A stretch of DNA of 64,000 nucleotides, from the NCBI RefSeq assembly GCF_014652235.1, contig NZ_BMYK01000027.1:1-64000 (forward strand), read 5' to 3'. The notes under the pieces are model-generated. The model searched no databases. It was not told where the DNA came from and worked only from the letters and a program-made list of their open reading frames with translations. This document shows positions 1-64,000 of this stretch, in pieces. The stretch comes from Pseudorhodoferax aquiterrae (GTDB lineage: Bacteria; Pseudomonadota; Gammaproteobacteria; Burkholderiales; Burkholderiaceae_C). The translations under genes and the position numbers were made by a program. Position 1 is the first letter of the stretch. Every line of letters starts with the position of its first letter.

Positions 1-109
1 CAACGCGCCTCGGCACGAGGCTGCCGACCCCTTCTTCACGAAAGATCCGGGTTAGCAGCGCTGCGCACGCCGCGCTGGCGGGCGTCGCCGCGGTGATAGG
101 CTCGCGGTC

Positions 110-883
110 ATGAAGATCGCCACCTGGAACGTCAACTCCCTCACCGCCCGCCTGGACCACGTGCTGCGCTGGCTGGCCGCTAACCCCGTGGACGTGCTGT
201 GCCTGCAGGAACTGAAGATGACCGACGACAAGTTCCCGCTGGACGCGCTGCGCGAGGCGGGCTATGAGGCGGCGGTCTTCGGCCAGAAGACCTACAACGG
301 CGTGGCCATCCTATCGCGCCAGCCGGCGCGCGAGGTCGTCAAGAACATCGTGGGCTTCGACGACGAGCATGCGCGCGTGATCGCGGCCACGGTGGACGGG
401 CCCAGCGGGCCGCTGCGCGTGGTCAACGGCTACTTCGTCAACGGCCAGGCGCCCGACTCCGAGAAGTTCGTCTACAAGATGAACTGGCTCAACGGCCTGC
501 AGGCCTATCTGCGCGCCGAGCTGGCCGCCCATCCGCAGCTGGTGCTGCTGGGCGACTTCAACATCGCGCCCGAGGACCAGGACAGCTACGACCCCGTGGG
601 CCTGGCCGGCACCATCCACCACACCGAACAGGAGCGCGCGCACTTCCGGGCGCTGCTGGACCTGGGCCTCACCGACAGCTTCCGCATGTTCGAGCAGCCG
701 CCCAAGAGCTTCAGCTGGTGGGACTACCGCATGCTGGGCTACCAGAAGAACCGCGGCCTGCGCATCGACCACATCCTCGTGAGCGCGGCGCTCAAGCCGC
801 AGGTCTTGGGCTGCGTGATCGACCGGGTGCCGCGCAAGTGGGAAAAGCCCAGCGACCACGCGCCCGTGGTCCTGGAACTCTGA
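110..883 (+). CDS. xth: Exodeoxyribonuclease III (AP endonuclease)
   Basis: Predicted 257-residue exonuclease III, a Mg-dependent AP endonuclease and 3'-5' exonuclease of base-excision repair in the cytoplasm. The EEP-fold motifs are in order: WNVNSL near residue 6, LQELKM near 32 (metal-binding Glu), GDFNIAP near 146, RIDHILVS near 220 and the terminal SDHAPV with the catalytic His. Length matches the bacterial family (about 255-270). The ATG follows a short leader (1-109) in which GATAGGCT at about 94-101 could be a -10 box. Its stop codon abuts the stop of ntrC on the other strand with no spacer, so the two genes converge without a visible terminator. Family assignment is secure. Confidence 0.96.
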   Translation: MKIATWNVNSLTARLDHVLRWLAANPVDVLCLQELKMTDDKFPLDALREAGYEAAVFGQKTYNGVAILSRQPAREVVKNIVGFDDEHARVIAATVDGPSGPLRVVNGYFVNGQAPDSEKFVYKMNWLNGLQAYLRAELAAHPQLVLLGDFNIAPEDQDSYDPVGLAGTIHHTEQERAHFRALLDLGLTDSFRMFEQPPKSFSWWDYRMLGYQKNRGLRIDHILVSAALKPQVLGCVIDRVPRKWEKPSDHAPVVLEL

Positions 884-2419
884 TCACTCCAGGCCCAGTT
901 CCTGGATCTTGCGCGTGATGGTGTTGCGCCCGATGCCGAGCTTCTGCGCGGCCTCGATGCGGCGGCCGCGCGTGTTGTTCAACGCGGTCAGAATCAGCTT
1001 GGACTCGAAGCGCCGCGTGAGCACGTCCCACACGTCGTGGCGGTCGGCCGCCAGCAGCTCCAGCGCCTCGGCCTCCAGGCCGCGCTCCCAGGCGGCCGCT
1101 GCCCCGCCCGGCGGCACCAGCACGTCCGCCACGGGCGCCGGCTCGCCCGGCACGAACGCCTCGGGCACCGGGCTGCCGGCCACGGGGTCCTGCGGCTCGT
1201 AGCCGGCCAGCGGCCGCGGCACCGCCGCCGGCGGCTGGGCTGCCGCATTGACGGCCACGGTCAGCACCTCCGGCGGCAGATCCTTGGCCTCGATGACCTG
1301 GGCCGGCGCCATCACCGTGAGCCAGTGGCACACGTTCTCGAGCTGGCGCACGTTGCCGGGAAAGTTGAACAGGCCGAGCTGGGCCAGCGCGGCATCGGAG
1401 ATGCGCTTGGGCTCCACGCCCAGCTGCGCGGCGCTTTGCTGCAGGAAGTGCCGCGTGAGCATGGGCACGTCCTCCTTGCGCTCGCGCAGCGGCGGCAGGC
1501 GCAAGCGGATCACGTTGAGGCGGTGGAACAGGTCCTCGCGGAACACGCCTTCGCGCACACGCTGCTCCAGGTCCTGGTGCGTGGCGGCGATCACGCGCAC
1601 ATGGGCCTTCACGGCGTTGTGCCCGCCCACGCGGTAGAAGTGGCCGTCGGACAGCACGCGCAGCAGCCGCGTCTGCAGGTCGAACGGCATGTCGCCGATT
1701 TCGTCGAGGAACAGCGTGCCACCCTCGGCCTGCTCGAAGCGCCCGCGCCGCATGGTCTGCGCGCCCGTGAAGGCGCCGCGCTCGTGGCCGAAGAGTTCGG
1801 ACTCCAGCAGGTCCTTGGGGATGGCGGCGGTGTTGATCGCGACGAAGGGACCGTTGGCGCGCGGCGAGTGCTTGTGCAGCGCGCGCGCCACGAGCTCCTT
1901 GCCCGAGCCCGACTCGCCCGTGATCATGACCGTCACGTTGCTCTGGCTGAGCCGGCCGATGGCGCGGAACACGTCCTGCATGGCCGGCGCCTGACCCAGC
2001 ATCTCGGGCGCGGCCGCCATGCGCTCTTCCGACACTTCCTCGCGCTGGCTTTCCTCCACCGCGCGGCGGATCAGTTCCACCGCCTTGGGCAGGTCGAAGG
2101 GCTTGGGCAGGTATTCGAAGGCGCCGCCCTGGAAGGCCGAGACGGCGCTGTCCAGGTCGGAGAAGGCGGTCATGATGATGACCGGCAGGCCGGGATGCAG
2201 CTCCTTGACCTTGCCCAGCAGATCCAGGCCCGACCCCCCGGGCATGCGGATGTCGCTGACCAGGATCTGCGGCCCGTCCTCGTCGCCGGCACCCTCCAGG
2301 GCGGCCAGCACTTCGCGTGGATTCGTGAAACTGCGCGTGGGCAGGTTCTCGCGCAGCAGCGCTTTCTCCAGCACGAAGCGGATGGATTGGTCGTCGTCTA
2401 CTATCCAGATCGGCTTCAT
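884..2419 (-). CDS. ntrC: Nitrogen regulation response regulator NtrC
   Basis: Predicted 511-residue sigma-54 activator of nitrogen-scavenging genes. An N-terminal receiver has the acidic pocket VDDD near residue 8 and the phospho-Asp in LVSDIRMPG near 53. The central AAA+ domain has Walker A GESGSGKE near 165 and the sigma-54 contact loop GAFTGA near 213. A Fis-type helix-turn-helix (RIEAAQKLGIGRNTITRKI) ends the protein. An Ala/Pro-rich linker of about 75 residues before the HTH is longer than in enteric NtrC. I take ATG 2419 (AGG five bases upstream) over GTG 2425. It lies 43 bp downstream of ntrB in the same direction, so the pair is probably cotranscribed. It likely acts on the glnA enhancer in this window. 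Confidence 0.96.
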   Translation of the reverse strand: MKPIWIVDDDQSIRFVLEKALLRENLPTRSFTNPREVLAALEGAGDEDGPQILVSDIRMPGGSGLDLLGKVKELHPGLPVIIMTAFSDLDSAVSAFQGGAFEYLPKPFDLPKAVELIRRAVEESQREEVSEERMAAAPEMLGQAPAMQDVFRAIGRLSQSNVTVMITGESGSGKELVARALHKHSPRANGPFVAINTAAIPKDLLESELFGHERGAFTGAQTMRRGRFEQAEGGTLFLDEIGDMPFDLQTRLLRVLSDGHFYRVGGHNAVKAHVRVIAATHQDLEQRVREGVFREDLFHRLNVIRLRLPPLRERKEDVPMLTRHFLQQSAAQLGVEPKRISDAALAQLGLFNFPGNVRQLENVCHWLTVMAPAQVIEAKDLPPEVLTVAVNAAAQPPAAVPRPLAGYEPQDPVAGSPVPEAFVPGEPAPVADVLVPPGGAAAAWERGLEAEALELLAADRHDVWDVLTRRFESKLILTALNNTRGRRIEAAQKLGIGRNTITRKIQELGLE

Positions 2420-2462
2420 CGTCACCTCGGGTCGGCCCGCCTCGGAAGCCGCGAGCGGTTGC

Positions 2463-3572
2463 TCAGGGCAGCGGGATCAATAGCTTGAAATCGGTTCGGC
2501 CAGGAACGCTCTCGCATTCGATCAGTCCATGGTGCTGTTGCACGAAGGTCTGCGCGAGCGTGAGCCCCAGTCCCGATCCCCCATCCCTGCCCGACACCAG
2601 CGGGTAGAAGATGCGGCTCTTGATCGACTCCGGGACCCCCGGTCCGTTGTCGATGACATGCAATTCCAGTGCCAGTCGATAGCGCTGCTTACCAAAGGTA
2701 ACCTGCCGCGCGACGCGCGTGCGCAAGGTGATCTCGGCATCGCCCGCGGCCACGCGTTCGGCCAGCGCCTGGGCCGCGTTGTGCGTGATGTTGAGCAGGG
2801 CCTGGATCAGCTGCTCGCGGTCGCCGCGGAATTCGGGGATGGAGGTGTCGTAGTCGCGCACGACCTTCAGGCCGCGCGGGAACTCGGCCACGATCAGCGA
2901 GCGCACGCGCTCGCAGACCTCGTGGATGTTCACGTCGCCCACCACGTGCGGACGCCGGTGCGGCGCCAGCAGCCGGTCCACGAGGCTTTGCAGCCGATCG
3001 GCCTCGTGGATGATGACCTGCGTGTACTCGATGAGGTCGCGCGAGTCGATCTCCATCTCCAGCAGCTGCGCCGCGCCGCGGATGCCCCCCAGCGGGTTCT
3101 TGATCTCGTGCGCGAGGTTGCGGATCAGCTCCTTGTTGGCCTGGGCCTGGTCGATCAGGCGCTCCTCGCGGTCCTGGCGCGCCTGCTGCTCCAGCGGCAG
3201 CAGCTCGATGATGATCTCGCCCGGCTCCTCGGCCGGCGCCACGATCACGTGCACCGGCAGCGGGTCGTAGGTGGCGCGCTTGAGGAAGGCGTCGTAGCGC
3301 AGCGCGGCGAACTCGTTGCTCTGCGCCCCGTCCAGCGCGTTCTGCACGAGGTGCGGCTCGGTGAAGAAGTCGGCGAAGGACGAGCCCTCGATCGTGCGGC
3401 GCGAAAAGCCCAGGGCGTCCTCGAGCGCGGCGTTGGCGAACAGCACCGTGCCGTCGGCCCGCAGCACCGTGACCAGCGTGGCCAGCAGGTCGAAGGCGTG
3501 GAAGCGCGAACTCGTCGCGGGCGACATGGGCCGCACGGGCCGGGTCTTGCCGGGGGGGCTGGTGGGGCTCAT
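2463..3572 (-). CDS. ntrB: Nitrogen regulation sensor kinase NtrB
   Basis: Predicted 369-residue soluble histidine kinase that phosphorylates or dephosphorylates NtrC under PII control. A PAS domain covers about residues 25-125 (TVLRADGTVLFANAALED). The dimerisation/phosphotransfer helix carries NLAHEIKNPLGG with the phospho-His, and the ATPase lid ends in GGSGLGLTLAQ. No membrane segment is present, as expected for NtrB. The ATG at 3572 overlaps the stop of the upstream DUF4124 gene in an ATGA arrangement, which argues for translational coupling; an internal ATG at 3527 is the alternative start. Together with glnA and ntrC it forms the classical glnA-ntrB-ntrC block, here interrupted by the DUF4124 gene. 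Confidence 0.95.
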   Translation of the reverse strand: MSPTSPPGKTRPVRPMSPATSSRFHAFDLLATLVTVLRADGTVLFANAALEDALGFSRRTIEGSSFADFFTEPHLVQNALDGAQSNEFAALRYDAFLKRATYDPLPVHVIVAPAEEPGEIIIELLPLEQQARQDREERLIDQAQANKELIRNLAHEIKNPLGGIRGAAQLLEMEIDSRDLIEYTQVIIHEADRLQSLVDRLLAPHRRPHVVGDVNIHEVCERVRSLIVAEFPRGLKVVRDYDTSIPEFRGDREQLIQALLNITHNAAQALAERVAAGDAEITLRTRVARQVTFGKQRYRLALELHVIDNGPGVPESIKSRIFYPLVSGRDGGSGLGLTLAQTFVQQHHGLIECESVPGRTDFKLLIPLP

Positions 3573-4060
3573 TGGGCGGCCGGCAGGCGCGCGATCTCGC
3601 GCTTGATGCCGGCGATGTCGCTGTCGTTGCGGGCGATGGCGGCCTTCATCTCGGCCACGCGGTCCAGGTAGCGCTGGTGGTTGCGGCTCTCGATGCCCAT
3701 CTTCTCGGGCTCGCCGTTGTTGTATTCCTTGAGCAGTTCGGCCTGGCGCGCCTCGGCCTTCTTGAGTTCGGCCTCGAGGATGCGGCGCGCCTCGGCATCG
3801 CGCGTGCGCTGCGCGCTGTCCTCGCTGCGCGGCGCGGCGGCAGCCGGCGCGCGGACGGGGCCGGCGGTGGCGCCAGGACGCGGCTTGGGGCCTTCGATGA
3901 CCGTCACGTTGCCGCCTTCCACGAGCTTGCAGCCGCGCTGCTGCGCCTCGCGCACGTCGCGGATGTTGTTGGTGTACTCGTTGCCGCAGCGGTAGACCTG
4001 GGCCCAGGCGGCGGGCGCGAGCATGGCGGAACACAGGGCAAGAACGGTGGCAGTCTTCAT
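3569..4060 (-). CDS. DUF4124-type exported protein upstream of ntrB
   Basis: Predicted 163-residue protein with a clear signal peptide (MKTATVLALCSAMLAPAAWAQ) followed by VYRCGNEYTNN, the hallmark of DUF4124 proteins, usually periplasmic and of unknown role. The second half is charged and predicted coiled coil (EARRILEAELKKAEARQAEL and onward). It sits between the glnA terminator and ntrB, with an ATGA stop-start overlap to ntrB, so its expression should set ntrB translation. The ATG at 4060 was chosen because it begins the signal peptide; the reading frame is open further upstream. The same neighbour is known beside ntrB in relatives, but I know of no function for it. Confidence 0.85.
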   Translation of the reverse strand: MKTATVLALCSAMLAPAAWAQVYRCGNEYTNNIRDVREAQQRGCKLVEGGNVTVIEGPKPRPGATAGPVRAPAAAAPRSEDSAQRTRDAEARRILEAELKKAEARQAELLKEYNNGEPEKMGIESRNHQRYLDRVAEMKAAIARNDSDIAGIKREIARLPAAQ

Positions 4061-4143
4061 GCGTCGGATCAAGAGGGTCCTTCGGGTCGGTCGCAGCGCA
4101 TGGTAGCGCGCGCCTTTGATCCTTCCCGGCGGCACGCTCCATG

Positions 4144-4170
4144 AAAAAAGGACGGCCGGGGCCGTCCTTT
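4144..4170 (-). terminator. Rho-independent terminator of glnA
   Basis: Perfect 11-bp inverted repeat AAAGGACGGCC / GGCCGTCCTTT (4147-4157 and 4160-4170). Read on the minus strand the hairpin ends in six T (4149-4144). It lies 49 bp past the glnA stop, separating glnA from the DUF4124-ntrBC genes. Confidence 0.9.
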
Positions 4171-4218
4171 GCTGTGACCGCGCCGGCCGCCACAAGTTGC
4201 GGCGGACCGGCATGCGGC

Positions 4219-5634
4219 TTACAGCGAGTAGTACATGTCGAACTCGACCGGGTGCGGCGCCATGCGGAAGCGCGTCACTTCGGTCATCTTGAGTTCGATG
4301 TAGGCGTCCAGCATGGAGTCGGTGAACACGCCGCCCTTCGTCAGGAAGGCACGGTCCTTGTCCAGGTACTCCAGGGCCTGGTCCAGGCTGTGGCAGACGG
4401 TGGGGACCAGCTTGTCCTCTTCCGGCGGCAGGTGGTACAGGTCCTTGGTGGCGGCTTCGCCCGGGTGGATCTTGTTTTCCACACCGTCCAGGCCGGCCAT
4501 CATCAGGGCCGAGAAGGCCAGATAGGGGTTGGCGGACGGATCGGGGAAACGCGCCTCGATGCGGCGGCCCTTGGGGTTCGCCACGTAGGGGATGCGGATC
4601 GAGGCCGAGCGGTTGCGGGCCGAGTAGGCCAGCTTGACCGGGGCTTCGAAGCCGGGGACCAGGCGCTTGTAGCTGTTGGTGCCGGGGTTGGTGATGGCGT
4701 TCAGCGCGCGGGCGTGCTTGATGATGCCGCCGATGTAGAACAGCGCGAAGTCCGACAGGCCGGCATAGCCGTCACCGGCGAACAGGTTCTTGCCGTCCTT
4801 CCAGATGGACTGGTGCACGTGCATGCCCGAGCCGTTGTCGCCGGCATAGGGCTTGGGCATGAAGGTGGCGGTCTTGCCGTAGGTGTTGGCCACGTTCCAG
4901 ACCACGTACTTCAGCACCTGGGTCCAGTCGGCACGTTCGACCAGCGTGGAGAACTTGGTGCCGATCTCGTTCTGGCCGGCGCCCGCCACTTCGTGGTGGA
5001 ACACCTCGACCGGGATGCCCAGGCTTTCCAGGATCAGGACCATCTCGGCGCGCATGTCCTGCGTGCTGTCGACCGGGGGCACCGGGAAGTAGCCGCCCTT
5101 GACGGTGGGACGGTGGCCGCGGTTGCCGCCTTCCAGCTTGGCGCCGCTGTTCCAGGGGGCTTCGTACTCCTCGATCTCGCTGAACACGCGGCCGGGCTCG
5201 TTGCTCCAGCGCACGCCGTCGAAGATGAAGAACTCGGGTTCCGGTCCGAAGTAGGCGGTGTCGCCCAGGCCGGAGGCCTTCAGGTAGGCTTCGGCGCGCT
5301 TGGCGATGGAACGCGGGTCGCGGTCATAGGCCTTGCCGTCGCCCGGCTCGATCACATCGCACTGCAGGAACAGCGTGGTCTCTTCGAAGAAGGGGTCGAT
5401 GTTCGCGGTGCTCGGATCGGGCATGAGCTGCATGTCGGAGGCTTCGATGCCCTTCCAACCGGCGACCGAGGAACCGTCGAATGCATGGCCCGACGTGAAC
5501 TTGTCTTCGTCGAAGTGGGACACCGGCACGGTCACGTGCTGCTCCTTGCCACGGGTGTCGGTGAAGCGGAAGTCGACGAACTTGACTTCGTTCTCCTTCA
5601 CCATTTTCATCACGTCTGCGACGGTCTTGGCCAT
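4219..5634 (-). CDS. glnA: Glutamine synthetase type I
   Basis: Predicted 471-residue GSI-beta glutamine synthetase, the dodecameric enzyme that makes glutamine from glutamate, ammonia and ATP. Visible family motifs are [17 protein letters not shown] (latch and ATP region), [18 protein letters not shown] (substrate binding) and the glutamate-loop [10 protein letters not shown]. The adenylylation-site region [15 protein letters not shown]-like end with the DLYHLPPEE segment (regulatory Tyr) is present, so control by adenylyltransferase is expected. ATG 5634 is preceded by AGGAG seven bases upstream; a TTG one codon earlier is less likely. Transcription should start from the sigma-54 promoter at 5687-5704, giving an mRNA leader of about 40 nt, and stop at 4144-4170. 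Confidence 0.98.
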
Positions 5635-5686
5635 CAAAAAGCTCCTGGGGTTGGTTTGGGGTCTACGGATAAGACGGGGGACTCGG

Positions 5687-5704
5687 ATGCAGGTTCCGTG
5701 CCAA
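5687..5704 (-). promoter_or_regulatory. Sigma-54 promoter of glnA
   Basis: On the minus strand the sequence is TTGGCACGGAACCTGCAT, with the invariant GG and GC separated by exactly 10 bases, as in the -24/-12 consensus TGGCACG-N4-TTGCW. It lies 52 bp before the glnA start codon, so transcription would begin near 5676. This matches NtrC-dependent glnA promoters elsewhere. Confidence 0.88.
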
Positions 5705-5807
5705 ATGGGTGCGCACCAAAACCGGCCGATCTGCGCGGACCCGTGCGCGAAAGGCCCGCCGCGACGGGCCTACATCCTACAGCGCACGTGCGCCAAACCG
5801 GTTGTTA

Positions 5808-5824
5808 TGCACGCTTCTGGTGCG
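5808..5824. promoter_or_regulatory. NtrC enhancer site upstream of glnA
   Basis: TGCACGCTTCTGGTGCG fits the NtrC consensus TGCACC-N5-GGTGCA at 10 of 12 half-site bases. Its centre is about 140 bp upstream of the predicted glnA transcription start, the distance typical of NtrC enhancers. Other GGTGC/GCACC half-sites occur at 5708-5717 and in the 5844-5865 palindrome, but in the reverse polarity, so only this one is called with confidence. Confidence 0.75.
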
Positions 5825-5843
5825 AAATGAATCAATCTCCAAT

Positions 5844-5865
5844 TTGGTGCCTACGAGCGCACCAA
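5844..5865. repeat. Inverted repeat TTGGTGC-N8-GCACCAA
   Basis: Seven-base perfect inverted repeat separated by eight bases, overlapping the stop codon of the CinA-like gene (5851). The half-sites resemble NtrC half-sites but face outward. It could be an accessory regulatory site for glnA or part of the transcript end of the five-gene operon; there is no T-run, so a terminator is less likely. Confidence 0.4.
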
Positions 5866-6687
5866 TTCAGGGCCGAGCGGCAGGGCCTGGTCCTGCAAGG
5901 CCTGCAGCAACTCGGCATAGGCCGGCGCCGCGGCCGCCGGATCGCCTTTCACACCGAGTTCGATGTGGCGGCCGTGCTCGGGGTGGTCGACGCTGGGCAG
6001 ACTGAACACCTTGACGCCGGCATGGCTACGCTCAATGCGCTCCATGAGCGGCACCAGGGCCGATTCCATGGCGCCGTAGACGACGACCGAGCGCTCGACC
6101 CACGCCGCGCGCCGGTGCAACCCCGCGTAGTGCGTGTCCAGCACCCACTCGATCATGGGCCAGGCCATGACCGGAAAGCCCGGCACGAAGTGCACATGGC
6201 CCAGGCTGAAGCCGGCGATCTTGTTGTAGGGGTTGGGGATGATGGCCGCGCCCTCGGGGAACACGCCCATGTTGAGCCGGTGCTGGTTGTCCGGCCGGTC
6301 CGGCTCGTAGGGCAGGCCCTGTTCGCGCGCGACGTCCTGCATGCGCTCGCGGATCAGCGCCGCGGCCTCGGGATGCAGCACGAGCGGGCGGCCCAGCGCG
6401 GCACCGGCGCACTGCCGCGTGTGGTCGTCCGGCGTGGCGCCGATGCCGCCGCAGGAGAACACCAGGTCGCCCGAAGCGAAGGCGCGCGCCAGGGTGGCCG
6501 TGATGCGCTCGGGCGCATCGCCCACATAGTCGGCGTAGGCCAGTTGCATGCCGCGCGCAGACAGCAGTTCGATGACCTTGGCCATGTGCTTGTCGGCGCG
6601 CTTGCCCGAGAGGATCTCGTCGCCGACGATGACCAGGCCGACCGCTGTCGGCAGCGTCTCAGGGAGGGGGGAGTGGCGTGGGGGCAT
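5851..6687 (-). CDS. CinA/MoaB-like molybdopterin-binding domain protein
   Basis: Predicted 278-residue cytoplasmic protein with an N-terminal MoCF/CinA domain: VGLVIVGDEILSGKRAD near residue 15 and CGGIGATPDDHTRQ near 80 are the family signature loops. It lacks the C-terminal nicotinamide-nucleotide amidase domain of full CinA (about 400 residues), so it is a stand-alone MoCF-type protein; function in nucleotide salvage or cofactor binding is only inferred. ATG 6687 was chosen because the domain begins 14 residues later. It overlaps the upstream EI24-like gene by 29 bp and is the last gene of the 10366-5851 operon, ending inside the glnA upstream region. Confidence 0.85.
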   Translation of the reverse strand: MPPRHSPLPETLPTAVGLVIVGDEILSGKRADKHMAKVIELLSARGMQLAYADYVGDAPERITATLARAFASGDLVFSCGGIGATPDDHTRQCAGAALGRPLVLHPEAAALIRERMQDVAREQGLPYEPDRPDNQHRLNMGVFPEGAAIIPNPYNKIAGFSLGHVHFVPGFPVMAWPMIEWVLDTHYAGLHRRAAWVERSVVVYGAMESALVPLMERIERSHAGVKVFSLPSVDHPEHGRHIELGVKGDPAAAAPAYAELLQALQDQALPLGPELVRS

Positions 6688-7579
6688 AGGGACGGGAAGA
6701 AGAGGAATCGGCGTCGCCCTGCTCCACCAGCACCGCGCTGGGCGCTGGCCAGGCGGCATCGGCCGGGGCGACCTGCACGCTGGCGGCCTTGGCCCGCATG
6801 GCTTCGAGCGCGGCCAGCGCGTAATGCGTGAACCACAGGGCGGAGAAGGCGAACACCAGCGTGTAGAGCCAGACCGAGACCGGCACCAGCACCGGGGCCA
6901 GCACCACCGTCAGCGCGCCCCAGGCCCAGACCAGCGCGGGCGCGGCGCCCAGGTAGCCGGTCAGCACGCCCAGCGTCAGCAGCGTGAAGCGGTGTTCGCG
7001 CATGAGTTCCGTGCGCTCCGCCTTGCTGGCGTGCTCGGCCAGCACGTCGTAGGACATCACGCGGTAGGTCAGCCAGCCCCAGATCAGTGGCGGCAGCACC
7101 AGCACCAGCGGCGGGATCAGCCACAGCGGGATCGACAGCACCAGCACCACCAGCGCGGCCACGGTGGCCCACAGCGCGCCGAACAGGCTGCCGAGGAAGG
7201 AGCCGCCGCGGCGCTTTTCCAGCCGCGGGAAGCGCCGGTCGCCGACCAGCGCGACCACCGAGGGCGTGACCAGTCCCGCGACCAGCAGCAGCGAGAGCAC
7301 CACCACGAGCGGCGTGACCAGCGCGATCAGCAGCAACGGCGCCACGGCCGCCTGCACGCCGCCGAAGCCCAGGCCCTGCAGCCAGCCCATGACGGTGCCG
7401 AACAGCGGCCAGCCGTGCAGCCAGGCGCGCATCCAGGCCACGGCCGGCTCCCAGAAGAAGTAACCCAGGCCCAGCGAGAGCACCGCCATCAGCACCAGGG
7501 GCAGGACCGACAGGGCGATGACGCGCGGATGCAGGCAGTACGCCGCCGCGCGCCAGAAGGAATCCATGAGCAGACGCAT
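6659..7579 (-). CDS. EI24/CysZ-family membrane protein
   Basis: Predicted 306-residue inner-membrane protein. The opening (SFWRAAAYCLHPRVIALSVLPLVLMAVLSL) is typical of the EI24 domain, also found in the sulfate transporter CysZ. About five to six hydrophobic helices follow at roughly residues 20-45, 70-110, 150-180 and 215-265. There is a Ser-rich C-terminal tail. Substrate is unknown; CysZ identity is not supported because no sulfur-assimilation genes lie nearby. It starts 21 bp after the desaturase-like gene and overlaps the CinA-like gene, so it belongs to the same operon. Confidence 0.8.
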   Translation of the reverse strand: MRLLMDSFWRAAAYCLHPRVIALSVLPLVLMAVLSLGLGYFFWEPAVAWMRAWLHGWPLFGTVMGWLQGLGFGGVQAAVAPLLLIALVTPLVVVLSLLLVAGLVTPSVVALVGDRRFPRLEKRRGGSFLGSLFGALWATVAALVVLVLSIPLWLIPPLVLVLPPLIWGWLTYRVMSYDVLAEHASKAERTELMREHRFTLLTLGVLTGYLGAAPALVWAWGALTVVLAPVLVPVSVWLYTLVFAFSALWFTHYALAALEAMRAKAASVQVAPADAAWPAPSAVLVEQGDADSSSSRPYAPTPLPPP

Positions 7580-7600
7580 GGCTGGAGGATACCCCGCTGC

Positions 7601-8572
7601 TCAGGCCCGCCCGACCAGGCGCAGCACGCCCAGCCATTGCTGGCGCCAGAAGCCGCGGCCGTAGTCGCGCAGGCCGCGCGCGCCGGGCTCGACCTGGTCG
7701 CGGATGCCGGTTGGGTCGTAGCGCAGCGCGAAGTCGGCCGTGCGGAACAGCATGTCCCACCAGGGCAGCAGCACGCCGAAATTGACGCCGCCCAGGCGCC
7801 TGGGCTGCTGCTGCGACTCGTGCCCGATGCCGATGCTGTGGTGCCGGCGGTGGAAGCGCGGGCTGACCCACAGCCGCTCGCCCCAGCGGCCGAACCACAG
7901 CCGCAGGTTGGCGTGGTGGAAGTTCTCGGACAGCTGCGTGAGCGCTACGATGGCGACGAACTGGCCCGGCCCCACACCGATCAGCTGCGCCAGGACGACC
8001 AGGATGGCGTCGCGCAGCACGTCGTCCAGCAGGTGGTTGCGGTTGTCGCTCCACATGGTCATCTGCCGCTGCGAATGGTGCAGCGCATGCAGGCTCCACC
8101 ACCACTGGAAGCGGTGCTGGCCGCGGTGGATGCAGTAGTCGGCGAAGTCGAACACCAGGAGGTAGAGCACGAAGCTGACCCAGGCCACGTCCGTCACGCC
8201 GGGCCACAGCCCGTCCAGGTGCCAGGTCGACAGGCCCTGCACGCGCAGCCAGCCGAACACATCGTCCATCCAGGGCTCGAGCGTGAAGAACAGCGCCAGG
8301 CGGAACAGCCCCAGCCGGTGCACCAGCGTGTAGAGGATGTCGGTGCGGATGGCGGCGCGGTCGGTCACCGGCTCCACGGGCCGCCAGCGCTGCAGGGGGC
8401 CGATCACGAGCAGCATGGCGGCGATCTGCAGCAGGCCGACCAGCAACCAGCCGGTGGCCGTGAACGCGTCCTCCAGCCAACCGCCCAGGCCGATGGCGAA
8501 CACCGCGGGCTGCACCAGCGACTCGAACAGCCACTGCTGGGCCGTGCCGAACAGGTCGGTCAGCGACTCCAT
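7601..8572 (-). CDS. Sterol desaturase / fatty acid hydroxylase family protein
   Basis: Predicted 323-residue integral membrane di-iron enzyme. The histidine clusters are HRGQH near residue 155, HALHH near 169, a middle NFHHAN near 228 and HRRHH near 249, matching the HxxxH / HxxHH pattern of the family. Four hydrophobic segments precede and surround them. Members hydroxylate or desaturate lipids or sterol-like substrates; the substrate here cannot be read from sequence. ATG 8572 overlaps the deacetylase gene by 13 bp. The neighbours (propeller, deacetylase, EI24) suggest a role in the envelope, which is inference. Confidence 0.88.
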   Translation of the reverse strand: MESLTDLFGTAQQWLFESLVQPAVFAIGLGGWLEDAFTATGWLLVGLLQIAAMLLVIGPLQRWRPVEPVTDRAAIRTDILYTLVHRLGLFRLALFFTLEPWMDDVFGWLRVQGLSTWHLDGLWPGVTDVAWVSFVLYLLVFDFADYCIHRGQHRFQWWWSLHALHHSQRQMTMWSDNRNHLLDDVLRDAILVVLAQLIGVGPGQFVAIVALTQLSENFHHANLRLWFGRWGERLWVSPRFHRRHHSIGIGHESQQQPRRLGGVNFGVLLPWWDMLFRTADFALRYDPTGIRDQVEPGARGLRDYGRGFWRQQWLGVLRLVGRA

Positions 8573-9393
8573 GGCGGGTCGTCCCTGTGCGCGGCGATCC
8601 AGCGCTGGTAGTCGGGGTGCTCGCGCAGCGTCGCGAAGCACATGCCCTTGGCCTTGAGGCCCTCGATCAGCGGCTCCAGCACGGCAGGGGCCCAGGGGTC
8701 CTTGCGCGACCAGATGCCCAGGTGGGCCACGAGGATCTGGCCCGGCCTGATGTCGCGCAGCGCCTTGGCCAGCAGCTCGGCGTTGGAATAGCGCTCGCTG
8801 GGCAACTCGTCGCCCAGGAAGCCGGCCGGCGCCCAGCCCACATGGGCATAGCCGCAGCCGCGCGCCACCGACAGCAGCGTCGGCGAGGTGCGCCCGCCCG
8901 GCGCGCGGAACAGCGGCAGCGGCGGCTGGCCCGTGAGCTCCTCGAGCCGGCGCGCGGCGCGGCCGATTTCCTCGCAGTACTGGGCAGCCGTGAACAGCCG
9001 GGTCTGGCCGATCTGCGGGCCGGCCGAGGCGCGGATGCGAAAGCGCGCCGTGCCGTCGCGGCCGGGCGGCACGTCGGCGCTCCAGTAGACATGGTCGTAG
9101 GTGTGCGAGGCGAAGGCATGGCCTTCCTGCGCGCGTGCGCGCCACCAGGCGGCCCAGTCGTCGCCCAGGCTGCCGTCGCCCTGCTGCGTGGCCTCGTTGG
9201 CGGCGAAGAAGGTCACGCGCACGTCCTGGCGCTTGAGCACGTCGGCGATCAGCGGGGCCACGCCCATGTGGCCGGTGTCCAGCGTGAGGTAGACCGGCCG
9301 CGTGCAGTTGGCCGCAGCTTGGCCGCTCAGGACCAGCGCGACGGCGGCCGCGATGGCCTTGCGCAAGAACAGGCCACGCTCAGCGCGTGGCAT
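8560..9393 (-). CDS. Exported polysaccharide deacetylase (NodB fold), atypical metal site
   Basis: Predicted 277-residue protein with a signal peptide (residues 1-28, ending SGQAAA). NodB-fold motifs are recognisable: motif 1 LTLDTGH near 33, motif 2 SHTYDH near 95, motif 3 RAPGGR near 160 and motif 5 LVAHLG near 235. In canonical carbohydrate esterase 4 enzymes motif 1 is DD; here the second Asp, a metal ligand, is Thr. The enzyme could bind metal differently, act on another substrate, or be inactive. ATG 9393 begins the signal peptide; it overlaps the upstream propeller gene by 14 bp and the downstream desaturase-like gene by 13 bp, indicating tight translational coupling. Confidence 0.85.
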   Translation of the reverse strand: MPRAERGLFLRKAIAAAVALVLSGQAAANCTRPVYLTLDTGHMGVAPLIADVLKRQDVRVTFFAANEATQQGDGSLGDDWAAWWRARAQEGHAFASHTYDHVYWSADVPPGRDGTARFRIRASAGPQIGQTRLFTAAQYCEEIGRAARRLEELTGQPPLPLFRAPGGRTSPTLLSVARGCGYAHVGWAPAGFLGDELPSERYSNAELLAKALRDIRPGQILVAHLGIWSRKDPWAPAVLEPLIEGLKAKGMCFATLREHPDYQRWIAAHRDDPPWSR

Positions 9394-10366
9394 GGTCCAG
9401 GGTCCAGACGCCATGCGGCGAACGGCCGACCTTGACCTGCTGCACGAGCTTGCCGGTCTGCAGATCGAGCACGCTGAGCTTGCGCGCCCAGCGCGAGGTG
9501 AAGTACAGCAGCCGGCCGTCGGCCGACAGGTCCATGCAGTCCGGCCCGCCGGGCGCGGCAAAGCTGGCCACGGCCTCCAGGGTCTGCAGGTCGATCTTGC
9601 TGATGGTGTTGGCGACACGGTTGCTGACGAAGACGTGGCGCCCGTCGCCCGCACTGCGGAAGGCATGGGCACCGTTGCCTGTCTTGATCAATTTGGCGGC
9701 GCGGGGTTCCTTGCCCGAAATGTCGAACACCTGCACGCCGTCGGCACCGGTCAGGCCGACCAGCAGGCTCTTGCCGTCCGGCGTGCCGAACACGTCGGCC
9801 GGCATCTTGCCGGTGGGCACCTGCCAGCGGATCTGCTGGGTGGCCAGGTCCACGGCGATCAGCTCGTCGCTGTCCTGCACCGAGACGTAGGCCGTGGTGC
9901 TGCGCGCGTCGATCCAGATGTGGCTGGGCGTCTTGCCGGTGGACAGGCGGCGCGCCAGCTGCAGGTCCTGGCCGTTCCAGCGGTACAGGTCGACGTGGTT
10001 GAGCCGGTTGGCGGCGATCACCAGCCACTTCATGTCGGGCGAGAAGCGCAGATGGTAGGGGTCGACGATGCCCGGCACCACCTTCTGCACCTCGGCCGTG
10101 CGCGGGTCGATGAAGGTCAGCGAATCGCTCAGCGCGTTGGCGACGATCACCGACTTCTCGTCCGGCGTCATGTACAGGTGGTGCGGCTCCTTGCCGGTGG
10201 CGATGCGGCGCGTTTCCTGCCAGCTGACCGGGTCGATCACGCTGACGGAGGCGTCCAGGGAGTTCAGCACGAAGACCGGAGCGCGCTGCGCCCGGGCCGC
10301 CAACGGAGACAGCACGGCCAGCGCGAGCAGCGCGGCGCCGAGCCGAAACAGAAACGAGGATTTCAC
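9380..10366 (-). CDS. Periplasmic YncE-like beta-propeller protein
   Basis: Predicted 328-residue protein with a signal peptide (residues 1-27, ending ARAQ) followed by repeated blades of the YncE/cytochrome d1-like seven-bladed propeller: VFVLNSLDASVSVIDP, SVIVANALSDSLTFIDP, TAYVSVQDSDELIAVDL, HVFVSNRVANTISKIDL and LYFTSRWARKLSVLDL. No haem or catalytic motif is seen, so a binding or scaffolding role is likely. GTG 10366 is the only suitable start. The sequence GCTACACTGC just upstream (minus strand, about 10390-10399) may hold its -10 box. This is the first gene of a five-gene overlapping operon running to 5851. Confidence 0.85.
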   Translation of the reverse strand: MKSSFLFRLGAALLALAVLSPLAARAQRAPVFVLNSLDASVSVIDPVSWQETRRIATGKEPHHLYMTPDEKSVIVANALSDSLTFIDPRTAEVQKVVPGIVDPYHLRFSPDMKWLVIAANRLNHVDLYRWNGQDLQLARRLSTGKTPSHIWIDARSTTAYVSVQDSDELIAVDLATQQIRWQVPTGKMPADVFGTPDGKSLLVGLTGADGVQVFDISGKEPRAAKLIKTGNGAHAFRSAGDGRHVFVSNRVANTISKIDLQTLEAVASFAAPGGPDCMDLSADGRLLYFTSRWARKLSVLDLQTGKLVQQVKVGRSPHGVWTLDHATR

Positions 10367-10390
10367 GACACCCTTTGCACGGAGCGCGCA

Positions 10391-10454
10391 GTGTAGCGCC
10401 GCCGTCTGTCAGCCAGCCGTCAAGGCCGCCAGGTCCGCGGTACGCAGCCAGCGC
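10391..10454. repeat. Left 64-bp direct repeat: rsuA 3' end remnant
   Basis: Matches 13267-13330 at 59 of 64 positions by my alignment. On the minus strand it reads RWLRTADLAALTAG-stop, almost identical to the last residues of the intact RsuA (RWLRAADLAALTAG). It is therefore the tail of a second rsuA gene, now separated from its 5' remnant by the glycosyltransferase and ligase genes. The repeat ends where the propeller gene's promoter region begins. Confidence 0.9.
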
Positions 10455-10502
10455 ATGAAAAGCCAGGGTGTCACCATAGGAAGCACAGAACGTGTGGCCA
10501 GT

Positions 10503-11819
10503 TCATGGCGCTCTACCAGCCCCGCCCGCCGCAATGCCCCCGTGCGGCGGGTAGGCCAGGGCGAGCAACAGCGCTGTCATCACGCAGTAGAACGCCGCGA
10601 CCATGGACGTTGCGAACATGACCTCGGTCAGGCCGACGCCCAAAAAGCCCAAGGCCAGCAGCAGGCCCATCAGTCCTGCAATGCGTTGGTCTTTTGCCCC
10701 GTGACGCATGGCTTTAAAGAAGTACCAAGCGGGCACCAGCCACACAGCAAGGATCGCGACTCCACCGACGATGCCCAGTGTTGCGAGATTGAACAGGAAT
10801 TCGTTGTGCGAATGGCGGTAGCCTGTTGCAGTCGGCGTGATCCATCCCTTGCGCGCCATCTCGACCATGGCCTGGCCATAGTGCTGGCGGCTGACCCCCA
10901 GGATGGGATTGGACTGGAACACCACCCAAGCAGCAGTCCAGAGCTGGAGGCGATTGCCAACCGAACTGTCCAGGCCGTGGCCCGCTCGATACTCGATCAC
11001 CTCGGTGTACGCAGAATCGATGCGCTCGCGAACATGCCCGCTGAAGTGGTAAGCCAGAACGAGCGTCGCCAGCAGCAGCCCGATTCCGGCCAGCTTGGTG
11101 CGCGAGCGCAACGGCGCGAGCCAATACAGGAGGGGCATCAACAGCGCCAGCGCGAGCCAGCTACCACGCGCGCCAGACAACAGCAGGACATAGAGTCCTG
11201 CGATGGCACCGATCATCTTGGCGACCACAGCAGCGCGTCCGGCACGCGTTGCCGGATCAGACCAACCGATCGAGATCAAGGAAAACAACCCCAACAACAT
11301 GGCAATGCCGCTGAATGGCAGCAGATTGGTGAAGAGGATTTGGTTCGGCCGTATCTCCTCGGACACGGCAAACCGGTGCGTCAGGATGACTGCAGCGGCC
11401 ACAGCGCCTGCCACGCATCCCCACTCGAAGAGCTTGAGCCAGCGGGCTGGCACCTGGCGAAGCAACCAGAGGATGGGTGCCAGCAACGCCAGTCGAAGTG
11501 GCGTGTCCAACTCTTTCAGGTCCTGCAACACCTGCGGCTCGCGCAGGGCCACCGCCAGCGTGCTGAGGCCGGCGGCCACCAGAGGCAAGGCCAGGCCGAC
11601 GCAAATTGGCCACCAGCGAACGCCGCCGGGCAGCGGCGCAGAAGCTCGCCGCCACCGCCACAGCGCGCCCACCAGCGCCAGAACCAACAGCAGGAACAGC
11701 AAGCGGTTGGCACTGCCGCGCAGCACCAAAGTCGAGGCCGGAAGCAAGGCAGTTGCGCAGGCAGCCAGCCCTAGGAGCGGACCGGGAAGCGGCATGGTCG
11801 CGTTCGACACCCGCATCAT
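10503..11819 (-). CDS. O-antigen ligase / polymerase family (Wzy_C) membrane protein
   Basis: Predicted 438-residue polytopic inner-membrane protein with about 11-12 hydrophobic helices. The Wzy_C hallmarks are the segment LLLSGARGSWLALALL near residue 215 and the periplasmic-loop signature YRHSHNEFLFNLATLGIVGG near 355. Such proteins (WaaL/RfaL type) join O-antigen or outer-core sugars to lipid A-core, or polymerise O units. ATG 11819 overlaps the glycosyltransferase stop in an ATGA arrangement. GC is markedly low: line 11281-11340 has 29 G/C in 60 bases, against 48 of 60 at 14521-14580, so the gene was probably acquired. Confidence 0.88.
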   Translation of the reverse strand: MMRVSNATMPLPGPLLGLAACATALLPASTLVLRGSANRLLFLLLVLALVGALWRWRRASAPLPGGVRWWPICVGLALPLVAAGLSTLAVALREPQVLQDLKELDTPLRLALLAPILWLLRQVPARWLKLFEWGCVAGAVAAAVILTHRFAVSEEIRPNQILFTNLLPFSGIAMLLGLFSLISIGWSDPATRAGRAAVVAKMIGAIAGLYVLLLSGARGSWLALALLMPLLYWLAPLRSRTKLAGIGLLLATLVLAYHFSGHVRERIDSAYTEVIEYRAGHGLDSSVGNRLQLWTAAWVVFQSNPILGVSRQHYGQAMVEMARKGWITPTATGYRHSHNEFLFNLATLGIVGGVAILAVWLVPAWYFFKAMRHGAKDQRIAGLMGLLLALGFLGVGLTEVMFATSMVAAFYCVMTALLLALAYPPHGGIAAGGAGRAP

Positions 11820-12892
11820 GGGGCTGGCAATGCGCGGCGCAGGCTGACCGAGAACGCCAAGAGATCTTCGACATGCGTTCGCACACGAGGCGAATAGCAC
11901 AGGTGCGCGAGAGGATCGGCCAAGCGTGCATCCGGCTGAGCAGCACGCCGAACTGCTCGGCCAATGGCATCGGTCAGGGATTCGGGATGACTGGCATCAA
12001 AGGTCAGGCAGGCCTGTGGTGACAACGCTTCGGTACTGCCGATCCCGCTCGGCAAGACGGCAGGCGTGCCGCACAAGACAGACTCCGGTCCGACCAGTCC
12101 AAACGGCTCGTAGCTGGATGCCAGGATCGTGAAATCTGCGGCGCGGTAGCAATCCTGAATGTCCTGCCGATAGCCCATATATCGGATGCGGTCAGAGCGC
12201 GCGTCGACGGGCCGGCCCGCCACGAGCAGCACGACCGGCGATGGATGGGCGGCAAAGGAGCGCTCAAGCAATGGATAGCCCTTGCGCTCATGGCTAGTCG
12301 AGGGAAAGAGAAATGCCGTCGTGCCCGCAGCGATGCCCAAGGCGCACCGCAGTTCGGCACGGCGACGGGCGTCCACGGGGCAAAACATTACAGGATCCAC
12401 AGGCGGATACAAAACCCGGAGCCGTTCGGCGGACACGTCGTAGAAGTCGCGCAACTCACGCGCCATCATTTCCGAGTGTGCCAACACCAGATGCGCGTTC
12501 GCGTAGTGCTGGCGTTCCAGTGCGACCTGCCATCGGTCCCAACGGGTGGCAGGACGGCCCGAATGCCGAAGGTGGCCCAGATGGGTGCCGCCGCAAATGG
12601 CGATGTCCGAGATCACGGTGCGGCTGCAACCGATCAGCAGGTCGATGCGGTAGCGTGCCTTCAACGCCCGCATGCGTGCCGAGACGTAATGGTCCCGCAA
12701 CTTGCCCGGTAGCGCCCATACGGGAATACGCACCGGCTCGATCCAGCTGTACTCGGGAATCGCCGTGTCGAAATCCCGGGCGAAAACGACCGGTTGCAGG
12801 CCCAACTCACGCAAACCCTTCACCAGGTCGACGGTGTAACGCTCCATGCCGCCACCGTAGCCAAAGCGGTGGCAAGCGATGCCCAGCCTCAT
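11816..12892 (-). CDS. GT4-family LPS glycosyltransferase
   Basis: Predicted 358-residue GT-B retaining glycosyltransferase. The N-terminal Rossmann part begins RLGIACHRFGYGGGMERYTVDLVKGL, the nucleotide-sugar domain has FPSTSHERKGYPLLE near residue 195, and the GT4 E-x7-E motif is EPFGLVGPE near 260. It resembles WaaG-type core glucosyltransferases, but the donor and acceptor cannot be fixed. It has ATGA overlaps with both the small chimeric ORF upstream and the O-antigen ligase downstream, forming a three-cistron unit. GC is near 55% in parts (33 of 60 at 12121-12180), unlike neighbours, which supports horizontal origin. Confidence 0.88.
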   Translation of the reverse strand: MRLGIACHRFGYGGGMERYTVDLVKGLRELGLQPVVFARDFDTAIPEYSWIEPVRIPVWALPGKLRDHYVSARMRALKARYRIDLLIGCSRTVISDIAICGGTHLGHLRHSGRPATRWDRWQVALERQHYANAHLVLAHSEMMARELRDFYDVSAERLRVLYPPVDPVMFCPVDARRRAELRCALGIAAGTTAFLFPSTSHERKGYPLLERSFAAHPSPVVLLVAGRPVDARSDRIRYMGYRQDIQDCYRAADFTILASSYEPFGLVGPESVLCGTPAVLPSGIGSTEALSPQACLTFDASHPESLTDAIGRAVRRAAQPDARLADPLAHLCYSPRVRTHVEDLLAFSVSLRRALPAP

Positions 12893-13050
12893 GCCATGAC
12901 CCGCGGGAAAGAGAACCGGTGCCTACGCTCACCAGAGCGGAGGCCCGCAGACAGGGGGGCCAGGGCGGCGCCGATGCGAAGCGAAACTTCCACTTCCGTG
13001 TGCGCCACATCCACGTGGCCTGGGGAAAACAGATCGTCCTGCAACTGCAT
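12889..13050 (-). pseudogene. Chimeric small ORF: RsuA N-terminus fused to an unknown tail
   Basis: A 53-codon frame beginning MQLQDDLFSPG, matching the first residues of the intact RsuA (MQLQDILFSQG), then diverging into HVDVAHTEVEVSLRIGAA and an Arg-rich end not found in RsuA. Its stop overlaps the glycosyltransferase start (ATGA), so its translation may feed the downstream gene. It keeps the rsuA-like promoter and start codon upstream. The simplest reading is a deletion that joined codon about 11 of a second rsuA copy to the end of a lost gene. It could be expressed as a leader peptide; I see no domain in it. Confidence 0.7.
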
Positions 13051-13143
13051 GGGTGAACGCTGGGTCAGAGACCTCCGCGACAAGCCGGTAAAAAGTGGGC
13101 CGCCGATGATAGCGGCAGCGCGTTTTGCTCTGCCATGGCCTGA
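13030..13143 (-). repeat. 5' remnant of second rsuA: promoter, leader and first codons
   Basis: Aligns with 14017-14117, the 5' end of intact rsuA. Shared are TCCTGCA-CTGCATGGGTG around the start codon, the block GATGATAGCGGCAG (-10 box TATCAT on the minus strand, 13111-13106 here and 14084-14079 in rsuA) and an ATGGCCT upstream. Divergence is greater than in the 3' remnant, with small indels. It drives the chimeric ORF and probably the LPS genes. Confidence 0.8.
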
Positions 13144-13266
13144 GAAACGTTCGCCCACCTGGAACCCAGCACCGCCGCGACATGCGCAAGGCATGTCGGC
13201 ACTGTCAGCATGTCTATGCAGGAGTTTCCGATCGCCTAGGGTGCGCCGCATGCAAGGCGTCGCTGC

Positions 13267-13330
13267 GTGTAGCGCCGCCGTCTGTCACCCAGCCGTCAGG
13301 GCCGCCAAGTCCGCGGCGCGCAGCCAGCGC
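13267..13330. repeat. Right 64-bp direct repeat: 3' end of intact rsuA
   Basis: Partner of 10391-10454. It covers the last 16 codons and stop of rsuA plus 18 bp downstream (GTGTAGCGCCGCCGTCTGTC side). In the left copy the same downstream 18 bp leads into the propeller gene's upstream region, suggesting that rsuA originally directly preceded that operon. The 234 bp between 13051 and 13284 hold only this repeat and the duplicated promoter region. Confidence 0.9.
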
Positions 13331-14037
13331 CATTGGCCGGGCGCCAGGTCGGCGGGCAGGGCCAAAGCGCCGATGCGCGAACGGTGCAGGCCTTCGACGC
13401 GGTTGCCCACCGCGGCCAGCATGCGCTTGACCTGGTGGTATTTGCCGCTGGTCAGCGTCAGCCGCAGGTGGCGCGCGGCGCCGTCGGCATCGACGATCTC
13501 GGCCGCTGCGGCCTGCACCGGGCGCGGGTCGTCGTCCAGCACCACGCCGCGCAGCAGCGCATCGACTTGCCTGGCATCCAGCGCATGCTTGGCCTGCACC
13601 TCGTAGACCTTGGGCGTGAGCTTCTTGGGCGAGGTCATGCGGTGCAGGAACTGGCCGTCGTCGCTGAGCAGCAGCAGCCCGGTGGTGTCCTGGTCGAGCC
13701 GGCCGACGGCCTGCACGCCCTGCAGTGCGCCCTTCTGCGGGCGCTGGCGCAGCGGCGCGGGCAGCAGCGTGTAGACGCTGGGGTAGGCCGAGGGCTTGTG
13801 CGAGCACTCGGTGCCGGCCGGCTTGTGCAGCAGCACGTAGGCCTTCTCGAAGTACTCCCAGTCCTGGCCCTGCACGCGAAAACGCAGGCCTTCGGGTTCG
13901 AAGTCCGCGGCCGATTCGGTGCAGGGCAGGAAGACGCCATCGGCGCCCGCCACGGCCACATGGCCCTGCTGGACCAGCCCGGCGCAGACGCGCCGCGTGC
14001 CGAAGCCTTGAGAAAAGAGGATGTCCTGCAGCTGCAT
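13285..14037 (-). CDS. rsuA: 16S rRNA pseudouridine(516) synthase
   Basis: Predicted 250-residue RsuA/RluB-family pseudouridine synthase acting on 16S rRNA during small-subunit assembly. A short S4-like RNA-binding region opens the protein (QLQDILFSQGFGTRRVCAGLVQQGHVAV), and the catalytic motif is VQAVGRLDQDTTGLLLL near residue 105 (Asp nucleophile in GRLD). The later LTSGKYHQVKRMLAAVGN is the conserved family loop. Length is usual (230-250). ATG 14037 with -10 TATCAT at 14084-14079. Its 5' and 3' ends are each duplicated downstream (13030-13143 and 10391-10454). RsuA is the best match, although a paralogue assignment within the family is possible. Confidence 0.93.
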   Translation of the reverse strand: MQLQDILFSQGFGTRRVCAGLVQQGHVAVAGADGVFLPCTESAADFEPEGLRFRVQGQDWEYFEKAYVLLHKPAGTECSHKPSAYPSVYTLLPAPLRQRPQKGALQGVQAVGRLDQDTTGLLLLSDDGQFLHRMTSPKKLTPKVYEVQAKHALDARQVDALLRGVVLDDDPRPVQAAAAEIVDADGAARHLRLTLTSGKYHQVKRMLAAVGNRVEGLHRSRIGALALPADLAPGQWRWLRAADLAALTAG

Positions 14038-14280
14038 GGGTGGACGGGCCAGGCGCGGCCCGCAAAAAACGGCCGCAGATGATAGCGGCAGGGCACACGC
14101 CCCCCCGCCTATGGCCTAGGAGCGCGGCAGTTGGCACGGCCCCGATGCAAGAATCCACCGTACTGATCGCCGGCGCCCTGGCCGTCCAGGCCCTGAATCG
14201 CGCCCACGACGGCTGCTGTCCCCAGGCGCCAGAAGCAGGCCGCAGCCAGGGCTCGGGTGGGAGGGGCCGTTCCCACGTTC

Positions 14281-15186
14281 TCAGCGCAGGAAACGCAGCA
14301 CGTCCCCGCCGAAGCGCTCGGGATACTGGAACAGGAAGCCGTGGCCCGCATCCGGGTAGAGCACCAGCGTGGCGTCGGGCAGGGCCTGGGCCATCGCATA
14401 GGAGGCATAGGTGGCCACCATGGTGTCGTGCCGGCCGTTGGCGACCAGCACCGGCTGGCGCACCGCGCCCAGCCGCGGCAGCAGCGAGGCCGCCGGGTCC
14501 TGCAGCGCGAGGGCCGAGGCCAGCTGCGCCTGCCAGGCCGCGGCCTCGACCTGCCGCACGAAGGCGTCGGGCCGCTGGCGCAGCCGCGCCAGGTAGTCGC
14601 GCCCGGCCTGCTGGCTCGTGGCCGTGGGCTCGAAGAACAGAAACAGGAAATCCTCGTCGGAGTTGACCGGCTTGGTCGCCACCTGCCAGACCGCCGGGCT
14701 GCCGACGTCCGGGTCTTCCGGCAGGCCTGGCACATGGCCGGGGCCGGAGCCGGCGACCACGGCGCGGCGCACCAGCGCCGGATGGTCCAGCAGCAGCTGC
14801 AGCGCCACGGTACCGCCCATGGAGAAGCCCAGCACGTCCAGCTCGGCGATGCCCAGCGCCTGCGCGAAGGCGGCGGCGTTGGCCGCGAAGGCCGCCACGC
14901 TGGCAGGCGGCGTGCCTTCCGAACGCGCGAAGCCGGGCTGGTCGAACAACAGCACGCGGCGCTCGGCCGCCAGCACCGCGAGCAGCGCGGGGTCCCAATG
15001 GTCCATGGTCCCGCGGAAACGGTTCAGCAGCAGCAGCGGCACACCGCCCTCCGGGCCCAGCGCACGGTAGGCGACGAGGTCGCCGCCCACGCGCACCGTG
15101 CGGGTGGGCGCGTGCGTGGCAGACGTGGCCGCCGCCGGCTCGGCGAAGACAGCACAAGGGCGCAAGGGAAGGCGAAGAAGCGGCAT
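14281..15186 (-). CDS. Alpha/beta hydrolase
   Basis: Predicted 301-residue alpha/beta-fold hydrolase. The nucleophile elbow is LGFSMGGTVALQ near residue 128, the acid is probably NGRHD near 245 and the catalytic His is in PDAGHGFLFQ near 275. The N-terminus (PLLRLPLRPCAVFAEPAAA) is weakly hydrophobic and may be a signal-like segment. ATG 15186 was chosen; an ATG at 15219 is also in frame. Substrate unknown; the sequence resembles carboxylesterase and haloperoxidase-like members. It is transcribed divergently from the SMP-30-like gene with 159 bp between them, in which I see no clear operator. Confidence 0.82.
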   Translation of the reverse strand: MPLLRLPLRPCAVFAEPAAATSATHAPTRTVRVGGDLVAYRALGPEGGVPLLLLNRFRGTMDHWDPALLAVLAAERRVLLFDQPGFARSEGTPPASVAAFAANAAAFAQALGIAELDVLGFSMGGTVALQLLLDHPALVRRAVVAGSGPGHVPGLPEDPDVGSPAVWQVATKPVNSDEDFLFLFFEPTATSQQAGRDYLARLRQRPDAFVRQVEAAAWQAQLASALALQDPAASLLPRLGAVRQPVLVANGRHDTMVATYASYAMAQALPDATLVLYPDAGHGFLFQYPERFGGDVLRFLR

Positions 15187-15345
15187 GGCGAAGGCTCCGG
15201 TGGCTGAAAGTGCCTGCATCTTCGGACCGGCGCGCGCAGCTGCCATCCCCCTGCGGACCTGGCTGCAGACCCCGCCTAACGGCGATGCCGCCATGCCGTG
15301 GCGCCTCTACAACCAAGGCTCCTCCTCCGTATGCCAAGGACCGCC

Positions 15346-16437
15346 ATGCACCCTCGCCTTCCCCGATTCCTGCCCGTCCTCCTGGCCTGCGCCACCGCGC
15401 TGGCCTGCTCCGCTGCGCAAGCTGAGCCACAGCGCGTCGCGCGCTGGGAGGTCGAGCGTTTCGTGCTGCTGTCCGCCGACGTGCGCCACCCCGAGGGCCT
15501 GGCGGCCGATCCGGCCTCGGAGCAGCTCTACGTCGGGACCTTCGACGCGCGCATGCCGCCATCCGCGCGCAACAACCAGCTGCTGCGCTACGCCGCCGAC
15601 GGCCGGCTGCTGGCGCAGCGCAGCTTCGGCGAGAGCCCGTTGACCGGCCTGGCGGTCGCGGACGGCAAGCTCTACCTGTTGAATTTCGGCGCCGGGCGCC
15701 TGCAGCGCATCGCGCTGGACTTCGACGCCGCGGCGCCGGTCGAGGACGTCGCGCGCTTCGAGGCCCTGGCACCCGCAGCACCCGCACCGCGGCGCATCGA
15801 CAACCCGGACGGCAGCCAGGACACCGTGGTCTTCGGCGCGGCCGGCCTGCCGGCCATCAACGGCATGGTGTTCGACCGCGCCGGCAACCTCTACGTGTCG
15901 GACTCGTTCCAGGGCGCGATCTACCGCATCGCCCAGGCCACGCGCTGCGCACCCTGCACGGTGAGCACGCTGCTGCGCGACCCGCTGCTGGCCACGGCTG
16001 GTGCCCTGCCCTTCGGCGCCAACGGCCTGGCCCTGAACGCCGACGAAAGCGTGCTCTACATCAACAACGCCGGCGACGGCCGCGTGCTGCGCCTGCCCCT
16101 GCCCGATGGGCCCTTGACGGTGCTGGCCGAAGGCCTCTACGGCGCCGACGGCCTGCAGTTCCACGGCGGCCGGCTGTGGGTCGTGGCCAACCAGATCGAC
16201 ACCGTGCTCGCGCTCGACGAGGCCGGCCGCGTGCGCGGGCGCGCCGGCGCATTCCTCGGCATCGCGGCCGACGGCGCGCCCGAGGGCCTGCTGTTCCCGG
16301 CCAGCACGGCCGTGCTTGGCGACTGGATGTTCGTCACCAACCTGGCGCTGCCGCTGACCGCCCGCACGGGCGACGAATGGGAAGAGGAGGTCCAGCGCTG
16401 GTCGCTGTCGCGCTTTCGGCTGCCGGCCCGCCCGTAG
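15346..16437 (+). CDS. Exported SMP-30/NHL-type beta-propeller protein
   Basis: Predicted 363-residue protein with a signal peptide (residues 1-26, [12 protein letters not shown]). The mature part has repeated propeller blades of the SMP-30/gluconolactonase type: [74 protein letters not shown] and [18 protein letters not shown]. It may be a periplasmic lactonase or a binding protein; the calcium-site residues cannot be confirmed. ATG 15346 has AAGGA five bases upstream; an ATG at 15331 is in frame but lacks a good ribosome site. It is followed after 166 bp by the chloroperoxidase-like gene. Confidence 0.82.
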
Positions 16438-16603
16438 CTCTCTCCAAGGAGCAGTGCGCGCACACCCCATCCAATGCCGGCCTCCCCCCACCAAGGCGCT
16501 GCAGCAGCCCCACTCCGACGCGGGATGCCGCGCAAGGCGGCGCAGCCGACCATGGCGGCGTGCCATGCACAGGCGCACAACGCTTTCCTCGAAAGGATCT
16601 CCC

Positions 16604-17566
16604 ATGCCCCCCTCGTCCCTCGCCACGGCAACCGCCTCCCGCCGCCAGGCGCTGCTGGCCGGCGCTGCCTCGGCCGCGCTGGTCCTGCCGGCCCGGGCCC
16701 GATCCCCCCACCCCTCCACCAAAGGAACCCAAGCCATGAGCACCATCACCACCCAAGACGGCACCCAGATCTACTACAAGGACTGGGGGCCCAAGGACGG
16801 CAAGGTCGTCAGCTTCAGCCACGGCTGGCCGCTCAGCGCCGACGCCTGGGAAGCGCAGATGTACCACCTGGCCTCGCACGGTTTTCGCTGCATCGCGCAC
16901 GACCGCCGCGGCCACGGCCGCTCCAGCCAGCCCTGGAACGGCAACGAGATGGACACCTACGCCGACGACCTGCACGCCTTGTTCACGCAGCTGGACATCC
17001 GCGGCGCCATGCTGGTGGGCCACTCCACGGGCGGCGGCGAGGTCGCGCGTTACATCGGCCGCCACGGCAGCGCCCGCGTGGCCAAGGCCGTGCTGATGGG
17101 GGCGGTGCCGCCCATCATGCTGAAGTCGGCCAACAACCCGGTCGGCCTGCCGATGGAGGTCTTCGACGGTTTCCGCACGGCCTACCTGGCCGACCGCGCG
17201 CAGTTCTTCCTCGATGTCGCGAGCGGCCCCTTCTTCAACTTCAACCGGCCCGGCGCCAAGGTCTCCGAAGGCCTGATCCGCAGCTGGTGGACACAGGGCA
17301 TGATGTCCGGCCACAAGAACGCCTACGACTGCATCAAGGCCTTCAGCGAGACCGACTTCACCGAGGACTTGAAGCGCTTCGACGTGCCCACGCTGATCAT
17401 CCACGGCGACGACGACCAGATCGTGCCGATCCAGGGCGCGGCCCTGCTGTCGGCCAAGCTCGTCAAGGGCGCGGAACTGAAGATCTACAAGGGCGGCAGC
17501 CACAGCCTGGGCGACACGGCCAAGGAGCAGCTCAACGCGGACCTGCTGGCGTTCGCGCGCGCGTGA
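16604..17566 (+). CDS. Alpha/beta hydrolase, non-haem chloroperoxidase family, with Tat-like signal
   Basis: Predicted 320-residue protein. The hydrolase part (from about residue 45) is close to bacterial non-haem haloperoxidases/esterases: [17 protein letters not shown] opening, GHSTGGGEV nucleophile elbow, HGDDDQIVP acid and GGSHSLG His. Upstream of it is an extension with [21 protein letters not shown], resembling a twin-arginine signal. Two starts each have a good Shine-Dalgarno sequence: ATG 16604 (AAGGA eight bases upstream) gives the exported form; ATG 16736 (AAAGGA nine bases upstream) gives a 276-residue cytosolic enzyme of normal family length. I report the longer one. Convergent with the STAND regulator gene, 53 bp apart. 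Confidence 0.88.
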
Positions 17567-17619
17567 GGCAGCACGCAGCCTCCGTGCGCAGGCGCTGGCG
17601 CGGATGCCGCAGACGCCGG

Positions 17620-20478
17620 TCAGCGCGCCGCAGGCTGGCCGACGAGTGCGCGCGCACGGCGCACGTCGGCCGTGCCGGTGCCGCCCTGCATGCGTCCCAG
17701 CAGCTCGGCCAGCTCGGCCCGGGCGCGGGCTGCGTCCGTGCACAGCTTCAGTTCGAGCGCCGTGGTGCGCGAGCGCAGCTCCCAGGCCAAAGCCCCCTGG
17801 CTGGCCGCCAACGCGATCGCCGCGGACAGCATCCCGGCCGCCTGCCCACGCGACAGCTCGCCTGCCGCCAAGCCGCGCAAGGCCTGGGCGCGCCGCACCT
17901 CCGGCGCGCACCAGCGCACCAGATCGTCCGCCGCGCGGCGCAGCACCGTGGGGCCGACCAGGTCCACATGCAGCGTCGCCAGCACGTCGAGCTGGCCTGC
18001 CTGCAAACCGGCCTGTTCCGGATCGAAGGGCAGCGGCGCACCGGCTTGCACCTGCATCGCCGCGCGGTACACCCTGGGCCAGGATTGCCAGAACACCAGG
18101 CCGTGCTCACGGCTGCATTCGTCCAGCTCTTGCACATACGCGCTGGCCGCCACTGCGTTGCCGCACCACAGCGCCACCGGACAGGCCGCGAACGCCAGCG
18201 CATAGGCCAGGGAGAGTGCGTGGTCCACGGCCTTGGCAGCCTCCACCGCTTCCTGGGCGAGGCGCATCGCCTCATCGGGCCGCCCGCGCAACCACAGGAT
18301 GCGCGCCAGGTGCGTGAGCGAAGCCGGCCGGTGCTCGAACTGGTAGCCGTTGCCGCGCGTGTACCGCACTGCTTCTGCCGACGGATGCAGTGCCTGCTCC
18401 GCATGCTGCTGCGCGGGCTCCTGCAGGCCCAGAAAGTGCAGGCACACGGCCCGCATGCGGTGGTGGATGTAGGCCAGCTGCGGATCGGCTGCACGCTGCG
18501 CGGCCAGCCCGTAGGCATCGGTGTCTTCCAGTGCGCTGGCGTACTCGCCGCGCAGCAAGCGCGTGCCGTAGCGCACCCACAGTGCGCGCAGCTCATCGCC
18601 CGGGCTGGCCAGAGCGCGCGCGATCTCCAGGCTGCGCTCCAGCGCCTGCACGGCTTCCGGGGCGCCGCCGCGCAGCGCCACCGTGGCCTGCGCGAACTCC
18701 AGCGAGAGTTGCATCTCCAGCGTGCCGCCGCTGTCCTGCAGGGGCAGCCGCTGCAGCGCCAGCGCCAGCCGGCCCTGGTACTCCTTGACCAGCCACAGCC
18801 CGAACCACAGCGCCGGTGACTCGGCCACCAGCCGCGCGCCCAGGTGTGCGTCGCCGTGCGCGCCGAAGGCCCAGGCCAGCGCGGCCCGCATGTCGTCCAC
18901 CAGGCGGCCGTGGCGGTCGCGCCAGCGCCGCGGCAGCAGCGTGTCCAGTTCGACAGCCGCGGTGGCCACCGCCGCCAGGCAGTACAGACAGTGGCGCCGG
19001 CCGATGTCGGCGTGGTCGTCGTCGGCCTGCAGCCGTTCGCGCGCGTAACTGCGCGTGGTCTCCAGCAGCCGGTAGTGCACGCCGTCGTCGGACGCGTCGG
19101 CCACCACCAGGGACTTGTGCACCAGGCCCATCACGGCGCGGGCCACGCTCTCCTCGTCGGACTGCGCTACGCGCTCGGCAGCCTGCAGGCTGAAACGGTC
19201 GCGGAACACCGACAGCCGCCGCAGCACGCGCTGCTCCGGCGCGGACAGCAGCTGGTGGCTCCACTCCAGCGTGGCGCGCAGCGTCTGGTGCCGCGGCAAG
19301 GCGGTGCGCAGACCCAGCGTGGGCAGGGACAGATGGTCGTCCAGTTTCTCCAGCAAGCCCGCCAGGCCGAAGAAGCCGACCTGGGCGGCCACCAGCTCGA
19401 TGGCCAGCGGCATGCCGTCCAGGCGCCGGCAGACCGAGGTGATGGCGGCCGCGTCGGCATCGCCGAAGCTGATGCCGTCCAGGCTGGCCGCGGCGCGCTC
19501 GACGAACAGCTCGAAGGCGGGATAGGCCAGCGACTGCGCATAGTTCAACGCCTCGTCCGGCGGCGGGGCCGGCAGCGAGCCCAGCCGCTGCACCCATTCG
19601 CCACGCGCCCGCAGCGGCTCGCGGCTGGTGGCCAGCACCTGCACCTGGCGTGCACCGGCCAGCAGCGTCTCGACGAAGCGCGCCGCGTCGGCCACCAGGT
19701 GCTCGCAGTTGTCCAGCACCACCAGCAGCCGGCGGTCGGCCAGCCAGGCCAGCAGGTCGCGCAACGGGTCCTCGGTGCGCAGCGGCACGCCCAGGGCGGT
19801 CGCCAGCGCGCTGGGAATCAGGCTGCCATCGCCCAGCGCGCCGAGGTCGACGAAGCGCACGCCGTCGGCTTGCTGCGCGCGCAGCCGGTCGGCGGCCGCC
19901 AGCGCCACCGTGGTCTTGCCCATGCCGCCCGGGCCCACCAGCGTGACCAGGCGGCGCTCGGCCAGGGCCGCGCAGACGGCGGCGATGGCCTCGCCGCGGC
20001 CGATCACACGCGTCAGCGGCGCCGGCAGCGGACTGGGCTCACGCGCGCCATCCTGCAGCGCCGGCCCCTGGGTCTCCGGCCGGGCCGCGAGCCGCACGAC
20101 CGGCACCACCAGGCAGTAGCCGCGCATCGGCACGTTGGTGATGAAACGCGCGCCCGACTGCCCCTCGCCCAGGGCCTTGCGCAGGGCCGTCATGTGCACG
20201 CGCAGCGCACCCTCTTCCACCACCGCCTGGGGCCAGACGCGGCGCATCAGGGCGTCCTTGCCGACGATCTCGCCGGCCTGCTCGACCAGCGCCACCAGGA
20301 TGTCCATGGCGCGGCTGCCCAGCCGCACCGGTTCGCCTGCCTGCAGCAGCGCGCGCCGGCCCGGGCTCAGCAGGAAGGGGCCGAAGCGGTACTCCACCGG
20401 CGCCGCCTCCGCGCCGCGGCCCGCCGGGACGGCACGCCCGGCGGGAGCCTCGTCGGCGGGACGGGATGGATGGGCCAT
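17620..20478 (-). CDS. STAND-type transcriptional regulator (winged helix + NB-ARC-like ATPase)
   Basis: Predicted 952-residue regulator. An OmpR/CadC-type winged helix occupies about residues 28-110 (VRLGSRAMDILVALVEQAGEIVGKDAL, MRGYCL). It is followed by an AP/NB-ARC-like ATPase with Walker A GPGGMGKTT near 180, Walker B LLVVLDNCEH near 252, sensor LATSREPLRA near 285 and GMPLAIEL near 352. The last 500 residues are helical and Ala-rich with TPR-like repeats, probably the signal-sensing part. This resembles AfsR/MalT-like ATP switch activators. It starts 24 bp after the degenerate OYE gene, so they probably form an operon; it may bind the tandem decamers described at 21486-21505. The effector is unknown. 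Confidence 0.85.
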   Translation of the reverse strand: MAHPSRPADEAPAGRAVPAGRGAEAAPVEYRFGPFLLSPGRRALLQAGEPVRLGSRAMDILVALVEQAGEIVGKDALMRRVWPQAVVEEGALRVHMTALRKALGEGQSGARFITNVPMRGYCLVVPVVRLAARPETQGPALQDGAREPSPLPAPLTRVIGRGEAIAAVCAALAERRLVTLVGPGGMGKTTVALAAADRLRAQQADGVRFVDLGALGDGSLIPSALATALGVPLRTEDPLRDLLAWLADRRLLVVLDNCEHLVADAARFVETLLAGARQVQVLATSREPLRARGEWVQRLGSLPAPPPDEALNYAQSLAYPAFELFVERAAASLDGISFGDADAAAITSVCRRLDGMPLAIELVAAQVGFFGLAGLLEKLDDHLSLPTLGLRTALPRHQTLRATLEWSHQLLSAPEQRVLRRLSVFRDRFSLQAAERVAQSDEESVARAVMGLVHKSLVVADASDDGVHYRLLETTRSYARERLQADDDHADIGRRHCLYCLAAVATAAVELDTLLPRRWRDRHGRLVDDMRAALAWAFGAHGDAHLGARLVAESPALWFGLWLVKEYQGRLALALQRLPLQDSGGTLEMQLSLEFAQATVALRGGAPEAVQALERSLEIARALASPGDELRALWVRYGTRLLRGEYASALEDTDAYGLAAQRAADPQLAYIHHRMRAVCLHFLGLQEPAQQHAEQALHPSAEAVRYTRGNGYQFEHRPASLTHLARILWLRGRPDEAMRLAQEAVEAAKAVDHALSLAYALAFAACPVALWCGNAVAASAYVQELDECSREHGLVFWQSWPRVYRAAMQVQAGAPLPFDPEQAGLQAGQLDVLATLHVDLVGPTVLRRAADDLVRWCAPEVRRAQALRGLAAGELSRGQAAGMLSAAIALAASQGALAWELRSRTTALELKLCTDAARARAELAELLGRMQGGTGTADVRRARALVGQPAAR

Positions 20479-20502
20479 GGTGCGCGTGGCGAGCCGGCCA
20501 GT

Positions 20503-21441
20503 TCAGCGCGGCACGGCGCGGCGCCCGGCCTGCGGCGCCGGTCGGCGCAGCCGCAGCGGGCGGCCCTGGCGCAGCAGCGCGACCAGATCGGGCTCGTGCA
20601 GGAAGGCCTCGCCGAACGAGAGTGCATCGGCCAGGCCGCCGCCGCAGGCCAGCACCGCCGGCACGGCCTGCCCTGGCACCGCCAGCACCAGCGGCCCGGC
20701 GAAGACGCGCCGCATCTGCGCCATGGCGGCAGGCTCGGCGGCGGCGGCGTGCAGGTAGGCGATGTCCATGTCCGCCAGCTGCCGGGCCATCGGCACGGCC
20801 GGCCGCAGGGCCGACAGCCAGACGCCGACGCGGCGCGCCGGCCACACGCCCAGCAAGGCCTGCACCACGTCGGCCAGCAGGCGCAGGCCGCGCCCGCCGT
20901 CCCCTCCCACGGCCAGACCGGGCAGGCTGGCATAGCCCGCGATCAGCGATGCCGGCAGCGCGGCGGGCGCCGCGTCCAGCTCCACGGCGTCGAAGCCGGC
21001 GTCGCCCGCGTTCTCCGCAGCGCAGCGGTAGTCCTCCAGCACGGCCTCCAGCGGCGCCAGCCGGTCGCTCAGCAGCGCGCCCGGGTGGCACAGGTGGGCC
21101 ACGGCGTAGCCGCCGCGCGCGTGGATCGCGTCGGTGACGTCGCGCCACAGGTTGACCTGGTCGGCAGCGTACAGGCCGGGTGTGCGGCCGAAGGCATCGC
21201 CCGGCGCCACCAGCACCGGTTCGCAGACGACCATGCCGCCCGGTGTGGCGCGCTGCGCGTAGTAGGACACCATGTGCGGCGTCGGCACGCCGCGCGGCGG
21301 CAGCGCGCGGCGCAGCGCCCAGGCGCCGACCACCACGCGGTGGCGCAGCGCGATGTCGCCAATGCGCAGCGGCATGAACAGGGGCGAAGCAGGCCCCGCG
21401 GCCATTTGGCCGGCGGCGGTGGGCAATGTCAGAACGCTCAT
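20503..21441 (-). CDS. Degenerate old yellow enzyme-like protein
   Basis: Predicted 312-residue protein with the FMN-binding barrel pattern of OYE/NemA reductases: PLRIGDIALRHRVVVGAW, VPTPHMVSYYAQRATPGGMVVCEPV, TPGLYAADQVNLWRDVTDAIHARGG and a C-terminal SFGEAFLHEPDLVALLRQGRPL. It is about 50 residues shorter than usual. The conserved substrate-binding H-x-x-N/H after strand five (VEIHSAN in the family) is VELDAAP here, and the DEYGGS segment is missing, so normal ene-reductase activity is unlikely. It may bind FMN or a ligand as a sensor. ATG 21441. It precedes the STAND regulator gene by 24 bp and lies 80 bp after the Bug protein gene. Confidence 0.75.
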   Translation of the reverse strand: MSVLTLPTAAGQMAAGPASPLFMPLRIGDIALRHRVVVGAWALRRALPPRGVPTPHMVSYYAQRATPGGMVVCEPVLVAPGDAFGRTPGLYAADQVNLWRDVTDAIHARGGYAVAHLCHPGALLSDRLAPLEAVLEDYRCAAENAGDAGFDAVELDAAPAALPASLIAGYASLPGLAVGGDGGRGLRLLADVVQALLGVWPARRVGVWLSALRPAVPMARQLADMDIAYLHAAAAEPAAMAQMRRVFAGPLVLAVPGQAVPAVLACGGGLADALSFGEAFLHEPDLVALLRQGRPLRLRRPAPQAGRRAVPR

Positions 21442-21485
21442 GTCGGATCCTTCGGCACGAGCATCGGCGCAGCGCCTGCGGCGGC

Positions 21486-21505
21486 GCAAGTTAAGGCTTG
21501 TTAAG
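21486..21505 (-). promoter_or_regulatory. Tandem decamer operator candidate upstream of OYE-like gene
   Basis: Two head-to-tail decamers on the minus strand, CTTAACAAGC (21505-21496) and CTTAACTTGC (21495-21486), 45-64 bp before the OYE-like start. Nearly the same arrangement occurs at 29465-29494 before a LuxR-type gene. Direct repeats with a 10-11 bp period are what OmpR-type winged-helix dimers bind, so the STAND regulator is a candidate ligand; this is inference. Confidence 0.5.
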
Positions 21506-21521
21506 AGTCGCCGGCCGCAGC

Positions 21522-22481
21522 TCACGGCACCGCCCGGGCGGCCCCCGCCAGCCCCCGGTAGCGCCGCACCTCGGCGGCCAGGAAGGACTGCGCCTCGGCG
21601 TCCGTGGCCAGCGGCACCGGCGCCAGGCCCATGGCGGCCAGCTGCTGTTGCACCGCGGCGTCCTGCACCGCCGCGAGGGCTGCTGCACGCAGCGGCTCCA
21701 GCGCCGGCGCGGGCACGCTGGCCGGCACCAGCAGCGCGCTCCAGCTGCGGTGCACGAAACCGTCCAGGCCGAGCTCCTCCCACGTGGGGACCTGCGCGAA
21801 GCCTGGCACGCGCTCCGTGGCCGCCACCGCCAGGAGCTGCAGCCTGCCCGCCCGCACGAGGTCGGGCACGCCGGCTGCCAGCGGCAGGAAAGCGGCATCC
21901 ACGACGCCGCCCATCAGGTCCTGCAGCAGGGGCGCCACGCCACGGTAGGGCACGTGCAGCCAGCGGGCACGCGTCCGGCGGACGTAGTCGTCGGCCACAA
22001 GATGGGCATTGGAGCCCACGCCGTAACTGGCCAGCCGGAGCTCGGCATCACCGCGCACCGCGCCAGCGGCCAGGCTGGCCCATGAGGCCAGGTCCAGGCC
22101 GGGGCGGGCCAGCAGGGCCATGGGCGCGCTGCCCAGTACTGCCAGCAGGCGGAACTGCTCTGGGCGGTACTTCAACTCGGCGTTGAACAAGGGGGCCAGC
22201 ACCACATCGCTGTCGGTCCCGGCCACGAGCGCAGCGCCATCGGCGGCCGCCAGCGCATGCTGCAGGCCGATGGCGCCCGCCGCACCGGCGATGTTGTCGA
22301 CGACGACTTCGCGCTGCAGGTGGTGCCGGAGCGTGGGCGCGACCAGGCGCGCCTGCGCGTCGAGGATGCCGCCGCTCGGATAAGGCACCACCAGGCGCAG
22401 GCTGCGCCCGTCCTGCGCCTGGGCGCCCGGGCCCAGGGCCAGGCCCAGGACGATCCAGCATGCCGTCCACCACCGCCGCAT
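21522..22481 (-). CDS. Bug-family (TctC) solute-binding protein
   Basis: Predicted 319-residue periplasmic binding protein of the tripartite tricarboxylate transporter/Bug superfamily, which is greatly expanded in Burkholderiales. Signal peptide residues 1-23 (IVLGLALGPGAQAQ) are followed by the family opening RLVVPYPSGGILDAQARLVA and the motif NIAGAAGAIGLQ near 67; later VPYRGVAPLLQDLMGG near 175. No TctA/TctB membrane genes are nearby, as is usual for orphan Bug proteins, so it may act with a distant transporter or as a sensor. ATG 22481 has GGAGG five bases upstream; a GTG two codons earlier is less likely. Confidence 0.9.
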   Translation of the reverse strand: MRRWWTACWIVLGLALGPGAQAQDGRSLRLVVPYPSGGILDAQARLVAPTLRHHLQREVVVDNIAGAAGAIGLQHALAAADGAALVAGTDSDVVLAPLFNAELKYRPEQFRLLAVLGSAPMALLARPGLDLASWASLAAGAVRGDAELRLASYGVGSNAHLVADDYVRRTRARWLHVPYRGVAPLLQDLMGGVVDAAFLPLAAGVPDLVRAGRLQLLAVAATERVPGFAQVPTWEELGLDGFVHRSWSALLVPASVPAPALEPLRAAALAAVQDAAVQQQLAAMGLAPVPLATDAEAQSFLAAEVRRYRGLAGAARAVP

Positions 22482-22601
22482 CCGCACCTCCAGTTCATCG
22501 GGCTGGCGCGCATGCTAGGCAGGCATGGCGCGGCCGGCCATCCCCCAGAAGGGGCAACCAGCGCGCCGTACGGACAGATGGGCACCGCCGGACCGGCGCC
22601 T

Positions 22602-23477
22602 TCAGCGGGCCCGCGCCAGCCATTCCCGCGGCGACAGGCCCAGCCGCTGGCTGAAGAGCCGCGACAGCGCCGACGCACCGCCGTAGCCGAGCTCGTCGGC
22701 CAGCTGCTTGACCGGACGGCCTGCACGCAATCCGGCCTGGGCCAGCGTGAGCCGCCAATCGGCCAGGTAGGCGGCCGGCGTCTGCCCGACCACGGCGTGG
22801 AACTGCGCGGCGAAGGCGCTGCGGGACATGCCGGCCCGCTGGGCCATCGCTTCCAAGGTCCAGCCGTGGCCAGGGGCTTCGTGCACCGCCACCAGCGCGC
22901 GCGCCAGCCGCGCGTCGGCCAGGCCGGTCAGCAGACCGCTCTGGATGCCGGCCTCGGCCGGGTGGTCGATGCACCAGCGCAGCAACTGGATCAGCACGAT
23001 CTCGAACAGCCGGTCGGCCAGCAGGCGCTGGCCGCAACGCAGCCGCTCGGTCTCGGCGAACAGCAGCGCCAGCGCGGCTTGCAGCCCCTCCACACGCGCC
23101 AGCGGCAACAGCACCAGCGCGGGCAGGGCGCGCACCAGCGGGTTGGCCGCGCCGCCTTCGAACTCCAGCTCGGCGCAGACGAAATCCGAGCCCTCCACAG
23201 GCGGGTTGTGGAACACATGGGCCAGGGGCCGCGGGTAGAACAGCAGGCTGGGTTCCGTGACCTGCAGCACGCGCGGCAGGCCGCTGCGCGCCGCGTGGCG
23301 CAGTTCCAGGCGGCCGCTGCGCATCACGTGCAGGAAGCCGCGGCCCGGCAGCGCCGGGAACGGGCTCACGCCGCACAGCGGCCCCTGGTGGAACAGCCGT
23401 GCGCGCACGCGGCAGCGCTCCAGCAGCGCGGACAGGCGGTCCAGCGGGTCGATCGGAGTTTCTGGACGATTCGGCAT
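22602..23477 (-). CDS. AraC-family transcriptional regulator
   Basis: Predicted 291-residue regulator. The N-terminal cupin-like effector domain (about residues 15-180) contains HQGPLCGVSPFPALPGRGFLHVM, and the C-terminal double helix-turn-helix is clear: WTLEAMAQRAGMSRSAFAAQFHAVVGQTPAAYLADWRL and VKQLADELGYGGASALSRLFSQRLGLSPREW. ATG 23477 is preferred; in-frame upstream codons run into the divergent AhpD-like promoter. It is divergent from that gene with 80 bp between, and direct repeats 21 bp apart lie across its own start, so it probably controls the AhpD-like gene and itself. Confidence 0.9.
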   Translation of the reverse strand: MPNRPETPIDPLDRLSALLERCRVRARLFHQGPLCGVSPFPALPGRGFLHVMRSGRLELRHAARSGLPRVLQVTEPSLLFYPRPLAHVFHNPPVEGSDFVCAELEFEGGAANPLVRALPALVLLPLARVEGLQAALALLFAETERLRCGQRLLADRLFEIVLIQLLRWCIDHPAEAGIQSGLLTGLADARLARALVAVHEAPGHGWTLEAMAQRAGMSRSAFAAQFHAVVGQTPAAYLADWRLTLAQAGLRAGRPVKQLADELGYGGASALSRLFSQRLGLSPREWLARAR

Positions 23478-23494
23478 GATCAATGGACGATTCG
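23463..23494. promoter_or_regulatory. AraC-type direct repeats between regulator and AhpD-like gene
   Basis: TGGACGATTCG occurs at 23463-23473 and again at 23484-23494, exactly 21 bp (two helical turns) apart, the spacing used by AraC dimers on adjacent half-sites. The first copy covers codons 2-5 of the regulator, the second its leader, so binding could both repress the regulator and activate the divergent gene. Confidence 0.6.
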
Positions 23495-23557
23495 CGCCCA
23501 ATGGTACAGACATGGCGCGCACACTGAAGCCCTCATCCACACCGAAAGGAAATCACC

Positions 23558-24106
23558 ATGTCCCGCATCCCCCTGCTCTCCGCGTCCGACACCCACGGTG
23601 AGCGCCAGCAGCTGCTGGCCCAGATCCACGGCGCCTTCGGCGCCACGCCCGCGATGTTCCGTGCCGTCGCCCACTCCAGCGCCGCGCTCAAGAGCATGTG
23701 GGGCAGCTTCGGCGCGCTGGGCGCGGGCGTGATCCCGGCGAAGCTCGGCGAGCAGATCGCCGTGGCCGTGGCGCAGCGCAACGCCTGCCACTACTGCCTG
23801 GCCGCCCACACCCTGCTGGGCCGCAAGGCCGGCGCCACGGCCGACGAGATGGCCGCGGCCCAACGCGGGGAATCGGCCGATGCGCGGACCGCCGCGGCGC
23901 TGCGCTTCGCGCTGCGGCTGGTGGAGGCGCGCGGCCAGGTCGATGCCGCCGAGGTCCAGGCCCTGCGCGACGCCGGCTTCAGCGACGAAGAGGCCGTCGA
24001 GATCGTGGCGCATGTGGCGCTGAACCTGTTCACGAACTACGTGAATATGGCTTTCGACGTGCCGGTGGACTTCCCGGCCGTGCGCCTGCACCGCCAGGAC
24101 GCCTGA
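23558..24106 (+). CDS. AhpD/carboxymuconolactone decarboxylase-family peroxidase-like protein
   Basis: Predicted 182-residue all-helical protein with the redox motif RNACHYCLAAH near residue 75 (C-x-x-C with downstream His), typical of AhpD-like alkylhydroperoxidase core proteins. Members reduce peroxides or organic hydroperoxides through the cysteine pair. Length fits the YciW/uncharacterised peroxidase-related subfamily. ATG 23558 with AAAGGA eight bases upstream. Divergent from an AraC regulator. Nothing shows the electron donor. Confidence 0.9.
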   Translation: MSRIPLLSASDTHGERQQLLAQIHGAFGATPAMFRAVAHSSAALKSMWGSFGALGAGVIPAKLGEQIAVAVAQRNACHYCLAAHTLLGRKAGATADEMAAAQRGESADARTAAALRFALRLVEARGQVDAAEVQALRDAGFSDEEAVEIVAHVALNLFTNYVNMAFDVPVDFPAVRLHRQDA

Positions 24107-24269
24107 ACGTGAACCCTACGGCGCCGCTGGTCGCGCCCTGCATCCACCCGCCGGCGCTGGTCGTGCGGGCCCCGCTGCACGGCCGCGTCGCCGTGCAGAA
24201 CGTCCCGCGGAGGCTGGCGGCCGCCAGCGCCTGCGATGATCGCCGCTGCCCTTCTTACCCTGCCGCGCC

Positions 24270-24977
24270 ATGAGCATCCGCACCGTTCTGGCCCTGCGCC
24301 ACCTGGCTTTCGAAGACCTGGGCCTGCTCGAGCCCCTGCTGCGCCGCCGCGGCGCCACGCGCATCCTGACCCACGACGCTGGTGTAGACGATCCGGCGAC
24401 CATCGACCTGGATGCCATCGACTTGCTGGTCGTGCTGGGCGGGCCGATCGGCGCGCACGACGACGCGCTGTATCCCTGGCTGGCCGACGAGGTGCAGCTC
24501 ATCGCGCGCCGCCTGGCCAGCGGCCGGCCGCTGCTGGGCATTTGTCTGGGCGCCCAGCTCATGGCGCGTGCGCTCGGCGCGCGCGTCGCGCCGATGGCGC
24601 ACGGCCGCAAGGAGATCGGCTTCGGCCCGCTCGCGCTGACCGCGGCCGGCCAGGCCTCGCCGTTGGCCGCGCTGGGCGACCAGCCCGTGCTGCACTGGCA
24701 CGGCGACCAGTTCGCGCTGCCCACGGGCTGCGACAGCCTGGCCAACACCGCCTTGTGCCCGCACCAGGCCTTCATGCCGCACCCGGCGGCGCTGGCGCTG
24801 CAGTTCCACCTGGAGGCCGACCCGCGTCGCATCGAGCAATGGCTGGTCGGCCACGTCGACGAGCTGGCGCAGGCCGGCATCGACATCCCGGCCCTGCGCG
24901 CCGACGCCGCGCGCCACGGCGCCGGCCTGTCGGCTGCGCTGGAGCGCGTGGTGGGCGCCTGGCTGGAGGGGCGATGA
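24270..24977 (+). CDS. Class I glutamine amidotransferase (GMP synthase-like)
   Basis: Predicted 235-residue stand-alone GATase. The nucleophile elbow is GICLGAQLMA near residue 91 (catalytic Cys), and the His-Glu pair is LQFHLEAD near 183. The oxyanion region VLGGPIGAHDD near 53 is typical. Such proteins hydrolyse glutamine or gamma-glutamyl bonds, sometimes without a partner synthetase. ATG 24270; the 163 bp before it, after the AhpD-like gene, hold no gene. The stop overlaps the MOSC gene start (ATGA), so the pair is coupled. Confidence 0.9.
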   Translation: MSIRTVLALRHLAFEDLGLLEPLLRRRGATRILTHDAGVDDPATIDLDAIDLLVVLGGPIGAHDDALYPWLADEVQLIARRLASGRPLLGICLGAQLMARALGARVAPMAHGRKEIGFGPLALTAAGQASPLAALGDQPVLHWHGDQFALPTGCDSLANTALCPHQAFMPHPAALALQFHLEADPRRIEQWLVGHVDELAQAGIDIPALRADAARHGAGLSAALERVVGAWLEGR

Positions 24978-25657
24978 CGCAGATCGGACGCGTGCGCGCC
25001 GTGCTGGCCGGGCCGGCGCGCCTCTACACCCGTCCCGGCAGCCGCAGCGCCATCGCCAAGTCGCCCCTGACCGGCCCGGTGGACGTGCATGCGCTGGGCC
25101 TGGCGGGCGACGAACAGGGCGACCTGCGCGTGCACGGCGGCCCGGACAAGGCCGTGCACTGCTATGCCTGGCGCCACTACGCGCACTGGCGCGGCGCGCT
25201 GCCGGCCACGCCGCTGCTGCAGGCCCCCGGCGCCTTCGGCGAGAACCTGAGCCTGGACGGCCTGGACGAACACGGCGCCTGCATCGGCGACCGCTGGCAG
25301 ATCGGCAGCGCGCTGTTCACCGTCAGCCAGGGCCGCCAGCCCTGCTGGAAGCTCAACGACCGGTTCGAAGTGCCCGACATGGCGCGCCGCGTGCAGGACA
25401 GCGGCCGCGCCGGCTGGTACCTGCGTGTGGTGCAGCCGGGCCAGCTGCAGGCCGGCGACAACGTGCTGCTGCTGGCACGGCCGCATGCCGACTGGTCCAT
25501 CGCCCGGCTGCTGCGGCTGATCGCCGAGCGCAGCTGCGCGCCGGACGTCCTGGACGAGGTGCTGTCCCTGCCGCTGCCGCCCTCGTGGGAGCGGCTGTTC
25601 CGCCGTCGGCGCGAGCAGGGCCGGGCCGAGGACTGGGCGGCGCGGCTGCAGGGCTGA
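24974..25657 (+). CDS. MOSC-domain protein (YiiM-like)
   Basis: Predicted 227-residue molybdenum-cofactor sulfurase C-terminal (MOSC) domain protein. Motifs are GLAGDEQGDLRVHGGPDKAVHCYAW near residue 38, NLSLDGLDE near 88 and the conserved cysteine in QGRQPCWKLNDRF near 118. In E. coli, YiiM reduces N-hydroxylated purines using molybdenum cofactor; the length and layout fit that group. Translationally coupled to the GATase gene by ATGA. Convergent with the small membrane-protein gene after 11 bp. Confidence 0.88.
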   Translation: MTQIGRVRAVLAGPARLYTRPGSRSAIAKSPLTGPVDVHALGLAGDEQGDLRVHGGPDKAVHCYAWRHYAHWRGALPATPLLQAPGAFGENLSLDGLDEHGACIGDRWQIGSALFTVSQGRQPCWKLNDRFEVPDMARRVQDSGRAGWYLRVVQPGQLQAGDNVLLLARPHADWSIARLLRLIAERSCAPDVLDEVLSLPLPPSWERLFRRRREQGRAEDWAARLQG

Positions 25658-25668
25658 CGGCCGCGCGC

Positions 25669-26175
25669 TCAGAGGGCCGTGCGCGTGCCGGCAGGGCCGC
25701 GCGACCTGGCGCGCCGGCGCCGGTGCAGCATCTGCAGCAGCATGACCACGGCGAAGGCGCAGAACACCACGCCGACCGTGGCCTGCAGCTGCGGGTCGTC
25801 CGGGCCGGTGAAGAGCGGCGCGCCCCGAGGCACGCGCGTGAAGGTTTCGGTCAGGCCCGGGACCATGTGGAAGAACAGCGTCAGTGTCCACAGCGCGGTC
25901 TGCGCGTAGGGCCACCAGCGCATGCGCAGCGGCAGCAGCGCCAGTCCGAGCACCAGCAGGGTCAGCACGCCCAGCATGTGGGCTTCGTTGAAACCGCCGC
26001 GCTGGAAGATGCCGAAACCCGTCAGGCAGGTCAGCACCGTGCTCCACAGGTAGACCTGGCCCAGGCGCTGGCGCGGGTCGATCGCACCGCGCTGCAGCAG
26101 GCTCTGGTAGCCGGCCCACAGCGCGACCAGGCTGATGGCGGTGTGCAGCAAGCCGAGGGGCGTGAGTCCGAACAT
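25669..26175 (-). CDS. Four-helix membrane protein next to catalase
   Basis: Predicted 168-residue inner-membrane protein with four hydrophobic helices (about residues 5-22, 35-52, 62-80 and 88-108, plus a late one near 135-155) and an Arg-rich cytoplasmic tail. I do not recognise the family. ATG 26175 has GGGAG seven bases upstream. It starts 13 bp after the catalase stop on the same strand, so it is probably cotranscribed with the catalase, which hints at a role in oxidative stress; no redox motif is visible. Confidence 0.7.
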   Translation of the reverse strand: MFGLTPLGLLHTAISLVALWAGYQSLLQRGAIDPRQRLGQVYLWSTVLTCLTGFGIFQRGGFNEAHMLGVLTLLVLGLALLPLRMRWWPYAQTALWTLTLFFHMVPGLTETFTRVPRGAPLFTGPDDPQLQATVGVVFCAFAVVMLLQMLHRRRRARSRGPAGTRTAL

Positions 26176-26188
26176 GGTCTTCTCCCGT

Positions 26189-27619
26189 TCAGCGCAGGCC
26201 CAGCGCCGCGGCCACGCGCGCGCCGTAGTCCGCGTCGGCGAGGGTGCAGTTGTGCACATGGCGCTGGCGGATGTGCAGCGGCGCGTCGCCCATGGCGCGC
26301 GCCGTGTTCGCCGCCAGGCGCGCGCGCTCGGCCGGCGCCATGAGCCGGTACAACGCGCCGGGCTGGGCGTAGTGGTCCTCGTCGTCGCGGTGCTCCCAGT
26401 GGCGCAGCGCGCCCTCCAGCGCCAGCGGCGGCTCGCCGGCCTGCGGGTTGTCGGCCCACTCTCCCGCGCTGTTGGGCACGTAGGCGATGGTGCCGCCGGC
26501 GTTGCCGTCCACGCGCATCGCGCCGTCGCGGTGGTAGCTGTGGAAGGGGCAGCGCGGCGCGTTGACCGGGATCTGGTGGTGGTTCACGCCGAGCCGGTAG
26601 CGCTGCGCGTCGCCGTAGGAGAACAGCCGCGCCTGCAGCATGCGGTCGGGCGAGAAGCCGATGCCGGGCACGATCTGCGCCGGCGAAAACGCGGCCTGCT
26701 CGACCTCGGCGAAGAAGTTGGCGGGGTTGCGGTTCAGCTCCAGCACGCCGACCTCGCGCAGCGGGAAGTCGCCGTGCGGCCAGACCTTGGTCAGGTCGAA
26801 GGGATTGACCGGGTGGCGTGCCGCCTCGCCCTCGGTCATGGTCTGCACGTACAGCGTCCAGCGCGGAAAGTCGCCGGCTTCGATGGCCTGGTACAGATCG
26901 CGTTGCGCGCTCTCGCGGTCGCTGCCGACCACGGCCTGCGCTTCCTCGTCCGTGAGGTTGGCGATGCCCTGCTGCGTCTTCCAGCTGAACTTGACCCAGT
27001 GCCGAACGCCGGCCGCGTTGACGAGGCTGAAGGTGTGGCTGCCGAAGCCGTGCATGTGGCGGTAGCTGCGCGGCAGGCCGCGGTCGCCCATCACGTAGGT
27101 GACCTGATGCAGCGCCTCGGGCAGCAGCGTCCAGAAGTCCCAGTTGCTCGCGGCGCTGCGCAGGCCTGTGCGCGGATCGCGCTTGACGGCGTGGTTGAGG
27201 TCCGGAAAGCGCAGCGGGTCGCGCAGGAAGAACACCGGCGTGTTGTTGCCCACCAGGTCCCAATTTCCCTCCTCGGTGTAGAACTTGATCGCGAAGCCGC
27301 GGATGTCGCGCTCGGCATCGGCCGCGCCGCGCTCGCCGGCCACGGTGGAGAAGCGCACGAACACCTCGCAGCGCTTGCCCACGGCCGCGAACAGCGCGGC
27401 GCGCGTGAAGGCCGTGATGTCCTGCGTGACCGTGAAGTGCCCGTGGGCGCCGGCGCCCTTGGCGTGCATGCGGCGCTCGGGGATCACCTCGCGGTCGAAA
27501 TGCGCGAGCTTTTCCAGCAGCCACACGTCCTGCAGCACGGCAGGACCGCGCCGGCCGGCGGTCTGGATGTTGAAGTTGTCGACCACCGGCGCGCCGGCGG
27601 CATGGGTCAGTCGGGTCAT
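26189..27619 (-). CDS. katA: Monofunctional haem catalase, clade 3
   Basis: Predicted 476-residue catalase that disproportionates hydrogen peroxide. The active-site His is in [14 protein letters not shown] near residue 55, the Asn in [19 protein letters not shown] near 128, and the haem-ligand Tyr in [14 protein letters not shown] near 338. Length is that of small-subunit clade 3 enzymes. ATG 27619. No signal peptide, so cytoplasmic. The 233 bp to the divergent BrkB-family gene would hold both promoters; no OxyR site was identified. Gene symbol by family, not by orthology test. Confidence 0.95.
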
Positions 27620-27852
27620 GGCGGTTTCCTCGGGAACGGTCGGGAAGCAGGGAACTCCCCTGGCCATGGAGCATGCGCGGCCGCCGGCGTGCCGCCATCC
27701 CTCCTGCAACAGCCGGCAGCATCCGACCAATGGGGCATGGCCGCCCCCACCCAGCGGCCGTGTCACCCACAGGGGCTGTCGCCCTTGTCCGGCAGCGGCG
27801 GCCCGGAGCGGCCCTTAGTCTGGCGCCTTCCAAGCACCGCCGGGACCACCGA

Positions 27853-28764
27853 ATGACCGCCATCTGGCGCCGCCTCAAGAACGCTGCGCTGGCCGCCCCA
27901 GGGCTGGGCGTGCTGCTGCGGGCCATCCGCAACTACGTGCTGCACCAGAGCGCCAACCAGGCCGGCAGCCTGGCCTTCTCCACGGTGCTGTCGATGTTCC
28001 CGCTGCTGTTGCTGCTGTCCGCCGCGGCCGGCTACGTGGGCCAGCCCGGCGACGCCGCCGCACTGGTCGGCCGCGTGATGGGCTACGCGCCCCAGCTCGT
28101 GCGCGAAGCGGTGCAGCCCGTCATCGACGAAGTGCTGGCGCAGCGCAACCAGGCGCTGCTGGCCATCGGCCTGGTGGTCACGCTGTGGACCGCGTCCTCG
28201 GGCATGCAGGCCGTGCGCACGGCGCTCAACCGCGCCTACGGCATCGAGCGCGGCACGGCGTTCTGGAAGGCCAGGCTCAAGGTCACGCTGTTCACCGTGG
28301 TCGTGGGCGGCGGCATCCTGCTCGCGTTCAGTTCGGTGATCGTGATGCCCTACCTGTGGCAGCTGCTGCAGCAGCAGATCGGCGCCGGCGAGGAGACGCC
28401 CTGGCTGCGCAACAGCGTGCGCTACGGCTCGGCTTTCGTGGTGCTGAGCGGGCTCTACGCCATCGCCTACGCCTGGCTGCCGGACACGCGCCAGCGCTTC
28501 GGCACCGTGCTGCCCGGCGCGGTGGTGGGCGCTGCGCTGTGGGCCGGCGCGGCCGCCCTGCTCTCGTACACGCTGCACAGCGCGGGCAAGCTGGCGCTGG
28601 TGTACGGCAGTTTCGCGGGTGTGGTGGCCACGCTGGTCTTCCTCTACGCCAGCGGGACCACGCTGATCTTCGGCGCGGAGGTCAATGGGGTGCTGCGGAC
28701 GCGGCGGTGCGCGGACGCCCGGCCGCAGCCGGTGGACGGCGCGGCCACGACGACGGCCGCCTGA
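27853..28764 (+). CDS. YihY/BrkB-family inner-membrane protein
   Basis: Predicted 303-residue polytopic protein of the UPF0761/YihY family, once misannotated as ribonuclease BN. The family opening NQAGSLAFSTVLSMFPLLLLL near residue 35 and TLWTASSGMQAVRTALNRAYG near 115 are clear, followed by helices near 145-170, 190-215, 230-250 and 265-285. Function is unknown, possibly transport. ATG 27853 was chosen because the domain starts shortly afterwards; the frame is open upstream. Confidence 0.9.
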   Translation: MTAIWRRLKNAALAAPGLGVLLRAIRNYVLHQSANQAGSLAFSTVLSMFPLLLLLSAAAGYVGQPGDAAALVGRVMGYAPQLVREAVQPVIDEVLAQRNQALLAIGLVVTLWTASSGMQAVRTALNRAYGIERGTAFWKARLKVTLFTVVVGGGILLAFSSVIVMPYLWQLLQQQIGAGEETPWLRNSVRYGSAFVVLSGLYAIAYAWLPDTRQRFGTVLPGAVVGAALWAGAAALLSYTLHSAGKLALVYGSFAGVVATLVFLYASGTTLIFGAEVNGVLRTRRCADARPQPVDGAATTTAA

Positions 28765-28803
28765 CACTGCGGCGCGCGCAGGCCAGCACGACGGAAGATC
28801 CTC

Positions 28804-29388
28804 TCAAGGCCTTGCCGCCAACCCCCGCGCCATCGCGATGCTGACCACCTGCGTGCGGCTGTTGGCCTGCAGCTTGGACATGATGCCCTTCACATGCGCC
28901 TTGACCGTGCCGACCGCGATCTCCAGCTGGCGCGCGATGGTCTTGTTGCAGCAGCCCTGCACCAGCAGGCGCAGCACGTCGGACTCGCGGCCCGTGAGGT
29001 GCTCGCGCGTCATGCTGTCGGCCATGCGCTGGGCCGCGGCCAGACTCAGGTAGCGCTGGCCCTGGGCCAGTGCACGGATGCCCTCGAGCAGGTCGTCGAC
29101 GCGGCTGCCGGCCAGCAGGTAGCCGTGCACGCCACGCTCCAGCGCGGTGCGCACTTCCTGCTCGCGGTCCTGCACGGCCAGCACCAGGATGCGGGCCGGC
29201 GTGCCCGCGCTCCGCTGGCCGGCCAGCGCCAGTCCGCCCGCGTAGTCGGTCAGCACCACGTCGGCCGCCCCCGAGGACACGATTTCGATGCCGGGCTGCT
29301 GGCCCAGGGCGGCCACCAGGCCCAGGGCCAGCAGCGGATCGGGGTGGGCGACGAGAACCTGGATGCGGGATGCGGGCAGCTTGGTCAT
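28804..29388 (-). CDS. LuxR/NarL-type regulator with degenerate receiver
   Basis: Predicted 194-residue regulator. The receiver-like domain (residues 1-115) keeps the Asp in ADVVLTDYAGG but has AHPDP in place of the usual acidic pair and GYLLAGS where a conserved Lys is expected (GYLLK), so normal phosphorylation control is doubtful. The C-terminal LuxR helix-turn-helix is intact: LTGRESDVLRLLVQGCCNKTIARQLEIAVGTVKAHVKGIMSKL. ATG 29388. It is divergent from another LuxR-type regulator with 273 bp between, a region holding tandem decamers (29465-29494) and a long dyad (29569-29594). Confidence 0.87.
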   Translation of the reverse strand: MTKLPASRIQVLVAHPDPLLALGLVAALGQQPGIEIVSSGAADVVLTDYAGGLALAGQRSAGTPARILVLAVQDREQEVRTALERGVHGYLLAGSRVDDLLEGIRALAQGQRYLSLAAAQRMADSMTREHLTGRESDVLRLLVQGCCNKTIARQLEIAVGTVKAHVKGIMSKLQANSRTQVVSIAMARGLAARP

Positions 29389-29464
29389 GGTGTGGACTCC
29401 TGTGTGGGAACGGGCGACGCCGCGGCGCCGATGGAGGCGATCTTGGCCACCCGCTTCGCCCAAC

Positions 29465-29494
29465 GCCAGTTAAGGCTTGGCAAGCCTTGCTAAG
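29465..29494 (-). promoter_or_regulatory. Three tandem decamers upstream of LuxR-type gene
   Basis: Minus-strand CTTAGCAAGG (29494-29485), CTTGCCAAGC (29484-29475) and CTTAACTGGC (29474-29465) follow one another with a 10-bp period; a partial fourth (GGGGGCAAGC) precedes them at 29504-29495. They match the OYE-like gene's decamers (CTTAACAAGC, CTTAACTTGC), including the last unit CTTAACT-GC. Position 77-106 bp before the start codon suits an activator site. Confidence 0.5.
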
Positions 29495-29568
29495 GCTTGC
29501 CCCCGATGGGTACGCGCAAAGCGCGGTGCACGGCACGATCTTCGTCCGCGGACGGCATCCGCGGTGAC

Positions 29569-29594
29569 CGCCAGATGTCATCTGACATCTGGCG
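29569..29594. promoter_or_regulatory. 26-bp perfect dyad, copy 1 of shared element
   Basis: Twelve-base perfect arms (CGCCAGATGTCA and its complement) around TC. It contains CCAGATGTCATCTGACA (29571-29587), repeated at 33198-33214. The centre is about 61 bp upstream of the transcription start expected from TAGACT (29631-29636), a standard activator position for the gene at 29662. Confidence 0.6.
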
Positions 29595-29630
29595 ATGCAC
29601 TGCGTTCGTGGCGCAGCGCAGCACGCTGCC

Positions 29631-29636
29631 TAGACT
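29631..29636 (+). promoter_or_regulatory. -10 box of the LuxR-type gene at 29662
   Basis: TAGACT followed by CTGCGGCA, like the -10 region of the OmpR-type gene (TACACT, 33301-33306, followed by GCCGCG). It leaves a leader of about 20 nt. No good -35 hexamer is visible, consistent with an activator-dependent promoter. Confidence 0.45.
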
Positions 29637-29661
29637 GCGGCACAACACCCGCGAGGACCTT

Positions 29662-30312
29662 ATGCCCGACGACCTTCCGGACCTGCCCGAACCCGCGCCG
29701 TTCTCGGTGCTGCTGGCGGACGCCCAGCCTCTGATGCGCCTGGGCGTGGCCGCGCTGGTCGATGCGCAGGCCGACATGCACGTGGTGGCCCAGGCCGCGA
29801 GTCTGGACGCGCTGCAGGCACTGCTCGCGCGCCACCGGCCCGACCTGGTCTGCCTGGACATCGCGTTGCTGGACCCGCAGCCGGCCGAGCGCCTGGCCGC
29901 GCTGCGCCACGGCCAGCATGCCTGCCGCGTGGTGGTGCTGACCCAGCGGGCCGGCGAGGAAGACATCTACCGTGCCGTCTGCGCCGGCGCCGACGCCTAC
30001 CTGTTCAAGGACAGCCCGGCCGAAGAACTGCTGCAGGGCCTGCGCACCGTGCACGCCGGGGGCCGCTACATGCCGCCGGCCGTGGCGGCGCGGCTGGCCG
30101 CGCGCCTGCACGGCGGCGTGCTGAGCCAGCGCGAGATGCAGGTGCTGGAACAGGTGGCGGCCGGCCACAGCAACAAGCGCATCGGCCTGGCCTTCGGCAT
30201 CAGCGACGGCACGGTCAAATCGCACACCAAGCGCATCTTCCACAAGCTGGGCGCCACCAGCCGCACCGGCGCGGTGGCGATCGCGGTGCAGCGCGGGCTG
30301 ATCGCGCTGTAG
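29662..30312 (+). CDS. LuxR/NarL-family response regulator
   Basis: Predicted 216-residue regulator. The receiver (residues 12-130) has the phospho-Asp in DLVCLDIALL near 66 and the Lys in AYLFKDSPAEEL near 113, so it should be phosphorylatable. The LuxR helix-turn-helix is LSQREMQVLEQVAAGHSNKRIGLAFGISDGTVKSHTKRIFHKLGA. ATG 29662 has GAGG six bases upstream. The soluble hybrid kinase gene follows 77 bp later and is the obvious partner. Confidence 0.92.
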   Translation: MPDDLPDLPEPAPFSVLLADAQPLMRLGVAALVDAQADMHVVAQAASLDALQALLARHRPDLVCLDIALLDPQPAERLAALRHGQHACRVVVLTQRAGEEDIYRAVCAGADAYLFKDSPAEELLQGLRTVHAGGRYMPPAVAARLAARLHGGVLSQREMQVLEQVAAGHSNKRIGLAFGISDGTVKSHTKRIFHKLGATSRTGAVAIAVQRGLIAL

Positions 30313-30389
30313 GAACGTGGGCCTATGATGCGCCGGCCCCACGCTGACACGCCGCGGGGCTTTTCCTCCATCGATCGGACAGGCGCACC

Positions 30390-32741
30390 GTGCAGCAACC
30401 CGACCCGGCCCGCGACGCTTCCCTGCTGCAGCAGCAGGTCGCGCGCGCGCTGGCCGATGCGGAGCGCGCCCACCGCGCGCAGCGTCACCTGGAAGCCGCA
30501 CAGCGCTATGCGCAGGCGGCGCAGCAGGCCCAGGCACAGGGCTGGCTGCCCGACGAGGCGCTCGCGCACGAGGGTGCGGCCCAATGCCTGGCCGCGCTGG
30601 GTCTGGCCGCGGCCAGCGAGGCACACTGGCGCCGGGCCCATGCGGCCCACGCACGGTGCGGTGCCGACGCCCGGCGGCGCGAACTCGAGCAGGCCCACGC
30701 CTTCCTGCGCGCCCACGAGACGCAGGACGCCCGCCTGATCGACGAGCTGCGGCGCGAGATCCGCGAGCGCCAGGAGGCCGAGCGCCAGAGCGCACGCGTG
30801 CAAGCCGCGTTGGCCGAGAGCGAGCAGCGCTTTCGGCGCATGGCCGACGCCACCCCCGACGTGATCTGGATCACCGAGCTGGTGCCCGAGCGCGTGGTCT
30901 ACGTGAGCCCGAGCTTCGAGCGGGTCTGGGGCCGCAAGGCCGAGGACCTGTACCGCGACCCGCGGCTGTGGACGGCCAGCATCTACGCGGAAGACCGCGC
31001 GACCGTGGAGCATGCCTTCGGCGCCTGGATCGAGGGCGGGGCCGACGTGCCCTGGACCGCCGAGTTCCGCGTGGTCCAGCCCGGCGGCGCCGTGCGCTGG
31101 ATCCACGAGCGCGGCGTGATGATTTCCGACGACTGGATCGGCCGCGTGACCGGCATCTCCACCGACATCACCGAGCGCAAGGAAGCCGAGGCCGCACTGC
31201 GCATCTCCGAGAGCCGCTTCGCGCTGGCGGCGGCGGGCTCGAACGACGGCATCTTCGATTGGGACATCCCGAACGACCGCATGTACCTGTCCGAGCGCGC
31301 CCAGCGCCTGTACGGCCTGGAGCCCGGCCCCGAGGTGCGCCGGCGCGAGGACTGGGTCCGGATGCTGCGCCAGCACCCCGACGACGCGGCACGGCGCACG
31401 GCCACGCTGTGGGGTTACCTGGAAGGCCGGCTGCCGGCCTACGACGGCGAGTACCGCATCCTGTATCCCGATGGCCTGTACCGCTGGGTGCGGATCCAGG
31501 GCCTGTGCGTGCGCGATACCAGCGGCCGGCCCCTGCGCATGGCCGGCTCCATCAGCGACATCGATCCCCACAAGCGCGCCGAAGCCGCGCTGCGCCAGAC
31601 CCAGCGGCTCGAGGCCGTGGGCACGCTGGCCGGCGGCATCGCGCACGACTTCAACAACATCCTGGGCGCCGTGCTGGGCTTCGGTGAAATGGCCCAGCGC
31701 AGCACGCGCGCCGGCAGCCGCGCGCGCCGCGACATCGACTTCATCATGACGGCGGCCGAGCGCGGCCGCGCGCTGGTCGAGCGCATCCTGGCCTTCAGCC
31801 GCAGCGGGCTGATCGCGCGCGTGCCGGTGCACATCGCGCATGTGACGCAGGAGACGCTGCAGCTGATGTCGGCCGCCATTCCGGCCGAGGTGCAGTTCAC
31901 GCAGCACCTGGCCACGGGCCGCGCCGCCAGCCTGGGCGATGCCACGCAATGGCACCAGGTGGTGATGAACCTCGTGACCAATGCGCTGCAGTCCATGCCC
32001 GAGGGCGGCGCGCTGCATGTGGGGCTCACGCTGCAGGGGCTGGACCGCCCGCGCGTGGCCACCACGGGACAGCTGGGCCCCGGCGAGTACCTGGTGCTGG
32101 AGGTGGCCGACACGGGCGCCGGCATCGCGCCCGAACACCTGGCGCGCATCTTCGACCCCTTCTTCACCACGCGCGAGGCCGGCTCGGGCACGGGCCTGGG
32201 CTTGTCGCTCGTGCATGGCATCGTCTCCGAGTTCGGCGGCGCGGTCGACGTGCGCAGCGAGCCCGGCGCCGGCAGTCGCTTTTGCGTGTGGCTGCCGCGC
32301 ACGGGCGACGCGGACGTGCCGGCAGACAGCACCCCGGCACGGCTGCCACGCGGCCGGCACGAGCAGATCCTCGTGGTGGACGACGAGGACGCACTGCTGC
32401 ACCTGGCCACGCAGCGCCTGGCCGAGCTGGGCTACGTGCCCGTGGGTTTCCGCTCGGGCACGGAAGCGCTGGCAGCGTTCGCGGCGCACCCCGAGCGCTT
32501 CGACGCCGTGCTGACCGACGAACGCATGCCCGGCCTGTCGGGCACCGAGCTCGTGCGCGAAGTGCATGCGCTGCGCCCCGGCATGCCGATCCTGCTGCTC
32601 ACCGGCTACACCGACGCGGAGCGGGTGCAGCGCGCGCGCGCCGCCGGCGCCAGCGCCGTGCTGCGCAAACCGCTGGCCGAACAGGACCTGGCACGGGCGC
32701 TCGCGCGCGTGCTGGCGAACGCGGCGGGCCGGGCCGCCTAG
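30390..32741 (+). CDS. Soluble PAS-PAS hybrid histidine kinase
   Basis: Predicted 783-residue kinase without membrane segments. Residues 1-125 are Ala/Gln-rich helices, TPR-like then coiled coil (RELEQAHAFLRAHETQDARL). Two PAS domains with PAC motifs follow (about 135-260, ending GRVTGISTDITERKEAE, and 270-400). The HisKA box is GTLAGGIAHDFNNILG near 418, the N box MNLVTNALQSMPEGG, the G1 box DTGAGI and the G2 box GTGLGLSLVHG. A C-terminal receiver has ILVVDDED and LTDERMPG (phospho-Asp). The start is GTG 30390. It should sense a cytosolic cue and pass phosphate to the neighbouring regulators. Convergent with the receiver-only gene, three bases apart. Confidence 0.92.
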   Translation: MQQPDPARDASLLQQQVARALADAERAHRAQRHLEAAQRYAQAAQQAQAQGWLPDEALAHEGAAQCLAALGLAAASEAHWRRAHAAHARCGADARRRELEQAHAFLRAHETQDARLIDELRREIRERQEAERQSARVQAALAESEQRFRRMADATPDVIWITELVPERVVYVSPSFERVWGRKAEDLYRDPRLWTASIYAEDRATVEHAFGAWIEGGADVPWTAEFRVVQPGGAVRWIHERGVMISDDWIGRVTGISTDITERKEAEAALRISESRFALAAAGSNDGIFDWDIPNDRMYLSERAQRLYGLEPGPEVRRREDWVRMLRQHPDDAARRTATLWGYLEGRLPAYDGEYRILYPDGLYRWVRIQGLCVRDTSGRPLRMAGSISDIDPHKRAEAALRQTQRLEAVGTLAGGIAHDFNNILGAVLGFGEMAQRSTRAGSRARRDIDFIMTAAERGRALVERILAFSRSGLIARVPVHIAHVTQETLQLMSAAIPAEVQFTQHLATGRAASLGDATQWHQVVMNLVTNALQSMPEGGALHVGLTLQGLDRPRVATTGQLGPGEYLVLEVADTGAGIAPEHLARIFDPFFTTREAGSGTGLGLSLVHGIVSEFGGAVDVRSEPGAGSRFCVWLPRTGDADVPADSTPARLPRGRHEQILVVDDEDALLHLATQRLAELGYVPVGFRSGTEALAAFAAHPERFDAVLTDERMPGLSGTELVREVHALRPGMPILLLTGYTDAERVQRARAAGASAVLRKPLAEQDLARALARVLANAAGRAA

Positions 32742-32744
32742 AGC

Positions 32745-33155
32745 TCAGGGCAGCGCGGCGCGCACGGCCTGCAGCAGCTCATCGCGCGCCAGCGGCTTGG
32801 CCAGCGCCGCAGAGACGCCCTGCAGCCCCAGTGTCGCGCCGCTGCCGCGCCCGAAGCGCGCGGACAGCAGGATCAAGGGCCCGGCGTGCGCCGTGCGCAC
32901 GCTGCGCACCAGCATGGCCACGCTGCGCGGCCCCGCCACGTCGGCGAGCACGAGGTCGAAGGATTGGCCCGCCAGGCCGGCCGCCTTGGCCTCGGTGGCG
33001 CGGTAGCCCGCGTCGTCCAGCCAGCGCAGAAGGAGCTGGCGCATGAGGTCGTCCGATTCGACGACGGCAATCCTGAACGGTGGCGGCAATCGCAGTTCCT
33101 TGGCCCTTTCCGCCGGCCGGCGCGCTGCTGCCGACGCGCCGACCGCCGCCCCCAT
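32745..33155 (-). CDS. Single-domain (CheY-like) response regulator
   Basis: Predicted 136-residue receiver with no output domain. After a 28-residue basic leader come FRIAVVESDDLMRQLLLRWL (acidic pocket), FDLVLADVAGP (phospho-Asp), LILLSAR (switch Ser) and AALAKPLAR (conserved Lys). All receiver residues are present, so it may be a phosphate sink or act by protein contact. ATG 33155 is chosen because the shared 17-bp element at 33198-33214 then lies 43 bp upstream; the frame is open to 33293. Confidence 0.8.
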   Translation of the reverse strand: MGAAVGASAAARRPAERAKELRLPPPFRIAVVESDDLMRQLLLRWLDDAGYRATEAKAAGLAGQSFDLVLADVAGPRSVAMLVRSVRTAHAGPLILLSARFGRGSGATLGLQGVSAALAKPLARDELLQAVRAALP

Positions 33156-33197
33156 TACAGCGGCGCCCCGGATGCGCCCAATGTCCGCACCCGGCGC

Positions 33198-33214
33198 CCA
33201 GATGTCATCTGACA
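33198..33214. promoter_or_regulatory. Copy 2 of the shared CCAGATGTCATCTGACA element
   Basis: Identical over 17 bp to 29571-29587 and containing the palindrome TGTCA-TC-TGACA (33203-33214). It lies between the divergent receiver-only gene (43 bp away) and the OmpR-type gene (119 bp away), so one protein bound here could control both. The flanks differ from copy 1, which makes chance duplication of a larger segment unlikely. Confidence 0.6.
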
Positions 33215-33300
33215 CAAGACCGCCTGCCGCCAGCGGCTGACACGCAGCCGACATCCCGGCACGGCGCGGCCTGCGCGAGACGCCGCACGACACAAATGTC

Positions 33301-33306
33301 TACACT
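33301..33306 (+). promoter_or_regulatory. -10 box of the OmpR-type regulator gene
   Basis: TACACT about 28 bp before the start codon, in the context TC-TACACT-GCCGCG. A -35 box is not apparent. Confidence 0.45.
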
Positions 33307-33333
33307 GCCGCGTCCAGACCACCGCGTTGCTCC

Positions 33334-34089
<756 letters not shown>

Positions 34090-34193
34090 GAAGCTGAGCG
34101 GCCATTCCTTTTGGCGGGGGTGGCACCGGTGCGTCCACGGCATCCGCGCACGCGCAGCCCGACCCACACTGGCGGCATCGCCGAGGAGCCGCC

Positions 34194-34427
34194 ATGAACG
34201 CCGCGATCTGCGCTGACGGGCGCAAGCCCTTCCACTTCGCGCTGGACGCCCGCCTGGCACTGGCGCGGCGCGCCGAACGCAGGCTGGACCTGATCCGCGG
34301 CGCAGCGGCGCGTGCTGATCGTCTGCCCTTACTTGATCCCTGGCTGGATGCCGAATCCGGTCTGCACCCCTGGCTGCGGTTCAAGCGCTGGCCGCTGACG
34401 CCGATCCTGCCCGAGGCTCTGCTGTGA
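34194..34427 (+). CDS. Small hypothetical protein, 77 residues
   Basis: Begins with ATG behind GAGGAG five bases upstream, a strong ribosome site. The product is basic in the middle (ARRAERRLDLIRGAAARADR) and ends with a Trp/Leu/Pro-rich stretch (DPWLDAESGLHPWLRFKRWPL). No known domain, no signal peptide. It lies between the OmpR-type gene and the tmRNA terminator, which could also end its transcript. I cannot name a function. Confidence 0.5.
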   Translation: MNAAICADGRKPFHFALDARLALARRAERRLDLIRGAAARADRLPLLDPWLDAESGLHPWLRFKRWPLTPILPEALL

Positions 34428-34436
34428 GCAGACAAA

Positions 34437-34473
34437 GAAAAAGGCGTCCGCCGGATGCCGGTGGACGCCTTTC
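34437..34473 (-). terminator. Terminator downstream of ssrA
   Basis: Stem GGCGTCC / GGACGCC extended by A/T pairs (34438-34449 with 34463-34472) and an inner CCGG-CAT-CCGG hairpin. On the minus strand it ends in TTTTTCTTT, right after the tmRNA 3' end. On the plus strand the T-run is short, so it would be a weaker stop for the small ORF. Confidence 0.85.
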
Positions 34474-34480
34474 GGGTGGT

Positions 34481-34867
34481 TGGTGGAGCTGGGGGGATTT
34501 GAACCCCCGTCCGCAAGCCATCTTCGCGCAGATCTACATGTTTAGCGGTCTGTTTTAGGTCTCGCTTCCTGTGTCGCGCAGCCGCACGCTACACAGGACG
34601 CCAGTACCCTTGGATCTCGCCCCTTGCCAAGGTACCCGGCAGGGAGCCAGCCAACGTGAATAACCTTACAGCCGGGAGCTCAGGATTCGCATCCATCACC
34701 CCTTGCCCAGCCCGCTGGCATGCTGTTGTAAGGCTCACCGGTGTTTAAGCGGCGAGTGCGAAACGTTCGTCGTTTGCAGTTAGTTTGTTTGAATCTGTTT
34801 AACGAGCGCATTCAGCTCGACATGCACCACAGCGATTCCGAACCCACGTCGAAACCAATGCAGCCCC
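34481..34867 (-). ncRNA. ssrA: Transfer-messenger RNA
   Basis: A 387-nt tmRNA that rescues stalled ribosomes and tags their products. The minus strand begins GGGGCTGCATTGGTTTCGAC, whose GGGGCTG pairs with the 3' CAGCTCC-ACCA (34481-34491); the 3' part has the T-arm GGGTTCAAATCCCCCC-like sequence. The tag reading frame (34777-34745) encodes ANDERFALAA and a TAA stop, the tag typical of Burkholderiales. The 3' CCA is encoded. Confidence 0.97.
34745..34777 (-). other. tmRNA tag-peptide reading frame (ANDERFALAA)
   Basis: Ten codons from the resume codon GCA at 34777 to the TAA at 34747-34745. The last residues LAA are the usual ClpXP/ClpAP degradation signal. Confidence 0.95.
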
Positions 34868-34875
34868 AGAGACGG

Positions 34876-35559
34876 CTATTTTAGGCCATTGGCCTCGATT
34901 GCAAGATCCAGCACGGACAACAGGCCCAAAGGCGCATCGATCGCAGCATCCGCGCCCCATTCGGCCGTGTCGACCGGCCCGAGGTAGCCGTAGCAGGCGG
35001 CCACGGTGGTCATGCCGGCCGCCCGGCCCGCGACGATGTCGCGCGCATCGTCGCCCACGTACATGCAGGCCGCGGGGTCGACCTGCAGCAGGCGGGCCGC
35101 TTCCAGCAAGGGCGCCGGATGCGGCTTGGTGTAAGGCGTGGTGTCGCCGCTCACGAGCACGCCGCTGCGGGCGAACAGCGCCATGCCGGCGGTCAGCGGC
35201 GCGGAGAAGCGCAAAGGCTTGTTGGTGACCACGCCCCAGCGCAGGCCACGCGCATGCAGTTCCTCGACCAGCGCGACGACGCCGTCGAACGGCCGCGTGA
35301 GCTCGGTCAGCCGGCGTTCGTAGTTCTGGAAGAACTCCTCGCGCAAGAGCGGAAAGTCCGGATGGTCGGGTGCCATGCCGAAGGCCACGCCCAGCATGCC
35401 GCGGGCGCCGGCGCCCGCCATCGCACGGTAGGCGGCCAAGCCCAGGGGCGGCAGGCCGCGGTCGGTGCGCAGTTGGTCGGCGGCCGCGCCCAGGTCGCCT
35501 GCGCTGTCGACCAGCGTGCCGTCCAGATCGAACAACACGGCCTTCAGTTCACGCGCCAT
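34876..35559 (-). CDS. gph: Phosphoglycolate phosphatase
   Basis: Predicted 227-residue HAD-family phosphatase that removes phosphate from 2-phosphoglycolate formed in DNA repair. HAD motifs: [12 protein letters not shown] near residue 8, VVTNKP near 112, TKPHPAPLL near 145 and YVGDDARDI near 167. The start overlaps the end of ubiG by 11 bp, an arrangement widespread in beta- and gammaproteobacteria, and supports the gph name over other HAD members. Its 3' end contains the ssrA promoter. Confidence 0.94.
34878..34904 (-). promoter_or_regulatory. ssrA promoter inside the end of gph
   Basis: Minus-strand -10 TAAAAT (34883-34878) lies 10 bp before the tmRNA 5' end and overlaps the last codon and stop of gph. 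TTGCAA (34904-34899) upstream may be the -35, although its spacing of 15 is short. Confidence 0.6.
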
Positions 35560-36277
35560 CGGGCGTCTCCGGCGGCCGGCGCGTGGCCAGCATGTAGTTC
35601 ACGCTGGTGTCGCTGCTGAGCCAATAGCGCCGCGTGATCGGGTTGTACTCGAGGCCGCTGCTGTGCTGCAGCTCCAGGCCGGCAGCGCGGCAGTGGCGCC
35701 CGAGTTCACTGGGCCGGATCATCTTGTCGTAGTGGTGGGTGCCGCGCGGCAGCAGATTCAGCAGGTACTCGGCTCCCAGGATGGCGAACAGGAAGGACTT
35801 GGCATTGCGGTTCAGCGTGGAGAAGAACACCCAGCCGCCGGGCTTGACCAGCTGCGCGCAGGCGCGCACCACGGACGCCGGATCGGGCACATGCTCGAGC
35901 ATCTCCATGCAGGTGACGACGTCGAAGCTCGCCGGTTGCTCCGCCGCCAACTCTTCGGCGCTGACCTCGCGGTAGCGGATGTTGGGCGTGCCGGCTTCGA
36001 GCGCGTGCAGCTGCGCCACCTTCAACGCCTTGGTCGACAGGTCGATGCCCAGTACGTTGGCGCCGCGCCGTGCCATGCTGTCGGCCAGGATGCCCCCGCC
36101 GCAGCCGACATCCACGACCTGGCGTCCGGCCAGGGCGGCCGACTCCAGGATCCAGTTCAGCCGCAGCGGGTTGATCTGGTGCAAGGGGCGGAACTCGCTC
36201 TCCGGGTCCCACCAGCGGTGCGCGAGCTCGGAGAACTTGGCGAGTTCGGCCGGGTCGGCGTTCAGGGCAGCATTCAT
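35549..36277 (-). CDS. ubiG: Ubiquinone biosynthesis O-methyltransferase
   Basis: Predicted 242-residue SAM-dependent methyltransferase performing both O-methylations in ubiquinone synthesis. The SAM motif is [20 protein letters not shown] near residue 57; the N-terminal [32 protein letters not shown] is diagnostic for UbiG. Further motifs are [12 protein letters not shown] near 127 and FFSTLNRN near 155. ATG 36277. Coupled to gph; separated from ompA by a terminator. Confidence 0.96.
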
Positions 36278-36295
36278 CGTCTTCCTCTGCGCAAA

Positions 36296-36327
36296 GAAAA
36301 AAGCCCGCGGTTCGACTCGCGGGCTTT
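36296..36327 (-). terminator. Terminator of the OmpA-family gene
   Basis: Stem AAAGCCCGCG / CGCGGGCTTT (36300-36309, 36318-36327) with an 8-base loop and TTTTTTCTTT following on the minus strand. It stands 43 bp after the ompA-like stop and just before ubiG. Confidence 0.9.
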
Positions 36328-36370
36328 GATGCCTGCAGACCGCGGGCCTGCAGGTGTTCTCTGACGAGAA

Positions 36371-37015
36371 TCAGTTGGCGCGGGTGCCAACCACTTCGAT
36401 TTCCACGCGACGGTTCTTGGCGCGGCCTTCGGCGGTCTTGTTGTCAGCGACGGGTTGCTTCTCGCCCTTGCCTTCGGTGTAGACGCGGTTGCGTTCGATG
36501 CCCTTGGACACCAGATACGCCTTCACGGCTTCGGAACGACGGACCGACAGACGCTGGTTGTAGGCATCGGTACCAACGGAGTCGGTGTGACCCACGGCGA
36601 TGATGACTTCCAGGTTGATGCCCTTGATCTTGCCGACCAGGTCGTCCAGCTTGGCGCGGCCTTCGGGCTTCAGCACGGACTTGTCGAAGTCGAAGAAGGC
36701 GTCGGCAGCGTAGGTCACCTTGGTGGCTGCGGGCGGCTGGGGTGCGACGGCCGGTGCCGGAGCGGGGGCCGGAGCCGGAGCAGCGGCCGGAGCCGGCGCC
36801 GGGGCGGCAGCAGCCTGGGCGACGATGGCGCCATCGCAGCCCTTGGCGGCGGTGGCAGGCGTCCAGTAGGCATCGCGCCAGCACAGGGCCTGGTCAGCGG
36901 TCTTCCACACCAGCGTGCCATCGGCGGTACGCCAGTTGTCGACCGATTGAGCACCTGCGGCGGTAGCGAGCGCTGCGGAGGCCAACAACATCGCCACTTT
37001 GTTCAATTTCTTCAT
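36371..37015 (-). CDS. ompA: OmpA-family outer membrane protein
   Basis: Predicted 214-residue exported protein. Signal peptide residues 1-22 (LLASAALATAAGAQ). A short region with two Trp-rich stretches and Cys residues (NWRTADGTLVWKTADQALCWRDAYW) is followed by an Ala/Pro linker of about 35 residues. The C-terminal OmpA peptidoglycan-binding domain has FDFDKSVLKPEGRAKLDDL, VGHTDSVGTDAYNQRLSVRRSEAVKAYL and GRAKNRRVEI. There is no eight-strand beta-barrel, so it is the short Burkholderiales type rather than enteric OmpA. ATG 37015 with AGGAG five bases upstream. Divergent from gyrA with 212 bp between. Confidence 0.92.
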   Translation of the reverse strand: MKKLNKVAMLLASAALATAAGAQSVDNWRTADGTLVWKTADQALCWRDAYWTPATAAKGCDGAIVAQAAAAPAPAPAAAPAPAPAPAPAVAPQPPAATKVTYAADAFFDFDKSVLKPEGRAKLDDLVGKIKGINLEVIIAVGHTDSVGTDAYNQRLSVRRSEAVKAYLVSKGIERNRVYTEGKGEKQPVADNKTAEGRAKNRRVEIEVVGTRAN

Positions 37016-37195
37016 GGTTCTCCTCTGGGGGAAAAAGGCGCAGCAGCGCTGCGAAACCGGAACGCCTTCAGTGACCACCACTGAGCACGTACGCATTGAT
37101 TGTGCCATACGCCCCCTAGCCGACCGGTTCACAGACCGTAGGACAAAAGCCAAAACCCAGCGGTTTGTTGCAACAACGCGACAGATGCCGGCGCC

Positions 37196-37201
37196 TAAAA
37201 T
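37196..37201 (+). promoter_or_regulatory. -10 box of gyrA
   Basis: TAAAAT 26 bp before the gyrA start, giving a leader of about 15-20 nt. TTGCAA at 37168-37173 is too far away for a normal -35, so the upstream element is uncertain. Confidence 0.45.
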
Positions 37202-37227
37202 GCGCGGCCTTCCCTGCTGCTCACACC

Positions 37228-39861
37228 ATGACCCAATTCGCCAAAGAAACCCTGCCGATCAGTCTCGAAGAGGAGATGCGGCGGAGCTATCTCGATTACG
37301 CGATGAGCGTGATCGTGGGCCGGGCGCTGCCCGACGCACGGGACGGACTCAAGCCGGTGCACCGCCGTGTGCTGTTCGCGATGCACGAGCTCAACAACGA
37401 CTGGAACCGGCCGTACAAGAAGTCGGCGCGTATCGTCGGCGACGTGATCGGCAAGTACCACCCGCACGGGGACCAATCGGTCTACGACACCATCGTGCGG
37501 ATGGCGCAGGACTTCTCCATGCGCCACATGCTGGTGGATGGCCAGGGCAATTTCGGCTCGGTCGACGGCGACAACGCCGCCGCCATGCGTTACACCGAGA
37601 TCCGGCTGGCCAAGGTCGCGCACGAGTTGCTGGCCGACCTGGACAAGGAAACCGTCGATTTCGGCCCCAACTACGACGGCAGCGAGAAGGAACCGCTGGT
37701 GCTGCCGACGCGGCTGCCCAACCTGCTCGTGAACGGCTCGGGCGGCATCGCGGTGGGCATGGCTACCAACATCCCGCCGCACAACCTGAACGAAGTGGTG
37801 GATGCCTGCCTGCACCTGCTGCGCCATCCGGACGCGGACATCGACGCGTTGATGGAGTTCGTGCCGGCGCCGGACTTTCCCACGGCCGGCATCATCTACG
37901 GCATCAGCGGCGTCAAGGAAGGCTACCGCACGGGCCGCGGCAAGGTCGTGATGCGTGCCAAGTGCCACTTCGAGGACATCGACCGCGGCCAGCGCCAGGC
38001 GATCATCGTCGACGAGCTGCCCTACCAGGTCAACAAGAAGACGCTGCAGGAGCGCATGGCCGAGCTGGTGCACGAGAAGAAGCTCGAGGGCATCAGCCAC
38101 ATCCAGGACGAGTCCGACAAGTCGGGCATGCGCCTGGTGATCGAGCTCAAGCGCGGCGAAGTGCCCGAGGTCGTGCTGAACAACCTGTACAAGCAGACCC
38201 AGCTGCAGGACACCTTCGGCATGAACATGGTGGCGCTGGTCAATGGCCAGCCCAAGCTGTGCAACCTGAAGGACTTGATCGAGGTCTTCCTGGACCACCG
38301 CCGCGAGGTCGTCACGCGGCGCACCATTTTCAACCTGCGCAAGGCCCGCGAGCGCGGCCATGTGCTGGAAGGCCTGGCCGTCGCGCTGGCCAACATCGAC
38401 GAGTTCATCCGCATCATCCGCGAGTCGCCCACGCCGCCCGTCGCCAAGGCCGAGCTCATGGCGCGCAGTTGGGACAGCAAGCTCGTGCGCGAGATGCTGA
38501 CCCGCACGCGCGCCGACGGCGGCATCGTCAACGCCGACGACTACCGCCCCGAGGGCCTGGACCGCATCTACGGCATGGGCGGCGACGGCCTGTACCGGCT
38601 GTCGGACACGCAGGCCCAGGAAATCCTGCAGATGCGCCTGCAACGCCTGACCGGCCTGGAACAGGACAAGATCACGGCCGAGTACAAGGACGTGATGGCC
38701 GAGATCGAGGACCTGCTGGACATCCTGGCCAAGCCCGAGCGCGTCTCGACCATCATCGGCGAGGAGCTCACGGCCATCAAGCAGGAGTTCGGCCAGACCA
38801 AGATCGGCGCGCGCCGCAGCCATGTGGAGCACAGCTCCTACGACCTGAGCACCGAGGACCTGATCACGCCGACCGACATGGTCGTGACGCTCTCGCACTC
38901 GGGCTACATCAAGAGCCAGCCGCTGTCCGAATACCGCGCCCAGAAGCGCGGCGGCCGCGGCAAGCAGGCCACCGCCACGAAGGAAGACGACTGGATCGAC
39001 CAGCTCTTCATCGCCAACACGCACGACTACATCCTGTGCTTCTCCAACCGCGGCCGGCTCTACTGGCTCAAGGTCTGGGAAGTCCCGCAGGGCTCGCGCG
39101 GCTCGCGCGGCAGGCCCATCGTCAACATGTTCCCGCTGGCCGAGGGCGAGAAGATCAACGTGGTGCTGGCGCTCACGGGTGAAAACCGCAGCTTCCCGTC
39201 CACGCACTACGTCTTCATGGCGACGTCCATGGGCACCGTCAAGAAGACGGCGCTGGACGAGTTCAGCAACCCGCGCAAGGGCGGCATCATCGCCGTGAAC
39301 CTGGACGAGGGCGACTACCTGATCGGCGCCGCCCTCACCGACGGCAAGCACGACGTGATGCTGTTCTCCGATGGCGGCAAGGCCGTGCGTTTCGACGAGG
39401 ACGACGTGCGCCCGCTGGGCCGTGCCGCGCGCGGCGTGCGGGGCATGACGCTGGAGCCGGGCCAGAGCGTGATCGCCATGCTGGTGGCCGAAGACGAACA
39501 GCAGTCGGTGCTGACCGCCACCGAGAACGGCTACGGCAAGCGCACGCCGATCACCGAGTACACGCGCCACGGCCGTGGCACAAAGGGCATGATCGCGATC
39601 CAGCAGAGCGAGCGCAACGGCAAGGTCGTGGCCGCCACGCTGGTCCATGCCGACGACGAGATCATGCTGATCACCGACAAGGGCGTGCTGGTGCGCACCC
39701 GCGTCAGCGAGATCCGCGAACTCGGCCGCGCCACCCAGGGCGTGACACTGATCGGCCTGGACGAAGGCTCCAAGCTCAGCGGCCTGCAGCGCATCGTCGA
39801 GAACGACGCCAACGCACCAGCCTCCGACGAAGGCGGCGAAGGCGAAACACCCGCCAGCTGA
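37228..39861 (+). CDS. gyrA: DNA gyrase subunit A
   Basis: Predicted 877-residue gyrase A subunit, which cuts and rejoins DNA for negative supercoiling. The opening [39 protein letters not shown] is canonical, and the quinolone-resistance region [28 protein letters not shown] has the Ser of GDxSVY-type position as Gln-Ser-Val-Tyr, i.e. the usual serine is retained. The catalytic Tyr lies in [10 protein letters not shown]. The six-bladed C-terminal domain starts with the GyrA box QKRGGRGK near 575. ATG 37228. A strong terminator follows, so the serC operon is separate or partly read through. Confidence 0.98.
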
Positions 39862-39874
39862 TCCTGCCCTGCCC

Positions 39875-39908
39875 GGCCCCGGCCTGCGCAAGCGGCCGGG
39901 GCCTTTTT
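39875..39908 (+). terminator. Terminator of gyrA
   Basis: Perfect 10-bp stem GGCCCCGGCC / GGCCGGGGCC (39875-39884, 39894-39903) followed by TTTTT. Confidence 0.92.
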
Positions 39909-39931
39909 CTTCTCTTGCCAACGGAGTGCCC

Positions 39932-41041
39932 ATGCAACAGCGCCCCTACAACTTTTCCGCCGGCCCGGCCGCCATCCCCGAAGAGGTGCTGCGCGAGGCC
40001 GCCTCCGAAATGCTGGACTGGCATGGCAGCGGCATGGGCGTCATGGAGATGAGCCACCGCGGCAAGGAGTTCATCTCGATCTACGAGCGCGCCGAGGCCG
40101 ACCTGCGCGCGCTGCTGGCCGTCCCGAGCCACTACAAGATCCTGTTCATGCAGGGCGGCGGCCTGGGCGAGAACGCCATCGTCCCGCTGAACCTCTCGCG
40201 TGGCGGCGTAGTCGATTTCGTCGTCACGGGCAGTTGGAGCCAGAAGTCGATCAAGGAAGCCGCGCGCTACTGCGAGCCGCAGCTGGCGGCCAGCAACGCC
40301 GACACGCAACACACCACGCTGCCCGATCCGGCCGGATGGAAGCTCAGCGCGGACGCGCGCTACCTGCACATCTGCAGCAACGAGACCATCCACGGCGTGG
40401 AGTTCCAGACCCTGCCCGACCTCAAGGCCCTGGGCTCGGACACGCCGCTCGTGATCGACTGCTCCTCGCATGTGGCGAGCCGCCCGATCGACTGGTCGCG
40501 CGTGGGCCTGGCCTTCGCGGGCGCACAGAAGAACCTGGGCCCGGCCGGCCTCACGCTGGTCATCGTGCGCGAGGACCTGCTGGGCCATGCACTCCAGGCC
40601 TGCCCGAGCGCCTTCGACTACAAGACCGTGGCCGAGCACGAGTCGATGTTCAACACGCCGCCGACCTACGGCATCTATATCGCCGGCCTGACCTTCCAGT
40701 GGCTGCTGCGCCAGCGCGAAGGCGAGCACACGGGCATCGCAGCGATGGAGCAGCGCAACCGCGCCAAGGCCGAACTGCTGTACAGCTTCATCGACGGCTC
40801 GGACTTCTACGTCAACAAGGTCGCACCCGACTGCCGTTCGCGCATGAACGTGCCCTTCTTCCTGCGCGACGAAAGCCGCAACGAAGCCTTCCTCGCGGGG
40901 GCCAAGGCACGCGGCCTGCTGCAGCTCAAGGGCCACAAGTCCGTGGGCGGCATGCGCGCCAGCATCTACAACGCCATGCCGCTGGCGGGCGTCCAGGCGC
41001 TCGTGGCCTACATGCGAGAATTTGCACAGACACAAGCCTGA
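39932..41041 (+). CDS. serC: Phosphoserine aminotransferase
   Basis: Predicted 369-residue PLP-dependent aminotransferase of serine and pyridoxal phosphate synthesis. The opening [15 protein letters not shown] is diagnostic, and the PLP lysine is in [14 protein letters not shown] near residue 197. ATG 39932 with CGGAG five bases upstream, preferred over GTG 39926. It heads the run serC-pheA-tyrA-aroA/cmk with gaps of 28, 13 and 3 bp, the standard Burkholderiales order. Confidence 0.97.
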
Positions 41042-41069
41042 CACACGCCCGAAAGAGACAAGACCTGCC

Positions 41070-42176
41070 ATGCCAGCCGAGCCCAGCGCCGTTTCCTCTC
41101 CCGACCTCGCGGCGCTGCGCGTGCAGATCGACGCGCTCGACCAGGAACTGCTGGCCCTGCTGAACAAGCGGGCCCATGTGGCCGAGCAAGTGGGAGCGGT
41201 CAAGCGCAGCGAGGGCTCGCCCTTCTACCGGCCCGACCGCGTGGCGCAGGTGATCGCCAAGATCCAGTCGCGCAACACCGGCCCGCTGCGCAACGAACAT
41301 GTGGCCGCCATCTGGAACGAGATCATGTCGGCCTGCCTGGCCCTGGAAGCGCCGCAGCGCGTGGCCGTGCTGGGCCCGGCAGGCACCTTCAGCGAAGAGG
41401 CCGCACTGCAGTACTTCGGCAGCGCGGTCGAGCTGCAGTACTGCGCCAACTTCGACGAAGTGTTCCATGCCACCGCCTCGGGCGCCGCGCATTTCGGCGT
41501 GGTGGGCATCGAGAGCTCGGCCGAAGGCGGCGTCACGCGGTCGCTGGATCTGCTGCTCAACACGCCCACGCACATGGTCGGCTCGGTGAGCCTGGCGGTG
41601 CAGTTCAACCTATTGCGGCTGTCGGATTCGCTCGACGGGATCGAGGCCGTGCTGGCCCACCCACAGGCCCTGGCCCAGTGCCAGAACTGGCTGTCGGCCC
41701 ACTTGCCCCACGCGGAGCGCCGGGCCGTCTCCAGCAACGCCGAGGGCGCGCGGCTGGCCGCGACCAACCCGGCCTGGGCGGGCCTCGCCAGCGAACGCGC
41801 CGCCACGCAATTCGGCCTGCACATGGTGGCACGCGCCGTGCAGGACAACGCGCACAACCGGACGCGCTTCGCCATCATCTGCCTGCCCGAGACGCTGGAC
41901 GCACCGCCGGCCTCGGGCAAGGACTGCACCAGCCTCGTGGTGTCCGTGCCGAACCGGCCGGGCGCGCTGCACGACCTGCTGGTGCCGCTCAAGACCCACG
42001 GCGTGTCGATGACGCGCTTCGAGTCGCGCCCGGCCCGCACGGGGCAGTGGGAGTACTACTTCTACATCGACCTGGACGGCCATCCGTCCCAGCCGCACGT
42101 GGGCAAGGCCCTCGAAGAGCTGCGCGAGATCTGCGCCTTCTACAAGCTGCTGGGCACCTACCCGGTCAGCGCCTGA
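41070..42176 (+). CDS. pheA: Chorismate mutase / prephenate dehydratase (P-protein)
   Basis: Predicted 368-residue bifunctional enzyme of phenylalanine synthesis. Chorismate mutase covers residues 1-95 (LRVQIDALDQELLALLNKRAHVAEQVG), prephenate dehydratase follows (VLGPAGTFSEEAALQYFG, then GVVGIESSAEGGVTRSLDLLL), and a C-terminal ACT domain has TSLVVSVPNRPGALHDLL and SMTRFESRP for feedback by phenylalanine. The dehydratase loop reads IESSAEGGV, a variant of the common VENSTEGAV. ATG 41070. No leader-peptide attenuator is visible. Confidence 0.96.
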   Translation: MPAEPSAVSSPDLAALRVQIDALDQELLALLNKRAHVAEQVGAVKRSEGSPFYRPDRVAQVIAKIQSRNTGPLRNEHVAAIWNEIMSACLALEAPQRVAVLGPAGTFSEEAALQYFGSAVELQYCANFDEVFHATASGAAHFGVVGIESSAEGGVTRSLDLLLNTPTHMVGSVSLAVQFNLLRLSDSLDGIEAVLAHPQALAQCQNWLSAHLPHAERRAVSSNAEGARLAATNPAWAGLASERAATQFGLHMVARAVQDNAHNRTRFAIICLPETLDAPPASGKDCTSLVVSVPNRPGALHDLLVPLKTHGVSMTRFESRPARTGQWEYYFYIDLDGHPSQPHVGKALEELREICAFYKLLGTYPVSA

Positions 42177-42189
42177 GGGCCGCCCTGCG

Positions 42190-43068
42190 ATGTTCGAACG
42201 CCTGGGCCTGATCGGCTGCGGCCTGATGGGTGGCTCCTTCGCGCTGGCGCTGCGCCAGGCTGGCCTGGTGCGCCAGATCGTGGGCTTCAGCGCCTCTCCC
42301 GGCACCACGCAGCGTGCGCTCGAACTGGGCGTGATCGATCGGCAGGCCGGCTCGGCCGCCGAAGCCGCAGCCGGTGCCGACCTCGTGCTCGTCGCCGTGC
42401 CGGTGGCCGCGACCGAAGCCACCTTCGCGGCCATCCGCGCCACGCTGGGCCGGGACACGCTGCTCATGGACGTGGGCTCGACCAAGAGCGACGTGGTGGC
42501 CGCGGCCGAGCGCGCGCTTGGCGCGGCCCTGCCCTGCTTCGTGCCGGCCCACCCGATCGCCGGCAAGGAGCGCGCCGGCGTCGACCATGCCGATGCCGCG
42601 CTGTACCGGGGCCGCCACGTGATCCTGACGCCCATGGCCAGTTCCGGTGCCGCCCAGCTGGCCCAGGCACAGGCCTGCTGGACGGCCCTTGGCGCACGCC
42701 TGGTCGAGATGACGCCGGCCGCGCACGACACCACCTTCGCCGCCGTCAGCCATCTGCCGCACCTGCTGGCCTTCGCCTTCATCCAAGGCATCGCGCAACA
42801 GCCCGACGGCCCCGCCATCCTGGCGCTGGGCGGGCCGGGCTTCCGCGATTTCACGCGCATTGCTGCCGCCGATCCACGCATGTGGCGCGACATCTTCCTG
42901 GCCAACCGCCAGGAATTGCTGGCCCAGCTGCGTGCACACCAGCAGGCGCTGGCACAGTTCGAGCAGCAGATCGTGGCCGGGGACGGCGCCGCGCTGGAAC
43001 AGCTGATCACACAGGCCAGCGGCATCCGCGCCGCCTGGCACATGGATTCATTCAAACCCGGGACCTGA
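42190..43068 (+). CDS. tyrA: Prephenate dehydrogenase
   Basis: Predicted 292-residue NAD(P)-dependent enzyme of tyrosine synthesis. The dinucleotide motif is LGLIGCGLMGGSFALALR near residue 5, and the catalytic-region motif is CFVPAHPIAGKERAGVDHA near 118 with the essential His. No ACT or chorismate-mutase domain is attached. It lies directly after pheA; the hisC2 gene that separates these genes in Burkholderia is absent here. Confidence 0.95.
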   Translation: MFERLGLIGCGLMGGSFALALRQAGLVRQIVGFSASPGTTQRALELGVIDRQAGSAAEAAAGADLVLVAVPVAATEATFAAIRATLGRDTLLMDVGSTKSDVVAAAERALGAALPCFVPAHPIAGKERAGVDHADAALYRGRHVILTPMASSGAAQLAQAQACWTALGARLVEMTPAAHDTTFAAVSHLPHLLAFAFIQGIAQQPDGPAILALGGPGFRDFTRIAAADPRMWRDIFLANRQELLAQLRAHQQALAQFEQQIVAGDGAALEQLITQASGIRAAWHMDSFKPGT

Positions 43069-43071
43069 AGA

Positions 43072-45087
43072 ATGTTCGACACCGCCTTCCTGGACCTCCC
43101 CCCATTGCAGGGAGCCGCCGGAACGGTGGCGCTGCCGGGCTCCAAGAGCATCTCCAACCGCGTGCTGCTGCTGGCTGCGCTGTCGGCCGGCCAGACCGTC
43201 GTGCGCGACCTGCTGGATTCCGACGACACGCGCGTGATGCTGGCCGCGCTGGCCCAGCTCGGCTGCCGCATCGCGCGCGAAGGCAGCACCGTCACCATCA
43301 CCGGCCTGGACGGCAAGCTCGCGACGACCGAGGCCGAACTGTTCATGGGCAATGCCGGCACCGCGATCCGGCCGCTGACCGCCGTGCTGGCGCTGCTGGG
43401 CGGCAAGTTCACGCTGACCGGCGTGCCGCGCATGTACGAGCGGCCCATCGGCGACCTCGTCGATGCGCTCGTGCAGCTGGGGTGTGCGATCGGCTATGGC
43501 GCCAACCCCGGCTACCCGCCGCTGGACATCGGCATGCCGGGCGTGCTGCAACTGGACCAGCCCATCCGCGTGCGCGGCGACGTCTCCAGCCAGTTCCTCA
43601 CGGCGCTGTTGCTGGCGCTGCCGCTGGTGGCCCGGCGCGACATCGTGGTCGAGGTGGTCGGCGAACTGATCTCCAAGCCCTACGTGGAGATCACGTTGAA
43701 CCTGCTGGCGCGCTTCGGCATCGCGGTCGCGCGCGAGGGCTGGCAGCGTTTCACGATCCAGGCCGGCAGCCGCTACCAGTCGCCCGGCGAGATCCATGTC
43801 GAGGCCGACGCCTCGTCGGCCAGCTACTTCGTGGCGCTGGGCGCCATCGCGGCCGACGCCGCCCAGCCGCTGCGCATCGAGGGCGTGGGCGCAGCCTCGA
43901 TCCAGGGCGACATCCGCTTCGTCGAAGCCGCCCAGGCCATGGGCGCGGCGGTCGAGGCCGGTCCCAACTGGCTGCAGGTGGCGCGCGGCGCCTGGCCGCT
44001 CAAGGCCATCGACCTCGATTGCAACCACATTCCCGATGCCGCCATGACGCTGGCCGTCATGGCGCTGTACGCCGACGGGCCGAGCCGGCTGCACAACATC
44101 GCAAGCTGGCGCGTCAAGGAGACCGACCGCATCGCCGCCATGGCCGCCGAGCTGCGCAAGTTCGGTGCCGAGGTCGAGGAAGGCCAGGACTTCCTGCGCA
44201 TCGTGCCGCCGCCGGCCGACCAGCCCTGGCCCAGCGCGGCCATCCACACCTACGACGACCACCGCGTCGCCATGTGCTTCTCGCTGGCCGCGTTCCACCG
44301 GCTGCGCCCGGGCGCGGCGCCCTCGGGCTCGCCGGTGCGCATCCTCGATCCCAAGTGCGTGGCCAAGACCTTCCCGGACTACTTTGAGACGCTGCTGTCG
44401 GTCTGCCGCGCCCCCACCTCCCAGGTGCCGGTGTTGTGCATCGACGGACCGACGGCCTCGGGCAAGGGCACGGTGGCCGCCGCCGTGGCGCGCGCGCTGG
44501 GCTACCACTTCCTCGATTCGGGCGCGATGTACCGCATCACGGCCTACGCGGCGCTACGTGCGGGCCACGCCATCGGCCCCGAGAGCGAAACGGCCATCGC
44601 TGCCATGGCCGCCACACTGCCCGTGCGCTTCGACGACGGCCGCATCTGGCTGGACACCGAGGACGTGACCGACGCGATCCGCACCGAGGAGGCCGGCATG
44701 AACGCCTCCAAGGTGTCGGCCCTGCCATCCGTGCGCGCTGCGCTGGTCGACCTGCAACTGAGCTTTCGCCGCCTGCCGGGGCTGGTCGCCGACGGTCGCG
44801 ACATGGGCACGGTGATCTTCCCGGCAGCCCCGCTCAAGGTGTATCTGACGGCCAGCGCCGAGAGGCGCGCGGAGCGCCGGCATAAGCAATTGATTTCCAA
44901 AGGGATTTCAACTACAATTGCGACCCTTCGCGCGGACCTTGAGGCGCGCGACGCGCGGGATGCCTCCCGCCCCGTCGCCCCGCTTCGCGCCGCAGCCGAT
45001 GCCCTCACCCTGGACAACTCCGATCTCACAGTGCAAGCCTGTGTCGATCGGGTCCTGGCCTGGTGGGATCAGCGGCAGGGGTTCTGA
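43072..45087 (+). CDS. aroA-cmk: Fused EPSP synthase and cytidylate kinase
   Basis: Predicted 671-residue bifunctional protein. Residues 1-440 are 3-phosphoshikimate 1-carboxyvinyltransferase ([16 protein letters not shown] near 24, [18 protein letters not shown] near 90, [16 protein letters not shown] near 350). Residues 445-671 are cytidylate kinase with P-loop [18 protein letters not shown] and [13 protein letters not shown]. The linker is only about a dozen residues ([11 protein letters not shown]). This fusion is known in Comamonadaceae. The 3' part contains an AT-rich sigma-70 promoter for rpsA, where the protein reads [16 protein letters not shown] 43072, three bases after tyrA. Confidence 0.96.
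44890..44918 (+). promoter_or_regulatory. rpsA promoter inside cmk
   Basis: TTGATT (44890-44895), 17-bp spacer, TACAAT (44913-44918): the best sigma-70 promoter in the window, embedded in the coding sequence of the cmk part. Transcription should begin near 44925, giving a leader of about 345 nt before rpsA. Confidence 0.85.
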
Positions 45088-45268
45088 GGCACACGCTCCA
45101 GGCCGCACGAAGAACCAGGCCCATCCGGCCAGCCCGCGCAGCAAGCGCATCGGCCGGGTGGATCGCAACCCAACCGTCGCGGGACGCTCCCGCAACTACC
45201 GCCACGACAGCCTTAGAAGCCCGCGCAATCCCGCGCAGGCAAACCCTGCTCCGTGGTCAAGGAAATAC

Positions 45269-46957
<1,689 letters not shown>

Positions 46958-46972
46958 GCGTTGCTTGAAAGG

Positions 46973-47050
46973 CGCACGGGAACGCATGTTCCTGTGCGAC
47001 ATTCGTCGGGCCAGCACCGCCACCCCACCAGGGGTTGGAGGACTGGCCCG
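46973..47050 (+). promoter_or_regulatory. Two hairpins between rpsA and ihfB
   Basis: Hairpin 1: CGCACGGGAAC / GTTCCTGTGCG (46973-46983, 46988-46998), one G-U pair, loop GCAT. Hairpin 2: CGGGCCAG / CTGGCCCG (47007-47014, 47043-47050) with an inner CCCC-ACCA-GGGG. Neither has a T-run, so they may be processing or attenuation elements rather than a full terminator; ihfB could be cotranscribed with rpsA. Confidence 0.5.
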
Positions 47051-47077
47051 ATTCCATTGATGCAGCCTTGAACCGAC

Positions 47078-47392
47078 ATGACCCGATCCGATCTCGTTGA
47101 AGAACTGGCGGCCCGCTTCAGCCAGCTGACCCACCGCGATGCCGAGCACGCGGTCAAGACCATCCTGGACGCCGTGGGCGACGCGCTGGTCCGAGGCCAC
47201 CGCGTGGAGATCCGCGGCTTCGGCAGCTTCTCGATCAACCGGCGTCCGCCGCGCATGGGCCGCAACCCGCGCAGCGGCGAGGCCGTGGCCATTCCCGAAA
47301 AGCGCGTGCCGCATTTCAAGCCCGGCAAGGCGCTGCGCGAGGCCGTGGACAAGGGTCCGCTGGACGCCGACGATCGGCGTTACGACCGCTGA
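47078..47392 (+). CDS. ihfB: Integration host factor beta subunit
   Basis: Predicted 104-residue DNA-bending protein that pairs with IhfA. The start [32 protein letters not shown] and the beta-arm [23 protein letters not shown] are diagnostic. The C-terminal tail ([14 protein letters not shown]) is about ten residues longer than enteric IhfB. Placement after rpsA is conserved across proteobacteria. IHF could also assist sigma-54 promoters such as that of glnA. Confidence 0.95.
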
Positions 47393-47406
47393 CGCGGCGT
47401 GGTCTT

Positions 47407-47432
47407 TCGGGCCTGCGGCCCGACCGTAGAAT
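47407..47432 (+). promoter_or_regulatory. Hairpin and -10 box before lapA
   Basis: Stem TCGGGCC / GGCCCGA with a 3-base loop (47407-47423) is followed at once by TAGAAT (47427-47432), a -10 box placed 25 bp before the lapA ATG. The hairpin occupies the spacer position and could also act as a transcript end for ihfB. Confidence 0.4.
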
Positions 47433-47456
47433 GCCCTGGATGAGGACATTCGCTTC

Positions 47457-47789
47457 ATGAAGAATCTGGTGTGGCTGCTCAAGTGGATACTGAAAGCAGC
47501 CATTTTTTTTACCCTGTTCGCATTCGCGCTGAACAACCAGCACGAGGGTGCGGTGCGCTTTTTCTTCGGCACCGAATGGCGTGCGCCCATGGTGCTCGTG
47601 GTGCTGGCCGCGTTCGCGCTGGGCCTGGCGCTCGGCGTGGTCGCTATGGCGCCGCGCTGGTGGCGCCAGCGCCAGGCCCAGCGTGGCATGGTGGTCGAGC
47701 CGCCCGTGCCCGCGCCCATCGCCCCGCCACCGCCTGCCGAGGCCGCCACCGACACCAGCCTGGGCAACGTGCCGCGTCATGGACTTTGA
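47457..47789 (+). CDS. lapA: LapA-family (DUF1049) membrane protein
   Basis: Predicted 110-residue inner-membrane protein with two hydrophobic helices (residues 10-28 and 46-66), FALNNQHEGAVRFFFG between them, and an Ala/Pro-rich C-terminal tail longer than enteric LapA. LapA works with LapB in controlling LPS synthesis through LpxC stability. It overlaps lapB by 11 bp. Confidence 0.9.
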   Translation: MKNLVWLLKWILKAAIFFTLFAFALNNQHEGAVRFFFGTEWRAPMVLVVLAAFALGLALGVVAMAPRWWRQRQAQRGMVVEPPVPAPIAPPPPAEAATDTSLGNVPRHGL

Positions 47790-48936
47790 TCTCGGCTGGA
47801 TCCTGCTGGGCCTGCCGGTGGCCTTCGTGCTGGGCTGGCTGGCCTCGCGGCTGGACCTGCGCCAGCTGCGCATCGAGAACCGGCGCGCGCCCAAGGCCTA
47901 CTTCAAGGGCCTGAACTACCTGCTCAACGAGCAGCAGGACCAGGCCATCGACGCCTTCATCGAGGCCGTGCAGAAGGACCCGGACACCACCGAGCTGCAC
48001 TTCGCGCTGGGCAACCTGTTCCGCCGCCGCGGCGAATACCAGCGTGCCGTGCGCGTGCACGAACACCTGCTCTCGCGCGCCGACCTCAGCGCCGCCGACC
48101 GCCACCGCGCCCAGCACGATCTGGCGCTGGACTTCCTCAAGGCGGGCCTGCTCGACCGCGCCGAAGACGCGCTGCGCAAGCTCGAAGGCACGCGCTACGA
48201 GGCCCAGGCCCTGCTTGCATTGCTGGCCATCTACGAACGCTCGCGCGACTGGCCGCAGGCCACCGAGATCGCGCAGAAGCTGCAGGACCATGGCGAGGGC
48301 AGCTTCAGCGGGCGCATGGCCCATTACCTGTGCGAGCAGGCTGCCGCGCGCAACGCGGCGGGCGACCCGGACGGCGCGGCGCAGCTGCTCGCGCGTGCCA
48401 TCGTCACCGCGCCGCAAGCACCGCGCCCGCGCATCGACCAGGCGCTGATGCAGGTCAAGGCCGAGCGGCATGCCGACGCGCTGCACACGCTGCTGGAACT
48501 GGCCGCCGTCGCACCGCAGTCTGTGCCGCTGATCGCCCACGCGCTGGCCCAGACCGGCAGCGCCAGCGGCCAGGCGGAACGCACGCTGGCCGCGCTGCAG
48601 GAAAGCTACGACCACTTCCCCTCGCTGGACGTGCTGGACGCCATCGTGGCCCTCGAAGGCGCACAGGGCGACCGGCGCGACCAGGCACGCCAACGCTACC
48701 TGCAGCACCTGGAGCGCGAGCAGTCGCTGGTGGCCACGGCGCGCTGGCTGGCCGGCGAGAAGCTCGAGCACGAGCAGTTCCATCCCCAGGTGCAGCGCGC
48801 CATCGAGCACGCCACGCGGCCGCTCACGCGCTACCGCTGCGCCGCCTGCGGTTTCGAGGCCAAGCAGCACTTCTGGCAGTGCCCGGGCTGCCAGGCCTGG
48901 GACAGCTATCCGCCGCGCCGCGTGGAGGAACTATGA
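47779..48936 (+). CDS. lapB: LPS assembly protein LapB (TPR/rubredoxin-like)
   Basis: Predicted 385-residue protein: one N-terminal membrane helix (ILLGLPVAFVLGWLAS), then TPR repeats (YLLNEQQDQAIDAFIEAVQKDPDT and on), then a C-terminal rubredoxin-like zinc/iron finger CAACGFEAKQHFWQCPGCQAWD with two C-x2-C pairs. LapB guides FtsH to LpxC, balancing LPS with phospholipid. ATG 47779 inside the end of lapA; its stop overlaps rfaE1 by ATGA, so LPS control and heptose synthesis are coupled. Confidence 0.95.
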   Translation: MDFDLGWILLGLPVAFVLGWLASRLDLRQLRIENRRAPKAYFKGLNYLLNEQQDQAIDAFIEAVQKDPDTTELHFALGNLFRRRGEYQRAVRVHEHLLSRADLSAADRHRAQHDLALDFLKAGLLDRAEDALRKLEGTRYEAQALLALLAIYERSRDWPQATEIAQKLQDHGEGSFSGRMAHYLCEQAAARNAAGDPDGAAQLLARAIVTAPQAPRPRIDQALMQVKAERHADALHTLLELAAVAPQSVPLIAHALAQTGSASGQAERTLAALQESYDHFPSLDVLDAIVALEGAQGDRRDQARQRYLQHLEREQSLVATARWLAGEKLEHEQFHPQVQRAIEHATRPLTRYRCAACGFEAKQHFWQCPGCQAWDSYPPRRVEEL

Positions 48937-49898
48937 CGACCACCCCTGCGCTGCTGCGCAACCCCTTTCCGAGCCGCGACGCGCTCGCCGAAGCCCGCGT
49001 GCTCGTCGTCGGCGACGCCATGCTGGACCGCTATTGGTACGGCGCGGTCGACCGCATCTCGCCCGAGGCCCCCGTGCCCGTGGTGCGCGTCACGCGCGAG
49101 GAAGAGCGCATCGGCGCGGCGGCCAACGTGGCCTACAACATCGTCACGCTGGGCGCGCAGGCCTCGCTGCTGACCGTGGTCGGCGAGGACGAAGCCAGCC
49201 ACAAGCTCGAGGACTTGGTCGCCGCCACCGGCATCGTGCCGCATTTCGGCCGCGACGCGCAGATGCGCACCACGGTCAAGCTGCGCGTGATCGGCCGCCA
49301 GCAGCAGTTGCTGCGGCTGGATTTCGAGACCGTGCCCGAGACCGAGACGCTGGCCTCGCAGTCCGCGCTGTTCGCCGAACTCATGCCGCAGCATGCCGCC
49401 GTGCTCTTTTCCGATTACGGCAAGGGCGGCCTGGCCCACGTGGAGCAGATGATCGAAGCCGCGCGCGCGGCCGGCAAGGCCGTGCTGATCGACCCCAAGG
49501 GCAGCGACTACTCGCGCTACCGCGGCGCCACGCTGATCACGCCCAACCGCGCCGAACTGCAACAGGTGGTCGGCGGCTGGCGCAACGAGGACGAACTGCG
49601 CGCCAAGGCCCAGCGCCTGCGCAGCGAACTCGCGCTCGAAGGGCTCCTGCTCACGCGCAGCGAGGAAGGCATGACGCTGTTCGACGAACATGGCGAGGCC
49701 CATGTCGCGGCCCAGGCGCGCGAAGTCTTCGACGTGACGGGCGCCGGCGACACCGTGATCGCCACCATGGCCGCGCTGGTCGCCGCCGGCTGCAGCCTGC
49801 GCGACGCCATGCCCATGGCCAACAAGGCCGGCGCCATCGTGGTCGGCAAGTTCGGCACGGCCACGGCCAGCTACGAAGAACTGTTCGGGACCGATTGA
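48933..49898 (+). CDS. rfaE1: D-glycero-beta-D-manno-heptose-7-phosphate kinase
   Basis: Predicted 321-residue PfkB-family kinase equal to the N-terminal half of HldE. Motifs: [13 protein letters not shown] near residue 25, [17 protein letters not shown] near 60, [22 protein letters not shown] near 190 and [16 protein letters not shown] near 265 with the catalytic Asp. The adenylyltransferase half (rfaE2/hldC) is not fused and not in the window. Step one of ADP-heptose synthesis for the LPS inner core; hldD follows. Confidence 0.95.
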
Positions 49899-49899
49899 G

Positions 49900-50898
49900 A
49901 TGCCACGCTACGTAGTCACCGGCGCCGCCGGCTTCATCGGCAGCAACCTCGTGAAGGGTCTGAACGCCCGCGGCGAGACCGACATCATCGCGGTGGACGA
50001 CCTCACGCAGGGCGACAAGTTCCGCAACCTCGTGGACCTCTCGATCGCCGACTACGTGGACGCGGCCGACTTCTACACCCGCTTCGACCAGGGCCACTAC
50101 GGCCGCGTCGAGGCCGTGTTCCACGAAGGCGCCTGCAGCGACACCATGGAGAGCAATGGCCAGTACATGATGGCCAACAACTACACGCTCACGGTGCACC
50201 TCTGGGAAGCCTGCCAGCGCCAGCGCACGCGCTTGCTGTATGCCTCCTCGGCCGCCACCTACGGCGGCTCGGCCGTGTTCAAGGAAGAGCCGGCCAACGA
50301 AGCACCGCTCAACGTCTACGGCTACTCCAAGCTGCTGGTGGACCAGCGCCTGCGCCGCGAGATCGGCACCGCATTCGAGCGCGCGCGCCAGCAGACCGTG
50401 GGATTCCGCTACTTCAACGTCTACGGCCCGCGCGAACAGCACAAGGGCCGCATGGCCAGCGTGGCCTTCCACCAGTACCACCAGTTCCAGGCCGAGCAGC
50501 AGGTGCGCCTGTTCGGCGAGTACGGCGGCTACGCACCCGGCGAGCAGGAGCGCGACTTTGTCTGGATCGACGACGTGGTGGCCGTGAACCTCTGGTTCCT
50601 GGACCACCCGGAACGCTCGGGCCTGTTCAACCTCGGCACGGGCCGGGCCCAACCCTTCAACGACGTGGCGCTGGCCGTGGTCAACGCCCGCCGCGGCACT
50701 GCGCTGACGCTGGAGGAGGCCGTGCAGCAGGAGGCCATCGTCTACACGCCCTTCCCCGATGCGCTGCGCGGCAAGTACCAGTGCCACACCCAGGCCGACC
50801 TCACCGCCCTGCGCGCGGCCGGCTGCGACCATGCCTTCGCCGACGTGCGCACGGGCGTGACGGCCTACATGCAGGCCCTGGCCCTCGCGGGCGCCTGA
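49900..50898 (+). CDS. hldD: ADP-L-glycero-D-manno-heptose 6-epimerase
   Basis: Predicted 332-residue short-chain dehydrogenase-type epimerase finishing ADP-heptose for the LPS core. NADP motif [15 protein letters not shown] near residue 7, Ser/Thr site [12 protein letters not shown] near 112, and the catalytic Y-x3-K in [12 protein letters not shown] near 140. One base separates it from rfaE1. Confidence 0.97.
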
Positions 50899-51153
50899 GC
50901 CCATGCGCAGCGCCCTGGTCGCCGTGCTGCTGGCCCTGGCCACGCCCGTCTGGGCGCTCGAAGTCAACCAGGCCAGCGCCGCAGAGCTGGACGGCCTGCG
51001 CGGCATCGGCCCCGGCCTGTCCACGCCCATGCTCGAGGAGCGCGCCAAGGCGCCGTTCCGCGACTGGGCCGATCTGATGGCCCGCATCAAGGGGATCGGG
51101 CCGGGCAACGCGGCGCGCTTCTCGGCCCAGGGCCTGCGCGTGAACGGCCAGGC

Positions 51154-54828
<3,675 letters not shown>

Positions 54829-54944
54829 GCGCAGGACTCCGCATGCATGGTACGTGCCCGCCCTTGCGGACAAACACGGGGCGGGTGGCCCGGGAATTGC
54901 GTCTATGCTGGCTTTCTTCGCCTTCCCCATCCACCGGAGAGACC

Positions 54945-55913
54945 ATGAAGCTTCATTCCGTCCTGCTCGCGACTGCCGCGCTGGCCTGTGCGTCCCATGC
55001 ATCCGCCCAGGCCAAGTGGGACCTTCCGGCCGCCTACCCGGCCACCAACTTCCACACCGTCAACCTGAACCAGTTCGCGGCCGACGTGGACAAGGCCACC
55101 GGCGGCAAGCTCAAGATCACGGTGCATGCCAACGCCTCGCTGTTCAAGGCGCCCGAGATCAAGCGCGCCGTGCAGGGTGGCCAGGCCCAGGCAGGCGAGA
55201 TCCTGCTCGTGAACTTCCAGAACGAATGGCAGGTGTTCGGCGCCGACGGCATCCCGTTCCTGGCCGACAGCTACGACTCCGCCTGGAAGCTCTACCAGGC
55301 GCAAAAGCCGCTGCTGGACAAGAAGCTCGGCGAACAGGGCATGGCCCTGCTCTACACCGTGGCCTGGCCGCCCCAGGGCATCTACGTGAAGAAGCCGATC
55401 CAGTCCGCCGCCGACCTCAAGGGCGTGAAGTGGCGCGCCTACAGCCCGGCCACGGCCCGCATCGCCGAGCTCGTGGGCGCCCAGCCCGTCACGGTGCAGG
55501 CCGCCGAACTGTCGCAGGCCATGGCCACCGGCGTCATCGAGTCCTACATGTCCTCGGGGTCCACCGGCTTCGACACCAAGACCTACGAACACATCAAGTA
55601 CTGGTACGACACCCAGGCCTGGTTGCCCAAGAACGCCGTCATCGTCAACAAGGCCGCGCTCGACGCCCTCGACGCAACGACCAGGGCAGCGCTGCTCAAG
55701 GCCGCTGCCGAGGCCGAGACGCGCGGCTGGGCGGCGTCCAAGAAGGAAAACACCGACACGCAGGAAAAGCTCAAGGCCAACGGCATGAACATCCTGCCGC
55801 CGCCTGCGCAGCTCAAGGCCGACATGGCCAAGGTCGGCGACACCATGCTCAAGGAATGGCTCGACAAGGCCGGCCCCGACGGCAAGGCCCTGGTCGACGC
55901 GTACCGCAAGTAA
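54945..55913 (+). CDS. dctP: TRAP transporter solute-binding protein (DctP)
   Basis: Predicted 322-residue periplasmic binding protein. Signal peptide residues 1-22 ([17 protein letters not shown]), then [54 protein letters not shown], typical of DctP; the substrate-binding Arg is likely in [11 protein letters not shown] near 150. ATG 54945 with GGAGA upstream. First gene of the P-Q-M operon. Confidence 0.93.
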
Positions 55914-55922
55914 GCGCAAGGC

Positions 55923-56432
55923 ATGCGTCGCCTGCTCGACGCGCTCTACGACGGCGCCGCCTGGCTGGCGGCGCTGTTCATGGTCGCGCTGCTGATCTCC
56001 GTGCTGCTGTCCATCCTGGGCCGGCAGCTGCATTTCAACATTCCCGGCATCGACGCCTATGCAGGCTACCTGATGGCCGCCGCCGGCTTCCTGGCGCTGG
56101 CGCACACGCTCAAGCGCGGTGAGCACATCCGCGTGACGCTGCTGATCAACGCCCTGCGCGGGGGTGCACGCAGGGCGCTGGAGCTGTGGTCGCTGGGCCT
56201 GGCCACGCTGCTGGCATTGTTGTTCGCGTTCTACAGCTGCCGTCTGGCCTGGCAGTCTCACGCGTTCCACGACATCTCCACCTCCAACGACGCAACGCCG
56301 CTGTGGATCCCGCAGCTGGCCATGGCGGTCGGCACGGTGGTGTTCGCCATCGCCTTCGCCGACGAGCTGGTGCTCGAGCTGCGCGGGCGCCGCGTGCAGG
56401 CCGCCAGCGGGGAGGCGCTGCGCAATGAGTGA
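55923..56432 (+). CDS. dctQ: TRAP transporter small permease (DctQ)
   Basis: Predicted 169-residue protein with four membrane helices (about residues 12-34, 44-60, 85-108 and 125-145), and the family phrase LGRQLHFNIPGIDAYAGYLMAAAGFLALAHTLKRGEHIRVTLL. It joins DctM in the membrane complex. Overlaps dctM by 8 bp. Confidence 0.92.
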   Translation: MRRLLDALYDGAAWLAALFMVALLISVLLSILGRQLHFNIPGIDAYAGYLMAAAGFLALAHTLKRGEHIRVTLLINALRGGARRALELWSLGLATLLALLFAFYSCRLAWQSHAFHDISTSNDATPLWIPQLAMAVGTVVFAIAFADELVLELRGRRVQAASGEALRNE

Positions 56433-57723
56433 CCTCGCCATCACCGGCCTGCTGGTGCTGTCGCTGTTCCTGATCCTGGGCAGCGGCGTCTGGATCGGCC
56501 TCACGCTGTCGGGCGTGGCCTGGATCGGCATGCAGATGTTCTCCTCCAGGCCCGCCGGCGACGCCATGGCCGTGACGATCTGGGGCTCCGCTTCGAGCTG
56601 GACGCTCACGGCGCTGCCGCTGTTCGTCTGGATGGGCGAGATCCTGTTCCGCACGCGGCTGAGCCAGGACATGTTCAAGGGCCTGTCGCCCTGGATGCAG
56701 GCCCTGCCGGGGCGGCTGCTGCACACCAACGTGGTGGGCTGCACGATCTTCGCGGCGGTGTCGGGCTCCAGCGCCGCCACCTGCGCCACCATCGGCAAGA
56801 TGACGCTGCCCGAGCTCAAGCGCCGCGGCTACCCCGACCACATGGTCGTGGGCACACTGGCCGGCGCCAGCACGCTGGGGCTGCTGATCCCGCCGTCCAT
56901 CATCATGATCGTCTACGGCGTGGCGGCCGAGGTCTCGATCGCGCGGCTGTTCATCGCCGGGGTCGTGCCCGGCCTGGTGCTGGGCCTGCTGTTCTCCGGC
57001 TACATCATGCTGTGGGCCCTGCGCAACCCCGAGCAGGTGCCCGCGGCGGATGCGAAGACCAGCTTCGCGCAGAAGCTCGCGGCCTCGCGCAGCCTGATCC
57101 CGGTGGTGCTGCTCATCGTGGCGGTGCTGGGCTCCATCTACACGGGCATCGCCACGGCCACCGAGGCGGCGGCACTGGGCGTGGTGGGCTCGCTCATCAT
57201 CTCGGCGGCGCAGGGCTCGCTGAACTGGGCCACCTTCCGCGATGCGCTGCTGGGCGCCACAAGGCTGTACTGCATGATCGCGCTGATCCTCGCGGGCGCG
57301 GCCTTTCTCACGCTGTCCATGGGCTACATCGGCCTGCCGCGGCACCTGGCGGAGTGGATCGCCACGCTGGGCCTGAGCCAGGGCCAGCTGATCGCGGCAC
57401 TGGCCGTGTTCTTCATCATCCTGGGCTGCTTCCTGGACGGCATTTCCATGGTGGTGCTGACCATGGGCGTGCTGATGCCCACGGTGCAGAAGGCCGGCAT
57501 CGACCCGATCTGGTTCGGCATCTTCATCGTGCTGGTCGTGGAGATGGCGCAGATCACGCCGCCCGTGGGCTTCAACCTGTTCGTGCTGCAGGGCATGACG
57601 GGCAAGGAGCTGCCCTGGATCGCCAAGGTCTCGGTGCCGATGTTCGCGCTGGTGTGCCTGGCGGTGCTGCTGCTGTACCTGTTCCCCGGCCTGGTCACCT
57701 GGCTGCCGCAGAAGATGATGTGA
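56425..57723 (+). CDS. dctM: TRAP transporter large permease (DctM)
   Basis: Predicted 432-residue sodium-coupled permease with about 12 helices. Signature stretches are NVVGCTIFAAVSGSSAATCATIGKMTLPELKRRGY near residue 100, TLGLLIPPSIIMIVYG near 145, and EMAQITPPVGFNLFVLQ near 372. ATG 56425. Its last 29 bp overlap the racemase gene on the other strand. Confidence 0.95.
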   Translation: MSDLAITGLLVLSLFLILGSGVWIGLTLSGVAWIGMQMFSSRPAGDAMAVTIWGSASSWTLTALPLFVWMGEILFRTRLSQDMFKGLSPWMQALPGRLLHTNVVGCTIFAAVSGSSAATCATIGKMTLPELKRRGYPDHMVVGTLAGASTLGLLIPPSIIMIVYGVAAEVSIARLFIAGVVPGLVLGLLFSGYIMLWALRNPEQVPAADAKTSFAQKLAASRSLIPVVLLIVAVLGSIYTGIATATEAAALGVVGSLIISAAQGSLNWATFRDALLGATRLYCMIALILAGAAFLTLSMGYIGLPRHLAEWIATLGLSQGQLIAALAVFFIILGCFLDGISMVVLTMGVLMPTVQKAGIDPIWFGIFIVLVVEMAQITPPVGFNLFVLQGMTGKELPWIAKVSVPMFALVCLAVLLLYLFPGLVTWLPQKMM

Positions 57724-58432
57724 CGGCCGCACGCAGCACCGGGTCGTCCAGCAGCGACTGGCAGCGCCAGCCCGTCGCCGCCTGCACCGCCGCCGCATAG
57801 GGCGGCAGGTTGGTGCATTCCAGCACCAGCGTGCGCAGTTCGGGCGCGCGGGCCTGCAGCGCCAGGGCCGCGGCGACCACCTCGGCCTCGGCCCGGGCGG
57901 CATCCAGCGCATCGGCGTTGCCCAGGATCGCGGCGACGAAATGGCTGTCCGGCGCCACGCCCTGCACCACCACATCGGGCAAGCGCGCGGACGGTACGCC
58001 GGCCGCATGCAGGTGTGCTGGCGTGAGCGCTCGGGCATCGATGGTCAGCACCCCCACCCGCTGCGCCGCGTCCAGCAAGGGCGGCAGCTGCAGCAGGCTG
58101 GAGCTGCGCACGGGGACGGGAGTCACCGCTTGCAACAGGTCCTGCAGCAGCACCAGAAAACCGCAGCTCGTCGTCACGGCGCAGGCGCCCTGCGCTGCCA
58201 GTGCCCGCACGGCATCCACGAAGGCCGGCGCCATGGCCCGCAGCGCGGTCGGCGAGCCGACCACCTCGCGCGGCCACGCGCCCGCCACGCGCATGTGGCG
58301 CACGGCGCAGCCAAAGCTGTCGGGATGGCCGATGTCGCCGAGCGGGCGGGGAAAGCGCGTGTCCAGCATGACCACGCCCAGCCAGCCCGTGGCTGCGGCT
58401 ACAGTGGCGGGCGAACCGTTCCGAGTCACCAC
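57695..58432 (-). CDS. Aspartate/glutamate/hydantoin racemase-family protein
   Basis: Predicted 245-residue protein of the Asp/Glu racemase superfamily. Near the N-terminus GVVMLDTRFPRPLGDIGHP is typical; the first catalytic Cys is in CAVTTSCGFLVL near 90 and the second in TLVLECTNLPPY near 205. It may racemise an amino acid or hydantoin connected with the adjacent oxoprolinase and TRAP genes. Start uncertain: GTG 58432 keeps the conserved GVVMLDTRF start intact, while ATG 58369 would cut into it. With GTG only three bases separate it from crcB, so each promoter must lie in the other gene. Confidence 0.85.
   Translation of the reverse strand: MVTRNGSPATVAAATGWLGVVMLDTRFPRPLGDIGHPDSFGCAVRHMRVAGAWPREVVGSPTALRAMAPAFVDAVRALAAQGACAVTTSCGFLVLLQDLLQAVTPVPVRSSSLLQLPPLLDAAQRVGVLTIDARALTPAHLHAAGVPSARLPDVVVQGVAPDSHFVAAILGNADALDAARAEAEVVAAALALQARAPELRTLVLECTNLPPYAAAVQAATGWRCQSLLDDPVLRAAVTSSSAAAR
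58400..58405 (+). promoter_or_regulatory. -10 box of crcB
   Basis: TACAGT 31 bp before the crcB ATG, within the 5' end of the racemase frame. No room for a fluoride riboswitch in the resulting short leader. Confidence 0.4.
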
Positions 58433-58435
58433 ACC

Positions 58436-58807
58436 ATGCTATCTGTCATCGCCGTCTGTTGCGGCGCCTGCCTGGGCGCGCTGGGCCGCTGGGGCCTGTC
58501 CCTGTGGCTCAACGCCCATGGCCCGATCCCGCTGGGGACGCTGGCAGCCAATCTGATCGGGGGCTATCTGATCGGCGTGTGCATCGGCATGTTCGAGGCC
58601 GCACCGGCCTTGCACCCGGCGTGGCGGCTGGCGCTCGTCACCGGATTCCTGGGTGCGCTGACGACGTTTTCCAGCTTTTCTGCCGAAGTCGTGCTCATGC
58701 TGCGGGACGAACGCTACGGCGTGGCACTGGCCACCGCAGCCATCCATCTGCTCGGCTCGCTGGCGCTGACCATTGCGGGCTTGCGCACCGTGCTCGTGCT
58801 GCGCTGA
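58436..58807 (+). CDS. crcB: Fluoride ion channel CrcB/Fluc
   Basis: Predicted 123-residue membrane protein with four helices forming half of the double-barrelled fluoride channel. Motifs: GALGRWGLSLWLN near residue 13, PLGTLAANLIGGYLIGVCIGMF near 31 and GFLGALTTFSSFSAEV near 69 (Phe-box and polar track). A single-gene homodimer type. It is head to head with the racemase gene. Confidence 0.95.
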   Translation: MLSVIAVCCGACLGALGRWGLSLWLNAHGPIPLGTLAANLIGGYLIGVCIGMFEAAPALHPAWRLALVTGFLGALTTFSSFSAEVVLMLRDERYGVALATAAIHLLGSLALTIAGLRTVLVLR

Positions 58808-58813
58808 CGGCGT

Positions 58814-59155
58814 TCAACGCCGCCAGCCGTCGCGGTGCCGGTGGCCATGCCTGTGGCCGTGCCGGTGCCCATGGAAATGCGGCGGCGGGCCATAGTAGAT
58901 GGGTTGCGGCTGGTAGTAGACCCGCGGCGGCGGCACGTAGTAGACGGGCGGCGGCTGGTAGTAGCGTGGCGCCGGCGCCACATAGACGGGCGGCGCCACA
59001 TAGACCGGCGCATTGCCCACGATCACCTGGGCCCCGGGCGCACCCACGCCGACCGACCACACCACGTCGCGCGCCTGCGCGCCCGTTGCCAGGGCCAGGC
59101 CGGCCATGCCGATGGCCGCAGCGGCGATCCAGCGGCCTGCTTGCTCGTTTGCCAT
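58814..59155 (-). CDS. Small secreted Tyr/Pro/His-rich protein
   Basis: Predicted 113-residue exported protein. Signal peptide residues 1-28 (AIGMAGLALATGAQA), a short VVWSVGVGAPGAQVIVGN stretch, then repeats of PPVYV/PPPVYY/QPxxY (APVYVAPPVYVAPAPRYYQP and similar) and a C-terminal run of H-x-H-G units (HGHRHGHRHGHRH). The tail could bind metal. Similar low-complexity surface or periplasmic proteins are common in Burkholderiales and have no known role. It converges with crcB, 6 bp apart. Confidence 0.78.
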   Translation of the reverse strand: MANEQAGRWIAAAAIGMAGLALATGAQARDVVWSVGVGAPGAQVIVGNAPVYVAPPVYVAPAPRYYQPPPVYYVPPPRVYYQPQPIYYGPPPHFHGHRHGHRHGHRHRDGWRR

Positions 59156-59319
59156 GTGCGTACTCCTTCGATTGCGTCGCCGCAGACTGCGGCCATGTGG
59201 CTATTGACGCACGAAGATGCAAATGGATGACGCAGCGCGCGTTAAACAGGTTACGGCGGGTAACGGATGCCGCGCCGGGCCGCGCAAAGCCTCGTCCTGA
59301 GCGATCTGCGCTCCGCTCC

Positions 59320-59325
59320 TAGAAT
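59320..59325 (+). promoter_or_regulatory. -10 box of glnS
   Basis: TAGAAT only 7 bp before the glnS ATG, which would give a leaderless or very short-leader mRNA. No clear -35. Confidence 0.4.
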
Positions 59326-59332
59326 CGGCCGC

Positions 59333-61150
59333 ATGAATTCCCCCGCGGCCGAGCCGACCGACCACAAACAAAGCAATTTCCTGCGCCAGATCATCGAGAA
59401 CGACCTGGCCCAGGGCACCTATGCCAGCCGCCATTGGGGCGGCAGCCCGGGCGATGCCGCCCACCATGCCCAGGGCCCGAGCGACCCGGCCCGCGTGCGC
59501 CTGCGCTTTCCGCCCGAGCCCAACGGCTACCTGCACGTGGGCCATGCCAAGAGCATCTGCCTGAACTTCGGCTTGGCGCGCGACTACGGCGGCGTCTGTC
59601 ACCTGCGCTTCGACGACACCAACCCCGAGAAGGAAGACCAGGAGTACGTCGCCAGCATCGTGGACAGCGTGCGCTGGCTGGGCTTCAACTGGGAGTCCGG
59701 CGGCACCGCCCACCTCTACCAGGCCAGCGACTACTTCGACTTCATGTACCGCGCGGCCGAGTACCTGGTCGGGGCCGGCCACGCCTACGTGGACGAGCAG
59801 ACGCCCGAGGAAATGCGCGCCAACCGCGGCGATTTCGGCAAGCCCGGCGTGGACAGCCCGTTCCGCACGCGCACGCCGGCCGAGAACCTGGCCCGCTTCC
59901 GTGAGATGCGCGATGGCAAGCTCGCGGACGGCGCGGCCGTGCTGCGCGCCAAGATCGACATGGCCAGCCCCAACATCAACATGCGCGACCCGGCGATCTA
60001 CCGCATCCGCCGCGCCACGCACCACAACACGGGCGACCGCTGGTGCATCTACCCGATGTACACCTATGCGCACCCGATCGAGGACGCGCTGGAGCAGATC
60101 ACGCACAGCATCTGCACGCTGGAGTTCGAAGACCAGCGGCCGTTCTACGACTGGCTGCTCGAGCGCCTGGCCGAAGGCGGCCTGCTGTCGGCCCCGCCGC
60201 CGCGGCAGTACGAGTTCGCGCGGCTGAACCTGACCTACGTGATCACCAGCAAGCGCAAGCTCGCCCAGCTCGTCAACGAGCAGCGCGTGAGCGGCTGGGA
60301 CGACCCGCGCATGCCCACCATCGTCGGCCTGCGCCGGCGCGGCTACACGGCCGAAGCCATCCAGCTGTTCGCCGAACGCATCGGCGTGACCAAGAGCGAC
60401 AGCTGGATCGACTACAGCACGCTGGAAGGCGCGCTGCGCGACACGCTGGACGCCACGGCCAAGCGCGCCATGGCCGTGCTGGACCCGGTCAAGCTGGTCA
60501 TCACCAACTGGGACGCGCTGCACGGGGCCGGCACGCTGGACGCCTGCAGCGCGCCGCTCAACCCGCACGACCCCGCGCAGGGCCGGCGCCAGTTCCAGTT
60601 CGGTCGCGAACTGTGGATCGAGCGCACGGACTACGAGGAAACGCCGCCCAAGGGCTTCCACCGCCTGTACCCGCCGCAGACCGCGGCCGACGGCAGCACC
60701 AAGCCCGGCAACCGCGTGCGCCTGAAGTACGGCCATGTGGTGCAGTGCACGGGCGCCGTGCGCGATGCAGAGGGCCGCATCACCGAGGTGCATGCCGAGC
60801 TCGTGCCCGACACCAAGAGCGGCACCCCGGGCGCAGACGCAGTCAAGGTCAAGGGCGTGATCACCTGGGTCGGCGTGCACGACGCCGTGCCGGCCGAGGT
60901 GCGGCTGTACGAGCGCCTGTTCAACGACCCGCACCCGGACGCGGGCGGCAAGAACTTCCTGGACAGCCTGAATCCGGACAGCCTGCGCACCGTGCAGGCC
61001 TACCTGGAACCGTCCCTGGCCAGCGCCAGCGTGGACGACCGCTTCCAGTTCGAACGCCATGGCTACTTCGTGGCCGACCGGCGCGACCACCACCCCGACA
61101 AGCCGGTGTTCAACCGCACCACGGGCCTGAAGGACAGCTGGGGCAAGTAG
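59333..61150 (+). CDS. glnS: Glutaminyl-tRNA synthetase
   Basis: Predicted 605-residue class I synthetase. HIGH motif in RFPPEPNGYLHVGHAKSICLNFG near residue 58, CHLRFDDTNPEKEDQEYV near 97, and the KMSKR equivalent VITSKRKLAQLV near 304. The two anticodon-binding barrels fill the C-terminal third. Slightly longer than E. coli GlnRS (554) because of an N-terminal extension with SNFLRQIIENDLAQGTY. ATG 59333. Confidence 0.97.
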   Translation: MNSPAAEPTDHKQSNFLRQIIENDLAQGTYASRHWGGSPGDAAHHAQGPSDPARVRLRFPPEPNGYLHVGHAKSICLNFGLARDYGGVCHLRFDDTNPEKEDQEYVASIVDSVRWLGFNWESGGTAHLYQASDYFDFMYRAAEYLVGAGHAYVDEQTPEEMRANRGDFGKPGVDSPFRTRTPAENLARFREMRDGKLADGAAVLRAKIDMASPNINMRDPAIYRIRRATHHNTGDRWCIYPMYTYAHPIEDALEQITHSICTLEFEDQRPFYDWLLERLAEGGLLSAPPPRQYEFARLNLTYVITSKRKLAQLVNEQRVSGWDDPRMPTIVGLRRRGYTAEAIQLFAERIGVTKSDSWIDYSTLEGALRDTLDATAKRAMAVLDPVKLVITNWDALHGAGTLDACSAPLNPHDPAQGRRQFQFGRELWIERTDYEETPPKGFHRLYPPQTAADGSTKPGNRVRLKYGHVVQCTGAVRDAEGRITEVHAELVPDTKSGTPGADAVKVKGVITWVGVHDAVPAEVRLYERLFNDPHPDAGGKNFLDSLNPDSLRTVQAYLEPSLASASVDDRFQFERHGYFVADRRDHHPDKPVFNRTTGLKDSWGK

Positions 61151-61206
61151 GCCCCTCCGCCCCGCCCTACGCCGCATCACCGCCCGGCCCAGGGCTGCGA
61201 TACTCG

Positions 61207-61231
61207 TAAGAGGAACAAGAAATTCCTCTTA
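61207..61231. promoter_or_regulatory. Perfect palindrome at the start of the nickel/cobalt operon
   Basis: TAAGAGGAA (61207-61215), seven-base spacer, TTCCTCTTA (61223-61231), the last base being the A of the cbiL ATG. A possible -10 GATACT (61199-61204) puts the transcription start inside the palindrome, a classic repressor position. In RNA it would hide the only Shine-Dalgarno-like sequence (AAGAGG). A metal-responsive repressor of NikR type or similar is a guess. Confidence 0.6.
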
Positions 61232-61728
61232 TGGGTACACCACGCATGGATTCGACCAGATGGCGTGGCGGCATGGCCGCCCGCGCCGCGGCCTGCGCGC
61301 TCGCTGCCTGGGCCTGCGCGGACACGGCCTCATCGCATGCGCTGCGGCACGAGCTCCAGGTCGGCGAGGCCATCGTCGTCGCGCTGCGCTTCACCGACGG
61401 CGAGCCCTTCGCCTTCGAACGCTACGAACTGTTCCGCGGCGAGGGCAAGGAGCCCGTTCAGACCGGGCTCACCGACGGCGCGGGGCGCCTGGTGCTGCTG
61501 CCGGGCACCGGTGCCGCCGCCATGGGCTGGCGGCTGCGCGCCTATGCGGCCGACGGCCACGGCATCGAGACCGCGCTGGCCATCCCGCAGCACGACGGCG
61601 TTCCCCCCGCGGCTGCCGAGCCGCCCGCGCCAGCGCTGCCCGACTGGGGGCGCGTGGTGGCGGGCGTGTGCCTGATCCTGGGCCTGGGCCTGCTCGGTCG
61701 GCGCCTGCTGCGCCGCCCACCGCGCTGA
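61231..61728 (+). CDS. cbiL: CbiL-like accessory protein of a nickel/cobalt ECF transporter
   Basis: Predicted 165-residue protein: N-terminal signal-like segment (AARAAACALAAWACADTASS), a periplasmic domain (HALRHELQVGEAIVVALRFTDGEPFAFERYELFRGEGKEPVQTGLTD) and a C-terminal membrane helix (VVAGVCLILGLGLLGRRLLRR). This layout matches CbiL/NikL components that bring nickel or cobalt to CbiM. It directly precedes cbiM with stop and start overlapping by one base. Starts at ATG 61231, 61246 or 61273 are all possible; I report the first. Confidence 0.75.
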   Translation: MGTPRMDSTRWRGGMAARAAACALAAWACADTASSHALRHELQVGEAIVVALRFTDGEPFAFERYELFRGEGKEPVQTGLTDGAGRLVLLPGTGAAAMGWRLRAYAADGHGIETALAIPQHDGVPPAAAEPPAPALPDWGRVVAGVCLILGLGLLGRRLLRRPPR

Positions 61729-62372
61729 TGCACATCCCCGACGGTTTCCTGTCGCCCCAGACCTACCTGCCGGCCTATGCGGTGGCGGCCGTGGCCTGGT
61801 GGGCGGCCGGCCGCGGCCTGCGCGCGCGGCTGGACGAGCACCTGGTGCCGCGCCTGGCTGCGCTCACGGCCCTGGTCTACGCCATGGGCCTGGTGATGCT
61901 GCCCCTGCCCGGCGGCACCTCGGTCCATGCCGTCGGCGTGGCCCTGCTGGCCCTGCTGTTCGGGGCGCGGCTGGCCTTTCTGGGCTACAGCCTGGTGCTG
62001 CTGCTGCAGTCCCTGCTGTTCGGTGCCGGCGGCATCACGGCCCTGCCCGTCAACGCCCTGGCCATCGGCGGCGCAGGGGCACTGGTCGCGGTCGGCGTGT
62101 TCCGCGCGCTGCGCGCCTGGCACGAGGACGCCGCCGTGCTGCTGGCCACTTGGTGCGCCGTCATGGTCCCGGCCGCGCTGGTGGGGCTGGTCCTGGGCCT
62201 GCAGCCCTGGCTGGCGCAGCGCGCCGACGGCACGCCCCTGTTCTTCCCGTTCGGGCCGGCCGTGGTGCTGCCGGCCATCCTCGCGCCGCACGCCCTGCTG
62301 GGGCTGGCCGAGGGCGCGTTGACGGTGCTGGTCTGGCGCGCCGCCCGAGCGCGGCGCTGGCAGTTCACATGA
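61728..62372 (+). CDS. cbiM: ECF transporter substrate-capture protein CbiM/NikM
   Basis: Predicted 214-residue membrane protein. The mature N-terminus MHIPDGFLSP, whose first His coordinates the metal, is the CbiM/NikM signature. Six hydrophobic helices follow, with PGGTSVHAVGVALLALLFGARLAFLGYSLVLLLQSLLFGAGGITALPVNALAIGGAG in the middle. Nickel versus cobalt specificity cannot be decided. Overlaps cbiQ by ATGA. Confidence 0.93.
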   Translation: MHIPDGFLSPQTYLPAYAVAAVAWWAAGRGLRARLDEHLVPRLAALTALVYAMGLVMLPLPGGTSVHAVGVALLALLFGARLAFLGYSLVLLLQSLLFGAGGITALPVNALAIGGAGALVAVGVFRALRAWHEDAAVLLATWCAVMVPAALVGLVLGLQPWLAQRADGTPLFFPFGPAVVLPAILAPHALLGLAEGALTVLVWRAARARRWQFT

Positions 62373-62929
62373 CCCCGGCGCGCTGGTTCGCCGCCTATCT
62401 GCTGGCCGTGCTGGGCGCAGGCATGGTGCACGACGCGCGCACGCTGGCGGCCGGCCTGCTGCTGGCGCTGTGGCTGGCCGGCCCGCGGCGCTGGCCCTTG
62501 CTGCGCCGCAGCCTGCTGGCGGTGCTGGCCTTCAACCTGGCCGTGAGCAGCGGCCTGCTGCTGCAGGCACTGCTGCAAGGCCGTCCGCTGGCGCCACTGG
62601 CCGAGCCGCTGCTGGTGATGAACCTGCGCGTGCTGCTGCTGGTGCTGCTCGGCTTCGCCTTCGTGGCGCGGGTCAACGTGCTGCAGGCGCTGGCCTTCGC
62701 GCCCACGCTGCAGTTCCTGGCCACGCTGGCGGCCGGCCAGGCCCAGGTCTTCGCCCGCCTCGTGCGCGCCCACGGCCTGGCCTTTCGCAGCCGCACGGCA
62801 GGCAACGGCGGCCTGCGCGCCCGGGCCCAGCACGGCGCGGCCACGGCCGGCCACCTGCTGGACCAGGCCGTGGCCGGCGCCCAGGCCTCGGCCATGGCGG
62901 TGCGCGCGCGCGGCGGTTTCGATGATTGA
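62369..62929 (+). CDS. cbiQ: ECF transporter transmembrane coupling protein CbiQ
   Basis: Predicted 186-residue T-component with about four helices and the helical coupling segment near the end (RLVRAHGLAFRSRTAGNGG, then AQASAMAVRARGGF). The Ala-Arg-Gly type motif that contacts the ATPase is AVRARGG. It is shorter than most CbiQ (about 220-260), having lost part of the N-terminal region. Overlaps cbiO by 8 bp. Confidence 0.88.
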   Translation: MTPARWFAAYLLAVLGAGMVHDARTLAAGLLLALWLAGPRRWPLLRRSLLAVLAFNLAVSSGLLLQALLQGRPLAPLAEPLLVMNLRVLLLVLLGFAFVARVNVLQALAFAPTLQFLATLAAGQAQVFARLVRAHGLAFRSRTAGNGGLRARAQHGAATAGHLLDQAVAGAQASAMAVRARGGFDD

Positions 62930-63632
62930 GCTGGAGGGCGTGGCCTTCGGCTGGCCCGACGCACCGCCCCTCTGGTCGGGCCTGTCGCTGCGCATCGCCG
63001 CGGGCGAGAAGCTCGTGCTGCTGGGCGCCAACGGCGGTGGCAAGTCCACGCTGCTGCAGCTGCTCGACGCACTGGTCTTCCCCCGCGCGGGCAGCTACCG
63101 CTACGCGGGCGAGACCGTGACGCCGGCGCGCGCACGCCGCACCGATTGGGCCCGGCGCTTCCGCCGCGAAGTGGGCCTGCTGTTCCAGCATCCCGAGACC
63201 ATGCTCTTCAACCCCACGGTGCGCGACGAGATCGGCTACGGCCCACGCCGCCTGGGGCTGGCCGATGCCGAAGCGCGCATCGCCGACTGGGCGGCCAGGC
63301 TGCGCATCGCCCACCTGCTGGACAAACCGCCCTTCCTGCTCTCGGGCGGCGAGAAGCAACGCCTGGCGCTGGCCTGCGTGCTCGTCATGGAGCCGCGCCT
63401 GCTGCTGCTGGACGAGCCGCTGGCCCACCTGGATCCGCGCACGGCGCGCTGGCTGCTTGACTGGCTGGCGCAGAGCCCGGCCACCGTGATCACGAGCACG
63501 CACCAGCTGGCCAGCGCACCGCAGCTGGGCCGGCGCGCGCTGGTGCTGGCCGGTGGCGGGCTGGCTTACGACGGGCCGCTGGATGAGGCACTGGCAGACA
63601 CCGCCCTGCTGGCACGCGCCGACCTCGCCTGA
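62922..63632 (+). CDS. cbiO: ECF transporter ATPase CbiO
   Basis: Predicted 236-residue ATP-binding protein. Walker A LLGANGGGKSTLLQL near residue 34, Q-loop GLLFQHPETMLFNPTVRDEIGYGPRR near 86 (the FQxP type of CbiO), signature LLSGGEKQRLALA near 142, Walker B LLLLDEPLAHLD near 162 and H-loop TSTHQL near 190. Last gene of the transporter operon. Confidence 0.95.
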   Translation: MIELEGVAFGWPDAPPLWSGLSLRIAAGEKLVLLGANGGGKSTLLQLLDALVFPRAGSYRYAGETVTPARARRTDWARRFRREVGLLFQHPETMLFNPTVRDEIGYGPRRLGLADAEARIADWAARLRIAHLLDKPPFLLSGGEKQRLALACVLVMEPRLLLLDEPLAHLDPRTARWLLDWLAQSPATVITSTHQLASAPQLGRRALVLAGGGLAYDGPLDEALADTALLARADLA

Positions 63633-63667
63633 ACTGCTGTCATCGGCATTTCACACGGCCGCGAACA

Positions 63668-64000
63668 ATGGCAGCTTCCGTGCGCTTTGGCGCCGGAGCC
63701 CCTGCCGTGACGCCACCACGCCTCTTCCTGCAACTGCCCGCGGCCCTGCGCCAGGCCGTGGTCACCCTGCTGCTGGTGACCGTGCCGCTGTACGGCCTGG
63801 GCAGCGCGCTGGTGCGCATCCTCGGCCCCGACCACCGGCACGAAGCCCAGGCCGACATCGCTCCGGGCGGCGGCTGGGCCGCGCTGGTCGGCCGCCAGCT
63901 GCAAGCCCTGGTCGGCCCGCAGACCGCACGGCTGATCGACACCCTGCGCCTGCAGGCCAAACTGCGGCCCGGTGCAAGCGGCCATGCCCACGGCGCGGGC
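63668..64000 (+). CDS. N-terminal part of a membrane protein cut by the window edge
   Basis: An open frame of 111 codons with no stop before the end of the window. It has a hydrophobic helix (QAVVTLLLVTVPLYGLGSALVRIL) and, near the cut, GHAHGAG. Starts: ATG 63668, or GTG 63707, which has GGAG eight bases upstream and looks better. It follows cbiO by 35-75 bp, so it may belong to the operon. Family not recognised. Confidence 0.5.
   Translation, partial: MAASVRFGAGAPAVTPPRLFLQLPAALRQAVVTLLLVTVPLYGLGSALVRILGPDHRHEAQADIAPGGGWAALVGRQLQALVGPQTARLIDTLRLQAKLRPGASGHAHGAG

Follow-up and report, generated by a model that had tools for sequence, protein, structure and literature searches.

A foreign glycosyltransferase-ligase pair beside rsuA seems to have replaced the enzyme that attaches surface sugar in Pseudorhodoferax aquiterrae

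Why do two lipopolysaccharide (LPS) genes lie next to the housekeeping gene rsuA, enclosed by partial copies of the ends of that gene? The locus comes from a single Pseudorhodoferax genome (Pseudorhodoferax aquiterrae, contig NZ_BMYK01000027.1), and the window is the whole stretch of 64,000 nucleotides that was analysed. We consider it probable that a foreign pair of genes, for a glycosyltransferase (GT) and an O-antigen ligase, was inserted here as a one-off event and took over from a native ligase gene deleted elsewhere. The locus has the following features.

9380..10366, minus strand: YncE-like beta-propeller gene (Pfam YNCE, E 2e-158), 42-47 bp after rsuA in L009-L013
10391..10454, minus strand: duplicate of the rsuA 3' end, comprising the last codons, the stop and the 18 nt beyond it, 59/64 against 13267-13330
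10503..11816, minus strand: WaaL-like O-antigen ligase, 437 aa (Pfam Wzy_C, E 6e-20; 7tpg, E 5e-14; GC3 0.77)
11816..12892, minus strand: family 4 GT, 358 aa (Pfam Glyco_transf_4, E 1e-21; GC3 0.72)
12889..13050, minus strand: putative 53-codon frame, read in the sequence, starting with the copied rsuA start codons
13018..13121, minus strand: 5' scrap, in which the region upstream of rsuA and the first codons recur in diverged form (71% to own rsuA, 75% to G005/L012)
13122..13266, no strand: spacer of 145 bp separating the 5' scrap from the end of intact rsuA
13267..13330, minus strand: 3' end of the intact rsuA, the sequence repeated at 10391-10454
13285..14037, minus strand: intact rsuA-type pseudouridine synthase, 250 aa (PseudoU_synth_2, E 2e-17; 81-97% to congeners)
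14005..14094, minus strand: region upstream of native rsuA with the first codons, to which the 5' scrap corresponds (alignment; hairpin)

The site is empty in all five congeners, where the propeller gene begins only 42-47 bp past rsuA, the direct succession that the original prediction had suggested seeking in relatives. Sequence 10391-10454 runs on into the propeller leader and continues there as it does in the congeners. The propeller gene, directly after rsuA in 5/5 congeners, is the flank of the empty site. The intact rsuA protein has RsuA as its best NCBIfam match, under the cut-off of that family, and scores above the cut-off of the pseudouridine synthase subfamily TIGR00093.

The long frames between the remnants encode a family 4 GT and a Wzy_C ligase, as the original prediction had proposed. 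The Wzy_C domain of the ligase scores 71.9 bits, above the curated cut-off of 31.7. When the ligase is aligned with the solved WaaL 7tpg, its ARG, NRL and RHSHN stretches match TRG, VRL and EHAHN, and it keeps two arginine columns and one histidine column, which we take to be the active-site residues of 7tpg. Its likeness to the WaaL of Cupriavidus metallidurans (7tpg/7tpj) consists of the Wzy_C domain and these Arg/Arg/His columns; here, the gene lies beside a glycosyltransferase. 7TPG and 7TPJ are structures of WaaL, in which a catalytic histidine is proposed and arginines are near the pyrophosphate (PMC12800693). The window ligase is predicted to transfer O-antigen to the lipid A core.

Codon usage marks the pair as foreign, with a GC3 of 0.77 in the ligase and 0.72 in the GT, against 0.89-0.93 in eight neighbour genes (the reference comprises eight other genes, with the fatty-acid hydroxylase left out). 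GC3 is a clearer foreign sign than plain GC, which averages 0.63-0.64 in the two genes and is always at least 0.60 in 400-bp windows. The GC of about 48-55% earlier noted in places is true of short stretches: within 10455-13266 the minima are 0.48 in 50-bp and 0.50 in 100-bp windows, and values of 0.55 or less occur in 21 of 277 and 6 of 272 windows, respectively. The pair has no match at the rsuA-propeller loci of the congeners (n=5), and in these five no relative of the GT was found at E 1e-40, nor of the ligase at E 0.001. The congeners' own waaL is a distant relative of the window ligase (23-26% identity only), which adjoins rsuA and not tolB-msbA. No donor emerged for the ligase among 60 relatives and 399 genomes of the order (best 38%), nor for the GT, whose nearest relatives found have 47-52% identity; the GT and the DNA of 12889-13266 were sought in 399 genomes of the family. 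GT relatives in a plasmid collection reach at most 43% among the matches listed. The same GT-ligase order, with the genes adjacent, is present in L201, from another family (GT 52%, ligase 34%). No recombinase gene was detected by Pfam in the two long frames and the 53-codon frame of the insert, consistent with the predicted lack of an integrase. A transposon or integron was rejected on the frames scanned, the long frames being the GT and the ligase, and the 53-codon frame having no Pfam match.

Both ends of rsuA recur around the pair. Alignment bears out the duplication of the 3' end, with 59/64 identical bases and no gap between 10391-10454 and 13267-13330. The second predicted duplication, that of the rsuA promoter, leader and first codons, is real (71% over 104 aligned positions between 13018-13121 and 14005-14094, E 6.5e-7), but it extends over 13018-13121 rather than 13030-13143. 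It includes two ungapped blocks, one of 42 nt (81%) and one of 31 nt (84%), and its local alignment score of 46.5 compares with at most 19 for the shuffled upstream regions tried. TATCAT and a T-run hairpin are present in both the scrap and the native upstream region. The scrap is no nearer to the native copy than to the congeners, and a tree of 105 columns gives it a long branch and leaves three of four inner branches open. Aligned globally, the scrap shows greater divergence than the 3' repeat (30/96 versus 5/64 differences, Fisher 0.0004), whereas a generous alignment yields 12/89 mismatches and no excess (Fisher 0.31); this contrast hangs on the alignment, so that the data fit one source event as well as two. 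In the 3' copies, no column has a shared base that is absent from all four nearest congeners, so that they are compatible both with replacement of an rsuA interior and with arrival of a foreign segment.

The usual ligase gene of the genus, waaL, precedes msbA in 5/5 congeners. In this genome it lies outside the window, which is why the original prediction did not include its deletion: about 1.05 kb is gone and the last 70-80 codons are left. Congener L236 aligns to this genome at 6362-9382 and again at 10431-14362, and its intervening 1,048 bp have no counterpart here. From tolB to msbA the gap measures 539 bp in this genome versus 1,589-1,603 bp in four congeners; the fifth, which carries an additional GT, has 3,320 bp. 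With waaL as the query, the remnant (residues 331-408) is the sole item listed in this genome, and matches occur in 13 of 200 genomes: besides the remnant, they comprise two congeners and ten genomes from nine further genera. At the 12 loci other than the remnant, msbA is always present (directly next and in line in 10), and tolB is found at eight. By these counts the waaL neighbourhood is old.

Because a foreign pair stands beside rsuA and the usual waaL is mostly deleted elsewhere, the cell has apparently changed over to another enzyme for attaching its surface sugar. We infer from sequence that the window ligase functionally replaces the native waaL. When the five strongest Wzy_C proteins of the genome were compared with solved structures, only the window ligase matched WaaL, as the congener waaL also does; beyond these five lie two weaker hits, C1:207419 (which passes the cut-off only together with its neighbours) and C13:37805 (which falls short of it). 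Of the four others, two lack a match to any solved chain at E 0.1; the remaining two are PglL-like, and their match is to an oligosaccharyltransferase. Another Wzy_C protein of the genome could conceivably serve as the ligase.

LPS core and ligase genes are exchanged horizontally, and LPS genes usually change in place, within their own clusters. Here, too, a foreign GT and ligase would substitute for native function, but from a different locus, while the native gene is deleted where it stood: the native ligase gene was cut away at a conserved position, and an unrelated-looking ligase and GT settled by a housekeeping gene. If the new ligase works, the enzyme joining O-antigen to core could be changed through a small insertion elsewhere in the genome, perhaps altering phage receptors and the surface as well. 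LPS typing by locus position would score this strain as ligase-negative. Among the papers listed on Pseudorhodoferax and lipopolysaccharide, titles and abstract openings hold nothing on ligase replacement.

In the history that we favour, the LPS pair, GT then WaaL-type ligase, would have been inserted once between rsuA and the propeller gene, in an insert that lies between the two 64-bp direct copies of the rsuA 3' end and begins, past the spacer, with the scrap of rsuA upstream and start sequence. A single crossover with a circular molecule carrying an rsuA 3' end is a possible route, suggested by the direct repeat of the target gene's end around the insert, which is its expected trace. Single-crossover integrations in E. 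coli left partial target duplications, with repeats of 109-950 bp in 14 sequenced clones (PMC3240628). The present locus is similar in that one target end is repeated directly around 10455-13266 and one gene copy is intact, but its repeat measures 64 bp and an extra rsuA 5' scrap lies inside the insert. Homology-facilitated illegitimate recombination, described in the same paper, likewise involves short foreign inserts and no recombinase, although it usually leaves a similar-sized deletion at the site, whereas here the target is duplicated. The pair would then stand in for the genus's waaL, mostly deleted between tolB and msbA; any order of insertion and deletion, like any source of the rsuA scraps, would be conjectural. 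A scan found no sigma-70 consensus promoter near the GT, and the 53-codon frame, which has no match in Pfam or NCBIfam, overlaps the GT start by ATGA. The scrap may supply expression signals to the pair. We suggest only tentatively the fuller scheme, in which the ligase relocated from tolB-msbA to the side of rsuA and the copied upstream region and start codons, through the coupled 53-codon frame, drive the GT and ligase.

A rather unlikely alternative is that rsuA was duplicated in tandem in this lineage, after which the LPS pair took the place of the inner part of the downstream copy. The 3' copies differ at 5/64 bases without a gap, slightly less than either differs from its nearest congener, L011 (six bases and one gap); the 12/89 mismatches of the generous scrap alignment are compatible with drift since this lineage and L010 diverged (P 0.21), and the tree allows scrap and native copy to form a clade (p-AU 0.46). 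Against this, the 30/96 differences of the global alignment are far too many (P 2e-8), the scrap differs from the native copy in its longer leader and by four indel events, its end branch is 0.56 versus 0.085, the stretch between the copies is not visibly copied from the region upstream of native rsuA, and no base is private to the two 3' copies relative to the four nearest congeners. The original prediction went further, proposing that rsuA ends recurrently anchor the swapping of LPS cassettes, as the two ends flanking LPS genes here might suggest. The survey makes this very improbable. In 45 relatives with both rsuA and the propeller gene, the five congeners included, the gap is at most 266 bp in 37 and at least 844 bp in eight; seven of the large gaps have alpha/beta hydrolases as their main frames and the one in L029 has metabolic and transport genes, with no LPS family in 15 frames scanned. 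The other cassettes expected at this place did not appear, as none of the 45 has LPS genes between rsuA and the propeller gene. In 0/80 loci does rsuA have second copies of its ends close by, the single 34-nt match lying 10 kb away, whereas the same search recovered both ends from the window itself as a control. That the repeats are chance or family-wide sequences is hardly credible, and we found no point in favour: scores are far above those of shuffles, and the genome has no further copy of the rsuA ends among the matches listed (40 and two first-look candidates scored), in keeping with the view that the repeats are not a widespread family.

It is possible, though doubtful, that the pair is a passenger, adding or altering a sugar, with the loss of waaL a separate matter that reflects rough LPS or reliance on another ligase. 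The waaL remnant and the GT-ligase insert are on different contigs, and the genome has four other strong Wzy_C proteins, which allow for this. Takeover by the window ligase is favoured by its conserved active-site columns and by the structural matches of those four, two with no solved chain and two PglL-like with an oligosaccharyltransferase.

The 145-bp spacer at 13122-13266 was absent from the original prediction. Its part 13144-13266 has matches of at most 36 nt among the loci compared, own copies excluded, and its folding (z +1.2) gives no structural signal. Separately, a 59-bp element has 19 copies among the matches listed.

Contig C27 of the source genome (7.1 Mb) carries a Wzy_C ligase gene and a family 4 glycosyltransferase (GT) gene in tandem between rsuA scraps, on the minus strand. 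Third-position GC is low in this insert (0.77 for the ligase and 0.72 for the GT, versus 0.89-0.93 in eight other genes), and the 48-55% GC originally noted in places is correct for stretches of 50-100 bp. In all five congeners compared (loci L009-L013, from genomes G004, G002, G003, G005 and G001 in that order; Pseudorhodoferax is the record name in four of the five), rsuA is followed after 42-47 bp by a YncE-like beta-propeller gene, which is the empty site that had been anticipated. Relatives of the GT were not found in these congeners at E 1e-40, nor were relatives of the ligase at E 0.001; the congeners' own WaaL and the window ligase are distantly related (23-26%). The empty site and the low third-position GC support the original reading of a foreign insert at rsuA. 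The L009 record, "Variovorax boronicumulans DE0202", looks misnamed and is counted in the window's genus. The relevant features are as follows.

10391-10454 and 13267-13330: two copies of a 64-bp 3' repeat of rsuA
13018-13121: 5' scrap, a diverged copy of the rsuA upstream region and first codons
13099-13119 and 14072-14089: terminator-like hairpin with a T run, found in each copy shortly before the rsuA start; it may be a terminator, an attenuator or a promoter overlap
14197-14255: 59-bp element upstream of rsuA, likely a REP-type repeat, with at least 19 other genome matches at 78-79% (40 of 874 candidates scored)
34481-34867: tmRNA gene, the window's only Rfam match above a gathering score

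The 3' repeat lies exactly at the coordinates first given for it, and its copies are 59/64 identical. Each copy has 6 differences and one gap relative to L011, and 7 or 8 differences and one gap relative to L010, as against 5 differences between the copies. No base is common to both copies and missing from all of L009-L012. Given these counts, the repeat may be a home-made duplicate or may derive from a close congener. The 5' repeat first noted is also real, but its extent needed correction, and it matches the native region at 71% over 104 aligned positions. In local alignments the 5' scrap scores 46.5 against the native region, 53.5 against L012, 46 against L010 and L011, and 40.5 against L009, compared with at most 27 for other genera and at most 19 for shuffles; the native region itself scores 94 against L010. 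By these scores the scrap groups with the window's genus, yet is no nearer to the native copy. Its divergence depends on how it is aligned, with 12/89 mismatches and 16 gap positions in one case and 30/96 in the other, and its tree is unresolved. In our view a foreign scrap is likelier than a fast-decaying copy of the genome's own.

The rsuA start in the 5' scrap opens a 53-codon frame that overlaps the GT start by ATGA. The scrap carries TATCAT and the T-run hairpin, the latter also present in the native copy, and no sigma-70 consensus promoter was found near the GT. Our guess is that these signals and the 53-codon frame might drive the GT-ligase pair.

The insert may have entered by a single crossover with a circle, which would leave one gene copy intact and the end of the target gene directly repeated on both sides of the insert. 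In one E. coli study, 14 sequenced clones from such events carried target duplications of 109-950 bp (PMC3240628). Homology-facilitated illegitimate recombination, as described there, generally deletes target DNA (PMC3240628), whereas such a deletion is not seen at the rsuA site.

It had also been proposed that rsuA ends anchor swaps of LPS cassettes. In the 80 top-ranking rsuA loci, out of at least 548, the propeller gene lies downstream in 45, with 37 gaps of at most 266 bp and eight of at least 844 bp. Neither the GT nor the ligase matched in any of the 80 at E 1e-10. Seven of the eight large gaps have an alpha/beta hydrolase as their main frame, and the L029 gap holds lyase, CoA-transferase, LysR, PrpF and TctC genes; none of the 15 frames scanned in these eight gaps belongs to an LPS family. 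Second rsuA ends were not found near rsuA in the 80 loci, of which some stop a short way from that gene; the search gave one 34-nt match, 10 kb from rsuA in L011, and recovered both ends in the window. With no LPS frames in the gaps and no second ends nearby, a role of this site as an LPS exchange point is not supported, so far as the compared genomes go. By eye, many other Comamonadaceae (L014-L088) carry GCGATACT ending a few nucleotides before the rsuA ATG, a placement that would fit a leaderless mRNA; by eye it is absent from the window's genus. The L062 record, "Pantoea sp. 18069", looks misnamed, its rsuA being Comamonadaceae-type.

Relatives of the GT in three scanned loci lie beside family 2 GTs, with an MsbA-like ABC transporter in two. 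In L201/L256, relatives of the GT (52%) and ligase (34%) are side by side in the window's order, and in L207, L208, L211 and L230 they are close by but convergent. Since the two occur together in other loci, the pair probably represents an old LPS module of unsampled origin.

Of greater interest is the paired loss of the native waaL. Wzy_C proteins are present in all six genomes of the genus. The five congeners have in common a ligase (409-434 amino acids, 60-92% identical to one another) whose gene, waaL, immediately precedes msbA. On its far side waaL is flanked by tolB, with a GT intervening in G001. The source genome aligns on both flanks of waaL without the 1,048 bp between, namely 43 bp of upstream sequence and all of waaL except the last 70-80 codons, and the flanking aligned pieces overlap by 3 bp. 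The tolB-msbA gap measures 539 bp in the source genome; four congeners have 1,589-1,603 bp there, and G001 has 3,320 bp. A waaL query lists this remnant as its sole match in the source genome. Out of 200 genomes of the family, 13 give a match at E 1e-30 and 187 do not; the matches are the remnant, two of the congeners, and ten genomes spread over nine further genera. msbA occurs at all 12 full waaL loci, directly next and in line in ten (it is 1.2 kb further on in L260 and in the opposite direction in L269), and tolB is inside the 1.5-kb flanks in eight. The waaL-msbA order is therefore old, even if most of the 200 genomes lack such a ligase at this threshold, and its loss in the source genome is derived within the genus.

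Compared with the solved WaaL 7tpg, the window ligase gives E 5e-14, with the Arg, Arg and His columns aligned; the congener WaaL gives E 4e-6. Two other Wzy_C proteins of the source genome matched no solved chain at E 0.1, and two further ones are PglL-like and match an oligosaccharyltransferase. Weaker Wzy_C hits in this genome, beyond those four, are C1:207419, which exceeds the cut-off only in combination with its neighbours, and C13:37805, which is below it. The case concerns one genome and probably one event; judged from sequence, a functional swap of the window ligase for the native WaaL is a good bet.

In each of the six genomes (L234, on C33 of the source genome, and five congeners), a distant pseudouridine synthase paralogue has one or two Wzy_C genes within about 11 kb; the Wzy_C proteins concerned in the source genome are PglL-like. 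A variable slot between ThiF and cpoB genes (L236 5281-6303, L255 6308-7279, L240 10615-11607) holds a GT in G002 and another protein, of 323 amino acids, in four genomes. A 65% relative of the G002 slot GT is directly upstream of waaL in G001.
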